From positions 1 through 37,980 of the forward strand of contig CACWMG010000009.1 in assembly GCA_902761975.1 (NCBI GenBank): 37,980 nucleotides of DNA, in the 5' to 3' direction. The notes below the pieces were generated by a model. That model ran no database searches, was not told where the DNA came from, and saw nothing but the letters and a program-made list of their open reading frames with translations. This document shows positions 1-37,980 of the stretch, piece by piece; position 1 is the first letter of the stretch; every line of letters begins with the position of its first letter. This DNA comes from Candidatus Avelusimicrobium pecoris (GTDB lineage Bacteria; Elusimicrobiota; Elusimicrobia; Elusimicrobiales; Elusimicrobiaceae). Both the position numbers and the translations under genes were made by a program.

Positions 1-717
1 ATATTCCTCCTGGTACGTATTATTTGTTGCCTTGTCCGTTGATACGCATTCACCGTCCACTATTTGCCCATACTCAGCGCGACATCTTGTCACGGTGCCT
101 TTCTTTTCGTTCACAAAACACTCATAGCCGTCCGGGCAGTTCTCTGCCTGCGCTTGTAATTTGGCAAGCGTTTCTGCATCCAATTCCACATCGGGCTCTT
201 CCTCTTCCGTTCCCGTATCGGCTTTGTTCCCGGTGCCACTCAATACGTATGTTATAAAATTAGAAGTTAAGGTTTCCCCTATTTCTTTCGTGGCCCCTAA
301 ACTTCTACAAATTTTTTCCGCACTTGTGTCATCTTTTAAGGCTTCACAGTGGATTTCATCAGGGAACTGTTCACTGTGTTTTTGGTATATCACATAATGC
401 AGTTGTGGTATATCGGTGCGTTGGGCCAGCACATAATCGTATCCGTCTTTTTCACTTAAGGTTACAGATGTATTTTCTGCCGTTGTGGGGGTAACATCTA
501 ATTCATCTGTTCCCAAGGCATACATATTTTTACCCAAGTAATATACTTCCTGTGCATCTGCTACGGCCTTTGCCATCGGCATTACGGTACTAAACCGGCT
601 TTTAAGTACCGCTTGCTTATATTGCGGCCAAGCTACGGCAGCTAATACCGCAATAATGATGACTACCACTAACAACTCAATAAGCGTGAAACCCCGCCGG
701 GTGTTTGGGTGTGTCAT
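1..717 (-). CDS. type IV pilin-like protein (partial, 3' end beyond window)
   Basis: The minus-strand frame is open from an ATG at 717 to the left edge (239 codons, no stop), so the C-terminus is missing. The N-terminus reads MTHPNTRRG followed by FTLIELLVVVIII, a class III (type IV pilin) signal: a short basic leader, Gly at -1, Phe at +1 and Glu at +5 before a hydrophobic helix. Prepilin peptidase would cut after residue 9. The helix continues through AVLAAVAWPQY, as in major and minor pilins and pseudopilins. The remaining roughly 200 residues are globular, acidic and rich in cysteines (at least ten seen), which suggests disulfide stabilisation. A good ribosome binding site, TAAGGAGTG, lies just upstream of the ATG. 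Whether it is a major pilin, minor pilin or secretion pseudopilin cannot be told from this fragment. No pilus assembly genes are nearby. Confidence 0.88.
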   Translation of the reverse strand, partial: MTHPNTRRGFTLIELLVVVIIIAVLAAVAWPQYKQAVLKSRFSTVMPMAKAVADAQEVYYLGKNMYALGTDELDVTPTTAENTSVTLSEKDGYDYVLAQRTDIPQLHYVIYQKHSEQFPDEIHCEALKDDTSAEKICRSLGATKEIGETLTSNFITYVLSGTGNKADTGTEEEEPDVELDAETLAKLQAQAENCPDGYECFVNEKKGTVTRCRAEYGQIVDGECVSTDKATNNTYQEEY

Positions 718-787
718 ATACACTCCTTACAAGTTAATTTCAATTTGCCCTGTTTGGAGTGCATACAAAACGGCCGCCCTCTTTGTG

Positions 788-945
788 CCTTCTCAAGTGT
801 CACAACGAAAACAGCCGGGTCTTGCGCCAATAACCGACGCAAAACTATATACGCACAGGGGGATATCCCCCGTGCTTAGATGGCTGTTTTTGGACTTGAG
901 AAGGATTTTGGAAATTCCAAAATACGTTCCGTATTCTACATACGG
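788..945 (-). ncRNA. candidate structured RNA or leader upstream of pilin
   Basis: This region lies between the divergent genes starting at 717 (-) and 1131 (+). A closing stem CCTTCTCAAGT (788-798) / ACTTGAGAAGG (894-904) encloses a second stem AAAACAGCC (808-816) / GGCTGTTTT (882-890). The inner loop holds a hairpin TTGCG (822-826) / CGCAA (838-842) and the palindrome GGGGGATATCCCCC (858-871). Two more hairpins follow: ATTTTGGAA (905-913) / TTCCAAAAT (915-923) and CCGTAT (929-934) / ATACGG (940-945). The nesting resembles a branched RNA. Read on the minus strand it would be a 5' leader of the pilin. No known riboswitch class was recognised, and transcription and strand are inferred. The rest of 718-1130 holds only the promoter of the next operon. 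Confidence 0.4.
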
Positions 946-1040
946 CTCCAAAAACAATTCAAATTGTATTTATAGTATAATAAAAATTCCTGCTAAAACC
1001 AACCAATTTTTGTCCAACGCAAACTAACTAAAATTTTCCC

Positions 1041-1068
1041 TTTACGGTGGGCGCAAATATGCTACAAT
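1041..1068 (+). promoter_or_regulatory. promoter of the DUF4912-branching enzyme operon
   Basis: There is a -35-like TTTACG at 1041-1046, a 16-bp spacer and an extended -10 TGCTACAAT at 1060-1068. The start codon at 1131 is preceded by the Shine-Dalgarno-like run AGGGGGAAAGGG. The call rests on motif match only. Confidence 0.5.
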
Positions 1069-1130
1069 GTATCTGGTAGAATTTGCGCCTATTTTTATCA
1101 ATACAAATTTATTTTTAGGGGGAAAGGGTT

Positions 1131-1997
1131 ATGGCAAGCAATTTGTCTTCAGGTTCACTACTTAAACCGCTCGTGCAGAGCCGCCAAACCGAGGCGGATA
1201 TTCCGTCCGGCTATGGCAAAACGGAAAGCTATCTTTTACCCAAAGATCCGGCTTGGATGTTTTTGTTTTGGGAAATTACCCAAAGCACTATTGACTATTT
1301 AAAAAGCCAATTTGGCGCGGCGTTAAACACGGCCCGCACCATTATCCGCTTGCACGACGTAACCGGCGTGACGCTTTTTAACGGTTCCAACTCTGTAAAA
1401 TACTACGATATGCCCGTTATTTTTGAGGCCAAAAGCTGGTATATCAACGCGCCCGAATCGGGCCGCGCATATATTGCCGACCTGGGGTATTTAACCGACG
1501 ACGGCCGCTTTATTTTAGTTACCCGCTCGAATGCCACCGCTATCCCGCCTGGCCGCGTGTCCAACGTGATTGACGACAAATGGATGATTGTAGAGGGCGA
1601 TTTTCAAAAACTCTTAAAACTCTCCGGGGCCGATTACATTGGCCTGGGGGCTAGCGAGCTGATGCAAGTAGTCGGCCAACGTTGGAAATTGACCGAGTTG
1701 ACCCCCTCCGGCGCACCGTCTTCGTGGTCGTCCTTTGCCTTGCACTTAGACAAAGTGCAAGAGGACGAGGACATTTGGCTCAATGCCGATTGTGAAATTA
1801 CCATTTACGGCTCCGCCTCTAAAAACGCCATTGTTACCATTAACGGCCAAGAAATTGAACTCAAAGACGGTAAATTTACCATTCACCGCCATTTATCCGC
1901 GGGAGACGTGATTGATTTGCCCATCCATGCGCGCAACCAAAAAGGCGACAAAACGCGCCACGTGGACATCAAAGCCGTGCGCGAACCGGGGAAATAA
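1131..1997 (+). CDS. DUF4912 domain protein
   Basis: This 288-residue protein has no signal peptide. Residues about 30-150 match the DUF4912 pattern: a lead such as GYGKTESYLLPKDPAWMF, then FWEI, an IIRLHDVT strand, and a tail ending in YIADLGY and FILVTRSN. DUF4912 proteins are poorly characterised; the domain is often encoded beside glycogen or glucan enzymes, as here. The C-terminal part (about 215-288) reads as beta-rich, with NADCEITIYGSASKNAIVTI, and could be a carbohydrate-binding or Ig-like fold. It is followed after 2 nt by the GH57 branching enzyme, so the two are almost certainly co-transcribed and probably work on the same polymer. The ATG at 1131 follows a strong GGGGGAAAGGG ribosome binding site. 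The family assignment is fairly firm; the role in glucan metabolism is inferred from context. Confidence 0.8.
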   Translation: MASNLSSGSLLKPLVQSRQTEADIPSGYGKTESYLLPKDPAWMFLFWEITQSTIDYLKSQFGAALNTARTIIRLHDVTGVTLFNGSNSVKYYDMPVIFEAKSWYINAPESGRAYIADLGYLTDDGRFILVTRSNATAIPPGRVSNVIDDKWMIVEGDFQKLLKLSGADYIGLGASELMQVVGQRWKLTELTPSGAPSSWSSFALHLDKVQEDEDIWLNADCEITIYGSASKNAIVTINGQEIELKDGKFTIHRHLSAGDVIDLPIHARNQKGDKTRHVDIKAVREPGK

Positions 1998-1999
1998 AT

Positions 2000-3622
2000 A
2001 TGGGACAAGAAAAGGGTTACTTAGCACTGGTACTCCATGCGCATTTGCCGTTTATCAAGCACCCGGAATACCCGGACTTTTTAGAAGAAGATTGGTTCTA
2101 TGAAGCCATGGTGGAGACGTACATCCCCCTTCTTAATGTATTTGAAAAACTGACCGAAGAAGGGTGCGATTTCCGCCTTACTATGTCCCTCACGCCGCCG
2201 CTGTGCAACATGATGGAGGACCCGCTTTTAATTGACCGTTTCCGCCATTATTTAAACCAGCGCGTGGAACTTTCCGCCAAGGAAATTGAGCGCACCCGCG
2301 GCACCGAATTTGAGGGCGTGGCCCACATGTATTACGACAAATTCCGCCGCTACCAGGATTTGTTTGAAAACCGCTACCACGGCCACGTGTTGCAAGGTTT
2401 CAAAAAATTCCAGGATATGGGCAAGTTGGAAATTATTACTTGTTGCGCCACGCACGGGTATTTACCCTTAATGGTGCACAAAGAAAGCGTCAACGCCCAA
2501 ATTAAAATTGCCGCCAACGACTACCGTAGCCGCTTTGGCCGCAGCCCGCGCGGGATTTGGCTGGCCGAATGTGCCTACAACCCCGGTGACGATAAATTTT
2601 TGCGCGAAGAAGGCATCCGTTTCTTTTTTACCGAATCGCACGGTATTTTACACGGCACGCCGCGCCCCAAATACGGCGTATATGCCCCCGTCTATTGCCC
2701 CGAAACGGGCGTCGCCGCCTTTGCGCGCGATATGGAATCGGCCCAACAAGTATGGAGTGCCGACTCCGGCTACCCCGGCGATCCCCGCTACCGCGAATTT
2801 TACCGCGATTTGGGCTACGATTGCGACTACGACTATATTAAGCCCTATCTCCATTCCGACGGCGTACGCCGCAACATTGGCATGAAATACCACAAAATTA
2901 CCGGCAAGGTAGCCCTGAACCAAAAACAGGCCTACAACCCCTGGGAAGCGCGCGACGTAGCCGCCCAACACGCCGGTAACTTTATGTTCAACCGCCAAAA
3001 ACAAGTGGAGTATTTAAGCACCCTTATTGACCGCAAGCCGCTCGTCGTTTCTATGTACGACGCCGAGCTCTACGGCCACTGGTGGTACGAAGGGATTGAT
3101 TTCTTGGAGTTTTTATTCAAAAAAATCTATTACGACCAGGACGAAATTAAGCTCATCACCCCCATGGAATATTTGCAAATGTACCCGGAAAACCAAGTGG
3201 TACAACCGTCTATGTCCAGCTGGGGCGACAAAGGCTACCACGACGTGTGGCTTAATAGCGGTAACGACTGGATTTACCGCCACTTAATTAAATCGGCCGA
3301 GCGTATGATGGAACTGGCCAACCGCTTCCCGGACGCACAGGGCTTACTGCGCCGTGCCTTAAACCAACTGGCGCGCGAACTGGTGCTCATGCAATCGTCC
3401 GACTGGGCATTTTTAATGACCACGGGCACCGCCAAGGAATATTCCACCAAACGCACCAAAGACCACATCAAACGGTTTAACGAGCTCTACGAGCAAATTA
3501 TCGGCAACCGCATAGATGAGGGCTACGTGTATAACCTGGAAATGCGCGACTCTATTTTCCAACAAATGGACTACCGCGTGTACAGCAGTGCCGAAAAAGA
3601 AAAAGTACTGGCCAAGTATTAA
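2000..3622 (+). CDS. GH57 1,4-alpha-glucan branching enzyme
   Basis: This 540-residue cytoplasmic enzyme belongs to glycoside hydrolase family 57, DUF1957 branch. It should form alpha-1,6 branches in glycogen-like glucan. Conserved regions are visible in order: HAHLPF (residues 13-18), a CCATHGYLPL segment near 148-157, the nucleophile motif WLAECAY with Glu190, the acid/base motif MYDAELYGHWWYEG with Asp354, and a WGDKGYHDVWLN segment near 404-415. The C-terminal ~120 residues form the helical domain common in thermophile-type branching enzymes. Length fits the family (about 520-560). It follows the DUF4912 gene with a 2-nt gap and the pair ends at a strong terminator. This enzyme substitutes for the GH13 GlgB type. 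GH57 members also include amylopullulanases and amylases, but the motifs and domain layout favour branching. Confidence 0.88.
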   Translation: MGQEKGYLALVLHAHLPFIKHPEYPDFLEEDWFYEAMVETYIPLLNVFEKLTEEGCDFRLTMSLTPPLCNMMEDPLLIDRFRHYLNQRVELSAKEIERTRGTEFEGVAHMYYDKFRRYQDLFENRYHGHVLQGFKKFQDMGKLEIITCCATHGYLPLMVHKESVNAQIKIAANDYRSRFGRSPRGIWLAECAYNPGDDKFLREEGIRFFFTESHGILHGTPRPKYGVYAPVYCPETGVAAFARDMESAQQVWSADSGYPGDPRYREFYRDLGYDCDYDYIKPYLHSDGVRRNIGMKYHKITGKVALNQKQAYNPWEARDVAAQHAGNFMFNRQKQVEYLSTLIDRKPLVVSMYDAELYGHWWYEGIDFLEFLFKKIYYDQDEIKLITPMEYLQMYPENQVVQPSMSSWGDKGYHDVWLNSGNDWIYRHLIKSAERMMELANRFPDAQGLLRRALNQLARELVLMQSSDWAFLMTTGTAKEYSTKRTKDHIKRFNELYEQIIGNRIDEGYVYNLEMRDSIFQQMDYRVYSSAEKEKVLAKY

Positions 3623-3637
3623 AAAATTAAGTATGAG

Positions 3638-3669
3638 AAAACCGCCCCTCTTTAAAAGGGGCGGTTTTT
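3638..3669. terminator. bidirectional Rho-independent terminator
   Basis: The stem AAAACCGCCCC (3638-3648) / GGGGCGGTTTT (3658-3668) is a perfect 11 bp. It has T-runs in both orientations and sits between the convergent branching enzyme gene (+) and pilin gene (-), so it probably serves both. Confidence 0.9.
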
Positions 3670-3684
3670 AATTTTCAAATTTCT

Positions 3685-4197
3685 TTATGGTAAACGGAAA
3701 CATGTTCCTTCGTCTTTACCATTACAAGCACTAGAAGGAACACCTCCTAACGATTTACATAACGAAGTATATTTAACATCTCCGCCATTTTCAACATGGC
3801 AAAACCATGCATTCAAGTCATTGTAATAGGCTAATGTATATAAAAGATTTCCATTAGAAACCCGAAACGCATGCGGATTGCCACTGTTTAATAGTCCTAC
3901 TTGAAAATATTTGGTTTGACGGAAAGGATGAACGGTGGAAGTTACAATACACTCTACGTCCGTTCCTGGTATTTCTATATCCAGCTCATCTAAAGCAGGA
4001 TTAGGAACTTCCGAATTAGACATTCTATAAATATCCCTCGCTTGCTTTAAGTTTTTTATTAAAATAAAGGCTTCTGTAGCACGTGCTTTTTCCACTGCTT
4101 TTTGGTACTGCGGCACGGCCACCGCCGCTAAAATGCCAATAATTAAAACAACCACTAACAACTCTATAAGCGTAAACGCTTTTACTTTACTTAACAT
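3685..4197 (-). CDS. type IV pilin-like protein
   Basis: This is a 170-residue prepilin. The ATG at 4197 was chosen over an upstream ATG at 4239 because AGGAGG (4202-4207) sits just before it and it gives a normal short leader, MLSKVKA. Mature protein starts FTLIELLVVVLIIGILAAVA, with Glu at +5, followed by PQYQKAVEKAR: a standard pilin N-terminal helix. Residue -1 is Ala instead of the usual Gly; Ala is tolerated at lower efficiency in studied prepilin peptidases. The C-terminal domain is small, with Cys pairs in its last third (WFCHVE, SLCKSLGGVPSSAC, GTCFRLP), as in disulfide-looped pilins. It stands alone, convergent with the branching enzyme gene. A candidate phase-variable promoter lies upstream. 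It may be a minor pilin or pseudopilin; the exact role is unknown. Confidence 0.9.
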   Translation of the reverse strand: MLSKVKAFTLIELLVVVLIIGILAAVAVPQYQKAVEKARATEAFILIKNLKQARDIYRMSNSEVPNPALDELDIEIPGTDVECIVTSTVHPFRQTKYFQVGLLNSGNPHAFRVSNGNLLYTLAYYNDLNAWFCHVENGGDVKYTSLCKSLGGVPSSACNGKDEGTCFRLP

Positions 4198-4229
4198 AAT
4201 ACCTCCTAGTACGTTCGTCGTACGGTACC

Positions 4230-4256
4230 ATGATAACAAAAAAAAAAACGAGTCAA
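4230..4256 (-). promoter_or_regulatory. pilin promoter with T11 tract in the spacer
   Basis: On the minus strand a -35 TTGACT (4256-4251) and a -10 TATCAT (4235-4230) are separated by 15 nt. The spacer consists mostly of an uninterrupted run of 11 T (plus-strand A run 4238-4248). A 15-nt spacer is shorter than the usual 17, so a change in tract length would alter promoter strength. Confidence 0.5.
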
Positions 4257-4305
4257 GGCTTTTTGGGGGACACTTTTTCCCCCTCTCTGCGGTGCTAACG
4301 CACTC

Positions 4306-4334
4306 GTTCTCCCCCTCCAGGGGGGGAGAGAAAC
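4306..4334. repeat. G/C-rich hairpin in the pilin upstream region
   Basis: TTCTCCCCC and GGGGGGGAGAGAA face each other around a short loop, forming a strong stem. It lies in the 255-bp gap between the pilin start and the next gene. It may end transcription entering from either side, but it lacks a clean T-run. Confidence 0.4.
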
Positions 4335-4348
4335 AACATCACATAGTG

Positions 4349-4368
4349 TAACAGCGCGTCCGCTGTTA
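4349..4368. repeat. TAACAGCG palindrome, copy 1
   Basis: TAACAGCG (4349-4356) and CGCTGTTA (4361-4368) form an 8-bp stem around CGTC. It is followed by ATTTATACC. A related sequence lies at 26968, beside the third pilin gene, with the loop inverted to GACG. Function unknown. Confidence 0.45.
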
Positions 4369-4452
4369 ATTTATACCTAGTACCAAAGGCCCACCCGCTC
4401 CTAGGCCCAAAGACCCTCGTTTTTCCCCCCACTTTCTTACTATCATATAAGT

Positions 4453-5700
4453 ATGAAAACAACGAACTTATTTACAAAAACAGCCCTAGCCGCCTTGTGC
4501 TTGGGCACTGCTATTACCTGTTTTGCCCAAGGCAAAAACTTAGCCAAAGGCACCGCGGAGGGCTTATTTAAAGCGCCGCGCACTGCACAAGGGACGATTC
4601 AACGCTTTGTATTTCCGCAATCCTCGGTAAGAAATATACGTGCCGGTATTGCGGCCGGCAAATTGGAACGCCAAGTACTCCCGGCTGCAAACTCCTTGTT
4701 ACCCAAAGCTGCCAAGGTGCAGGGAAGCACATTTCAAAATACCCGGCTAACGGCAGAATTTCCTATAGAAAAGGAAGTATTAGTTAAACTACTGCAAGAA
4801 GAAAAATTTTATGCGCCCGAAATTGATGCCGGCCGGGCTATCCGTGAGCAAATTTTAAACATTCACGTACTTACGGACGAAGGCCAAATCCAACTGGCGC
4901 AAGCTATCCACTCCGGTATTGTCAATCACACGCTTAAGGCCAACTTATTGCAAAACCTGGAAAACTTTGATATTTACAATATGGCACTGGATTTAACCGA
5001 CTATTTTAGCCTGGATAAACCCTTTGAAGAAGCCGCCTTTGATTATACCCTGCGCCACCCGCACCAAATGAACTTAAACTTGCGCCGCTTGATGTATAAC
5101 CCGCTGGTAGACGACGGCGTTAAAAACCGGCTTAAGTATTTCTTGGAAGCTCCGGAGTTAGTGCCCGCAGAACACGATGCCTTCCGCACCGCTATCCGTA
5201 CCGCTCACTTGCAATACGTAGAGCGCAAAAATGCGGCTCAGCTTTCGCAGGTCATCCAAACACAAGTAGCGTATTACAAAGACTTGGCCGCCCGTTTAGA
5301 CAAATTCATTGTCCTACATAACGGCCGCCAACCTAAGTGGAACACCAAAGATCTGCATGAGCAAAATTTGTTTAACGAATTTGAAGAGCTTACCCGCAAC
5401 GATTTTGTCAACCAGTTCCACCCCATTATCCCGCTACGCAGACAACTGCAAGTAATTTGGGATACTGCCAAAGGGCCTACCCTTTTATCCATGCAAGATA
5501 CCATCAAATTGTTTGAAGAGTTTGTAAAAACGACTCATCGCCGCTATCCGGCTCCGCTCATGCAACCGCTGGATCCGGGGGAAATCCCCTTTGGAGAGGA
5601 AGAGCTACTGTGGGACAGTTTAAACTTTTGGCGTGTCCATAATGAAGCTGCCATCCACCCGGAACTTGTGCGCATTATAAACCAATACCCGGTTTATTAA
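4453..5700 (+). CDS. secreted protein of unknown function
   Basis: This 415-residue protein has a Sec signal peptide (MKTTNLFTKTALAALCLGTAITCFAQ, cleavage likely after residue 25 or 26). I recognise no family. The rest is hydrophilic and predicted mostly helical, with few cysteines and no transmembrane segment. A segment near residue 290, ARLDKFIVLHNGRQPKW, has the look of small helical modules seen in several lineage-specific secreted proteins, but I cannot name a domain. No Shine-Dalgarno sequence precedes the ATG, and TACTAT (4438-4443) lies 9 nt upstream of it, so the transcript may be leaderless or nearly so. The gene is alone between a pilin (-) and greA (-) and ends at a hairpin. It may be periplasmic or released. 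Confidence 0.75.
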   Translation: MKTTNLFTKTALAALCLGTAITCFAQGKNLAKGTAEGLFKAPRTAQGTIQRFVFPQSSVRNIRAGIAAGKLERQVLPAANSLLPKAAKVQGSTFQNTRLTAEFPIEKEVLVKLLQEEKFYAPEIDAGRAIREQILNIHVLTDEGQIQLAQAIHSGIVNHTLKANLLQNLENFDIYNMALDLTDYFSLDKPFEEAAFDYTLRHPHQMNLNLRRLMYNPLVDDGVKNRLKYFLEAPELVPAEHDAFRTAIRTAHLQYVERKNAAQLSQVIQTQVAYYKDLAARLDKFIVLHNGRQPKWNTKDLHEQNLFNEFEELTRNDFVNQFHPIIPLRRQLQVIWDTAKGPTLLSMQDTIKLFEEFVKTTHRRYPAPLMQPLDPGEIPFGEEELLWDSLNFWRVHNEAAIHPELVRIINQYPVY

Positions 5701-5713
5701 AGCTAGTAACAAC

Positions 5714-5740
5714 AAGGCCCCTCTTACTAAGAGGGGCCTT
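5714..5740. terminator. terminator hairpin between convergent genes
   Basis: AAGGCCCCTCTT (5714-5725) pairs perfectly with AAGAGGGGCCTT (5729-5740) around ACT. T-tracts are short, but the position between the convergent secreted-protein gene and greA fits a bidirectional terminator. Confidence 0.75.
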
Positions 5741-5756
5741 ACTCATTAAAACCGCT

Positions 5757-6230
5757 TTACTTATATTCCAATTTTGTTAGCTTATATTTGCGCGGCCCAC
5801 GGGGCAGTTGTGCTTCAAACACGTCCCCTTCTTTTTTGCCTAGCACCGCATTAGCTAGCGGAGATTTAACCGATAAAAGCCCTTGGTCCGGGTTTGCCTC
5901 GGAAGGACCAACCAGCGTATAGGTAAATTCAAGTTCGGCGGCCTGGTCCACAATAGTGACCGTGGCCCCAATGCGTGCCTCACTTTTATCCACTGTTAAA
6001 TCGTCTGTAATTTCCGCATTACGCAACCGTAGTTCCAACATATTGATACGTTCCAGCGTTTGGGCCTGTTTTTCTTTAGCGGCATGATATTCCGCGTTTT
6101 CTTTCAGGTCTCCCTGGGCGGCGGCGGTGCCAATTTCTTCCGCCAGTTGTGCTTTTACTTCTTTTAAATCTTTGAGTTCTTGCAACAACTCTTCATATTT
6201 TTTACGACTTACATAAAATACTTCTGCCAT
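5757..6230 (-). CDS. greA: transcription elongation factor GreA
   Basis: This 157-residue protein is the usual GreA length. It rescues backtracked RNA polymerase by stimulating transcript cleavage through the secondary channel. The N-terminal coiled coil (about 1-75) carries the acidic tip in GDLKENAEYHAAKE, with Asp41 and Glu44 as the conserved carboxylates. The C-terminal FKBP-like domain follows, with IGATVTIVD and the family signature SPLANAVLGKKEGD, ending in a basic strand. The start is supported by TAAGGAG upstream. It has its own promoter and is monocistronic in this window, convergent with the secreted-protein gene. Nothing unusual is seen. Confidence 0.97.
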   Translation of the reverse strand: MAEVFYVSRKKYEELLQELKDLKEVKAQLAEEIGTAAAQGDLKENAEYHAAKEKQAQTLERINMLELRLRNAEITDDLTVDKSEARIGATVTIVDQAAELEFTYTLVGPSEANPDQGLLSVKSPLANAVLGKKEGDVFEAQLPRGPRKYKLTKLEYK

Positions 6231-6250
6231 ACATTACTCCTTATGCTAAC

Positions 6251-6279
6251 AGTGTACAATTTAAAAAGCCTCATTTCAA
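6251..6279 (-). promoter_or_regulatory. greA promoter
   Basis: Minus strand: -35 TTGAAA (6279-6274), 17-nt spacer, -10 TACACT (6256-6251). The -35 lies where the -35 of the divergent protease promoter would fall, so the two may interfere. Confidence 0.55.
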
Positions 6280-6294
6280 CCACCCTATTTCTTG

Positions 6295-6301
6295 CTATAA
6301 T
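6295..6301 (+). promoter_or_regulatory. extended -10 promoter, leaderless protease gene
   Basis: TGCTATAAT (6293-6301) is a perfect extended -10. It ends 6 nt before the ATG at 6308, so transcription should start at or next to the start codon. No Shine-Dalgarno sequence is present and the -35 is weak. Confidence 0.6.
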
Positions 6302-6307
6302 GAGGGT

Positions 6308-7066
6308 ATGAAAAAATGGGCAGCTGCGTTAGGGGGCATATGGGTAAGCGTGGTGCTTGGGGCACAAACGCACGACCATGTACAAATTGCCCAGCAAAAT
6401 ATGCCGGCGGTAGTTACCGTCAATATGCTTAAAAAAGACGGCAGTACCCACACCGCTACCGGCTTTGTACTTACCCAAGACGGGCTCATTGCCACCAACC
6501 GCCACGTATTGCAAGACACCCTTTACATAAACCTCACCTTTAATAACGGTACCACCTCGGGGGAAGCTACCCCTCTTGCGCAAAGCCTCCAGGCAGACTT
6601 GGCCCTTTTACAGATACAAGCCCAACATTTACCCACCGTCACGCTGGGTGACTCCGCACAGGTGCAACCCGGCCAAACCATTACGGTCATTGGCAACCCG
6701 CGCCGGTTGCAAAATACGGTTACCTCGGGCATTATTAGCCAGTTGCGCACCCAAAAAGACGGTTCTTTGTGGTTTCAAATCAGCGCGCCTATTTCCCCCA
6801 GCTCTAGCGGTAGCCCCGTCTTTGACGCCCACGGCCACGTGATTGCTATTGCCTTTGCCAGCTTAGCCGGAAGTGAAAACCAAAATTTAAATTTTGCGGT
6901 CCCGGTACAGTATTTGCGGGACCTTTTAGCGGCTCAACACATTACACTACCCAAGGACGAGCCCCAAAAGCTTTCCACGCACCCCTTTGTACACCACGTA
7001 CAACAATCGTGGCACATTTTAAAACAACTTTTCCGGCGGTATTTTTCCTCCGGTAATCAAGGATAA
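6308..7066 (+). CDS. exported trypsin-like serine protease (HtrA/Deg-like, no PDZ)
   Basis: This 252-residue protein has a signal peptide (residues 1-19, ending VVLGA). It contains a single trypsin-like domain with a complete triad: His66 in GLIATNRHVL, Asp97 in QADLALLQI, and Ser167 in SPSSSGSPVFD. The serine motif is SSSGSP instead of the usual GNSGGP, but the spacing is kept. The segment IGNPRRLQNTVTSGIIS is typical of the S1C (Deg/HtrA) group. No PDZ domain follows; after the protease domain only ~40 residues remain, so it is a minimal periplasmic or surface protease. The gene is 3 nt upstream of the 661-residue anchored protein, so the pair is an operon and may be functionally linked. 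Substrate unknown. Confidence 0.88.
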   Translation: MKKWAAALGGIWVSVVLGAQTHDHVQIAQQNMPAVVTVNMLKKDGSTHTATGFVLTQDGLIATNRHVLQDTLYINLTFNNGTTSGEATPLAQSLQADLALLQIQAQHLPTVTLGDSAQVQPGQTITVIGNPRRLQNTVTSGIISQLRTQKDGSLWFQISAPISPSSSGSPVFDAHGHVIAIAFASLAGSENQNLNFAVPVQYLRDLLAAQHITLPKDEPQKLSTHPFVHHVQQSWHILKQLFRRYFSSGNQG

Positions 7067-7069
7067 ACA

Positions 7070-9055
7070 ATGAAACTAAAAATTGCAAAAGCTGCTTTCT
7101 TAATTTTTTGTATCACGGCTTTTATTTTTTTACTGCTGCCGTTTTTACAAACTACGCCGCCGCCTACGCCGGCCCAATTAAAAGCACAACCGCAGATAAG
7201 CACCGATAATCCGCTTACGGCTATTGCCAAACGGCTGGCCCACTTGTTCCGGCCGCGTGGGGAACAAAAAACGCGTTTTGTGTCCGCTCCCGTAGGGGCC
7301 GGCTCTCCCCTGCCGCAGTCGTCCGCTCAGCCGTATTTTTTAGCCCGTAACCAAATGCAACCCGCGGACCGCTCTTCTTCCGCCCAATTTCCCGCGGCTA
7401 CCCTTATTCCACTCCCCGCCCCGCAAGAAACCGCCTATGGAGATGCGGCGGTGCAAACCGATAACGGACAATGGGTCTTAGTACGCCAAACCGCGCCCGA
7501 AGCCGGCCAACCCGGTATGCACGAAGTCAACGTGCACGACAATCCCTATGACCGCTACGTAAAACAAGAACGGGCGGCCCGGGTAGCTGCGCAGGAAGTT
7601 AAACCCGCTATTCCGGATTCTAAATGGGCCCGGCTCGTGCGCCCTGTGAAAAAATGGTTAGGGCTAGATACCCCTTCCGCCGTAGGGCCAAGCCCGGTAC
7701 ACGTTGCACGGGAGGGCGACACACTACGTAGCTTGACCGCTACCCCCCGTACAACCACATCTATCAAACAGCCCTCTTTAGGTCCCGTCCGTTTACCTTT
7801 GCCGGATATCACGCCTCAAGTCTGGGCTCAAATGACGCCGTATGAGCGCGAACGTTACCAAGTAGCCCAATTTGCCGAACTAATTAGCGGCACCCGTGGG
7901 CTTAATGAGGCCGCCGAAATTTTGGCAGACGCCACCTATCCAAACCCCAAGAGTGAAGAAGAAGTGCGCGAAAAAGAAGGCTATAAAAATGGCCTAAGCG
8001 AACAAGGTAAAGAGCAAATTAAACAAGGTATTTTGCAAACCATGCAAGAAAATGCCAACGGCAAACAACCCGTGGATGAACTGGCATATATGGTAGGGTG
8101 CAAAAGCACCTCCCTGCCGGACACCTCCGGCGCGTGTCATAATTCCCCTAACGGTGAACCGCTGCCCACGCCCGCTACTTCCCAAGAAGTTATCAACCGG
8201 GAACAAACCCAAAACGCGGACGAATTTTATCAAACTACCCAATATGTTTTGCCCAAGGGCTTGCCGTTAACCCCCGTGTTAGGCCCCACTACCCCCGAAA
8301 CGATTGCCAACATGTCCGGTCCTTCCCAAAACGTACAAGACGCGGCAGAAATTTACCAGTTTTTGTATGAAAAACAAAATTGCGCCACCCAAACCTGCTA
8401 TTGGGTAGCCAATTCCAAACAAGCCGACCCTCAACTGCGCGACGCTATTGCCATGGCTAACGCCACCCTCAAGCCGGATCCGCAAAACACGTATTCCTCC
8501 TACAAACAAGCCTTTGTAGCGTACAAACTCAAACAACTGGGGGAAAACGCGACCAAAGAACAGCTGGCCCAGGCCCGCAAAGCCGCCGCAAGACAATTTG
8601 AGCAAAGTGCCGTGCACTACGTGCCCTATACGGTATCCCAAGCCCAGCAAACCCAACAGCAAACCCTGCAAGCCGCTAACCCGGCCAACCCGCAAGGACG
8701 TGCCGAAGATTTAACGGTTTTCTATGTAACAGATCCGGCCCAAGCCCAACAATTTGCCCAAGATATTCAAAGCGTCATTTTTGCCTACGGAAAGGAGCCA
8801 TTAACCCAAGCGGACTCCGCCGTAGATGCCGGACGTTTAATTACCCAGTCTATGGCTCAAAATGTAAATGACGCCAAACAAGTCATCCAGGACGTCCAAC
8901 GCCCCCTCTACCAGCAAACCGTACGGGAAAATGTACGCCAACAACTTAACGAACAAACCCGTCAGCAAAACCAAACGGGGGCCGGCTGGGAAGGTGTTTT
9001 TGATAAAATGAAACAATCCGGTAACCGGTCGCAAACCAAAGGTGCTAAAAAATAA
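7070..9055 (+). CDS. large membrane-anchored protein of unknown function
   Basis: This 661-residue protein starts with one hydrophobic segment (about residues 8-27) preceded by lysines, with no obvious cleavage site, so it is probably N-terminally anchored with the bulk outside the cytoplasm. Residues about 28-250 are rich in Pro, Ala and Gln and look disordered. Residues about 255-650 are helical and Gln-rich, with four scattered cysteines (VGCKS, GACHN, KQNCATQTCYW). I recognise no domain. It follows the protease gene by 3 nt and is therefore probably its partner or substrate. The gene ends just before the promoter of the next operon. It may be specific to this lineage. Confidence 0.7.
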   Translation: MKLKIAKAAFLIFCITAFIFLLLPFLQTTPPPTPAQLKAQPQISTDNPLTAIAKRLAHLFRPRGEQKTRFVSAPVGAGSPLPQSSAQPYFLARNQMQPADRSSSAQFPAATLIPLPAPQETAYGDAAVQTDNGQWVLVRQTAPEAGQPGMHEVNVHDNPYDRYVKQERAARVAAQEVKPAIPDSKWARLVRPVKKWLGLDTPSAVGPSPVHVAREGDTLRSLTATPRTTTSIKQPSLGPVRLPLPDITPQVWAQMTPYERERYQVAQFAELISGTRGLNEAAEILADATYPNPKSEEEVREKEGYKNGLSEQGKEQIKQGILQTMQENANGKQPVDELAYMVGCKSTSLPDTSGACHNSPNGEPLPTPATSQEVINREQTQNADEFYQTTQYVLPKGLPLTPVLGPTTPETIANMSGPSQNVQDAAEIYQFLYEKQNCATQTCYWVANSKQADPQLRDAIAMANATLKPDPQNTYSSYKQAFVAYKLKQLGENATKEQLAQARKAAARQFEQSAVHYVPYTVSQAQQTQQQTLQAANPANPQGRAEDLTVFYVTDPAQAQQFAQDIQSVIFAYGKEPLTQADSAVDAGRLITQSMAQNVNDAKQVIQDVQRPLYQQTVRENVRQQLNEQTRQQNQTGAGWEGVFDKMKQSGNRSQTKGAKK

Positions 9056-9080
9056 TTTTTATTTGCGGCCTTAAATTGGG

Positions 9081-9086
9081 TATAAT
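9081..9086 (+). promoter_or_regulatory. -10 element of the six-gene envelope operon
   Basis: A consensus TATAAT lies 63 nt before the first start codon (9150); the -35 is weak. The leader between them contains an imperfect GC-rich hairpin near 9105-9123 and the ribosome binding site AAGGAG before 9150. Confidence 0.5.
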
Positions 9087-9149
9087 TTGTAAAAGGGTAT
9101 TTTAGCGCACGTACGCGCGGGCGCAGGTTCTGCCCAAGGAGAAATTTTC

Positions 9150-9710
9150 ATGAAAAAAATTGCCGTTTGGATGCTCATTATTACCGGTTTATTTACTGTC
9201 TCCTGCCGTAAAAACAACACGTACGACCGTTTTGACCCCAACCAGGATTACGAACGTTTTATCAATTCCCACGTATTTGCCGCGTGTGAATTTGTAGATA
9301 AACCCTATGCGCGCTATTCGCTAGCCAATATCGTAGCGCGCCCCGGGGATAATTCTGCCTACGAAGACTACTACAAAGTAAAATTTATCAATGGCCCCTG
9401 CAAAGGGGTAGCGGTGTGGACGCCTTTTATTATTTTTAAAACCCGCCCGGTAGAGGACCCCTCTTTATTGCAAACGGGCACCTGGGTCATCCGTAATTAC
9501 GAAAACCCCAAAACGCACGATCTTTACCAGACCGACCATTGGAATTTGGGCGTGGTAGTAGGAACCTCCCGCGCCAAAAAAGGGATTGTAGATATAGCGT
9601 TCCCGCGCGATAAAAACGACTTTTTCCCCGCCCGCGAAAGCGTACGCATCCAAAATGTGCGCACCGTCGTAAAACCCGCTTTAAAAGATGTAAGAACTTT
9701 TATTAACTAG
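9150..9710 (+). CDS. lipoprotein of unknown function
   Basis: This 186-residue protein has a lipoprotein signal: MKKIAVWMLIITGLFTVSC, with Cys19 as the lipidation site (lipobox TVSC). The mature part contains two further cysteines (FAACEF, NGPCKG) and alternating beta-type segments. I recognise no family. It is the first gene of a tight operon; the next start is 8 nt beyond its stop. Being first, it may be the most abundant product. It probably sits on the periplasmic side of an envelope membrane with the barrel protein encoded next. Confidence 0.78.
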   Translation: MKKIAVWMLIITGLFTVSCRKNNTYDRFDPNQDYERFINSHVFAACEFVDKPYARYSLANIVARPGDNSAYEDYYKVKFINGPCKGVAVWTPFIIFKTRPVEDPSLLQTGTWVIRNYENPKTHDLYQTDHWNLGVVVGTSRAKKGIVDIAFPRDKNDFFPARESVRIQNVRTVVKPALKDVRTFIN

Positions 9711-9718
9711 GAGAGTGT

Positions 9719-10462
9719 ATGAAATTAATTCGTCTTTGCACCGTTGTACTTGCTACGTTATGTTTGGCCCCGGCTGTATTTGCCGAAGAAGGAGATCCCA
9801 TCTCCACCGAAACCATGATTGTAGATGTACCCACCGCCGAAGTATATGACCGTTACCAAGCGTCTTTTTTAACCCGCGTCTATGAACACGGTACCGTCAT
9901 GGAAAGCATTGATTTTGGTGTATATCCGCGCATTAACATTGGGCTGAGTCTGGCCATTGATAACTGGATTGGTTCCTCTCATTCCGTCAAAGTACTGGAC
10001 CCCGATTTCCAAGCTAAATGGAAAGTGTACGACGGGAACCTATACTTGCCGGCCATTGCCATTGGCTATGACGGCCGCCGCTATGGCTACGGCTATGACA
10101 AACACTCCCGCGATTACAGAGGGCACCGCACTAAACACTATTTGGACAACCGCAAAGGCGGCTACATCACCCTTACGCGTGAAATTTTTACCCCGGGCCT
10201 TTCCTTAACGGCCGGGGCCAATCTCTCCGATTTTGAATGGGATGAACTTTACATGTTCACCGGTTTGTATTACAAAATACTGCCGCAAGTAAATTTGTTA
10301 ACCGAGTGGGATAACATCCGCAACATCCGCGATTCCCGCCTAAACATGGGGGTCCGTTTTTACCTGCACCCGTCTTTAGCCCTGGACGCCGCTTTCCGCC
10401 GCATTGGCCGCGGGGATGAAAGTGAACGCATTTTGCAACTGCGTTACGTAACTACTTTCTAG
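9719..10462 (+). CDS. outer-membrane beta-barrel protein (YjbH-like)
   Basis: This 247-residue protein has a signal peptide (residues 1-22, ending AVFA). The mature protein is made of short amphipathic strands with abundant Tyr and Gly, and it ends in LQLRYVTTF, a C-terminal Phe as in BamA-dependent barrels. Segments such as FGVYPRINIGLSLAIDNW and ARLNMGVRFYL-type strands resemble YjbH-like barrels, but the match is from memory and weak. It is the second gene in the operon, followed after 7 nt by the HAMP protein gene. YjbH-type proteins are linked to exopolysaccharide in other bacteria; that role is not shown here. Confidence 0.68.
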   Translation: MKLIRLCTVVLATLCLAPAVFAEEGDPISTETMIVDVPTAEVYDRYQASFLTRVYEHGTVMESIDFGVYPRINIGLSLAIDNWIGSSHSVKVLDPDFQAKWKVYDGNLYLPAIAIGYDGRRYGYGYDKHSRDYRGHRTKHYLDNRKGGYITLTREIFTPGLSLTAGANLSDFEWDELYMFTGLYYKILPQVNLLTEWDNIRNIRDSRLNMGVRFYLHPSLALDAAFRRIGRGDESERILQLRYVTTF

Positions 10463-10469
10463 GAACTGT

Positions 10470-10925
10470 ATGAACACGTCGCCCGCCCAACAAAACCCTT
10501 TCCAACGCCGCACGATTTTTATTAAAAAAAATCTGCAGCTTCGGTACATGGTCCTCATAGTTACCTGTGTGCTATGTGGGTTGGCGATTATGACCCTGGA
10601 GCTCATGGCTACGCTCAATGATTTGTTTGACGCTTACCCGGTGCTCATGCAACCCATTTATGATGAGTTCATTCCCATCATTTCGGATTTTTTCTATAAG
10701 ATAGCCATTTACGTATTACTGGTCATTGTAATTTCGGCCATTGTTTCGCACAAAATGGCCGGCCCGGTGTACCGCTTTGAACAAACCTGTAAAGCCATTG
10801 CCAAGGGGGATTTTTCCCAACGGGTACACCTACGCAAAGGGGACCGCTTGCAAGAATTACAAGCCGAATTTAACAAAATGATGGACGTGGTGGAAAACCG
10901 AATTAACAATAAACCGTTACCTTAA
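10470..10925 (+). CDS. two-TM membrane protein with a HAMP domain and no output domain
   Basis: This 151-residue inner-membrane protein has TM1 at about 25-46 and TM2 at about 75-96. The loop of ~28 residues between them should face the periplasm. TM2 runs into a HAMP domain (about 95-147), with MAGPVYRFE as its first helix and GDFSQRVHLRKGDRLQELQAEFN across the connector and second helix. There is no histidine kinase, cyclase, GGDEF or methyl-accepting domain after it; the protein stops at the end of HAMP. Such a protein could relay a signal to a separate partner. The ATG follows GGAAC 5-8 nt upstream. It sits inside the envelope operon between a barrel gene and a TolC-family gene. Confidence 0.8.
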   Translation: MNTSPAQQNPFQRRTIFIKKNLQLRYMVLIVTCVLCGLAIMTLELMATLNDLFDAYPVLMQPIYDEFIPIISDFFYKIAIYVLLVIVISAIVSHKMAGPVYRFEQTCKAIAKGDFSQRVHLRKGDRLQELQAEFNKMMDVVENRINNKPLP

Positions 10926-10930
10926 CTTGT

Positions 10931-12220
10931 ATGAAAAAATTCCTGGTGCTGTTGTTTATGTGTAGTTGTATCGTGCCGCTGCAAGCCCAAAGTAATTATG
11001 GGCTTGTCTTTTCTAGCTTAATGAGCGATAACCTCTCGTTGGAAAACGCAATCCGCCTGGGACTAGAAAACAATTCCCAATTTTTAACCGCTAAAGAGGA
11101 AATTACCATTGCCGAACAAAAACTAAGCGAGGCCAAATTCCGCCACTTACCTCAATTTGCCTTGCAAGGTACCGCCAGTTGGTACAAGGCCGACTCTCCC
11201 ATCATTTTGCCAGACGGGGGCGTTAGCCGCCTTTTACCGGCTTCCAATACCTTAGACGGCCACACTTTTTACGGTATAGGTGCCACCGCTACCCAATATC
11301 TTTATTCCGGCGGCCGCATTAGTAGCACCGTTAAATCGGCCCGCGCCAATTTTAAGCAAGCCCAAAGCCGCTATGAAACCGTCAAAAATGCCGTGGTGTT
11401 AGATATCAAAACCTCCTTTACCCGTTTGCTCTACGCGCAAGAAAACGTAAAATTTACCCAGCATATTGCCCAGCAGGTGGCCCGTTGGCACACTTCTCCC
11501 GACGCTTGGACCAACGTACGCCAAAAAGCCCTATTAGCCCAATTACAAGCCGCTTACCGCCAAGCCCAAAACGAGCTTTCCCAAGCGCGCCTGGCTATGC
11601 TGGTGAGTTTAAACAAAGAAAAAAACGCCCCCCTTACCCTTTCCGGCACCTTAGAGCCCGTGAGTGTAGAGGGCGATTTACCCCATTTTGAATTGTGGGC
11701 AACCGAATTTCGCCCGGAGTTAAAATCCGCCATTTACGCCTTGGAGCTGGACAGCATTGCCATTGACCTGGCCCTTTCCAAACGCTACCCGGATATTTTA
11801 ATTAACGCCTCTTACGAGCGCGTGGGCGATAAAGACTTAGATGACGAAAACAAACAAGTCTCTCTAGCCGTGCGTTTACCGCTTCCTTATACGTTCTCAC
11901 AACAAATTACGCAAAAGAAAGCCGAGCAGAAAAAAAGCACCTTGCGCCGCGCTTCTATTGAAGACGACATCAACGTGCAAGTCATTTCCAGCTACGAACA
12001 AATGGTTTTTTGGCAAGACGAAGTACAAACGCGCAAAAAAACCTTTGAAGAACTCTCCGCCCAAATAGAACGCCACTTAAAAACGGCCCCCAAAACCGGC
12101 GTGGACGGATTAGAAGCCTTGCATGCGTATTTGCAAACGGGACAATCTTATTTGCAATCCCTGCGGGAAAACCATATCGCCAAAGCCCGTTTAGAGTGGG
12201 CCATTGGCAAGGATTTATAA
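10931..12220 (+). CDS. TolC-family outer membrane protein
   Basis: This 429-residue protein has a signal peptide (about 1-20, ending LQAQ). It has the two-fold repeated architecture of the outer membrane efflux protein family: a first half starting with LSLENAIRLGLENNSQFLTAKEEI, with long helical hairpin AEQKLSEAKFRHLPQFALQG, followed by barrel-type strands around YLYSGGRISSTVKSARANF, and a second half with IDLALSKRYPDILINASYER and a helical coiled coil. TolC-type trimers form export ducts across the outer membrane and periplasm. No adaptor (membrane fusion protein) or ABC/RND pump is encoded nearby, so the partner pump is elsewhere or absent. The stop codon overlaps the next start (TAATG). 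Confidence 0.9.
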   Translation: MKKFLVLLFMCSCIVPLQAQSNYGLVFSSLMSDNLSLENAIRLGLENNSQFLTAKEEITIAEQKLSEAKFRHLPQFALQGTASWYKADSPIILPDGGVSRLLPASNTLDGHTFYGIGATATQYLYSGGRISSTVKSARANFKQAQSRYETVKNAVVLDIKTSFTRLLYAQENVKFTQHIAQQVARWHTSPDAWTNVRQKALLAQLQAAYRQAQNELSQARLAMLVSLNKEKNAPLTLSGTLEPVSVEGDLPHFELWATEFRPELKSAIYALELDSIAIDLALSKRYPDILINASYERVGDKDLDDENKQVSLAVRLPLPYTFSQQITQKKAEQKKSTLRRASIEDDINVQVISSYEQMVFWQDEVQTRKKTFEELSAQIERHLKTAPKTGVDGLEALHAYLQTGQSYLQSLRENHIAKARLEWAIGKDL

Positions 12221-13176
12221 TGCGTGTGTGGCGCACTCTGCTGTTACTGGTTTTTACGCTATGGTGCGCCGGGCCTTGCGTGGCTCTTACCCCCGCCACG
12301 GATGATGACGTCTTGCGCCAATTTATGTGGCAGCGTTTTACACAACTGCCTAAAGAAGCCCGCCCCAAAATTGGGGTAGCGCTCTCAGCTGGCGGCGTGC
12401 GCGGATACGCCCACGTAGGCGTGCTGGAAGTATTTGATAATGCCCATTTGCCCATTGACTACCTGGCGGGAACTTCTATGGGCTCGGTGGTGGGCGGCTT
12501 GTACGCGGCCGGGCTCCCGACCGAAAAACTATGGGACCTGGGGAACCATATTACCATTGATACCATCACGCCTGATTTTAACGTCATGGGCCTGTTTCGC
12601 TTTTTATTTGAAAAAAAACTGCCCACTTCGGCCAATTTGGAAAAATTCTTTGAAAACCAACTGGGTAATATTCAATTTGAAGATTTACCTATTCCGTTTT
12701 CCTGCTCGGCTATGGACATTAAAACCGGTGAGCGGGTGCTGTTTAACTCGGGCCCGTTAGCCATTGCCGTGCGCGCCAGTATGAACTTGCCCGGCGTATT
12801 TGCCCCCGTAGAGTACCGCCACCGCGCGTTGGTGGACGGAGCCGTGGTAGATTACTTGCCGGTGGATTCGGTCAAACAAATGGGGGCAGACTATATTATT
12901 GCCTCCGTAACACCCTTTGATTTTTTCTCTAAAACTCCCTCCACCATTTTGGGCTACGTCAACCGCGTGAGCGACGTGCGCGCCGCCGCTATGATTGAGG
13001 AATCTGCCAAAAAAGCCAATTTTGTCATCACCAACCGCGTGCTTGATACAGGCACGCTGGAGCTTAATAAATTACACCAAGCCGGGGAAGTAGGCGTAAA
13101 AGAGGCGTTTAAAAATTTACCGGCTTTGCAAGAGGATATATTATTGTATGCACTCCCCTATATTTTTAAAAAATAA
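12220..13176 (+). CDS. patatin-like phospholipase, exported
   Basis: This 318-residue protein starts at 12220, overlapping the TolC-family stop by one base; an upstream ATG in frame at 12196 would lie inside the previous gene and destroy the signal peptide. The N-terminus MRVWRTLLLLVFTLWCAGPCVA is a signal peptide, ending near residue 22. The patatin domain starts at about residue 48 with GVALSAGGVRGYAHVGVLE (oxyanion glycines), the nucleophile Ser86 in GTSMG, and Asp206 in DGAVVDYLP: a complete Ser-Asp dyad. Families of this type hydrolyse acyl esters of phospholipids. It may be periplasmic or outer-membrane associated. Some patatin proteins carry a C-terminal barrel; none is present here. 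The 3' end overlaps the next gene by 29 bp. Confidence 0.9.
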   Translation: MRVWRTLLLLVFTLWCAGPCVALTPATDDDVLRQFMWQRFTQLPKEARPKIGVALSAGGVRGYAHVGVLEVFDNAHLPIDYLAGTSMGSVVGGLYAAGLPTEKLWDLGNHITIDTITPDFNVMGLFRFLFEKKLPTSANLEKFFENQLGNIQFEDLPIPFSCSAMDIKTGERVLFNSGPLAIAVRASMNLPGVFAPVEYRHRALVDGAVVDYLPVDSVKQMGADYIIASVTPFDFFSKTPSTILGYVNRVSDVRAAAMIEESAKKANFVITNRVLDTGTLELNKLHQAGEVGVKEAFKNLPALQEDILLYALPYIFKK

Positions 13177-14128
13177 GCTCTTTCTGTGCGCCCTTTGTTT
13201 GCTCCTGGGGGGTTGTTCTACCGGGTTTTTAGGCTTGGCCCCCGCCGGAGACAAAAAAGAGTACGTCCACGCCCGCACGTTGTATAACGAGCAGAAATAC
13301 CAAGAAGCCGTGGCCGAACTAACCGGCTACATTTACAAAGCCGGCAACGTCAAACGCCGCGAGGCCCGCGCCTACCGCTTGCTGGGGCGCAGTTACGAAC
13401 AGCTGGGGCAACTTAACAAAGCCCTGGAAGTCTATTTAGAAGCCCTTGAGTTTCACCCCAAAAATGTACCGCTTTTATTGGCGGCCGCCCAACTTTATCA
13501 GCGCACGGGACTGTTTGAACAATCCCAAAAACTCTACGAGCGCGCCCTTGTGCAAGAACCGGATAATTTAGAGGCACTTTCCGGCCAGGCGGAAAATTAC
13601 CGAGCCATTGGCTTTTACTTCAAAGCGCGCGCCTATTACGACCAGTTTTTTGCGTTAAACCCGGCGGCCGCGCCCCAGTACCGGGCCCGTTACGCCTCCA
13701 CATTTTTAAACCAAAACAAATTTGAAGAGGCCTATGTGCACATCACCATGGCTCTGACCGAGGACGCAAAGCAGCCCGACTATTGGCTCTTAAGTGCCCA
13801 AGCCGCCTTTGGCCTGGGCCGCTTGGACGAAGCGCAAGCCGCTATAGACACGGCCCTTTTACTGGCGCCGGACCGCCTGGATTTGCAATTTTACGAAATC
13901 ATGGGTGCTTACCAAGCCGGGCACTATCAAAGCTCCTTGCAAAAAGCACAAGCCTTCTTAAAAAAGCACCCGCAAGAACCGCTGGGCCTGCTACTGGCCG
14001 CGCTGAGCGAACAACAACTGGGCTATTATGCCCGCGCGCGCAAACACTTACAGCAAGCCGCCCAAACGGCCGACCCCAAAAGTTTTGTTAGCCGCGTAGC
14101 CACCCAGTTACTTACCGAGTGGAAATAA
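13148..14128 (+). CDS. TPR-repeat lipoprotein
   Basis: This 326-residue protein has a lipoprotein signal with lipobox LLGGC at residues 21-25 (Cys25 is the lipidation site). The mature part is built of tetratricopeptide repeats: RAYRLLGRSYEQLGQLNKAL, PLLLAAAQLYQRTGLFEQSQ, LEALSGQAENYRAIGFYFKA and later copies, with the usual small-residue positions. TPR lipoproteins act as scaffolds for envelope complexes. The start overlaps the patatin gene by 29 bp in another frame, so translation is probably coupled. It is the last gene of the operon and is followed by a terminator 6 nt beyond the stop. Confidence 0.88.
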   Translation: MHSPIFLKNKLFLCALCLLLGGCSTGFLGLAPAGDKKEYVHARTLYNEQKYQEAVAELTGYIYKAGNVKRREARAYRLLGRSYEQLGQLNKALEVYLEALEFHPKNVPLLLAAAQLYQRTGLFEQSQKLYERALVQEPDNLEALSGQAENYRAIGFYFKARAYYDQFFALNPAAAPQYRARYASTFLNQNKFEEAYVHITMALTEDAKQPDYWLLSAQAAFGLGRLDEAQAAIDTALLLAPDRLDLQFYEIMGAYQAGHYQSSLQKAQAFLKKHPQEPLGLLLAALSEQQLGYYARARKHLQQAAQTADPKSFVSRVATQLLTEWK

Positions 14129-14133
14129 ATTTA

Positions 14134-14160
14134 ACCTCGGGCAAGAGCTCGGGGTTTTTT
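14134..14160 (+). terminator. Rho-independent terminator of the envelope operon
   Basis: ACCTCGGGC pairs with GCTCGGGGT around AAGA (two wobble pairs), followed by six T. It closes the transcript beginning at 9150. Confidence 0.85.
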
Positions 14161-14173
14161 ATACTACCTATGC

Positions 14174-15829
14174 TTATGGTTTCTTTACAAACGGTTTTTG
14201 ATCGGGTTTATTGTCTAGCGTAACCAGTTCCATTTCTTCTAAAAGTAGGGCGGGAGCGGACACGTTTTGAGCAGGCAAACCCGTTTCGCCCGGTTGGTCC
14301 AGGTGGCTGACTGCCGGCTCGTCTCCGGCGGCTATAATGTCGCGCAAGGAGCGCGTAGTTAAACCGTCTATTTTAAGCCCATGCACAAATTCGCGGCGTC
14401 CGTCCATATATACGCGCTCCCACACGGGCTGATTGTCCGTATCGGGCCCGGGCCACGCATGCAAAATGTACCCGTAGGGTAAGCCCAGTTCTTGGCAACG
14501 TGCCAACAAACGGCTCACGAGCGTATCCCACGTTAAAGGATTTTCCGGCTCCACACGTACATTGGTTAAACATTCCCGCGGCATAGACAGCGCCGTGGCA
14601 CACGCATGGCCGTTACTGCGTTTTTTATCCGCAAGCGGACGGGTGGTGCGGGGCAACTGCACCGTGCGGCCCTTTTCCACTAATTTAAGGGGTTGAGCGG
14701 CTACGCCCTCGTCATCTACCGGCATAAATCCGCCTAGCGGCGTTGTGCCGCGCGCACGGACGTACGGTTCGTCCCACACGGTAATACCGGGGGCCAATAT
14801 CCGCTGGCCCTCTACACTAAATTTACCTAAGGTCGTATCCGGCTCGTCCCCTTCAAACAGAAGTCCCTTTAAGTTTTGGAAATTTTTGACCAGTTCCTCC
14901 TGCATAAACGGACCGGCGGCACCGGGCGTTAGCAACACCGGGCCGACGTAATTTTCCCCTTTTACGCTTGCGTAATAGGCTTGTAAATCCGTTAAAAAGC
15001 GTTGGGTGGTTTCTGCTGCCAACGCGGCCTCTTGCGGTGTAAAATCGGCTAGCCACACCCTGCGGTTGTATTTGCGCTTAAAGCCAGCTTTACTACGCAT
15101 TTGCGCCTGCCACTGCACCTGCACCCCGCGCACGGATTTTTGGTAAAATCCCCCCCGGCTGTTTACATAATACGTATCTTTTTGCACGGGGCTTACTTGC
15201 ACCAAAAATTGCTCTACAAAAGGGAGTTCTTTGCCTAGGGCCGATTGCACTTTCACCCAATTTTGCAGGTACGGCCAATCATACGCGGCAAACGGTTTTA
15301 TTTCTTCTGTGTAAGTGGCTTGTTTGGCCGCTAGTACGTCGGGCAATTTATCTTTTTGCGGGGTTTGCTTGGCGCGTTCGTAGGCTTGTTTTTGCTGATA
15401 GGTTTCCGCGGCAAACGTGTAGGCCGCGTCTGTAAGTTGCCACAACGCCTGGCGCACGCCGTTGTAGCTTTTAGGCATATTTTTGGCGCCCCGGGGGCGA
15501 TACGCATACGGCGGATAATACGCCGCATGGGCAAAGCCCATACTGTCTTTTTGGGCACTGCCGATATCCACCCATACGTACGCATTTAACTGGCTATCGC
15601 GCGCTTGCGCGGGGTATAACGCCCCAAACGAGGCGGCCGCCTCCTCTTGGGTAATTTGCTCTAATTTGTACGCCATAAAATACGGTTTTTCCACGCCCGG
15701 CCGGCGCAACTTGGCCATAGAGCGTTTAATTTCGTCTTGCATGGCACGCATATAATCCGGTTGCAAACTGGTTGCCCCGCACAGCGGCATGGCTACTAGC
15801 AGAAAAAGCCCTAATTTCCACGCTTTCAT
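14174..15829 (-). CDS. exported TldE/PmbA-like protein lacking the metal site
   Basis: This 551-residue protein starts at 15829, 1 nt after the stop of the upstream TldD-like gene, with AGGAGG inside that gene's end; a longer in-frame reading to 16006 is an overlap artefact. The N-terminus MKAWKLGLFLLVAMPLCGATS is a signal peptide. The sequence is a diverged paralogue of the neighbour: shared order includes a segment GKFSVEGQRILAPGITVWDEP, VDDEGVAAQPLKLVEKG, NGHACATALSMPR and a C-terminal VYMDGRREFVHGLKIDG. Where the neighbour has HEALGH, this one has MQEELV (309-314), and the C-terminal Cys is missing too. It therefore looks like the non-catalytic subunit, as TldE is to TldD. A purely structural or regulatory partner is the best reading. 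Confidence 0.78.
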   Translation of the reverse strand: MKAWKLGLFLLVAMPLCGATSLQPDYMRAMQDEIKRSMAKLRRPGVEKPYFMAYKLEQITQEEAAASFGALYPAQARDSQLNAYVWVDIGSAQKDSMGFAHAAYYPPYAYRPRGAKNMPKSYNGVRQALWQLTDAAYTFAAETYQQKQAYERAKQTPQKDKLPDVLAAKQATYTEEIKPFAAYDWPYLQNWVKVQSALGKELPFVEQFLVQVSPVQKDTYYVNSRGGFYQKSVRGVQVQWQAQMRSKAGFKRKYNRRVWLADFTPQEAALAAETTQRFLTDLQAYYASVKGENYVGPVLLTPGAAGPFMQEELVKNFQNLKGLLFEGDEPDTTLGKFSVEGQRILAPGITVWDEPYVRARGTTPLGGFMPVDDEGVAAQPLKLVEKGRTVQLPRTTRPLADKKRSNGHACATALSMPRECLTNVRVEPENPLTWDTLVSRLLARCQELGLPYGYILHAWPGPDTDNQPVWERVYMDGRREFVHGLKIDGLTTRSLRDIIAAGDEPAVSHLDQPGETGLPAQNVSAPALLLEEMELVTLDNKPDQKPFVKKP

Positions 15830-15830
15830 C

Positions 15831-17516
15831 TTATTTTTCCTCCTGGCTAGGCGGCGGCAACAGCGGCGGTTTGGAGTCTGCCTTGCCCGTTTTTTCAATT
15901 TCCAGTTTGCGCAGTAATACACTGGGCGCAATGCCCGATACCGGCACCCAGCCCGACTCGGCCCCGCAAGACCCGTTAAACACCGCATAATCGTCCGCGG
16001 CGGCAATAATTTCGTTAAAACTCACTAGCGGCGTACCCACCATATCGGCCCCGCGCACGATTTCTTTTTTCCCATCCGGGTAAATGCGGTAGACCAGCGT
16101 AGGCGTGAGCTTAAACGTTTGCGGATAGTTCGTTTCTGTAAGCGTAAATCCGCCCGATAAATCCTCAATAATATACCCGTAGGGCTTGCCTTGTTTTTTA
16201 ATTTCCGTTAGCAGTTGCTCCTCTAAATCGGCATACGGCACCGTTTGCGAGGCAATCACCCGCGTGTTTCCCATGCGCGCTACCGGGCGTTTGCCGGTTT
16301 CCCCGCGGCCGTGTCCGTTGGAAGTGGGGAATCCTTTAATGGGGCTTGCGCTCATTAAAAACCCTTGCAAAATGCCGTCTTTAACTAGCGTAACGGGGCG
16401 GGCTTTTACGCCCTCGTCATCATAATAATAAAACCCACGCAAAGGGATGTTGTTAAACGAGGACAAAGTCGCGTCGTCCACAATGGTAAGAATAGGGGCC
16501 ACCACTTGTTGACCCACTTTATTGGTAAAGGTTTTACCAAAAGAATCTTCTTTTTGACGGTGTCCTTCCACCCGGTGGCCGAGCGCTTCATGCACAAACA
16601 CGGCCATAGCACGGTTTTTTAAAATAGCCGGCACTGTTACCGGGTCGGCCTCCGGCGCACGGGTGAGGGCTTGTAGTTCGTCTATACTTTGCGCCACGTC
16701 GGCAAGCAGTTTTTCTTCACTGGGCAGTTCTTCGGGGCCAAGCACATCATAGGTTTGGGAACGCACCAGTTTGGCTCCGTCGGCAGTTTTACCTTCCACG
16801 CTATACATCAGCCGCGCGCGGCGGGTGGGCATTTTAAGCTGGGTGCCCACGCTGTCGGCAAAATACTGGGAGCCGCTAACGTAGGAAAATGCAAAATCAC
16901 TGTCTAGCACAAAGGGTTTGTTTTTAGTGAGGGTAGAGGCCTTGAGTAACAACTGTTCTATAGCGTCCAAATCAAAGGACAGTGGGGCTTCCTCGCGGCA
17001 GAACGTTTCTTTAGGTGGGAACACAAAATCCGGCGAATCATCCGCCCGGTTTGCCGCGGTTTGCGCGTCGGCACGGACGCGGTTAAAATCCTGTTGGGCT
17101 TCTTCGGCCGCCAGTTGCGTTTGCCGCCACACAGCCGTCGTAAAGGCTTTGCCGTCCCCCTCTATAGCGGGCATTTCCCCCGCGCGCAACGTATAATAGG
17201 TACGGTCTTTTTTAAGCGTGCGGGTGTTGTCCATACGCGGGCTCCCCGCGCGGGCTTGCACTTGGAGGGTACGGTTTTGGCGCACGCCGCGGTACGCTAC
17301 GCCTTGCTCTTGCACGTCTATACCGGCTTGTTCGTCCTGGTTATAGGTGTACGCCAGGTAATAAATGGGCGGGTTTTGCTTTTTGAGCGTTTTTATAGAG
17401 CGCGTGAGCTCAGCGGTTAGAAGTTGGAGCGGACGCTCGCTTTGTACGGAGCAATTTTGTTGCGCCAGCACGGGGACAGCCACGCATAATAAAAGGGAAA
17501 ATAGGGATGTTTTCAT
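15831..17516 (-). CDS. exported TldD-like metalloprotease
   Basis: This 561-residue protein has a signal peptide, MKTSLFSLLLCVAVPVLAQQ, cut near residue 18. The TldD core is clear: the zinc motif HEALGH (His309, Glu310, His314), then VEGHRQKEDSFGKTF, the DDEGVKARPV block, NGHGRGETGKRPVARMGN, and NGSCGAESGWVPVSG with Cys517, which fits the third zinc ligand known for TldD. TldD-TldE complexes in well-studied bacteria are cytoplasmic and degrade unfolded peptides or trim leader peptides; this one is predicted to be exported. Its partner gene follows by 1 nt. A TAAAAT -10 ends 6 nt before the ATG, so the transcript may start at the ATG. Function in the envelope is unknown. Confidence 0.85.
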   Translation of the reverse strand: MKTSLFSLLLCVAVPVLAQQNCSVQSERPLQLLTAELTRSIKTLKKQNPPIYYLAYTYNQDEQAGIDVQEQGVAYRGVRQNRTLQVQARAGSPRMDNTRTLKKDRTYYTLRAGEMPAIEGDGKAFTTAVWRQTQLAAEEAQQDFNRVRADAQTAANRADDSPDFVFPPKETFCREEAPLSFDLDAIEQLLLKASTLTKNKPFVLDSDFAFSYVSGSQYFADSVGTQLKMPTRRARLMYSVEGKTADGAKLVRSQTYDVLGPEELPSEEKLLADVAQSIDELQALTRAPEADPVTVPAILKNRAMAVFVHEALGHRVEGHRQKEDSFGKTFTNKVGQQVVAPILTIVDDATLSSFNNIPLRGFYYYDDEGVKARPVTLVKDGILQGFLMSASPIKGFPTSNGHGRGETGKRPVARMGNTRVIASQTVPYADLEEQLLTEIKKQGKPYGYIIEDLSGGFTLTETNYPQTFKLTPTLVYRIYPDGKKEIVRGADMVGTPLVSFNEIIAAADDYAVFNGSCGAESGWVPVSGIAPSVLLRKLEIEKTGKADSKPPLLPPPSQEEK

Positions 17517-17522
17517 AGGATT

Positions 17523-17530
17523 ATTTTAGC
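17523..17530 (-). promoter_or_regulatory. promoter of the TldD-like pair
   Basis: Minus strand: an extended -10 TGCTAAAAT lies just upstream of the start codon at 17516, with 6 nt between the hexamer and the ATG. No Shine-Dalgarno sequence is present, which suggests a leaderless transcript. The -35 is weak. Confidence 0.45.
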
Positions 17531-17558
17531 ATAAGCAGTGGCACACCCACATTAAAAA

Positions 17559-17567
17559 TGCTAGAAT
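17559..17567 (+). promoter_or_regulatory. promoter of tRNA-Thr
   Basis: The extended -10 TGCTAGAAT ends 11 nt before the first base of the tRNA, so the primary transcript has a very short 5' extension. It is divergent from the TldD-like promoter. Confidence 0.5.
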
Positions 17568-17578
17568 AAAGTTAGATT

Positions 17579-17651
17579 GCTGAGGTAGCTCAACTGGCAG
17601 AGCAACGGTTTTGTAAACCGTAGGTTGTGGGTTCGACTCCCATCCTCAGCT
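17579..17651 (+). tRNA. tRNA-Thr (TGT)
   Basis: The 73-nt cloverleaf is clear: acceptor stem GCTGAGG / CCTCAGC, D arm with AGCTCAACTGGCAGAGC, anticodon stem ACGGT / ACCGT around the loop TTTGTAA (anticodon TGT), and T arm with GGTTCGACTCC. The discriminator is T and CCA is not encoded. Confidence 0.95.
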
Positions 17652-17684
17652 AAAAAATTTCCCGCCTTGTGCGGGATATTTTTT
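17652..17684 (+). terminator. terminator after tRNA-Thr
   Basis: CCCGC (17661-17665) pairs with GCGGG (17671-17675) around CTTGT, extended by an A-run before and a T-run after (ATTTTTT). Placed directly after the tRNA. Confidence 0.75.
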
Positions 17685-17693
17685 AGCTTGGCA

Positions 17694-17715
17694 GCGCACC
17701 CACTGCTGGGTGCGC
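17694..17715. repeat. GC-rich hairpin
   Basis: GCGCACCCA and TGGGTGCGC form a perfect 9-bp stem around CTGC, just after the tRNA terminator. The following 90 bp (to 17808) hold weaker inverted repeats and no gene that can be supported. Confidence 0.5.
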
Positions 17716-17808
17716 GGTTGGGAGGCGAAGGGCGGAGCGATGTTTTTGTTTGAGGGCAACGCCCGAAAGGCAAAAACCGCGAGCCCCGGCCCGGAAGAAA
17801 TTTCCGTC

Positions 17809-17908
17809 AGGAAATTTACTGTAGGGGACTCCCATCCTCAGCTTTTTTGCTTCCCTTTTTTGCGGCATACTTTGTCCTCGCTCGTGTCGCATACCTCCGC
17901 GCTGCGCG
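17809..17908 (+). repeat. tRNA-3'-end-bearing direct repeat, copy 1
   Basis: About 98 bp repeated at 17987 with exact 178-bp offset and no indels. It begins AGGAAATTTACTGTAGGG, continues with ACTCCCATCCTCAGCT, identical to the 3' end of the tRNA-Thr just upstream (T arm, acceptor strand and discriminator), then TTTTTTGCTTCCC and a CCTCGCTCGTGTC / ACCTCCGCGC segment. Reading frames in it come from the repeat and are not supported as genes. Confidence 0.85.
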
Positions 17909-17986
17909 CGCGTGCCGCCAGTATTGCTCACTCGCTGTGTTCGCGTCTGCCGCTAAAAATCTTTGCAAAAATACGCGCTCTTTATA

Positions 17987-18086
17987 AGGAAATTTACTGT
18001 AGGGAACTCCCATCCTCAGCTTTTTTGCTTCCCTTTGTTGCGGCATCCTTTTTCCTCGCTCGTGTCACATACCTCCGCGCTTCGCG
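17987..18086 (+). repeat. tRNA-3'-end-bearing direct repeat, copy 2
   Basis: Second copy of the repeat at 17809, slightly diverged (GGGAACTCC for GGGGACTCC, CTTTGTTGCGG for CTTTTTTGCGG). It again contains the last 16 bases of tRNA-Thr. The 78 bp between the copies show no supported gene. After it, 18087-18120 is plain AT-rich DNA leading to the terC promoter. Confidence 0.85.
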
Positions 18087-18120
18087 CACATAACAAAGTT
18101 AGCACACAAATTAGCAAGAA

Positions 18121-18148
18121 ATTACACCACCCGCAAGTTTAGTATAAT
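18121..18148 (+). promoter_or_regulatory. terC promoter, leaderless
   Basis: A -35-like ATTACA (18121-18126), 16-nt spacer and perfect -10 TATAAT (18143-18148). The -10 ends 6 nt before the ATG at 18155 and there is no Shine-Dalgarno sequence, so the mRNA should begin at or near the start codon. Confidence 0.6.
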
Positions 18149-18154
18149 ACTACT

Positions 18155-19099
18155 ATGGAACCTGTAACTTCTACTGTATCTATTGCTTTGTGGGCCGCGT
18201 TTTGGGTAACCGTTATCGCGGCGTTATTTATTGATTTAACCGTGCTTAATAAGCACCACGGACATGTGTCCATTAAAGAGGCGGCTGTTATGGTCTGCGC
18301 GTGGGTCAGCCTAGCCCTGTTATTTGGCGGAGCCATTTGGCTGTTTGAGGGCCCGCAACACGCGCTGGCGTTTTACACGGGCTACGTGCTGGAATATTCG
18401 CTCTCTATAGACAATATGTTTGTGTTTATTCTTATTTTTAGCTATTTTGCTATCCCGCACGACCTGCAACCCAAAGCCCTGTTATGGGGCATTTTAGGCG
18501 CGGTGGTCCTACGGTTTATCTTCATTTTCGTAGGGGTGCAACTGATTTCGCTTTTCTCGTGGACGATTTACGTGTTTGGCGCGCTGCTCATTTTTACCGC
18601 GCTCAAAATGCTACTGCAAAAAGAGGACGACGAATTTGACCCGTCTAATTCCTTGCCGCTTAAAATTTTACGCAAATTTATGCCCTTAAAAACCGATTAC
18701 CACGGCGAAAACTTTTTTATCAAAGACGCCGGCAAATGGTTCGCTACGCCTTTGTTTGCCGCCGTACTAGTCATTGAAATGAGCGACCTAATTTTTGCGG
18801 TGGATTCTATCCCGGCCGTGCTTTCTATTACGCAAGACACGTTTTTGGTTTACTCCTCTAACATTTTTGCGATTATCGGCCTGCGCTCGCTGTATTTCTT
18901 ACTATCGGGCATGGCAGGCAAATTTCCGTACCTTAAATACGGTATTTCCGTCATTTTGTTCTTTGTGGGTGTAAAAATGCTCCTCTCCCACTACGTCAAA
19001 ATCCCCATTTTAGCTTCTTTGGGTGTGATTGTGGGACTACTTACGCTGTCTATTTTAGCGGGCAAAATTTTCCCGCCCAAAGCCCCCGCAAACAGATAG
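18155..19099 (+). CDS. TerC-family integral membrane protein
   Basis: This 314-residue protein has about nine hydrophobic segments and matches TerC/Alx. Signature motifs are VLEYSLSIDNMFVF with Glu80 and Asp86, and VIEMSDLIFAVDSIPAVLSIT with Glu208, Asp211 and Asp217: the conserved membrane acidic residues believed to move metal ions. Family members export manganese (Alx) or are linked to metal and tellurite stress. A hydrophilic loop (about 155-195) sits between the two halves. In many bacteria the manganese-sensing yybP-ykoY riboswitch precedes such genes; here the predicted leader is too short to hold one. It is monocistronic between the tRNA repeat region and an intergenic hairpin. Confidence 0.93.
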   Translation: MEPVTSTVSIALWAAFWVTVIAALFIDLTVLNKHHGHVSIKEAAVMVCAWVSLALLFGGAIWLFEGPQHALAFYTGYVLEYSLSIDNMFVFILIFSYFAIPHDLQPKALLWGILGAVVLRFIFIFVGVQLISLFSWTIYVFGALLIFTALKMLLQKEDDEFDPSNSLPLKILRKFMPLKTDYHGENFFIKDAGKWFATPLFAAVLVIEMSDLIFAVDSIPAVLSITQDTFLVYSSNIFAIIGLRSLYFLLSGMAGKFPYLKYGISVILFFVGVKMLLSHYVKIPILASLGVIVGLLTLSILAGKIFPPKAPANR

Positions 19100-19225
19100 C
19101 TATTTTCATAAAGACGTCGCACCCGTCGTCAGTAACCTGGCCGGGCCAAATAGAAGTTAAGATGATTTTTCAAAACAAGCACCGGGTTTTATAGTCAGTA
19201 CCCTGATTTGTCAAAATCAAACCAG

Positions 19226-19287
19226 TTTGCACCGTAAGTTGCCCGAAGCTGTACTGGTAGGTACTGCAAGTGGCAAGTCGGTGCAAA
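19226..19287. ncRNA. candidate structured RNA, long imperfect hairpin
   Basis: TTTGCACCG (19226-19234) and CGGTGCAAA (19279-19287) are perfect 9-bp arms. Inside them AGTTGCC (19237-19243) faces GGCAAGT (19272-19278) with one mismatch, and GCTGTAC (19248-19254) faces GTACTGC (19261-19267). The paired length is about 60 nt. It lies in the 324-bp gap between terC and rpmB. The rest of that gap holds GTCAGTAACCTG (19119) and its near copy GTCAGTACCCTG (19195) and nothing that looks like a gene. Transcription is not shown. Confidence 0.35.
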
Positions 19288-19355
19288 ATGGAAAGATTTT
19301 GGCAAATGGTTGGTCCACGTACAACGCAACATCACAGCCCTTTGTTTTTCCCCTC

Positions 19356-19384
19356 TTGCCAGCGGCCCCTAAACTTTATATAAT
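19356..19384 (+). promoter_or_regulatory. rpmB promoter
   Basis: -35 TTGCCA (19356-19361), 17-nt spacer, -10 TATAAT (19379-19384): the best sigma-70-type promoter in the window. A strong ribosome binding site, AAGGAAGGA, precedes the ATG at 19424. Confidence 0.8.
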
Positions 19385-19423
19385 AACTTAACGCAATTTA
19401 TCTTAGTAAGGAAGGAACATATT

Positions 19424-19618
19424 ATGGCTTATAAATGTGCAGTCTGTGGCAAAGCCTCCGTCTCCGGCGGTTCTTACAGCCACTCCAACATGCGGACGAA
19501 AAGAAGCTTTAAACCGAACCTGCAAAAACAAAAAATCGTTTTGGACGGCAAAACCCAAACCGCCTACGTTTGCACGGGTTGTATTAAAAGCGGTTTAGCC
19601 AAAAGACCGGCTAAATAA
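19424..19618 (+). CDS. rpmB: 50S ribosomal protein L28
   Basis: This 64-residue basic protein is L28. It binds 23S rRNA in the large subunit. Family landmarks are the start MAYKCAVCGK, the SHSNMRTKRSFKPNLQ segment and the C-terminal block. It keeps a zinc-type set of cysteines, CAVC (Cys5, Cys8) and CTGC (Cys50, Cys53), so it is the zinc-binding form of L28. Length is normal for this form. It has its own strong promoter and terminator. rpmG, which is often adjacent, is not here. Confidence 0.96.
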   Translation: MAYKCAVCGKASVSGGSYSHSNMRTKRSFKPNLQKQKIVLDGKTQTAYVCTGCIKSGLAKRPAK

Positions 19619-19638
19619 CTCTTTTTGTACCCATTTAC

Positions 19639-19668
19639 GCCCGTGCTACGCTGTAGTGCGGGCTTTTT
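19639..19668 (+). terminator. rpmB terminator
   Basis: GCCCGTGCTAC (19639-19649) pairs with GTAGTGCGGGC (19653-19663) around GCT, followed by five T. It separates rpmB from the bamA operon, which starts 30 nt later. Confidence 0.9.
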
Positions 19669-19697
19669 GATTTTTTAGACGTACCAGGGGTTTAAAT

Positions 19698-22070
19698 ATG
19701 CTGTTTTCCAAAAAGTCAGCCGCCGTGTTATGTGGCGTGCTTATTTCTTTTTTTTCGTACGCGCGCGCGGAAGAAACCGCCGCCGAACTGGACCCAAACG
19801 GTCCGTGGATGATTTGTAACATTTCCGTGGACGGCTTAAAAAACATCCGCAAAAAAACCGTTACCAAGGCCGCCCACTCCAAAAAAGGCGAGCTTTACGA
19901 GCGCATTACCGTGGCGGAAGACGTGCAAGATATTTCTGCCCTGGGCAGTTTTGACAGTGTGGAAATAGACATCTCCCCCATGCCCGGCACACGCAAAGAA
20001 AAAGAATCCGGCACGTCGTACCAATGCCACAAAATTACATACCTGGTAAAAGAAAAACCCATTTTTGACCGCCTGACTTACCAGGGCCGCAAGCACCTGG
20101 GCAAAGGGGCCATTACCCAGGCCATGACGCTGAAGCTCAAAGACCCGTTTAACGAGGCCAAGCTGGAGAGCGACCTTTCTAAAATCACCGCCAAATATGC
20201 CGAAAAAGGCTACGTCAACGCCCAAGTAGCCTACGAACTGGAACGCAACGAAAAATTAGGCGTAGTTTACGTAAAACTGCTCATTGACGAGGGTGAGCGC
20301 GTGCGCGTCAAAGAACTCACGCTAGACACCAATGGTACGCCCCTAGAACTGCCGGAGAAAAAAATTATTAAAAAAGCCTCCAACCGCCCGGGCAAAGTTT
20401 TCAAACCGCAAAACTTGCAAAAAGACTGGGTCAAAATGATGCTCTACGGGCGCAACAAAGGGTATAGCGAATTTAACCTCTCTCAGCCGGAAATTAAATA
20501 TAACGACGCCAAGAACGAAGCCTTTTTAACCTACCACCTGACCGAAGGGCCGCAAGTGGATTTTGGCACGGTTACGTTTGAGGGCAACAACGTATTTACC
20601 CCCCAAGAACTCAACAAGCAGGTGTTGTTTCGCAAAGGGCACCGCTACAACCAAAAAGACTTTGATGACACCATTTCCGCTATCCAGGAACAATATGCCG
20701 ACCGCGGCTACCTCCAAGCGCAAGTCATCCCCGTTAAAGACATCCAAAACGGGATTTTAAACCTCACCTTTGACATTACCGAAGGGCACGTTTTCTACAT
20801 AGACCACGTGGACGTAACCGGTTACGAACATACCAAAAAATACGTTTTCACGCGTGAAATTACGATTAAACCCGGCGATTTGTACGATAACGCCAAAATC
20901 AAACGCAGCCAAACCAAAATTATGAACCTGGGCTTTATTAACGACGTACAAATCGGCCTGCAACCCACCGCCGACCCGGACAAAGTGGACCTGGACTTTA
21001 ACGTCGTAGAAGGCCGCCCGGGGATGTTCACAGCCGGGCTCGCCATGAGCTCTATGGACGGGCTATACGGGGAAGTGTCTATCAACCACTTAAACCTGTT
21101 TGGCCGCGCCCAACGCCTTTCGCTACGTACCATGTTTGGTAAAGAGATTTTGGACTATACGGTCAGTTGGTCCACCCCGTGGATTTTTGATAAACCCACC
21201 TCCCTGGGCGTGGATTTATTTAACACCCGCCGCTACCGCTCTTTTGCGACCGAAAACCAAGCCTATACCGAAAAACGTATCGGCGGCCGCATCAAAGTAG
21301 GCCCGCGCTTTAACGACGATATTTACCAACTTTCGCTGGGCTACTCGTTTGAGCATATTGATATTTACGACGTAGAAAAAGAATTCCGCTGCCAACCCGG
21401 GCAAGACCCGGCCACCTGTATTGCCAAAGGCACTACCAACCTTTCCACCATCAGCACGGACTTTGCCATTGACACGCGCGACAACATATGGGACCCCACC
21501 ACCGGGTGGCGTAACTCCTTAGGGGTGGCACTGGCCGGCGGACCGGTAGGCGGAGACCTGGACTTGTGGTACTTAAACGCCCGCTCTATTTTTAACTATA
21601 CCGTGCTTAACATTGGCGGCAATTACCCCATTGTGTTTGTACTCTCCAACAAATTCGGCTCCGTGCGCCCCTACGGCCGCACCAACGAAGTGCCCCCGTA
21701 CGAAAAATTCTTCCTCGGCGGTGCCGACACCATCCGCGGGTACGAACGCGCCGGGGAAATCGGCCCCAAATATGGCGGTACTACGTACTACGTGATGAAC
21801 GCGGAACTGCGTTTCCCCTTAGCGCGCGAAGGGCGGCGCAACATGGCCCAGTTTGCCTTCTTCTATGATTTGGGTAACTCGTGGGATCACGCGTCCGATT
21901 TAGAATTTAAAATGGGCCCTAATACAAACCAATTTAAATCCGGCGTCGGGGTTGGGTTACGCTTAACCACGCCGTCCTTGCCGATTCGTATTGACTGGGG
22001 GTATGGGTTAAACCACAAATCCGGCGAAGACCGTTCCCACTTCTATTTCAACATCTCTAATATGATGTAA
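19698..22070 (+). CDS. bamA: outer membrane protein assembly factor BamA
   Basis: This 790-residue protein has a signal peptide (about 1-24, ending YARA). Five POTRA domains span roughly 35-425, each with a beta-alpha-alpha-beta-beta pattern, for example FDRLTYQGRKHLGKGAITQAM and VDFGTVTFEGNNVFTPQELN. The C-terminal half is the Omp85 barrel with the lid motif NEVPPYEKFFLGGADTIRGYE (RGYE form of VRGF/Y). It inserts and folds outer-membrane proteins. The last residues are FYFNISNMM, so the usual terminal aromatic is replaced by Met. It heads the skp-lpxD-lpxC-fabZ-lpxA-lpxI gene set, the classic association of barrel assembly and lipid A genes. Confidence 0.96.
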   Translation: MLFSKKSAAVLCGVLISFFSYARAEETAAELDPNGPWMICNISVDGLKNIRKKTVTKAAHSKKGELYERITVAEDVQDISALGSFDSVEIDISPMPGTRKEKESGTSYQCHKITYLVKEKPIFDRLTYQGRKHLGKGAITQAMTLKLKDPFNEAKLESDLSKITAKYAEKGYVNAQVAYELERNEKLGVVYVKLLIDEGERVRVKELTLDTNGTPLELPEKKIIKKASNRPGKVFKPQNLQKDWVKMMLYGRNKGYSEFNLSQPEIKYNDAKNEAFLTYHLTEGPQVDFGTVTFEGNNVFTPQELNKQVLFRKGHRYNQKDFDDTISAIQEQYADRGYLQAQVIPVKDIQNGILNLTFDITEGHVFYIDHVDVTGYEHTKKYVFTREITIKPGDLYDNAKIKRSQTKIMNLGFINDVQIGLQPTADPDKVDLDFNVVEGRPGMFTAGLAMSSMDGLYGEVSINHLNLFGRAQRLSLRTMFGKEILDYTVSWSTPWIFDKPTSLGVDLFNTRRYRSFATENQAYTEKRIGGRIKVGPRFNDDIYQLSLGYSFEHIDIYDVEKEFRCQPGQDPATCIAKGTTNLSTISTDFAIDTRDNIWDPTTGWRNSLGVALAGGPVGGDLDLWYLNARSIFNYTVLNIGGNYPIVFVLSNKFGSVRPYGRTNEVPPYEKFFLGGADTIRGYERAGEIGPKYGGTTYYVMNAELRFPLAREGRRNMAQFAFFYDLGNSWDHASDLEFKMGPNTNQFKSGVGVGLRLTTPSLPIRIDWGYGLNHKSGEDRSHFYFNISNMM

Positions 22071-22077
22071 GGAGCTT

Positions 22078-22956
22078 ATGAAACACCGCTACGCACTGTC
22101 TCTCCTGCTCTTGTTACTAGCTTGCCCCTGGGCCGGCAGTGAGGAGCTTGCCCTCACACAAGAGGAAAACGAAGCCGTAGCCGCTATTTTAGCCAAAAGC
22201 CAAGAGCCCGCCGCCAAAGCGCCGGACCAATTACCCGCCCCCGCAGACGCGCAGGCCCAAGTGCAAGAAGAACTGGACGAACCGGCTCCCCCGGCCCTGG
22301 ACCCGGCCAGTGCCCAAAAGTGTTTCACCGTTGCGTTTGTAGATATTGACGAAGCTTTTAACGCGCACCCACGCACAGTGGCGGTGAAAGAGCAAATCCG
22401 CCTTAAAATTCTATCTAAAGAGGACGAAGTAGCCGAGGCCAAACTAAAAATTGCCACCTTGCAAACGGAAAACCGCCAGCTCATGGGCCTCATCCGCCAG
22501 TTAAAACCGTTTTACGAGCGTATTGTGGTGGAAGCGCACGAGCTTGCCCCCCGCCCGGCCGAAAACGCAAGCGAACTGGAACTGGGCAACTTGTTAAACC
22601 GCTTAACTTTTGCCGGTACCGACGTCTTTTACGCCACTCCCTTAAACACGCCTGCGCAACTGGAGGACTTAAAAGCGCGCATTGCCTCCAACCAGCGCAT
22701 CATAGAAGAGCGCAGTTTTTTTATAGACAACTACAAAGCCCAAACGCGCGAAGAAATTTTAAAGTTGGAAGAACAAGAAGTCAAAGAAATTTTAAGAGAC
22801 ATTTATTTGGAAATTAAGTCTTTTGCCCAAAAGCGCAACATTGGCGCAGTGGTGCGGAAAGACGAGGTACTCTACGGGCAAAAACCCGTTAACGTAACCA
22901 AGGATTTTATTCACCGCCTCAAAAAGGCTAAAAAATACCGCAAACGCGGCAAATAA
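22078..22956 (+). CDS. Skp/OmpH-family periplasmic chaperone
   Basis: This 292-residue protein has a signal peptide (about 1-21). After a Pro/Ala-rich stretch (about 35-75) comes the OmpH core: FTVAFVDIDEAFNAHPRTVAVKE, then a long coiled coil (about 105-250) and a C-terminal strand RNIGAVVRKDEVLYG. Skp trimers hold unfolded outer-membrane proteins between the Sec channel and BamA. It is larger than the E. coli form (about 160) because of the linker and an inserted segment near 170-190. It lies 7 nt after bamA, with the operon order seen in many diderms. Confidence 0.88.
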   Translation: MKHRYALSLLLLLLACPWAGSEELALTQEENEAVAAILAKSQEPAAKAPDQLPAPADAQAQVQEELDEPAPPALDPASAQKCFTVAFVDIDEAFNAHPRTVAVKEQIRLKILSKEDEVAEAKLKIATLQTENRQLMGLIRQLKPFYERIVVEAHELAPRPAENASELELGNLLNRLTFAGTDVFYATPLNTPAQLEDLKARIASNQRIIEERSFFIDNYKAQTREEILKLEEQEVKEILRDIYLEIKSFAQKRNIGAVVRKDEVLYGQKPVNVTKDFIHRLKKAKKYRKRGK

Positions 22957-22964
22957 GGGGGCTT

Positions 22965-24041
22965 ATGAAAGCGCTTAACATAGAGCAAATTACCCAAATT
23001 ACACAAACCGAAGCGTCCGCATCCACCGACGTACAAATTACGGACTTGTGCGCGCTGGAAAACGCACACGAGGGCGGCATTTGTTACGTAACTTCGTTGG
23101 AAAAACCGGAGCTTTTAGCACAGCTTAAATCCTCGGCCGTTTTTGTACCGGTGGCGGCCAAAGGCCAAAATTTACCCTTTCACGGGGTCCTGTTGTACGC
23201 GCAAAACCCGGAGTGGGCCTTTGTACTCCTGATGCGCTACGCAGATGCCCAATTTCAAAAACACACCCCCGGCATCCACCCCACCGCCGTCATTAGCCCC
23301 AACGCCACCCTGGGCCAAAACGTCAGCGTGGGGGCCTACACCGTCATTGAAGACGGCGTAAAAATTGGCGACAACACCGTCATTTTCCCGCAGTGCTATA
23401 TCGGCAAAGACGTTACCGTGGGCAAAAACTGTACCATTTACCCGCAAGTAGTCATCCGCGAACAATGCGTATTAAAAGATTACGTCATCTTGCAGGCGGG
23501 GGCCAAAATTGGTAGCGACGGCTTTGGTTTTACCTTTCACGACGGCCGCCACCAAAAAATCCCGCAAATCGGTAACGTGGTTATCGGCAATGATGTGGAA
23601 ATCCAATCCAACACCTGTATTGACCGCGCCAAAATTGCCAGCACCGTGATTGGGGACAACACCAAAATTGATAACCTGGTACAAATCGGCCACAATGTGC
23701 GCGTAGGGATGAGCTCTATTTGCTGTGCGCAAGTGGGTGTAGCCGGCACCACCGATATTGGCAACGGCGTTATTTTAGCCGGGCAAGTGGGCCTGGCCGG
23801 ACACATGACCATTGGCGACCGCGCCCAAGTGGGTGCGCAATCGGGCGTGATGACCTCTATCCCGGCGGGGCAAACGTATTTTGGCTACCCGGCCATGCCC
23901 CAGCGCGAGGCGTTTAAACAGCAAGTCATCTTGCGCAAAATGCCCGAGATGTACAAAGAATTTCAAAAATTCCAAAAACAAGCGGCCGAACTTCAAAAAC
24001 TTTCCTTCTTCGGCAAGCTCAAAAAATTGTTAGGACGTTAA
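22965..24041 (+). CDS. lpxD: UDP-3-O-acylglucosamine N-acyltransferase
   Basis: This 358-residue enzyme performs the third step of lipid A synthesis, adding a hydroxyacyl chain from acyl carrier protein to the 2-amine. The N-terminal uridine-binding domain (about 1-98) is followed by left-handed beta-helix hexapeptide repeats (about 103-300) and a C-terminal helical tail. The catalytic histidine is His243 in QIGHNVRVG, with SDGFGFTFHDG just before it. Length is typical (about 340-360). It has a good ribosome binding site (AAGGGGG) and is followed by lpxC after 2 nt. Confidence 0.96.
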   Translation: MKALNIEQITQITQTEASASTDVQITDLCALENAHEGGICYVTSLEKPELLAQLKSSAVFVPVAAKGQNLPFHGVLLYAQNPEWAFVLLMRYADAQFQKHTPGIHPTAVISPNATLGQNVSVGAYTVIEDGVKIGDNTVIFPQCYIGKDVTVGKNCTIYPQVVIREQCVLKDYVILQAGAKIGSDGFGFTFHDGRHQKIPQIGNVVIGNDVEIQSNTCIDRAKIASTVIGDNTKIDNLVQIGHNVRVGMSSICCAQVGVAGTTDIGNGVILAGQVGLAGHMTIGDRAQVGAQSGVMTSIPAGQTYFGYPAMPQREAFKQQVILRKMPEMYKEFQKFQKQAAELQKLSFFGKLKKLLGR

Positions 24042-24043
24042 GT

Positions 24044-24868
24044 ATGAGAAAAACGATTCAAAATTCTACCGTCGTCACTGGCATTGGGCTTCACACCGGG
24101 GCCCCCTCCACCATGACGTTTAAACCCAGCCAAAACGGCATTACGTTTTTGCGGACCGATTTACCGGGGGCAACCCCCATTGTGGCACACGTAAGCAACG
24201 TGGGTTCTACCTTGCGCGGCACCAACCTTAAAAACAACACCGCCGAGGTATGGACTATTGAGCACGCCATGTCGGCCCTGCACGCCTTGGGAATTACCGA
24301 CGTAGCCGTAGAAATGGACGGCCCCGAACCGCCGGTAACCGACGGCGCGAGCGACCTATACGTGGACGCCCTTTTAAAAGCCGGCATCCGCGAACTGGGC
24401 ACCGAGCAACCCCTCCTAAACATCAAGCAAAAAATCACCTATACGTGCGGCAATATTCTTTACTCAGCCGAGCCGGCAGACAAACTGACGTTCACCTTTG
24501 TCTATCGCCACAAACACCCGCTCGTGGCCCATTTGGAATATACGTTTGAATTTACCCAGCAAAACTATATTGAGCAAATTGCCCGCGCGCGCACGTTTGG
24601 TTTTGAAGAAGAACTGGAATTTTTAAAAGCGCACGGACTGGCCAAGGGCGGCAACCTGGAAAATGCCGTCATTATCGGCAAAGACAAATTTATTAACGAA
24701 CGCCGCTTCCCCGACGAGCCCGTACGCCACAAGCTACTGGACCTGATTGGGGATATTTCCCTTACCGGGCGCAAACTGCCGCCGCTGGATATCCGCTGTG
24801 AATGTGGCGGGCATAAACATAACATCATTTTTGCTAGCATTTTGCTAGCCAATTCGGAGGACAAATGA
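24044..24868 (+). CDS. lpxC: UDP-3-O-acyl-N-acetylglucosamine deacetylase
   Basis: This 274-residue enzyme catalyses the committed step of lipid A synthesis, removing the N-acetyl group. Zinc ligands are His74 in WTIEHAMSAL, His229 and Asp233 in RHKLLDLIGD; the catalytic Glu73 and a C-terminal His (257 or 259, in GGHKHN) complete the site. It is a stand-alone LpxC, not fused to FabZ as in Bacteroidota. The stop overlaps the fabZ start (ATGA), so the two are translationally coupled. Confidence 0.96.
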   Translation: MRKTIQNSTVVTGIGLHTGAPSTMTFKPSQNGITFLRTDLPGATPIVAHVSNVGSTLRGTNLKNNTAEVWTIEHAMSALHALGITDVAVEMDGPEPPVTDGASDLYVDALLKAGIRELGTEQPLLNIKQKITYTCGNILYSAEPADKLTFTFVYRHKHPLVAHLEYTFEFTQQNYIEQIARARTFGFEEELEFLKAHGLAKGGNLENAVIIGKDKFINERRFPDEPVRHKLLDLIGDISLTGRKLPPLDIRCECGGHKHNIIFASILLANSEDK

Positions 24869-25353
24869 GCACGAAAAACAATTTAGCCCATTTTTTGACG
24901 CTGCCTGTACTTCAAACCATTAACCAGGAGCAAATCAAAAAAACCATCCCGCACCGCGAGCCGTTCCTACTGGTGGACGAAGTGCGCGTATTAGAAGACG
25001 GAAAAAAATATATGGGCATTCGCCACGTCAGCGCAGATGAGTACTATTTTAAAGGGCACTTTCCGGGTAGCCCGGTCATGCCGGGAGTCCTGGTGGTGGA
25101 AAGTATGTCCCAGGCGTTTGGCGGGGCCATTATGAACCGTATTTCCCACGGGCGCGAAAACGCTATCCCGCTTTTCTTAAGCATTGACGAAGCCAAATTC
25201 CGCGGCATGGTACGCCCCGGGGACACTTTACAAATGCCCTTGGAAATACTAAGATTAGGGAAAATATCCAAAATTTATGCGGAGGCCTACGTGAACGGCA
25301 AATTATGCGCCCAGGCCACCCTCAATTTTATTTTAGGAGAAAAACATGTCTAA
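24865..25353 (+). CDS. fabZ: 3-hydroxyacyl-[ACP] dehydratase
   Basis: This 162-residue hot-dog-fold enzyme dehydrates 3-hydroxyacyl-ACP during fatty acid elongation. The catalytic pair is His65 in FKGHFPGSPVMPG and Glu79 in VVESMSQ. It competes for the same hydroxyacyl-ACP that LpxA and LpxD use, which explains its place in the lipid A operon. It overlaps lpxC by 4 bp and lpxA by 8 bp. Confidence 0.96.
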   Translation: MSTKNNLAHFLTLPVLQTINQEQIKKTIPHREPFLLVDEVRVLEDGKKYMGIRHVSADEYYFKGHFPGSPVMPGVLVVESMSQAFGGAIMNRISHGRENAIPLFLSIDEAKFRGMVRPGDTLQMPLEILRLGKISKIYAEAYVNGKLCAQATLNFILGEKHV

Positions 25354-26146
25354 TATACACCCTACTGCTATTATCCATCCTAGTGCTAAAATTGACCCTT
25401 CTACCGTAGTAGGCCCCTACGCTGTGATTGGGGAAGACGTGCAAATCGGCAAAAACAACCACATTGGCCCTTTCTGCGTAATTGAAAACACCACTATGGG
25501 AGACAATAACGAACTGATTGCCAGCTGTTTTGTGGGCGTTAAACCGCAAGACCTTTCTTACAAAGGCGAACATACCCGCGTGGTCATGGGCAACGGCAAC
25601 AAAATCCGCGAGTGCGTCACCATCCACCGCTCCACGTTTGTGGATAAACCCACTACGCTGGGCGATAATAACCTTTTAATGGCTAACTCCCACCTGGCGC
25701 ACGACGTGCACATGGGCAACAACTGTATTATTGCCAACTCTACCGGGATTGCCGGACACGTGATTGTAGAGGACCGCGTGGTCATGTCGGGCATGGTGGG
25801 CGTACACCAATTTTCCCGCGTGGGAACTATGGCCATGATTTCCGGCGGAGCCATGATTCCGGTAGACGTTCCCCCCTATTGTATTGCACAGGGCGAACGC
25901 GCCAAACTGGTGGGGCTGAACATTATAGGCATGCGCCGCGCAGGCCTTAACCGCCAAGTGATGTTGGAAATTAAACGTGCTTTTAAGCTGATGTTCCGCA
26001 GTGGCAAACGCCTGGAAGAAGCCATGAACGAATTGGAACAGGCCAAACCTTGCCAGGAAGTACAGCACCTCATTGATTTTTGCCGCGCCAGTGAGCGCGG
26101 TGTGATGGCTGCCAAAAAATCCATGCACGGGGACGCGGATGAGTAA
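25346..26146 (+). CDS. lpxA: UDP-N-acetylglucosamine acyltransferase
   Basis: This 266-residue enzyme performs the first lipid A step, 3-O-acylation of UDP-GlcNAc. Hexapeptide repeats of a left-handed beta helix start with HPTAIIHPSAKIDPSTVVG, and the catalytic His119 sits in NSHLAHDVHMGNN. The C-terminal helical domain includes GLNIIGMRRAGLNRQVM. Ribosome binding site AGGAGAAA lies inside the end of fabZ. The stop overlaps lpxI by 8 bp. Confidence 0.97.
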   Translation: MSNIHPTAIIHPSAKIDPSTVVGPYAVIGEDVQIGKNNHIGPFCVIENTTMGDNNELIASCFVGVKPQDLSYKGEHTRVVMGNGNKIRECVTIHRSTFVDKPTTLGDNNLLMANSHLAHDVHMGNNCIIANSTGIAGHVIVEDRVVMSGMVGVHQFSRVGTMAMISGGAMIPVDVPPYCIAQGERAKLVGLNIIGMRRAGLNRQVMLEIKRAFKLMFRSGKRLEEAMNELEQAKPCQEVQHLIDFCRASERGVMAAKKSMHGDADE

Positions 26147-26966
26147 CCCCAAAATCGGCATTTTAGCCGGCGAAGGGAAAATGCCGGTTTATATTGCCCG
26201 CAACGCCCGCGCGCGCGGGTATGACGTGTACGTGCTGTGTTTAAAAGGCAACGGCAAACCCGCCGATTATAAACCCTACGCGCAAGACACCGGACAAATC
26301 CGCCTGGGGCAACTGGGCGCGGGGATTGCGTTTTTTAAGGAGCGCGGCGTGCACGAGGTTGTCATGGCCGGGCGCGTACAGCACACCTCTATTTTCACCA
26401 ATTTAATGCCCGATAAGCGCGGCTTTGCTTTTTTGTCGTCGCTTAAAACCATGCAAACCAAGCAAATCCTCTCGCGCCTGATTGAGGAGTGCGCCAAGGA
26501 CGGCGTACACTTTGTAAATTCCGCGCTGTTTTTAGAGGATTTCTTCCCTAAAAAAGGCGTACTGTCTCGGCGGATGCCTACCGAAAACGAACAAAAAACT
26601 ATTGACTACGGTTTTCACATTGCCAAAGAAATTGCCACCCTGGATATTGGCCTTACGTGCGTGGTAAGCCAACAAGCCGTTATCGCCGTAGAAGGCATGG
26701 AGGGCACGGACAAATGTATTGCCCGCGCGGCTGAGCTATACAAGAAAAATGCCGAGAAAGACTCCCCGGTGGCCGTCGTCAAAGCGGCCCGGCCCAACCA
26801 GGATATGCGCTACGATTTGCCCGTCATTGGCAAAGGCACGCTTAAAAGCGTACACAAAGCGGGGTTCCCCATTTTGGCCTTTGAGGCCGAAAAAACGCTG
26901 GTGATGGACCTGGACGAAGTAATTGAACTAGCCAACAAGCTAAACATCTGCCTAGTAGCGGTGTAG
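26139..26966 (+). CDS. lpxI: UDP-2,3-diacylglucosamine pyrophosphatase LpxI
   Basis: This 275-residue protein is LpxI (formerly DUF1009), which hydrolyses UDP-2,3-diacylglucosamine to lipid X and UMP. It replaces LpxH in lineages that lack that enzyme. Landmarks are GILAGEGKMPVYIARNA at the N-terminus, HEVVMAGRV, and the C-terminal RPNQDMRYDLPVIG with Asp222 and Asp226, one of which matches the catalytic aspartate known from Caulobacter. It overlaps lpxA by 8 bp and ends the operon. lpxB, the next enzyme, is not in the window. Confidence 0.93.
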   Translation: MSNPKIGILAGEGKMPVYIARNARARGYDVYVLCLKGNGKPADYKPYAQDTGQIRLGQLGAGIAFFKERGVHEVVMAGRVQHTSIFTNLMPDKRGFAFLSSLKTMQTKQILSRLIEECAKDGVHFVNSALFLEDFFPKKGVLSRRMPTENEQKTIDYGFHIAKEIATLDIGLTCVVSQQAVIAVEGMEGTDKCIARAAELYKKNAEKDSPVAVVKAARPNQDMRYDLPVIGKGTLKSVHKAGFPILAFEAEKTLVMDLDEVIELANKLNICLVAV

Positions 26967-26967
26967 A

Positions 26968-26989
26968 TAACAGCGGACGCGATGCCTGT
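26968..26989. repeat. TAACAGCG palindrome, copy 2
   Basis: TAACAGCGGACGCG (26968-26981) followed by ATGCCTGTTTATACC. It shares the 8-base arm and the trailing TTATACC with the copy at 4349, but with the loop inverted and a degraded right arm. It lies between the lpxI stop and the 3' end of the third pilin gene. Confidence 0.4.
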
Positions 26990-27014
26990 TTATACCCCGG
27001 CAACCATTCCATAC

Positions 27015-27719
27015 TTATAACTTGATATGATATCCTTTATCTTGTCGACTATTTGACATCTGCCCGTTAGAAGGGTAATCATCTGCTAATGCTTTACAAA
27101 TTCGGTCACTAATACTGTCATCTTTAGCTGCCCAACATGTATAGTAACCAACTGAAAAATACTTTTCTACTTGAAGCACAATATTATCATTTTCCACTAA
27201 CGAACAATACATTGAAGTTCCATGTAATTTATCTGCTAAATACATAAAACACTTGAAACCTGGATAATTAACATAAGGGGTCATGGTTTCTTTTAAAGCC
27301 TCCGCATCTACAGTCTCCCCTGCAGGTAATTCTACATCCAACTCTTCAAAACTACCTGCATAGTTTCCATTTGCTAAATGATATGCTTGTTGAGCTGTAT
27401 CGATAGCTTTTATAATGGGTAACATACGCATCATTTTAGTTTTTCGTACAGCCACCTGATATTGCGGCACAGCCACCGCCGCCAATATACCTATGATAAG
27501 CACTACTACTAACAGTTCAATCAGCGTGAAACCCGTTAAATAAGGTGTCATCCCCGAGGAGCCTGTCCCGCAAGGTCGTAATGCGGGATCTAATCGGGGA
27601 TCCCCACCTTGTGTGTGGTGAAAGCATGCGTAGATTCCCGACAACATTCCTCGGCAATGACAATTTTTATTTACTATTTTTTGCGTTTCCCCCCGCCGGG
27701 TAATGTCTTGATACATCAT
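27015..27719 (-). CDS. type IV pilin-like protein with an extended leader
   Basis: This 234-residue protein has the pilin helix FTLIELLVVVLIIGILAAVA at residues 64-83, preceded by Gly63 (the -1 position). The ATG at 27719 follows an excellent AGGAGG site and starts MMYQDITRRG, very like a normal pilin leader, but a ~125-bp palindromic element is inserted just after this point and stays in frame, so the leader is 63 residues. An internal ATG at 27551 would give a normal 7-residue leader, MTPYLTG, but has no well-spaced ribosome binding site. The C-terminal domain has cysteines (FKCFMY, MYCSLVE, YTCWAA, ISDRICKAL). It may still be cut after Gly63, or may be poorly processed. Confidence 0.82.
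   Translation of the reverse strand: MMYQDITRRGETQKIVNKNCHCRGMLSGIYACFHHTQGGDPRLDPALRPCGTGSSGMTPYLTGFTLIELLVVVLIIGILAAVAVPQYQVAVRKTKMMRMLPIIKAIDTAQQAYHLANGNYAGSFEELDVELPAGETVDAEALKETMTPYVNYPGFKCFMYLADKLHGTSMYCSLVENDNIVLQVEKYFSVGYYTCWAAKDDSISDRICKALADDYPSNGQMSNSRQDKGYHIKL
27538..27664. mobile_element. MITE/REP-like palindromic element inside the pilin gene
   Basis: Ends are imperfect inverted repeats: TGTCATCCCCGAGG (27546-27559) and CCTCGGCAATGACA (27650-27663). The interior has hairpins TCCCGCA / TGCGGGA (27567 and 27582 regions) and ATCGGGGATCCCC. It carries no gene of its own, so it would depend on a transposase elsewhere. The flanks GCGTGAAACCC and GCGTTTCCCCCC look like a degenerate target duplication, but this is uncertain. 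Confidence 0.6.
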
Positions 27720-27741
27720 ATACTACCTCCTATTTTAAAAC

Positions 27742-27821
27742 TACCTCAAATTTGGCCGACAAAAAAGGCGGCGATTTTGTTAAAAGCAATTTGAGGTAAC
27801 CCTTAACAAATAATCGCCGCC
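27742..27821. repeat. interleaved inverted repeats (A-B-A'-B')
   Basis: TACCTCAAATT (27742-27752) pairs with AATTTGAGGTA (27788-27798), while GGCGGCGATT plus TTGTTAA (27767-27783) pairs with TTAACAA plus AATCGCCGCC (27803-27821). The order gives a pseudoknot-type topology. The first arm overlaps the putative pilin promoter (-10 TAAAAT at 27737-27732, minus strand). Confidence 0.65.
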
Positions 27822-27854
27822 TACCTATCCTCATAAAGGGGAACAGGCAAGACG

Positions 27855-27954
27855 CAGGCGACTATTTGTTGACCTCAAATTTGCGCGGGGAAAATTTCCC
27901 TTTGCTCGGTGTGGGCTTCCCCCACACTTCAACAAATAATCTCTTTACAAATTG
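27855..27954. repeat. further copies of the A and B modules and hairpins
   Basis: GGCGACTATTTGTTGACCTC (27857-27876) plus AAATTTG is an inverted, diverged copy of the A'-B' unit at 27787-27821. A partial copy, TCAACAAATAATC, follows at 27929-27941. Two hairpins lie between: GGGAAAATTTCCC (27888-27900) and GTGTGGG / CCCACAC (27909-27927). No gene is supported in 27720-28072. Confidence 0.55.
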
Positions 27955-27983
27955 TACCCATATTATAACAAAAATTCTTTTTC

Positions 27984-28013
27984 TTGTTTTTCAAATCCGT
28001 TTTATGATACTAT
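27984..28013 (+). promoter_or_regulatory. tpiA promoter
   Basis: -35-like TTGTTT (27984-27989), 18-nt spacer and extended -10 TGATACTAT (28005-28013). The leader to 28072 contains the small hairpin CCCG TTTTG CGGG (28028-28040). Confidence 0.55.
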
Positions 28014-28072
28014 GTAGAAGAGAGTGTCCCGTTTTGCGGGCCCCTACTACTTTATAATAAGAGGTCTTATAC

Positions 28073-28825
28073 ATGTCTAGAACACCGATTATTGCCGGAA
28101 ACTGGAAAATGCACAACACGATTGCCGAAGCAACCGCGTTGGTATCTGCCTTAAAACAAGCCGGTAACAAAAATCATGCCGAAATTATTATTGCTCCGTC
28201 TTACACCGCGCTCGCGGTAGCCGCGCACACCGCCAAAGGGAGCGAAATTAAAATTGCCGCCCAAGACGTGCATTGGGAAGATAAAGGCGCGTTCACCAGC
28301 GCCGTTTCCCCCGTGCAAGCCAAAGATGCCGGCGCCACCCACACCATTATCGGCCATAGCGAACGCCGCAGCGTATTTGGCGACACCGACGAAATTTTGA
28401 ATAAAAAAGTAGCCGCCGCCTTGCGCCATGGGCTTACGGTCATTTTCTGCGTAGGCGAAACGCTCCAAGAGCGCGAAGCCAATAAAACTTTGGACGTCAT
28501 TGCCGCCCAACTTACCAACGGCTTAAAAGGCTTCTCGGCCGAAGATTTAAAAGGTTTAATCATTGCCTATGAACCCGTATGGGCCATTGGCACGGGTAAA
28601 ACCGCCACGCCGGACCAAGCGCAAGAAGTACACGCCGCTATCCGCGCGCAACTGGCCAAAACCTACGGGGACGATTTTGCGCAAGCTACCCGCATTTTGT
28701 ACGGCGGCAGCGTAAAAGACAGCAACGTGGACGAAATTATGGCCAAAGAAGACGTGGACGGTGCCTTAGTGGGCGGCCAGTCTTTAATTGCGGACAAATT
28801 CGCCCGTATCATTAACTTTAACTAA
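28073..28825 (+). CDS. tpiA: triosephosphate isomerase
   Basis: This 250-residue cytoplasmic glycolytic enzyme interconverts dihydroxyacetone phosphate and glyceraldehyde 3-phosphate. Active site residues are Asn10 and Lys12 in GNWKMHN, His95 in IIGHSERR and Glu167 in AYEPVWAIGTG; the phosphate-binding loops GGSVKDSN and GALVGGQSL follow. Length is typical. deoC starts 3 nt after its stop; the pair links glycolysis with the triose product of deoxyribose breakdown. Confidence 0.98.
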   Translation: MSRTPIIAGNWKMHNTIAEATALVSALKQAGNKNHAEIIIAPSYTALAVAAHTAKGSEIKIAAQDVHWEDKGAFTSAVSPVQAKDAGATHTIIGHSERRSVFGDTDEILNKKVAAALRHGLTVIFCVGETLQEREANKTLDVIAAQLTNGLKGFSAEDLKGLIIAYEPVWAIGTGKTATPDQAQEVHAAIRAQLAKTYGDDFAQATRILYGGSVKDSNVDEIMAKEDVDGALVGGQSLIADKFARIINFN

Positions 28826-28828
28826 CAC

Positions 28829-29473
28829 ATGAACCCAGCCAAACTCATTGACCACACCCTGTTAAAACCGGCTGCCACACAGGCGCAAATTGAACGCCTG
28901 TGCCAAGAAGCGCGCACGTACGGCTTTGCCAGCGTATGCGTCAACCCGTATTGGGTAAAGTTTGCCAAAAAGCAACTAAAAGGCAGTGGCGTACACGTGT
29001 GTACGGTCATTGGGTTTGCGTTGGGGGCTACTACGCCTGCGGTCAAAGCGTTTGAAGCGCAACAGGCGGTTAAAGACGGTGCGGATGAGTTGGATATGGT
29101 GCTAAATATCGGTGCCTTAAAATCCGGCGATACCGCCACCGTTTTAAAAGATATCCGCGCCGTGCGTAAAGCGTGCCCGGGTAAAATTTTAAAAGTAATT
29201 TTAGAAACGTGCGAACTGACAGACCCGGAAAAAGTAACCGCCTGCCGGTTAGCCGCCAAAGCCGGGGCCGATTTTGTCAAAACGTCCACCGGTTTTAGCA
29301 GTGGCGGTGCTACGGCCAAGGACGTTGCACTGCTACGTAAATCTATCCCGGCGCAGATGCAGGTTAAAGCATCCGGCGGGGTACGTACGTGGGCTGATTT
29401 TAAAAAAATGACATCCGCAGGGGCCACCCGTATTGGCACGAGTGGCGGGGTGCGGATTGTAGAGGGAAAATGA
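28829..29473 (+). CDS. deoC: deoxyribose-phosphate aldolase
   Basis: This 214-residue class I aldolase splits deoxyribose 5-phosphate into glyceraldehyde 3-phosphate and acetaldehyde. The Schiff-base lysine is Lys151 in [10 protein letters not shown]; Asp89 in DELDMV and Lys178 region ([10 protein letters not shown]) complete the site. Length is in the short bacterial form. It links nucleoside salvage to TpiA upstream. The stop overlaps the next start (ATGA), coupling it to the DnaA-like gene. Confidence 0.96.
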
Positions 29474-32211
29474 TTACAAATTGGGAAATTGTTAGCCGCA
29501 TTGACCAAGCTACCAAAGCCATCCATTACACGTTACTGATGGACGGCAACGAACAGGATGCGCGGTTAATTGCTAAAAAGCTAAAGGGTTATACTAAAGG
29601 CACAAAAACGGCTCCTGCACCGTATGCCTATGCGTTTGAGTTACCGGCCGATATGGACGAACGGACCCAGGACAAAGTGCAAGCCGCCGTGAAAGAAGGG
29701 GTGGAACTGGCCAATAAGGTAGATTCCTTTGTGCCTGGCGGCGTGTTGGGCGATCCGCTATTTAATGCCAATCTCACCCAAACGCTCAAAGATTTCCCCA
29801 CATTTTTGGCCCCGGATACCAATTTGAAGCCACAGGACCCGCTCCCCTCTTTCCAACAAGTGGAGTTGGACTTATCCAACGCCACGGAGTTAAATTTGCA
29901 ACAAACCGATCCTCACGTAGAGGCATTGCAAGTCAGCATCCCTGAAAATATAGAAGAAACCGTGGCAAAAGATATTCCGCCAACGGCCCCGGAACCTGCA
30001 CAACAGGGGTCTCAACCTCAACCCCCACAGCCGCAAGCCACCGCCCCGGTGCAACCGCCTGTTGCCCCCAAAGACACCTCGGCAAAACCGGCCGATACGG
30101 GCACGTTGTCTATTAGCGATAAAGATATGCTCCTGGAAGATATGGAAGGCTCTGTGCTGGAAAAAATGCCTTTAGAAGACATTTTATCCGCCCATACCCG
30201 CTACGATATGTTTATGGACACCGCTACCCAAGCACAACCCCAAGCCCAACAAGCCCAAAAAGAGGAAAAATTAGCCTCGGTGCAAGAAGAAAAGCTAGAC
30301 ACTTTTAACGTTTTTGAACCCGAAGTTCAAGAACCCAGCAGTACCCAAGATGTGAACGAAGTACACGAAATTACCAATAGGTTGGCAACGAAAAATATGG
30401 ATTTTACAAACAAACCCACTCCTCCGTCGAAAGACTTTTCTGCGGACGCTTCGCAAGAAGCCTCTGCCCCCCAAGCAAATACCCCGGCCGCCCCCCAAGT
30501 TCCTTTTACGCTAGGGGCTGCCCAAGAAAAAAAGCATAAATTTGCAGACCTTTCCAGCGAAGAATTACCCCAAGAAGAAAAACTGGAAAATACCTTACCC
30601 CCGGCCCAGGAGCCGGCCAATGAGGAGTCGTTGCCGGAAATTACTATCCGGGAAGAAGACCCTAAAAAACTTACCCGTACTTTCAACCTGGAAACCACTT
30701 TTAATACAGAAATTATCCGCAAACAACAAGCGCATAATATCCAGGCACGCCAAGAAGGTCTGCCTACAGAGCCGGCCCCGCAAACACCGCCGCCACATAA
30801 AACGGTCCTACATCTAAAAAAACCGGACGCTCCCATTGCGCAAGCCGGTAAAACTATTTTGCGTCTACGCCGCAAGGATGTTTCCACTCCGCCGTCCGTA
30901 CCTCAAACACTTAAAAGTACGGTCTCTGCCGAACGCGCGGCCGAAAATACCCGTCTGGCCAGACAAAAGGGGATTGACCACTCCATTGAAATTCCACTTT
31001 CGGAACTTAAAAAACATAACTGGCCGTTGGAAGTACCCTTAGTGCCTACCTATACGCTTAGTAATATGGTTATGTCGGTCAACCGTTTTGCGCATGCTAC
31101 GGCCATTTCGGTCATTGAGTCGCCTGGCAACTTATACAATCCGCTCGTGCTGCACGGCGGGACAGGTACGGGTAAAACCCATTTCTTAAATGCGCTTGCC
31201 TACGCTTTTAGCCAAAAATTCGGGCAAGAGCACGTGTTTATGACCAACGGGGTACGCCTCTCGCGCGGAATCCAACGCTACGTCATGGAAGGAAACATTG
31301 ATAAGTTTGAAAACTTTATGGAGTCCGTACGTGCCCTACTCATTGACGACATCCACCTGTTGGCCATCAACGAACAAAACCGGGCTTTTATTTCCAAACT
31401 GCTTAATACGTTCATCCGCGAACAAAAGCAAATTGTCATCACCTCTAAATATCCGCCGGAAAGTTTGGAAAAATTAGAGGAACTTATTGCATTTAAATTG
31501 GACTCCGGTTGGATTAGCGAACTTAAACCCCCTACGGGCGCTACGCATTTTCGCATTGTTAAAAAAATGCTCCTTGAAAACAACGTGGACCTAGACGATA
31601 AGCAAATTGAGGAATTTTTCAGTGCGCCGCACATGACGCTAGGCACCATTACGCGCAGTATCCGCCGCTTAAAAGTGCTGGAAAATTTAATTTTCCCTCA
31701 TGTGCCCGAGGATAAACAATCCCATGCGGATATTTTTGAAAAACTCCTGGCCACCAAGGGTGAAGACCCCACCAGCGAACTGATCACCAAAGACCCGCAA
31801 GAAATTACCGGCATTTCCACCGTCGGTAACGGGGAGTGGGGGCGCATTGGGTTTTTCTATCCGCAAAACTGCGCGGATATGATGAACTGGATGGTGTACG
31901 CCCTGGAACAACGCGCCAAAGAGTTAGGCATTGAGGGCGGGTTTGATATTGTGGTACGCTCCTCCTACACCACCGAAAATATCATTTCCTCTGCCTTTAA
32001 AATTGCCAACCTGTGCGATAACAAAAAATTAAAAGGGGCCGTGATTTTAGGGCCCAAACCCAACACCTGCGACCCTTCCGTGCGTGAAAATTTCTACGAT
32101 ATTTTAACGCACATGCTGGAAATTATGCTCATTCGTTGCGGCATTATCAATTACGAAAATGTCCGCCTGCCCAGCACGTATGTAAAAGTACTCTCGGAAC
32201 TGATGAGGTAA
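29470..32211 (+). CDS. large DnaA-like AAA+ ATPase with disordered N-terminus
   Basis: This 913-residue protein has three parts. Residues 1-105 form a small folded domain. Residues about 105-520 are low complexity, rich in Pro, Gln, Glu and Ala, and probably disordered. Residues about 525-770 are a DnaA/Hda-type AAA+ domain, with [17 protein letters not shown] leading in, Walker A GGTGTGKT (563-570), Walker [10 protein letters not shown] (Asp626, Asp627) and a lid region with [15 protein letters not shown]. Instead of the DnaA DNA-binding domain IV, residues about 780-913 form an unrecognised domain ([17 protein letters not shown] onward). It is not the replication initiator, as it lacks the DnaA-box reading helix. 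It overlaps deoC by 4 bp. The role is unknown; an assembly or localisation ATPase is possible. Confidence 0.85.
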
Positions 32212-32213
32212 CC

Positions 32214-32663
32214 ATGAAAAAGTATCTGTTGTTTTTAGTAACTTGTTTGTGCATCACGGCGTGTAGCCACACGCTTAAAACAGCCGTCAAAGAAGGCAAA
32301 ATTGCCCCTTCTTTTAACGACACGCTACTGGATGATGATTATTTGTGGGTGCGCGGCTTTGGGGCCGCCAACCCCAACCATCAAAGCGATTCCCAACGCC
32401 GCATTTTAAGCCGCGAGGCCGCCATCGCCCACGCCTATCAGCGCGCTACCGAGGTGCTTTACGGGGCCAATTTAGAGTCGCACGTGCAAATTGTGGACGC
32501 CGTAAGCACCGGCAGTACCATTGACACCTCTGCCCAAGGGGTACTGCAACGCATGGAACTGATTAACACGGAATATTTAGACGACGGAGGGTGTGCAGTC
32601 ATCATGCGCATTAGCCGCCAGGCCTTAGAACAAGCCGGGATTACTCCCCAGGAGAAAAAATGA
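32214..32663 (+). CDS. lipoprotein, LPP20/FlgT-like
   Basis: This 149-residue protein starts at 32214, chosen because MKKYLLFLVTCLCITAC is a lipoprotein signal (lipobox ITAC, Cys17); a longer reading from 32136 overlaps the previous gene. The mature part contains YLWVRGFGAANPNHQSDSQR and EAAIAHAYQRATEVLYG, the usual layout of LPP20-type lipoproteins, whose alanine-rich helix follows a G-x-G-A strand. Start lies 2 nt after the DnaA-like stop. It overlaps the next gene by 4 bp. Confidence 0.78.
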   Translation: MKKYLLFLVTCLCITACSHTLKTAVKEGKIAPSFNDTLLDDDYLWVRGFGAANPNHQSDSQRRILSREAAIAHAYQRATEVLYGANLESHVQIVDAVSTGSTIDTSAQGVLQRMELINTEYLDDGGCAVIMRISRQALEQAGITPQEKK

Positions 32664-33750
32664 AAAAAATTTTAGGTATTTTTGTAAGCGCACTGGTGCT
32701 GACCGGTGCGTGCTCATCTATCCGCATTGGCCCCAAAGGGGAAGGTGAATACGTAGTTGCGGAGTCGTTAGTTCCTTATAACGAAAACGACCTGCGCCAA
32801 ATGAAAAAAGACGGCGAACTGGCCGCCCAAAAAGCCGCGGTGGAAAAAGTAGCCGGGGTATTTATTTCTTCGGCCACTACCGTGGAGCAAGCCCAACTGG
32901 TGGAAGATAAAATCACTTCCAAAACGGCGGGTTTTATCCGCAAATCGCACGTACAAAAGGCCTACCGCAAAGGGGATGACTGGTACACCAAAATTAAAGC
33001 CATGGTATTAGTTAAAGATATCGGGGCGTTAATTAAAGAGGCCGAAAAAGACGCTTTTACCAAAAAAACGGTTTTACTGGTTACCTCACGCGAAATGGTA
33101 GGGGAAGACATTTCTCTCTCGCAAGATTGCAAACAAGCTATCTACCGCGTGCTTAAAACCCAACCGGCGATAACCTTAGCCAAAACAATTTAGAGAACCC
33201 CAACCCCACTATTGACAAAGCCCGTGGGGACGGTGCCCGCTTTGTGATTATGGCCGACGTAGAAACCAACCCGCTAGCCGCTTTGCCGGGGGCGTCCTCG
33301 CCGTTCAAATCCTACCGGGCGCATGCCAAAGCTACGGTCTATTCCACCAATAACTACGCCGTAGTAGCCGAAGGGGCCGGCCAACAAAGCGGCCTAGATC
33401 CCTTGGAAAACATTGCCGCGCAAAAATCCATTTCTGCCGCGTGTGAAGCCGCTGCCAAACAACTTATTGAGCCTGTCAATGCGGCTATTAACTCGGCCAA
33501 AACCTTTAATGTAACCATTAAAGACATTAACTCCATTGAGCGCCTTAAAAAAGTGCAAGAAATTTTACGCAGTTTGCGCGAAATTGAAGACTACAATTTA
33601 GTGCGTTACGCCAATTCGGCCGCGCAGTTTGAAATTTCGGCCAATATTTCCACACCCGAGGAACTAACTGCCAAAATTGTACGTAAATACAACATTTATT
33701 TTACCGTACTAACCATTACACCCAACGCCGTGGTACTGAGCTTTAACTAA
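32660..33750 (+). pseudogene. LPP20/FlgT-like lipoprotein gene broken by a frameshift
   Basis: The first part (32660-33193) encodes a lipoprotein signal (MKKILGIFVSALVLTGAC, lipobox TGAC) and an EYVVAESLVPYN...LAAQKAAVEKVAGVFI domain, then ends after LKTQPAITLAKTI. In the next frame an open sequence continues to 33750 with NNLENPNPTIDKARGDGARF and IMADVETNPLA, which reads as the rest of the same protein. One extra C in the CCC at 33159-33161 would join them (LKTPTGDNLSQNN), giving about 364 codons. It could be a real one-base deletion, phase variation, or a sequencing error. A truncated lipoprotein would still be made. Confidence 0.75.
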
Positions 33751-33752
33751 CT

Positions 33753-35291
33753 ATGCTTTCCACCATCACCACCGCTACGATTAAAGGCATTGAGGGATTT
33801 ACGGTATCTGTAGAAGTAGATATCGCCCCCGGAATGCCCAATTTGGCGGTGGTGGGTTTGCCCGACGCCGAGGTTAAAGAAAGTAAAGAGCGCGTTACCG
33901 CCGCCGTGCGTAACAGCGGGTTTGATTTTCCGCAACAGCGCATTACCGTCAATCTAAGCCCCGGCGAACTACGCAAAAGCGGCACACAGTTTGATTTACC
34001 GATTGCTTTGGGCATCTTAGCCGCCACAGAGCAGTTATCGGCCCCGGCGCGGGAAAAAATTAAGGATTTACTCGTCTTAGGAGAACTGGCGCTGGACGGT
34101 TCCTTGCGGCCGTGTGCCGGGGTTTTGCCCATGCTTATTTCGTGCAAAAAACTAGGCAAAACCGCGGTCATCCCCCCGGCTAATGCGCTGGAAGGACAAA
34201 TTTCCTCGGCCCCGTTTATTACGCCGCACACGCTACGGGAACTGGCTGATTATCTGGAAGAAAAAATCCCGCTGAGTGCCGTGCAACTTAGCTACGTGCC
34301 CCCGCCGGAAGATACGCTTGTGTCCCCGCTGGATTTTAGCGAAGTCAAAGGCCAGGCTTTGGCCAAGCGCGCCCTGGAAATTGCCGCCGCAGGCGGGCAC
34401 AATGTGCTGATGATTGGACTACCCGGCACAGGCAAAAGTATGCTGGCTAAACGCTTCCCCGGCATTTTACCACCGCTCACGCAAGAAGAAGCGTTAGAAA
34501 TTACCAAAATTTATTCTATTTGCAATTTAATGGGCAAAAGCCGCCTACTGACGACCCGCCCCTTTCGGGACCCGCACCACACCATTTCGGACGTGGCCCT
34601 GATTGGCGGGGGTTCCAACCCGCGCCCCGGCGAAGTATCTTTAGCCCACAACGGCGTGCTGTTTTTGGACGAATTTGCCGAGTTTTCCCGCTCGGCCCTG
34701 GAAGTCCTGCGCGAACCCTTGGAAAACGGCCAAGTTACCATTTCCCGCGCCAAAGAAACGGTTTCTTACCCGGCCCGTTTTACCTTGGTGGCCGCTATGA
34801 ACCCGTGCCCGTGTGGCAATTTGGGCAATCCCTTAAAACCATGTACCTGCACGCCCATGCAAGTAACCCGCTACAAAAGCCGCATTTCGGGCCCGCTGTT
34901 GGACCGTATTGATTTAACCGTACAACTTAACCCGGTCAAATTTACGGATTGGAACCAAAAGAGTGAGGGCGAAACTTCGGCCCAAATCCGCGCGCGTGTA
35001 CTGTCCGCACGGGATATTCAAAAAAAACGCTTTGCCGGCACCTCCACCACCGCCAACGCGTTTATGACGTCCGCGCAAATTAAAGAATTTTGCAAACTTC
35101 CCCCCGGGGCCGACGCTATTTTAGAGGCCGCTATGCGCAAATTTGGTCTCAGTGCGCGTAGCTTAGATAAAATTTTAAAAACAGCCCGCACCATTGCGGA
35201 CTTAGAGGGAAAAGCAGCCATTGAAACCAAACACCTGGTAGAAGTGATGCAATACCGCCCCTTGGACCGCAAAGGAGTGGCCGACCTATGA
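33753..35291 (+). CDS. comM: YifB/ComM-family Mg-chelatase-like AAA+ ATPase
   Basis: This 512-residue protein matches ComM/YifB. The N-terminal lon-protease-like domain (about 1-170) has EVDIAPGMPNLAVVGLPD and RITVNLSPGELRKSGTQFDL; the AAA+ domain has Walker A GLPGTGKS (222-229) and Walker B VLFLDE (302-307); a zinc-type cluster PCPCGN...PCTCTP (352-368) and a C-terminal winged region follow. ComM is a branch-migration helicase that extends heteroduplex during natural transformation. Start is 2 nt after the frameshifted gene and it overlaps dprA by 4 bp. Confidence 0.93.
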   Translation: MLSTITTATIKGIEGFTVSVEVDIAPGMPNLAVVGLPDAEVKESKERVTAAVRNSGFDFPQQRITVNLSPGELRKSGTQFDLPIALGILAATEQLSAPAREKIKDLLVLGELALDGSLRPCAGVLPMLISCKKLGKTAVIPPANALEGQISSAPFITPHTLRELADYLEEKIPLSAVQLSYVPPPEDTLVSPLDFSEVKGQALAKRALEIAAAGGHNVLMIGLPGTGKSMLAKRFPGILPPLTQEEALEITKIYSICNLMGKSRLLTTRPFRDPHHTISDVALIGGGSNPRPGEVSLAHNGVLFLDEFAEFSRSALEVLREPLENGQVTISRAKETVSYPARFTLVAAMNPCPCGNLGNPLKPCTCTPMQVTRYKSRISGPLLDRIDLTVQLNPVKFTDWNQKSEGETSAQIRARVLSARDIQKKRFAGTSTTANAFMTSAQIKEFCKLPPGADAILEAAMRKFGLSARSLDKILKTARTIADLEGKAAIETKHLVEVMQYRPLDRKGVADL

Positions 35292-36424
35292 ACGCCCAAA
35301 TCACTGCCGAAGAACGCTTAGCCCGTATCCGCTTAAACGCCTTTTTGTACTTCCGGGCCGATTGGCTGGCGCGGTTGTTGGAAATTTTTGGCTCGGCGCA
35401 AGAAATTTTAAAGCAGGACGCCCAAACCCTGGCGCGCGAAGCCAATTTAAACCCTTCTACCGCCGCCAATTTACTTAAAGAAGCCTTTTCTATTAACCCT
35501 CAAGAAGAGTGGGACAAAACCGCCGCCTTGGGCGGGCATATTTACGTGCCCGAAGATGACGAATACCCGCAATCCCTGCGCAACTGCAAAGAAGCCCCCG
35601 TAGCCATTTATGTACTGGGCAAACTGCCCGCGCCCGAACAGGCCTGTGTAGGCCTGGTAGGTACGCGCAAAATTACCCCCTATGGCCGCCGGGTAGCCGG
35701 CAAACTGGCCGCGGAACTGGCCCAGTGCGGGGTGGTGGTTATCAGTGGGCTGGCGCGCGGAGTGGATAGCGAGTGCCACGCCGCCTGTGTACGCGCCAAA
35801 AAGCCCACCGTAGGCGTCATTGGCACCGGGATTGGGCGTTGTTACCCGCCCGAAAACCGCGCCTTAGAAAAAGCCATTTTAGAGCACGGCGGTGCCATTG
35901 TCAGCGAACTGCCGTTTAATAAGCCGCCTAATGCGTTTCATTTTCCGCGCCGCAACCGCTTGATTGCCGCCTTGTCGCAACCGGTTGTAGTCATTGAAGG
36001 CGAAGTAAAATCAGGCGCGCTCATTACCGCCAAACTGGCCCTGGAACAAGGCAAGGACGTGCTTGCCGTGCCGGGCCCCATTGACAGCATGGCCTCCGGC
36101 GGCCCCAATTCACTCATCAAACAAGGGGCGGGGGTTGCCACCACCACCGCAGATATACTAGACTATATACCACAAGAGCAACGTTTTGGCCTGGACACCC
36201 GTTTCTTTGAACACCACCCGGATACCCCGGCTAAACCCGAGGAAGATCTTACCGACCGCCAAAAACAGGTCATGGCGGCCGTGGCCGACGGGCAACTGAG
36301 TTTAGACCAAGTGGCCCTGGCCCTGGAAGCCGACGTGCCGGAAACGGCCGGGCTACTCTTTGAACTGGAAGTAAAAGGATTTTTGGCCTGTGAAAACGGG
36401 CTGTATAGCAAAAACAAATTTTAA
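35288..36424 (+). CDS. dprA: DNA processing protein DprA
   Basis: This 378-residue protein loads RecA on incoming single-stranded DNA in transformation. Its N-terminal SAM-like part (about 1-80) is followed by the Rossmann domain with VGTRKITPYGRR, VISGLARGVDSECHAA, GVIGTGIGRCYPPEN and FHFPRRNRLIAALSQPVVVIE, and a C-terminal winged-helix domain (about 310-378, LTDRQKQVMAAVADGQLSLD). Length is normal. It overlaps comM, so the two competence proteins are translationally coupled. Confidence 0.97.
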   Translation: MNAQITAEERLARIRLNAFLYFRADWLARLLEIFGSAQEILKQDAQTLAREANLNPSTAANLLKEAFSINPQEEWDKTAALGGHIYVPEDDEYPQSLRNCKEAPVAIYVLGKLPAPEQACVGLVGTRKITPYGRRVAGKLAAELAQCGVVVISGLARGVDSECHAACVRAKKPTVGVIGTGIGRCYPPENRALEKAILEHGGAIVSELPFNKPPNAFHFPRRNRLIAALSQPVVVIEGEVKSGALITAKLALEQGKDVLAVPGPIDSMASGGPNSLIKQGAGVATTTADILDYIPQEQRFGLDTRFFEHHPDTPAKPEEDLTDRQKQVMAAVADGQLSLDQVALALEADVPETAGLLFELEVKGFLACENGLYSKNKF

Positions 36425-36445
36425 CTTTATGAGGAAGTGAAAAGT

Positions 36446-37980
36446 ATGGCAGCAAAAGGTAAAAAATTAGTCATTGTGGAGTCTCCCACCAAGCAAAAAA
36501 CCATTAGCAAAATTTTAGGCAGCGACTTTATTGTACGCAGTTCCTTTGGCCACGTGCGCGATTTGCCCCAGCACGACATGGGCGTAGATATTGAGCACGG
36601 TTTTACCCCCACCTACGAGCCCGTAGAACGCGCCAAAAAAATGCTTAAAGAATTGACCACCTTAGCTAAAGCCGCGCCGGAAATTTACCTGGCTACCGAC
36701 CCTGACCGCGAGGGCGAAGCCATCGCGTGGCACTTAATTGAACTGTTAAAATTACCGGCCGAACGCTACCAACGTATTTTCTTTCACGAAATTACCCCCA
36801 CCGCTATTAAAGAGTCTTTCTCCCATGCGCGCAAAATTGACGAAAATTTAGTCAATGCCCAACAGGCCCGGCGCGTGCTGGACCGCATTGTGGGTTATAA
36901 ACTCTCCCCCCTCTTGTGGAAAAAGATTACCCGCGGTTTATCCGCCGGGCGGGTGCAATCGGTCGCCGTGCGCTTACTGGCCGAGCGTGCCAAAGAAATT
37001 GCCGATTTTAAAGAACAACCCTACTGGACCATGCAAGCCCAGTTTGAAAAACCCGGTACGGCACCCTCTTTTTGGGCCCGCGTTACCAAGTACCAGGGCA
37101 AAAATGTAGAGCAAACCAAAACCTATAAACTCTTTGCCGAAGATTACAAAGTAAAAAATACCGTGTTTGACGCGCCCGAAAAACTGGCCCCGGTCAGTGA
37201 CTTGCTGCGCAAAGGCCCCAATACGGTGCTTAAAGTAGAGAAAAAAGAAGTCAAACAGCACCCCAAACCGCCGTTTATTACTTCCACTCTACAGCAAGAT
37301 GCGTATAATAAGTTGGGGTTCTCGTCGCAAAAAACCATGCAAACCGCCCAACACCTCTACGAAGGGATTGAAGTGGAAGGGCAGACTATTGGTTTAATTA
37401 CGTATATGCGTACGGACTCGTTTAACGTCTCTAAACTGCTCCAAGAGCAAACCAAAAAGTTTATCGGCCAAAAATACGGGGAGCAATTTGTGCCCGCCAA
37501 GCCCAACATTTTTAAAAGTAAAGTAATGGGCGCGCAGGAAGCACACGAAGCCATCCACCCCACGGATGTGCGCCGCACCCCGCAAAACTTAAAACCCTTT
37601 TTAACGGCCGACCAATACAAACTCTATGAACTGATTTGGCTACGCTTTGTAGCCAGCCAAATGGCCGACGCGGTCTTTAACACGGTGTCTATTGATATTG
37701 CCGCCCAAAGCGAAAAAGACTGCGTACTACGTGCCACGGGCCGCACCATTAAATTCCCGGGGTATTTGTCTATTTACAAGGACGAGGATGAAACCCAAAA
37801 CGAAGAGGGAAATTCCGCCCTACTGCCTATGCTAGCCGAAGGGGACGAACTAAAACTGGTGGAAATTAAAACCAAAGACCACAAAACCACCCCGCCGCCG
37901 TATTACAACGAAGCCAGCCTCATTAAAACGCTGGAAAAACACGGCATTGGCCGCCCGTCCACCTATGCGCCTACTATTAA
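36446..37980 (+). CDS. topA: DNA topoisomerase I (partial, 3' end beyond window)
   Basis: The first 511 codons are present. The protein relaxes negative supercoils through a 5'-phosphotyrosine. The TOPRIM domain (1-about 150) has KKLVIVESPTK and the DPDREGEA metal motif; the catalytic tyrosine is Tyr320 in YMRTDS, and AQEAHEAIHPTDVRR follows. The C-terminal zinc domains are beyond the window. Start is at 36446 after the ribosome binding site GAGGAAG; it lies 21 nt after dprA, matching the dprA-topA order common in bacteria. Confidence 0.97.
   Translation, partial: MAAKGKKLVIVESPTKQKTISKILGSDFIVRSSFGHVRDLPQHDMGVDIEHGFTPTYEPVERAKKMLKELTTLAKAAPEIYLATDPDREGEAIAWHLIELLKLPAERYQRIFFHEITPTAIKESFSHARKIDENLVNAQQARRVLDRIVGYKLSPLLWKKITRGLSAGRVQSVAVRLLAERAKEIADFKEQPYWTMQAQFEKPGTAPSFWARVTKYQGKNVEQTKTYKLFAEDYKVKNTVFDAPEKLAPVSDLLRKGPNTVLKVEKKEVKQHPKPPFITSTLQQDAYNKLGFSSQKTMQTAQHLYEGIEVEGQTIGLITYMRTDSFNVSKLLQEQTKKFIGQKYGEQFVPAKPNIFKSKVMGAQEAHEAIHPTDVRRTPQNLKPFLTADQYKLYELIWLRFVASQMADAVFNTVSIDIAAQSEKDCVLRATGRTIKFPGYLSIYKDEDETQNEEGNSALLPMLAEGDELKLVEIKTKDHKTTPPPYYNEASLIKTLEKHGIGRPSTYAPTI

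Follow-up and report, generated by a model that had tools for sequence, protein, structure and literature searches.

The question raised by this locus is why a type IV pilin-like gene should carry a leader of 62 codons, where about 7 are typical, and what the palindromic DNA inside that leader represents. In the window (the whole stretch of DNA that was analysed, 37,980 nucleotides), the gene occupies positions 27015-27719 of the minus strand. Its reading frame of 234 codons is open from the ATG at 27717-27719 down to the stop at 27015, and a strong ribosome site, the Shine-Dalgarno sequence AGGAGG, stands at 27726-27731 on the same strand. A profile search matched PF07963 (N_methyl) above the cut-off at residues 63-83, which places the predicted prepilin peptidase site, G|FTLIE, at the Gly63 codon (27531-27533, minus strand). 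The protein thus has the form of a type IV pilin, with a leader ending in Gly followed by FTLIE and a hydrophobic stretch. Read on the minus strand, the leader runs MMYQDITRRGETQKIVNKN-CHCRGMLSGIYACFHHTQGGDPRLDPALRPCGTGSSGMT-PYLT|GFTLIELL.

The initial annotation, made from the sequence of the window, had described a normal-looking leader start, MMYQDITRRG, interrupted by about 125 bp of palindromic DNA in frame, with a 63-residue leader in place of the usual 7-10. The leader start was recovered as the remnant of an ordinary leader at 27681-27719 (minus strand), recognised by the recurrence of NTRRG-x-T-Q. Within it, ITRRGETQ includes the GFT codons a second time in decayed form (GETQ), and NTRRG-x-T-Q or a close form was also found in other leaders of the same genome and of its closest relative, G026. 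The leader length agreed with the annotation, with 62 codons preceding Gly63. As had also been noted, an in-frame ATG lies at the end of the element (27549-27551, minus strand) and has no strong Shine-Dalgarno sequence; translation from there would give a leader of 6 codons, and this alternative start is not favoured.

The palindromic element and its copies

The element, here called type A, was delimited by folding and by alignment of its copies. It is a 117-bp palindrome at 27546-27662 (minus strand), formed of two mutually facing hairpins with outer inverted ends TGTCAT...ATGACA; the ends themselves, TGTCATCCCCGAGG and CCTCGGCAATGACA, lie at 27546-27559 and 27649-27662. Together with a few flanking bases the element folded with a z-score of -4.9, and none of the shuffled sequences folded as well. 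The estimate of about 125 bp held for the palindromic ends and needed adjustment for the extent, as the core measures 117 bp and related DNA also covers the outer flank TTAAATAAGG at 27536-27545 (minus strand; CCTTATTTAA, coding for PYL), where 23/23 bases are common to a copy at C3:13963-13985. The second hairpin encloses a small one (27566-27588, minus strand) with 7-bp arms, TCCCGCA at 27566-27572 and TGCGGGA at 27582-27588; the alignment identified this small hairpin as a 27-bp insertion missing from the other copies, which are 87-117 bp long. Across the aligned copies the conserved end reads GTCAT/ATGAC. The type A terminus reads GGGATGACA, and hence an ATG stands 3-9 codons ahead of GFTL in several leaders. 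Since the type A core is also open in frame 0 when it is intergenic, selection in pilins is not the source of all the openness, some of which is a property of the element. A single compensatory pair was all the covariation within the hairpins, not enough to be of use, and Rfam contained no family matching the element.

Further copies were sought in the assembly from which the window comes (an uncultured gut bacterium; 1.24 Mb, 59 contigs, 85.5% complete), and many were found at the same place in other pilins, which rules out an accident in a single gene. A DNA search with the window element gave 29 matches, many of them partial. A covariance model of type A, whose ten rows represented nine different copies because one appeared twice, yielded 70 matches on both strands. 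Eight of the nine strongest places, all of which are training rows of the model, directly preceded the codons for GFTLIE in pilin genes, and the ninth was intergenic (C3:21198). All eight of these leader copies had the same orientation as the gene. The type A-like places outside pilins that were examined, a part of the copies in the genome, were all between genes. A second, different palindrome, type B (TGTCCCCCTTGTGGGGAAA...), was present at about 18 places, 11 of them in pilin leaders.

In 159 kb surrounding 70 pilin hits, the model gave 16 places within leaders and 8 outside them, most of these 8 lying 5' of pilins, and the codons for mature pilin had no match. This count favours leader copies, since the model was trained mainly on them. 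Expressed as densities, which are based on the searches and the fetched stretches, this is 16 copies per approximately 2 kb of uninserted leader (an estimate, at about 30 bp each) versus 8 per approximately 150 kb of surrounding DNA. With so little uninserted leader DNA in total, the leader excess is large.

At least four kinds of palindrome (types A, B, C and D) were recognised in long leaders, sometimes two or three in series; L037 and a few leaders of relatives showed no clear palindrome. Type C DNA is read in two frames, giving RHAELVSAS in one and VMLNSFQHL in the other, and therefore the peptide sequence itself seems free. Type D is read as GFTARSVTPQ...YAGYSGR, and a further peptide predicted from long-leader DNA is CHCRGMLSGIYACFHHTQGGDPR.

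Long leaders across the pilin family

The pilin query gave 75 hits in the assembly of the window and 143 in the 1.1 Mb assembly of G026, an extreme expansion of the family, and the mature domains were highly diverse. The census set comprised the 62 pilins of the source genome that had an ATG with a ribosome site in the fetched 5' ends of the hits. Leaders of 32-93 codons, consisting for the most part of palindromic inserts, were present in 26 of these 62, and the others had a median of 6 codons. Short single hairpins were present in two more pilins, whose leaders have 19 and 22 codons; L057 and L054 were additional long leaders. In G026, long leaders were found in 23 of the 56 pilins that have a start of this kind and in one pilin with a GTG start, and the palindromes were partly other ones. 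The count for G037 was 2 of 19 pilins. Named Elusimicrobiaceae metagenome-assembled genomes from rumen and gut also had long-leader pilins, again partly with other palindromes; these genomes were picked by similarity and do not give a rate. For the distant genome G047, which had 99 pilin hits, no palindromic insert was seen in the 23 pilins that were looked at. Most G047 pilins (e.g. L361-L379) had leaders that resemble one another and are about 20 codons long (MSKIYQKN...), and most were without a recognisable Shine-Dalgarno sequence. One prepilin peptidase gene was detected in the source genome (Peptidase_A24, PF01478, 78 bits).

The coding frame was open in all 51 long leaders from three genomes, compared with 0/51 in the +1 frame and 4/51 in the +2 frame. 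This frame test is biased, because openness back to an ATG with a ribosome site was itself the criterion for counting a leader as long. Pilins that lack a start of this kind were cut by contig ends or gaps, had short leaders or used GTG, and no broken insert was seen among them except in a truncated gene. This was the C13 copy, the sole type A one with an out-of-frame start, in which the frame is open from the element into GFTL and the pilin is truncated. The mean fold z-score was -3.7 for the long leaders (n=51) versus -0.5 for the mature codons of the same genes.

The possibility that the element acts as a 5' untranslated insert supplying a start codon, with translation from the ATG at the element end and an ordinary 6-codon leader, was considered against these data. 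The type A end does give several leaders an ATG close to GFTL, yet the strong ribosome site stands at the distal ATG, every long leader is open to it, and several type B leaders end in ...REITTR|GFTL or similar, with no ATG near GFTL. The type B leaders rule out an internal start as a general rule, and for type A, where it stays a rival, we regard it as very improbable. The initial annotation had left the choice between a long leader and a switch to the internal ATG; the data favour the long leader, since in each such leader the frame runs back unbroken to a start with a ribosome site, and since an ATG near GFTL is missing from several type B leaders.

Uninterrupted sites, TRR|GFTLIE or ARR|GFTLIE with no insert, were found in 7 pilin paralogues of the same genome. 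One of them is the second pilin of the window (L064, window 1-1500), whose 8-codon leader MTHPNTRR|GFTLIE lies at 694-717 on the minus strand. The empty site predicted by the initial annotation was thus found among paralogues. None was found in an orthologue, since relatives have a different pilin, or none, at the lpxI-tpiA locus, and 60 congeners gave no match at 1e-40.

At the lpxI-tpiA locus (window 26966-28073; L102, L104, L106 and L121), related species had a different pilin or none, and pilin genes therefore turn over quickly at fixed loci.

The history of the insertions was examined on a tree of the mature pilins of the source genome, most inner branches of which are weak. Element types were scattered on it as if at random (23 changes versus a shuffled mean of 23.5), and the presence of an insert was somewhat clustered (13 changes versus 18.6 when shuffled). 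The similarity of the 200-bp 5' regions was 37.4 for pairs with the same type and 37.3 for pairs with different types; as a group, the long-leader genes had 5' regions more alike than those of the other genes (37 versus 21). Many long leaders start with NTRRG-F/E/K/D/N-T-Q, a second and often decayed copy of the GFT codons, and the synonymous codons of the upstream and downstream copies mostly differ. The duplicated segment probably preceded some of the insertions, since doubled GFT codons also occur without a palindrome in G026 and 7 pilins of the source genome are uninterrupted. Inverted ends are present, and the duplicated GFT codons flank some inserts, differing in their codons and occurring also around a short spacer with no palindrome. 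A clean target-site duplication is not claimed, because the flanking GFT codons mostly differ. Repeated insertion and the exchange of leaders by recombination are both possible.

Five G026 loci (L102, L301, L309, L331 and L332) had leaders of 17-19 codons with doubled GFT (NTRRGFTQ/H...|GFTL) and no palindrome. Such leaders are possibly the precursor state of some insertions.

Origin and persistence of the leader inserts

The reading we prefer, with a probability of roughly 60%, is that palindromes resembling REPs or MITEs repeatedly enter pilin leaders in this Elusimicrobiaceae clade and are kept in frame since the leader is discarded. Entry into the leader codons would be transposition-like. 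From the distal ATG, the whole leader of the window gene would probably be translated as a cytoplasmic extension of 62 residues, and the prepilin peptidase is predicted to cut after Gly63, leaving the mature pilin unchanged. In-frame inserts in leaders would be tolerated and those out of frame or in the mature part would be lost; the repeats would survive in frame because the peptidase removes the leader, and its removal would therefore account for inserts in leaders and none in mature codons. The number of copies, their position, the open frames, the scatter of types over the pilin tree and the single prepilin peptidase gene support this reading. The interpretation of the initial annotation, a mobile palindromic element inserted in frame in a leader, is supported accordingly, and the phenomenon is far wider than the window gene. 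Tolerance alone gives no account of the leader excess, and targeting, recombinational spread or some benefit may therefore act beside it. A tentative extension, less likely than not, is that in this clade the leader is a preferred, perhaps targeted, landing site where different palindrome families build up, become nested and are traded between genes. Pilin genes would then contain a segment that is translated and afterwards discarded, and that would evolve like selfish DNA or serve as a handle for recombination in pilin shuffling.

Few original insertions might instead have been followed by the spread of palindrome-bearing leaders among pilins, by recombination through the near-identical DNA coding for GFTLIELLVVVLIIGILAAVAVPQY. 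Several copies have a common left flank, which is NVVIKK for type A and NVVI for type B, and one decayed NTRRGxTQ recurs in the source genome and in G026. These two points, the group likeness of long-leader 5' regions and the differing codons of the two GFT copies are consistent with such a spread. However, pairs with the same type were no closer in 5' sequence than pairs with different types, and at least four quite different palindrome families occupy the site, some nested and partly others in relatives, and this course as the main one is considered rather unlikely. Retention for a function, either as hairpins at the mRNA start that set pilin expression or as repeats that aid recombination of pilin cassettes, would fit the strong excess of copies in leaders over the DNA around, the fold of the leaders, the uniform orientation of the eight strongest leader copies and the diversity of mature pilins (75-143 hits per genome). 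It is nevertheless improbable, given that 36 of the 62 pilins do without a long insert, that many different palindromes do equally well, that G047 showed no inserts in the pilins looked at despite its many pilin hits, and that known element fusions have been judged neutral or slightly harmful (PMC2229807).

Coding palindromes have been described as Rickettsia palindromic elements (RPEs) and in Wolbachia (Ogata et al. 2000, 2002, 2005; reviewed in PMC2229807 and PMC10969869). RPEs are palindromes of about 100-150 bp in several families, intergenic and in frame inside protein genes, and have been reported from many unrelated genes (PMC2229807, PMC10969869). By description, that is by size, palindromy, frame and placement, the window element resembles them: it is a 117-bp palindrome with a long stem-loop (RPEs, about 105-146 bp) and is fused in frame to a protein-coding gene, there are several families with both intergenic and in-gene copies, and openness in the coding frame of intergenic elements, as seen for the type A core, has also been reported for RPEs. 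Unlike RPEs, the in-gene copies examined here belong to one gene family and one site before the prepilin peptidase cut, and the examined type A-like copies outside pilins were intergenic. The present elements are a new form of the coding palindromes already known, gathered at a single processing site within a single gene family. REP/BIME, MITE and Correia/NEMIS elements are likewise short hairpin units, often in inverted pairs, with many copies and nesting; those known are mainly intergenic, a point of difference from the elements described here, whose ends read TGTCAT...ATGACA. REPs of the GTAG/CGTC class carry end tags GTAG or CGTC (PMC3733652), and the type A hairpin ends in GTCAT/ATGAC. 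A REP system with its associated Y1 (RAYT) transposase was also considered; PF01797 was not found at E 0.1 in the 85.5% complete genome. Class III signal peptides have a leader of variable length on the cytoplasmic side that is cut by prepilin peptidase (PMC10191384). T4b pilins and the T4a pilins of S. sanguinis (PMC10191384) resemble the present ones in having hydrophilic leaders that vary in length and whose terminal Gly/Ala precedes a hydrophobic segment; unlike theirs, the leaders described here have about 30-104 codons, are mostly recognisable repeat DNA and differ between paralogues. The literature search returned nothing relevant on palindromes in prepilin leaders.

Coding palindromes have so far been those of Rickettsia and Wolbachia, scattered over unrelated genes. 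Their concentration at one processing site of an expanded family suggests a rule, that repeats persist where part of the protein is discarded. The long leaders also offer dozens of natural tests of the possible length of a prepilin leader and may reveal how pilin genes exchange parts. Caution is also due with the annotated starts and N-termini of pilins in these genomes, which, like peptides such as RHAELVSAS, stem from repeats.

Elsewhere in the window, the 3' end of a tRNA-Thr gene (GACTCCCATCCTCAGCT) recurs twice downstream of it (window 17579-18087), exactly at 17827-17843 and with one mismatch at 18005-18021. Both recurrences sit inside a 101-bp repeat whose copies are 94% identical, an arrangement resembling the remnant of an attachment site.
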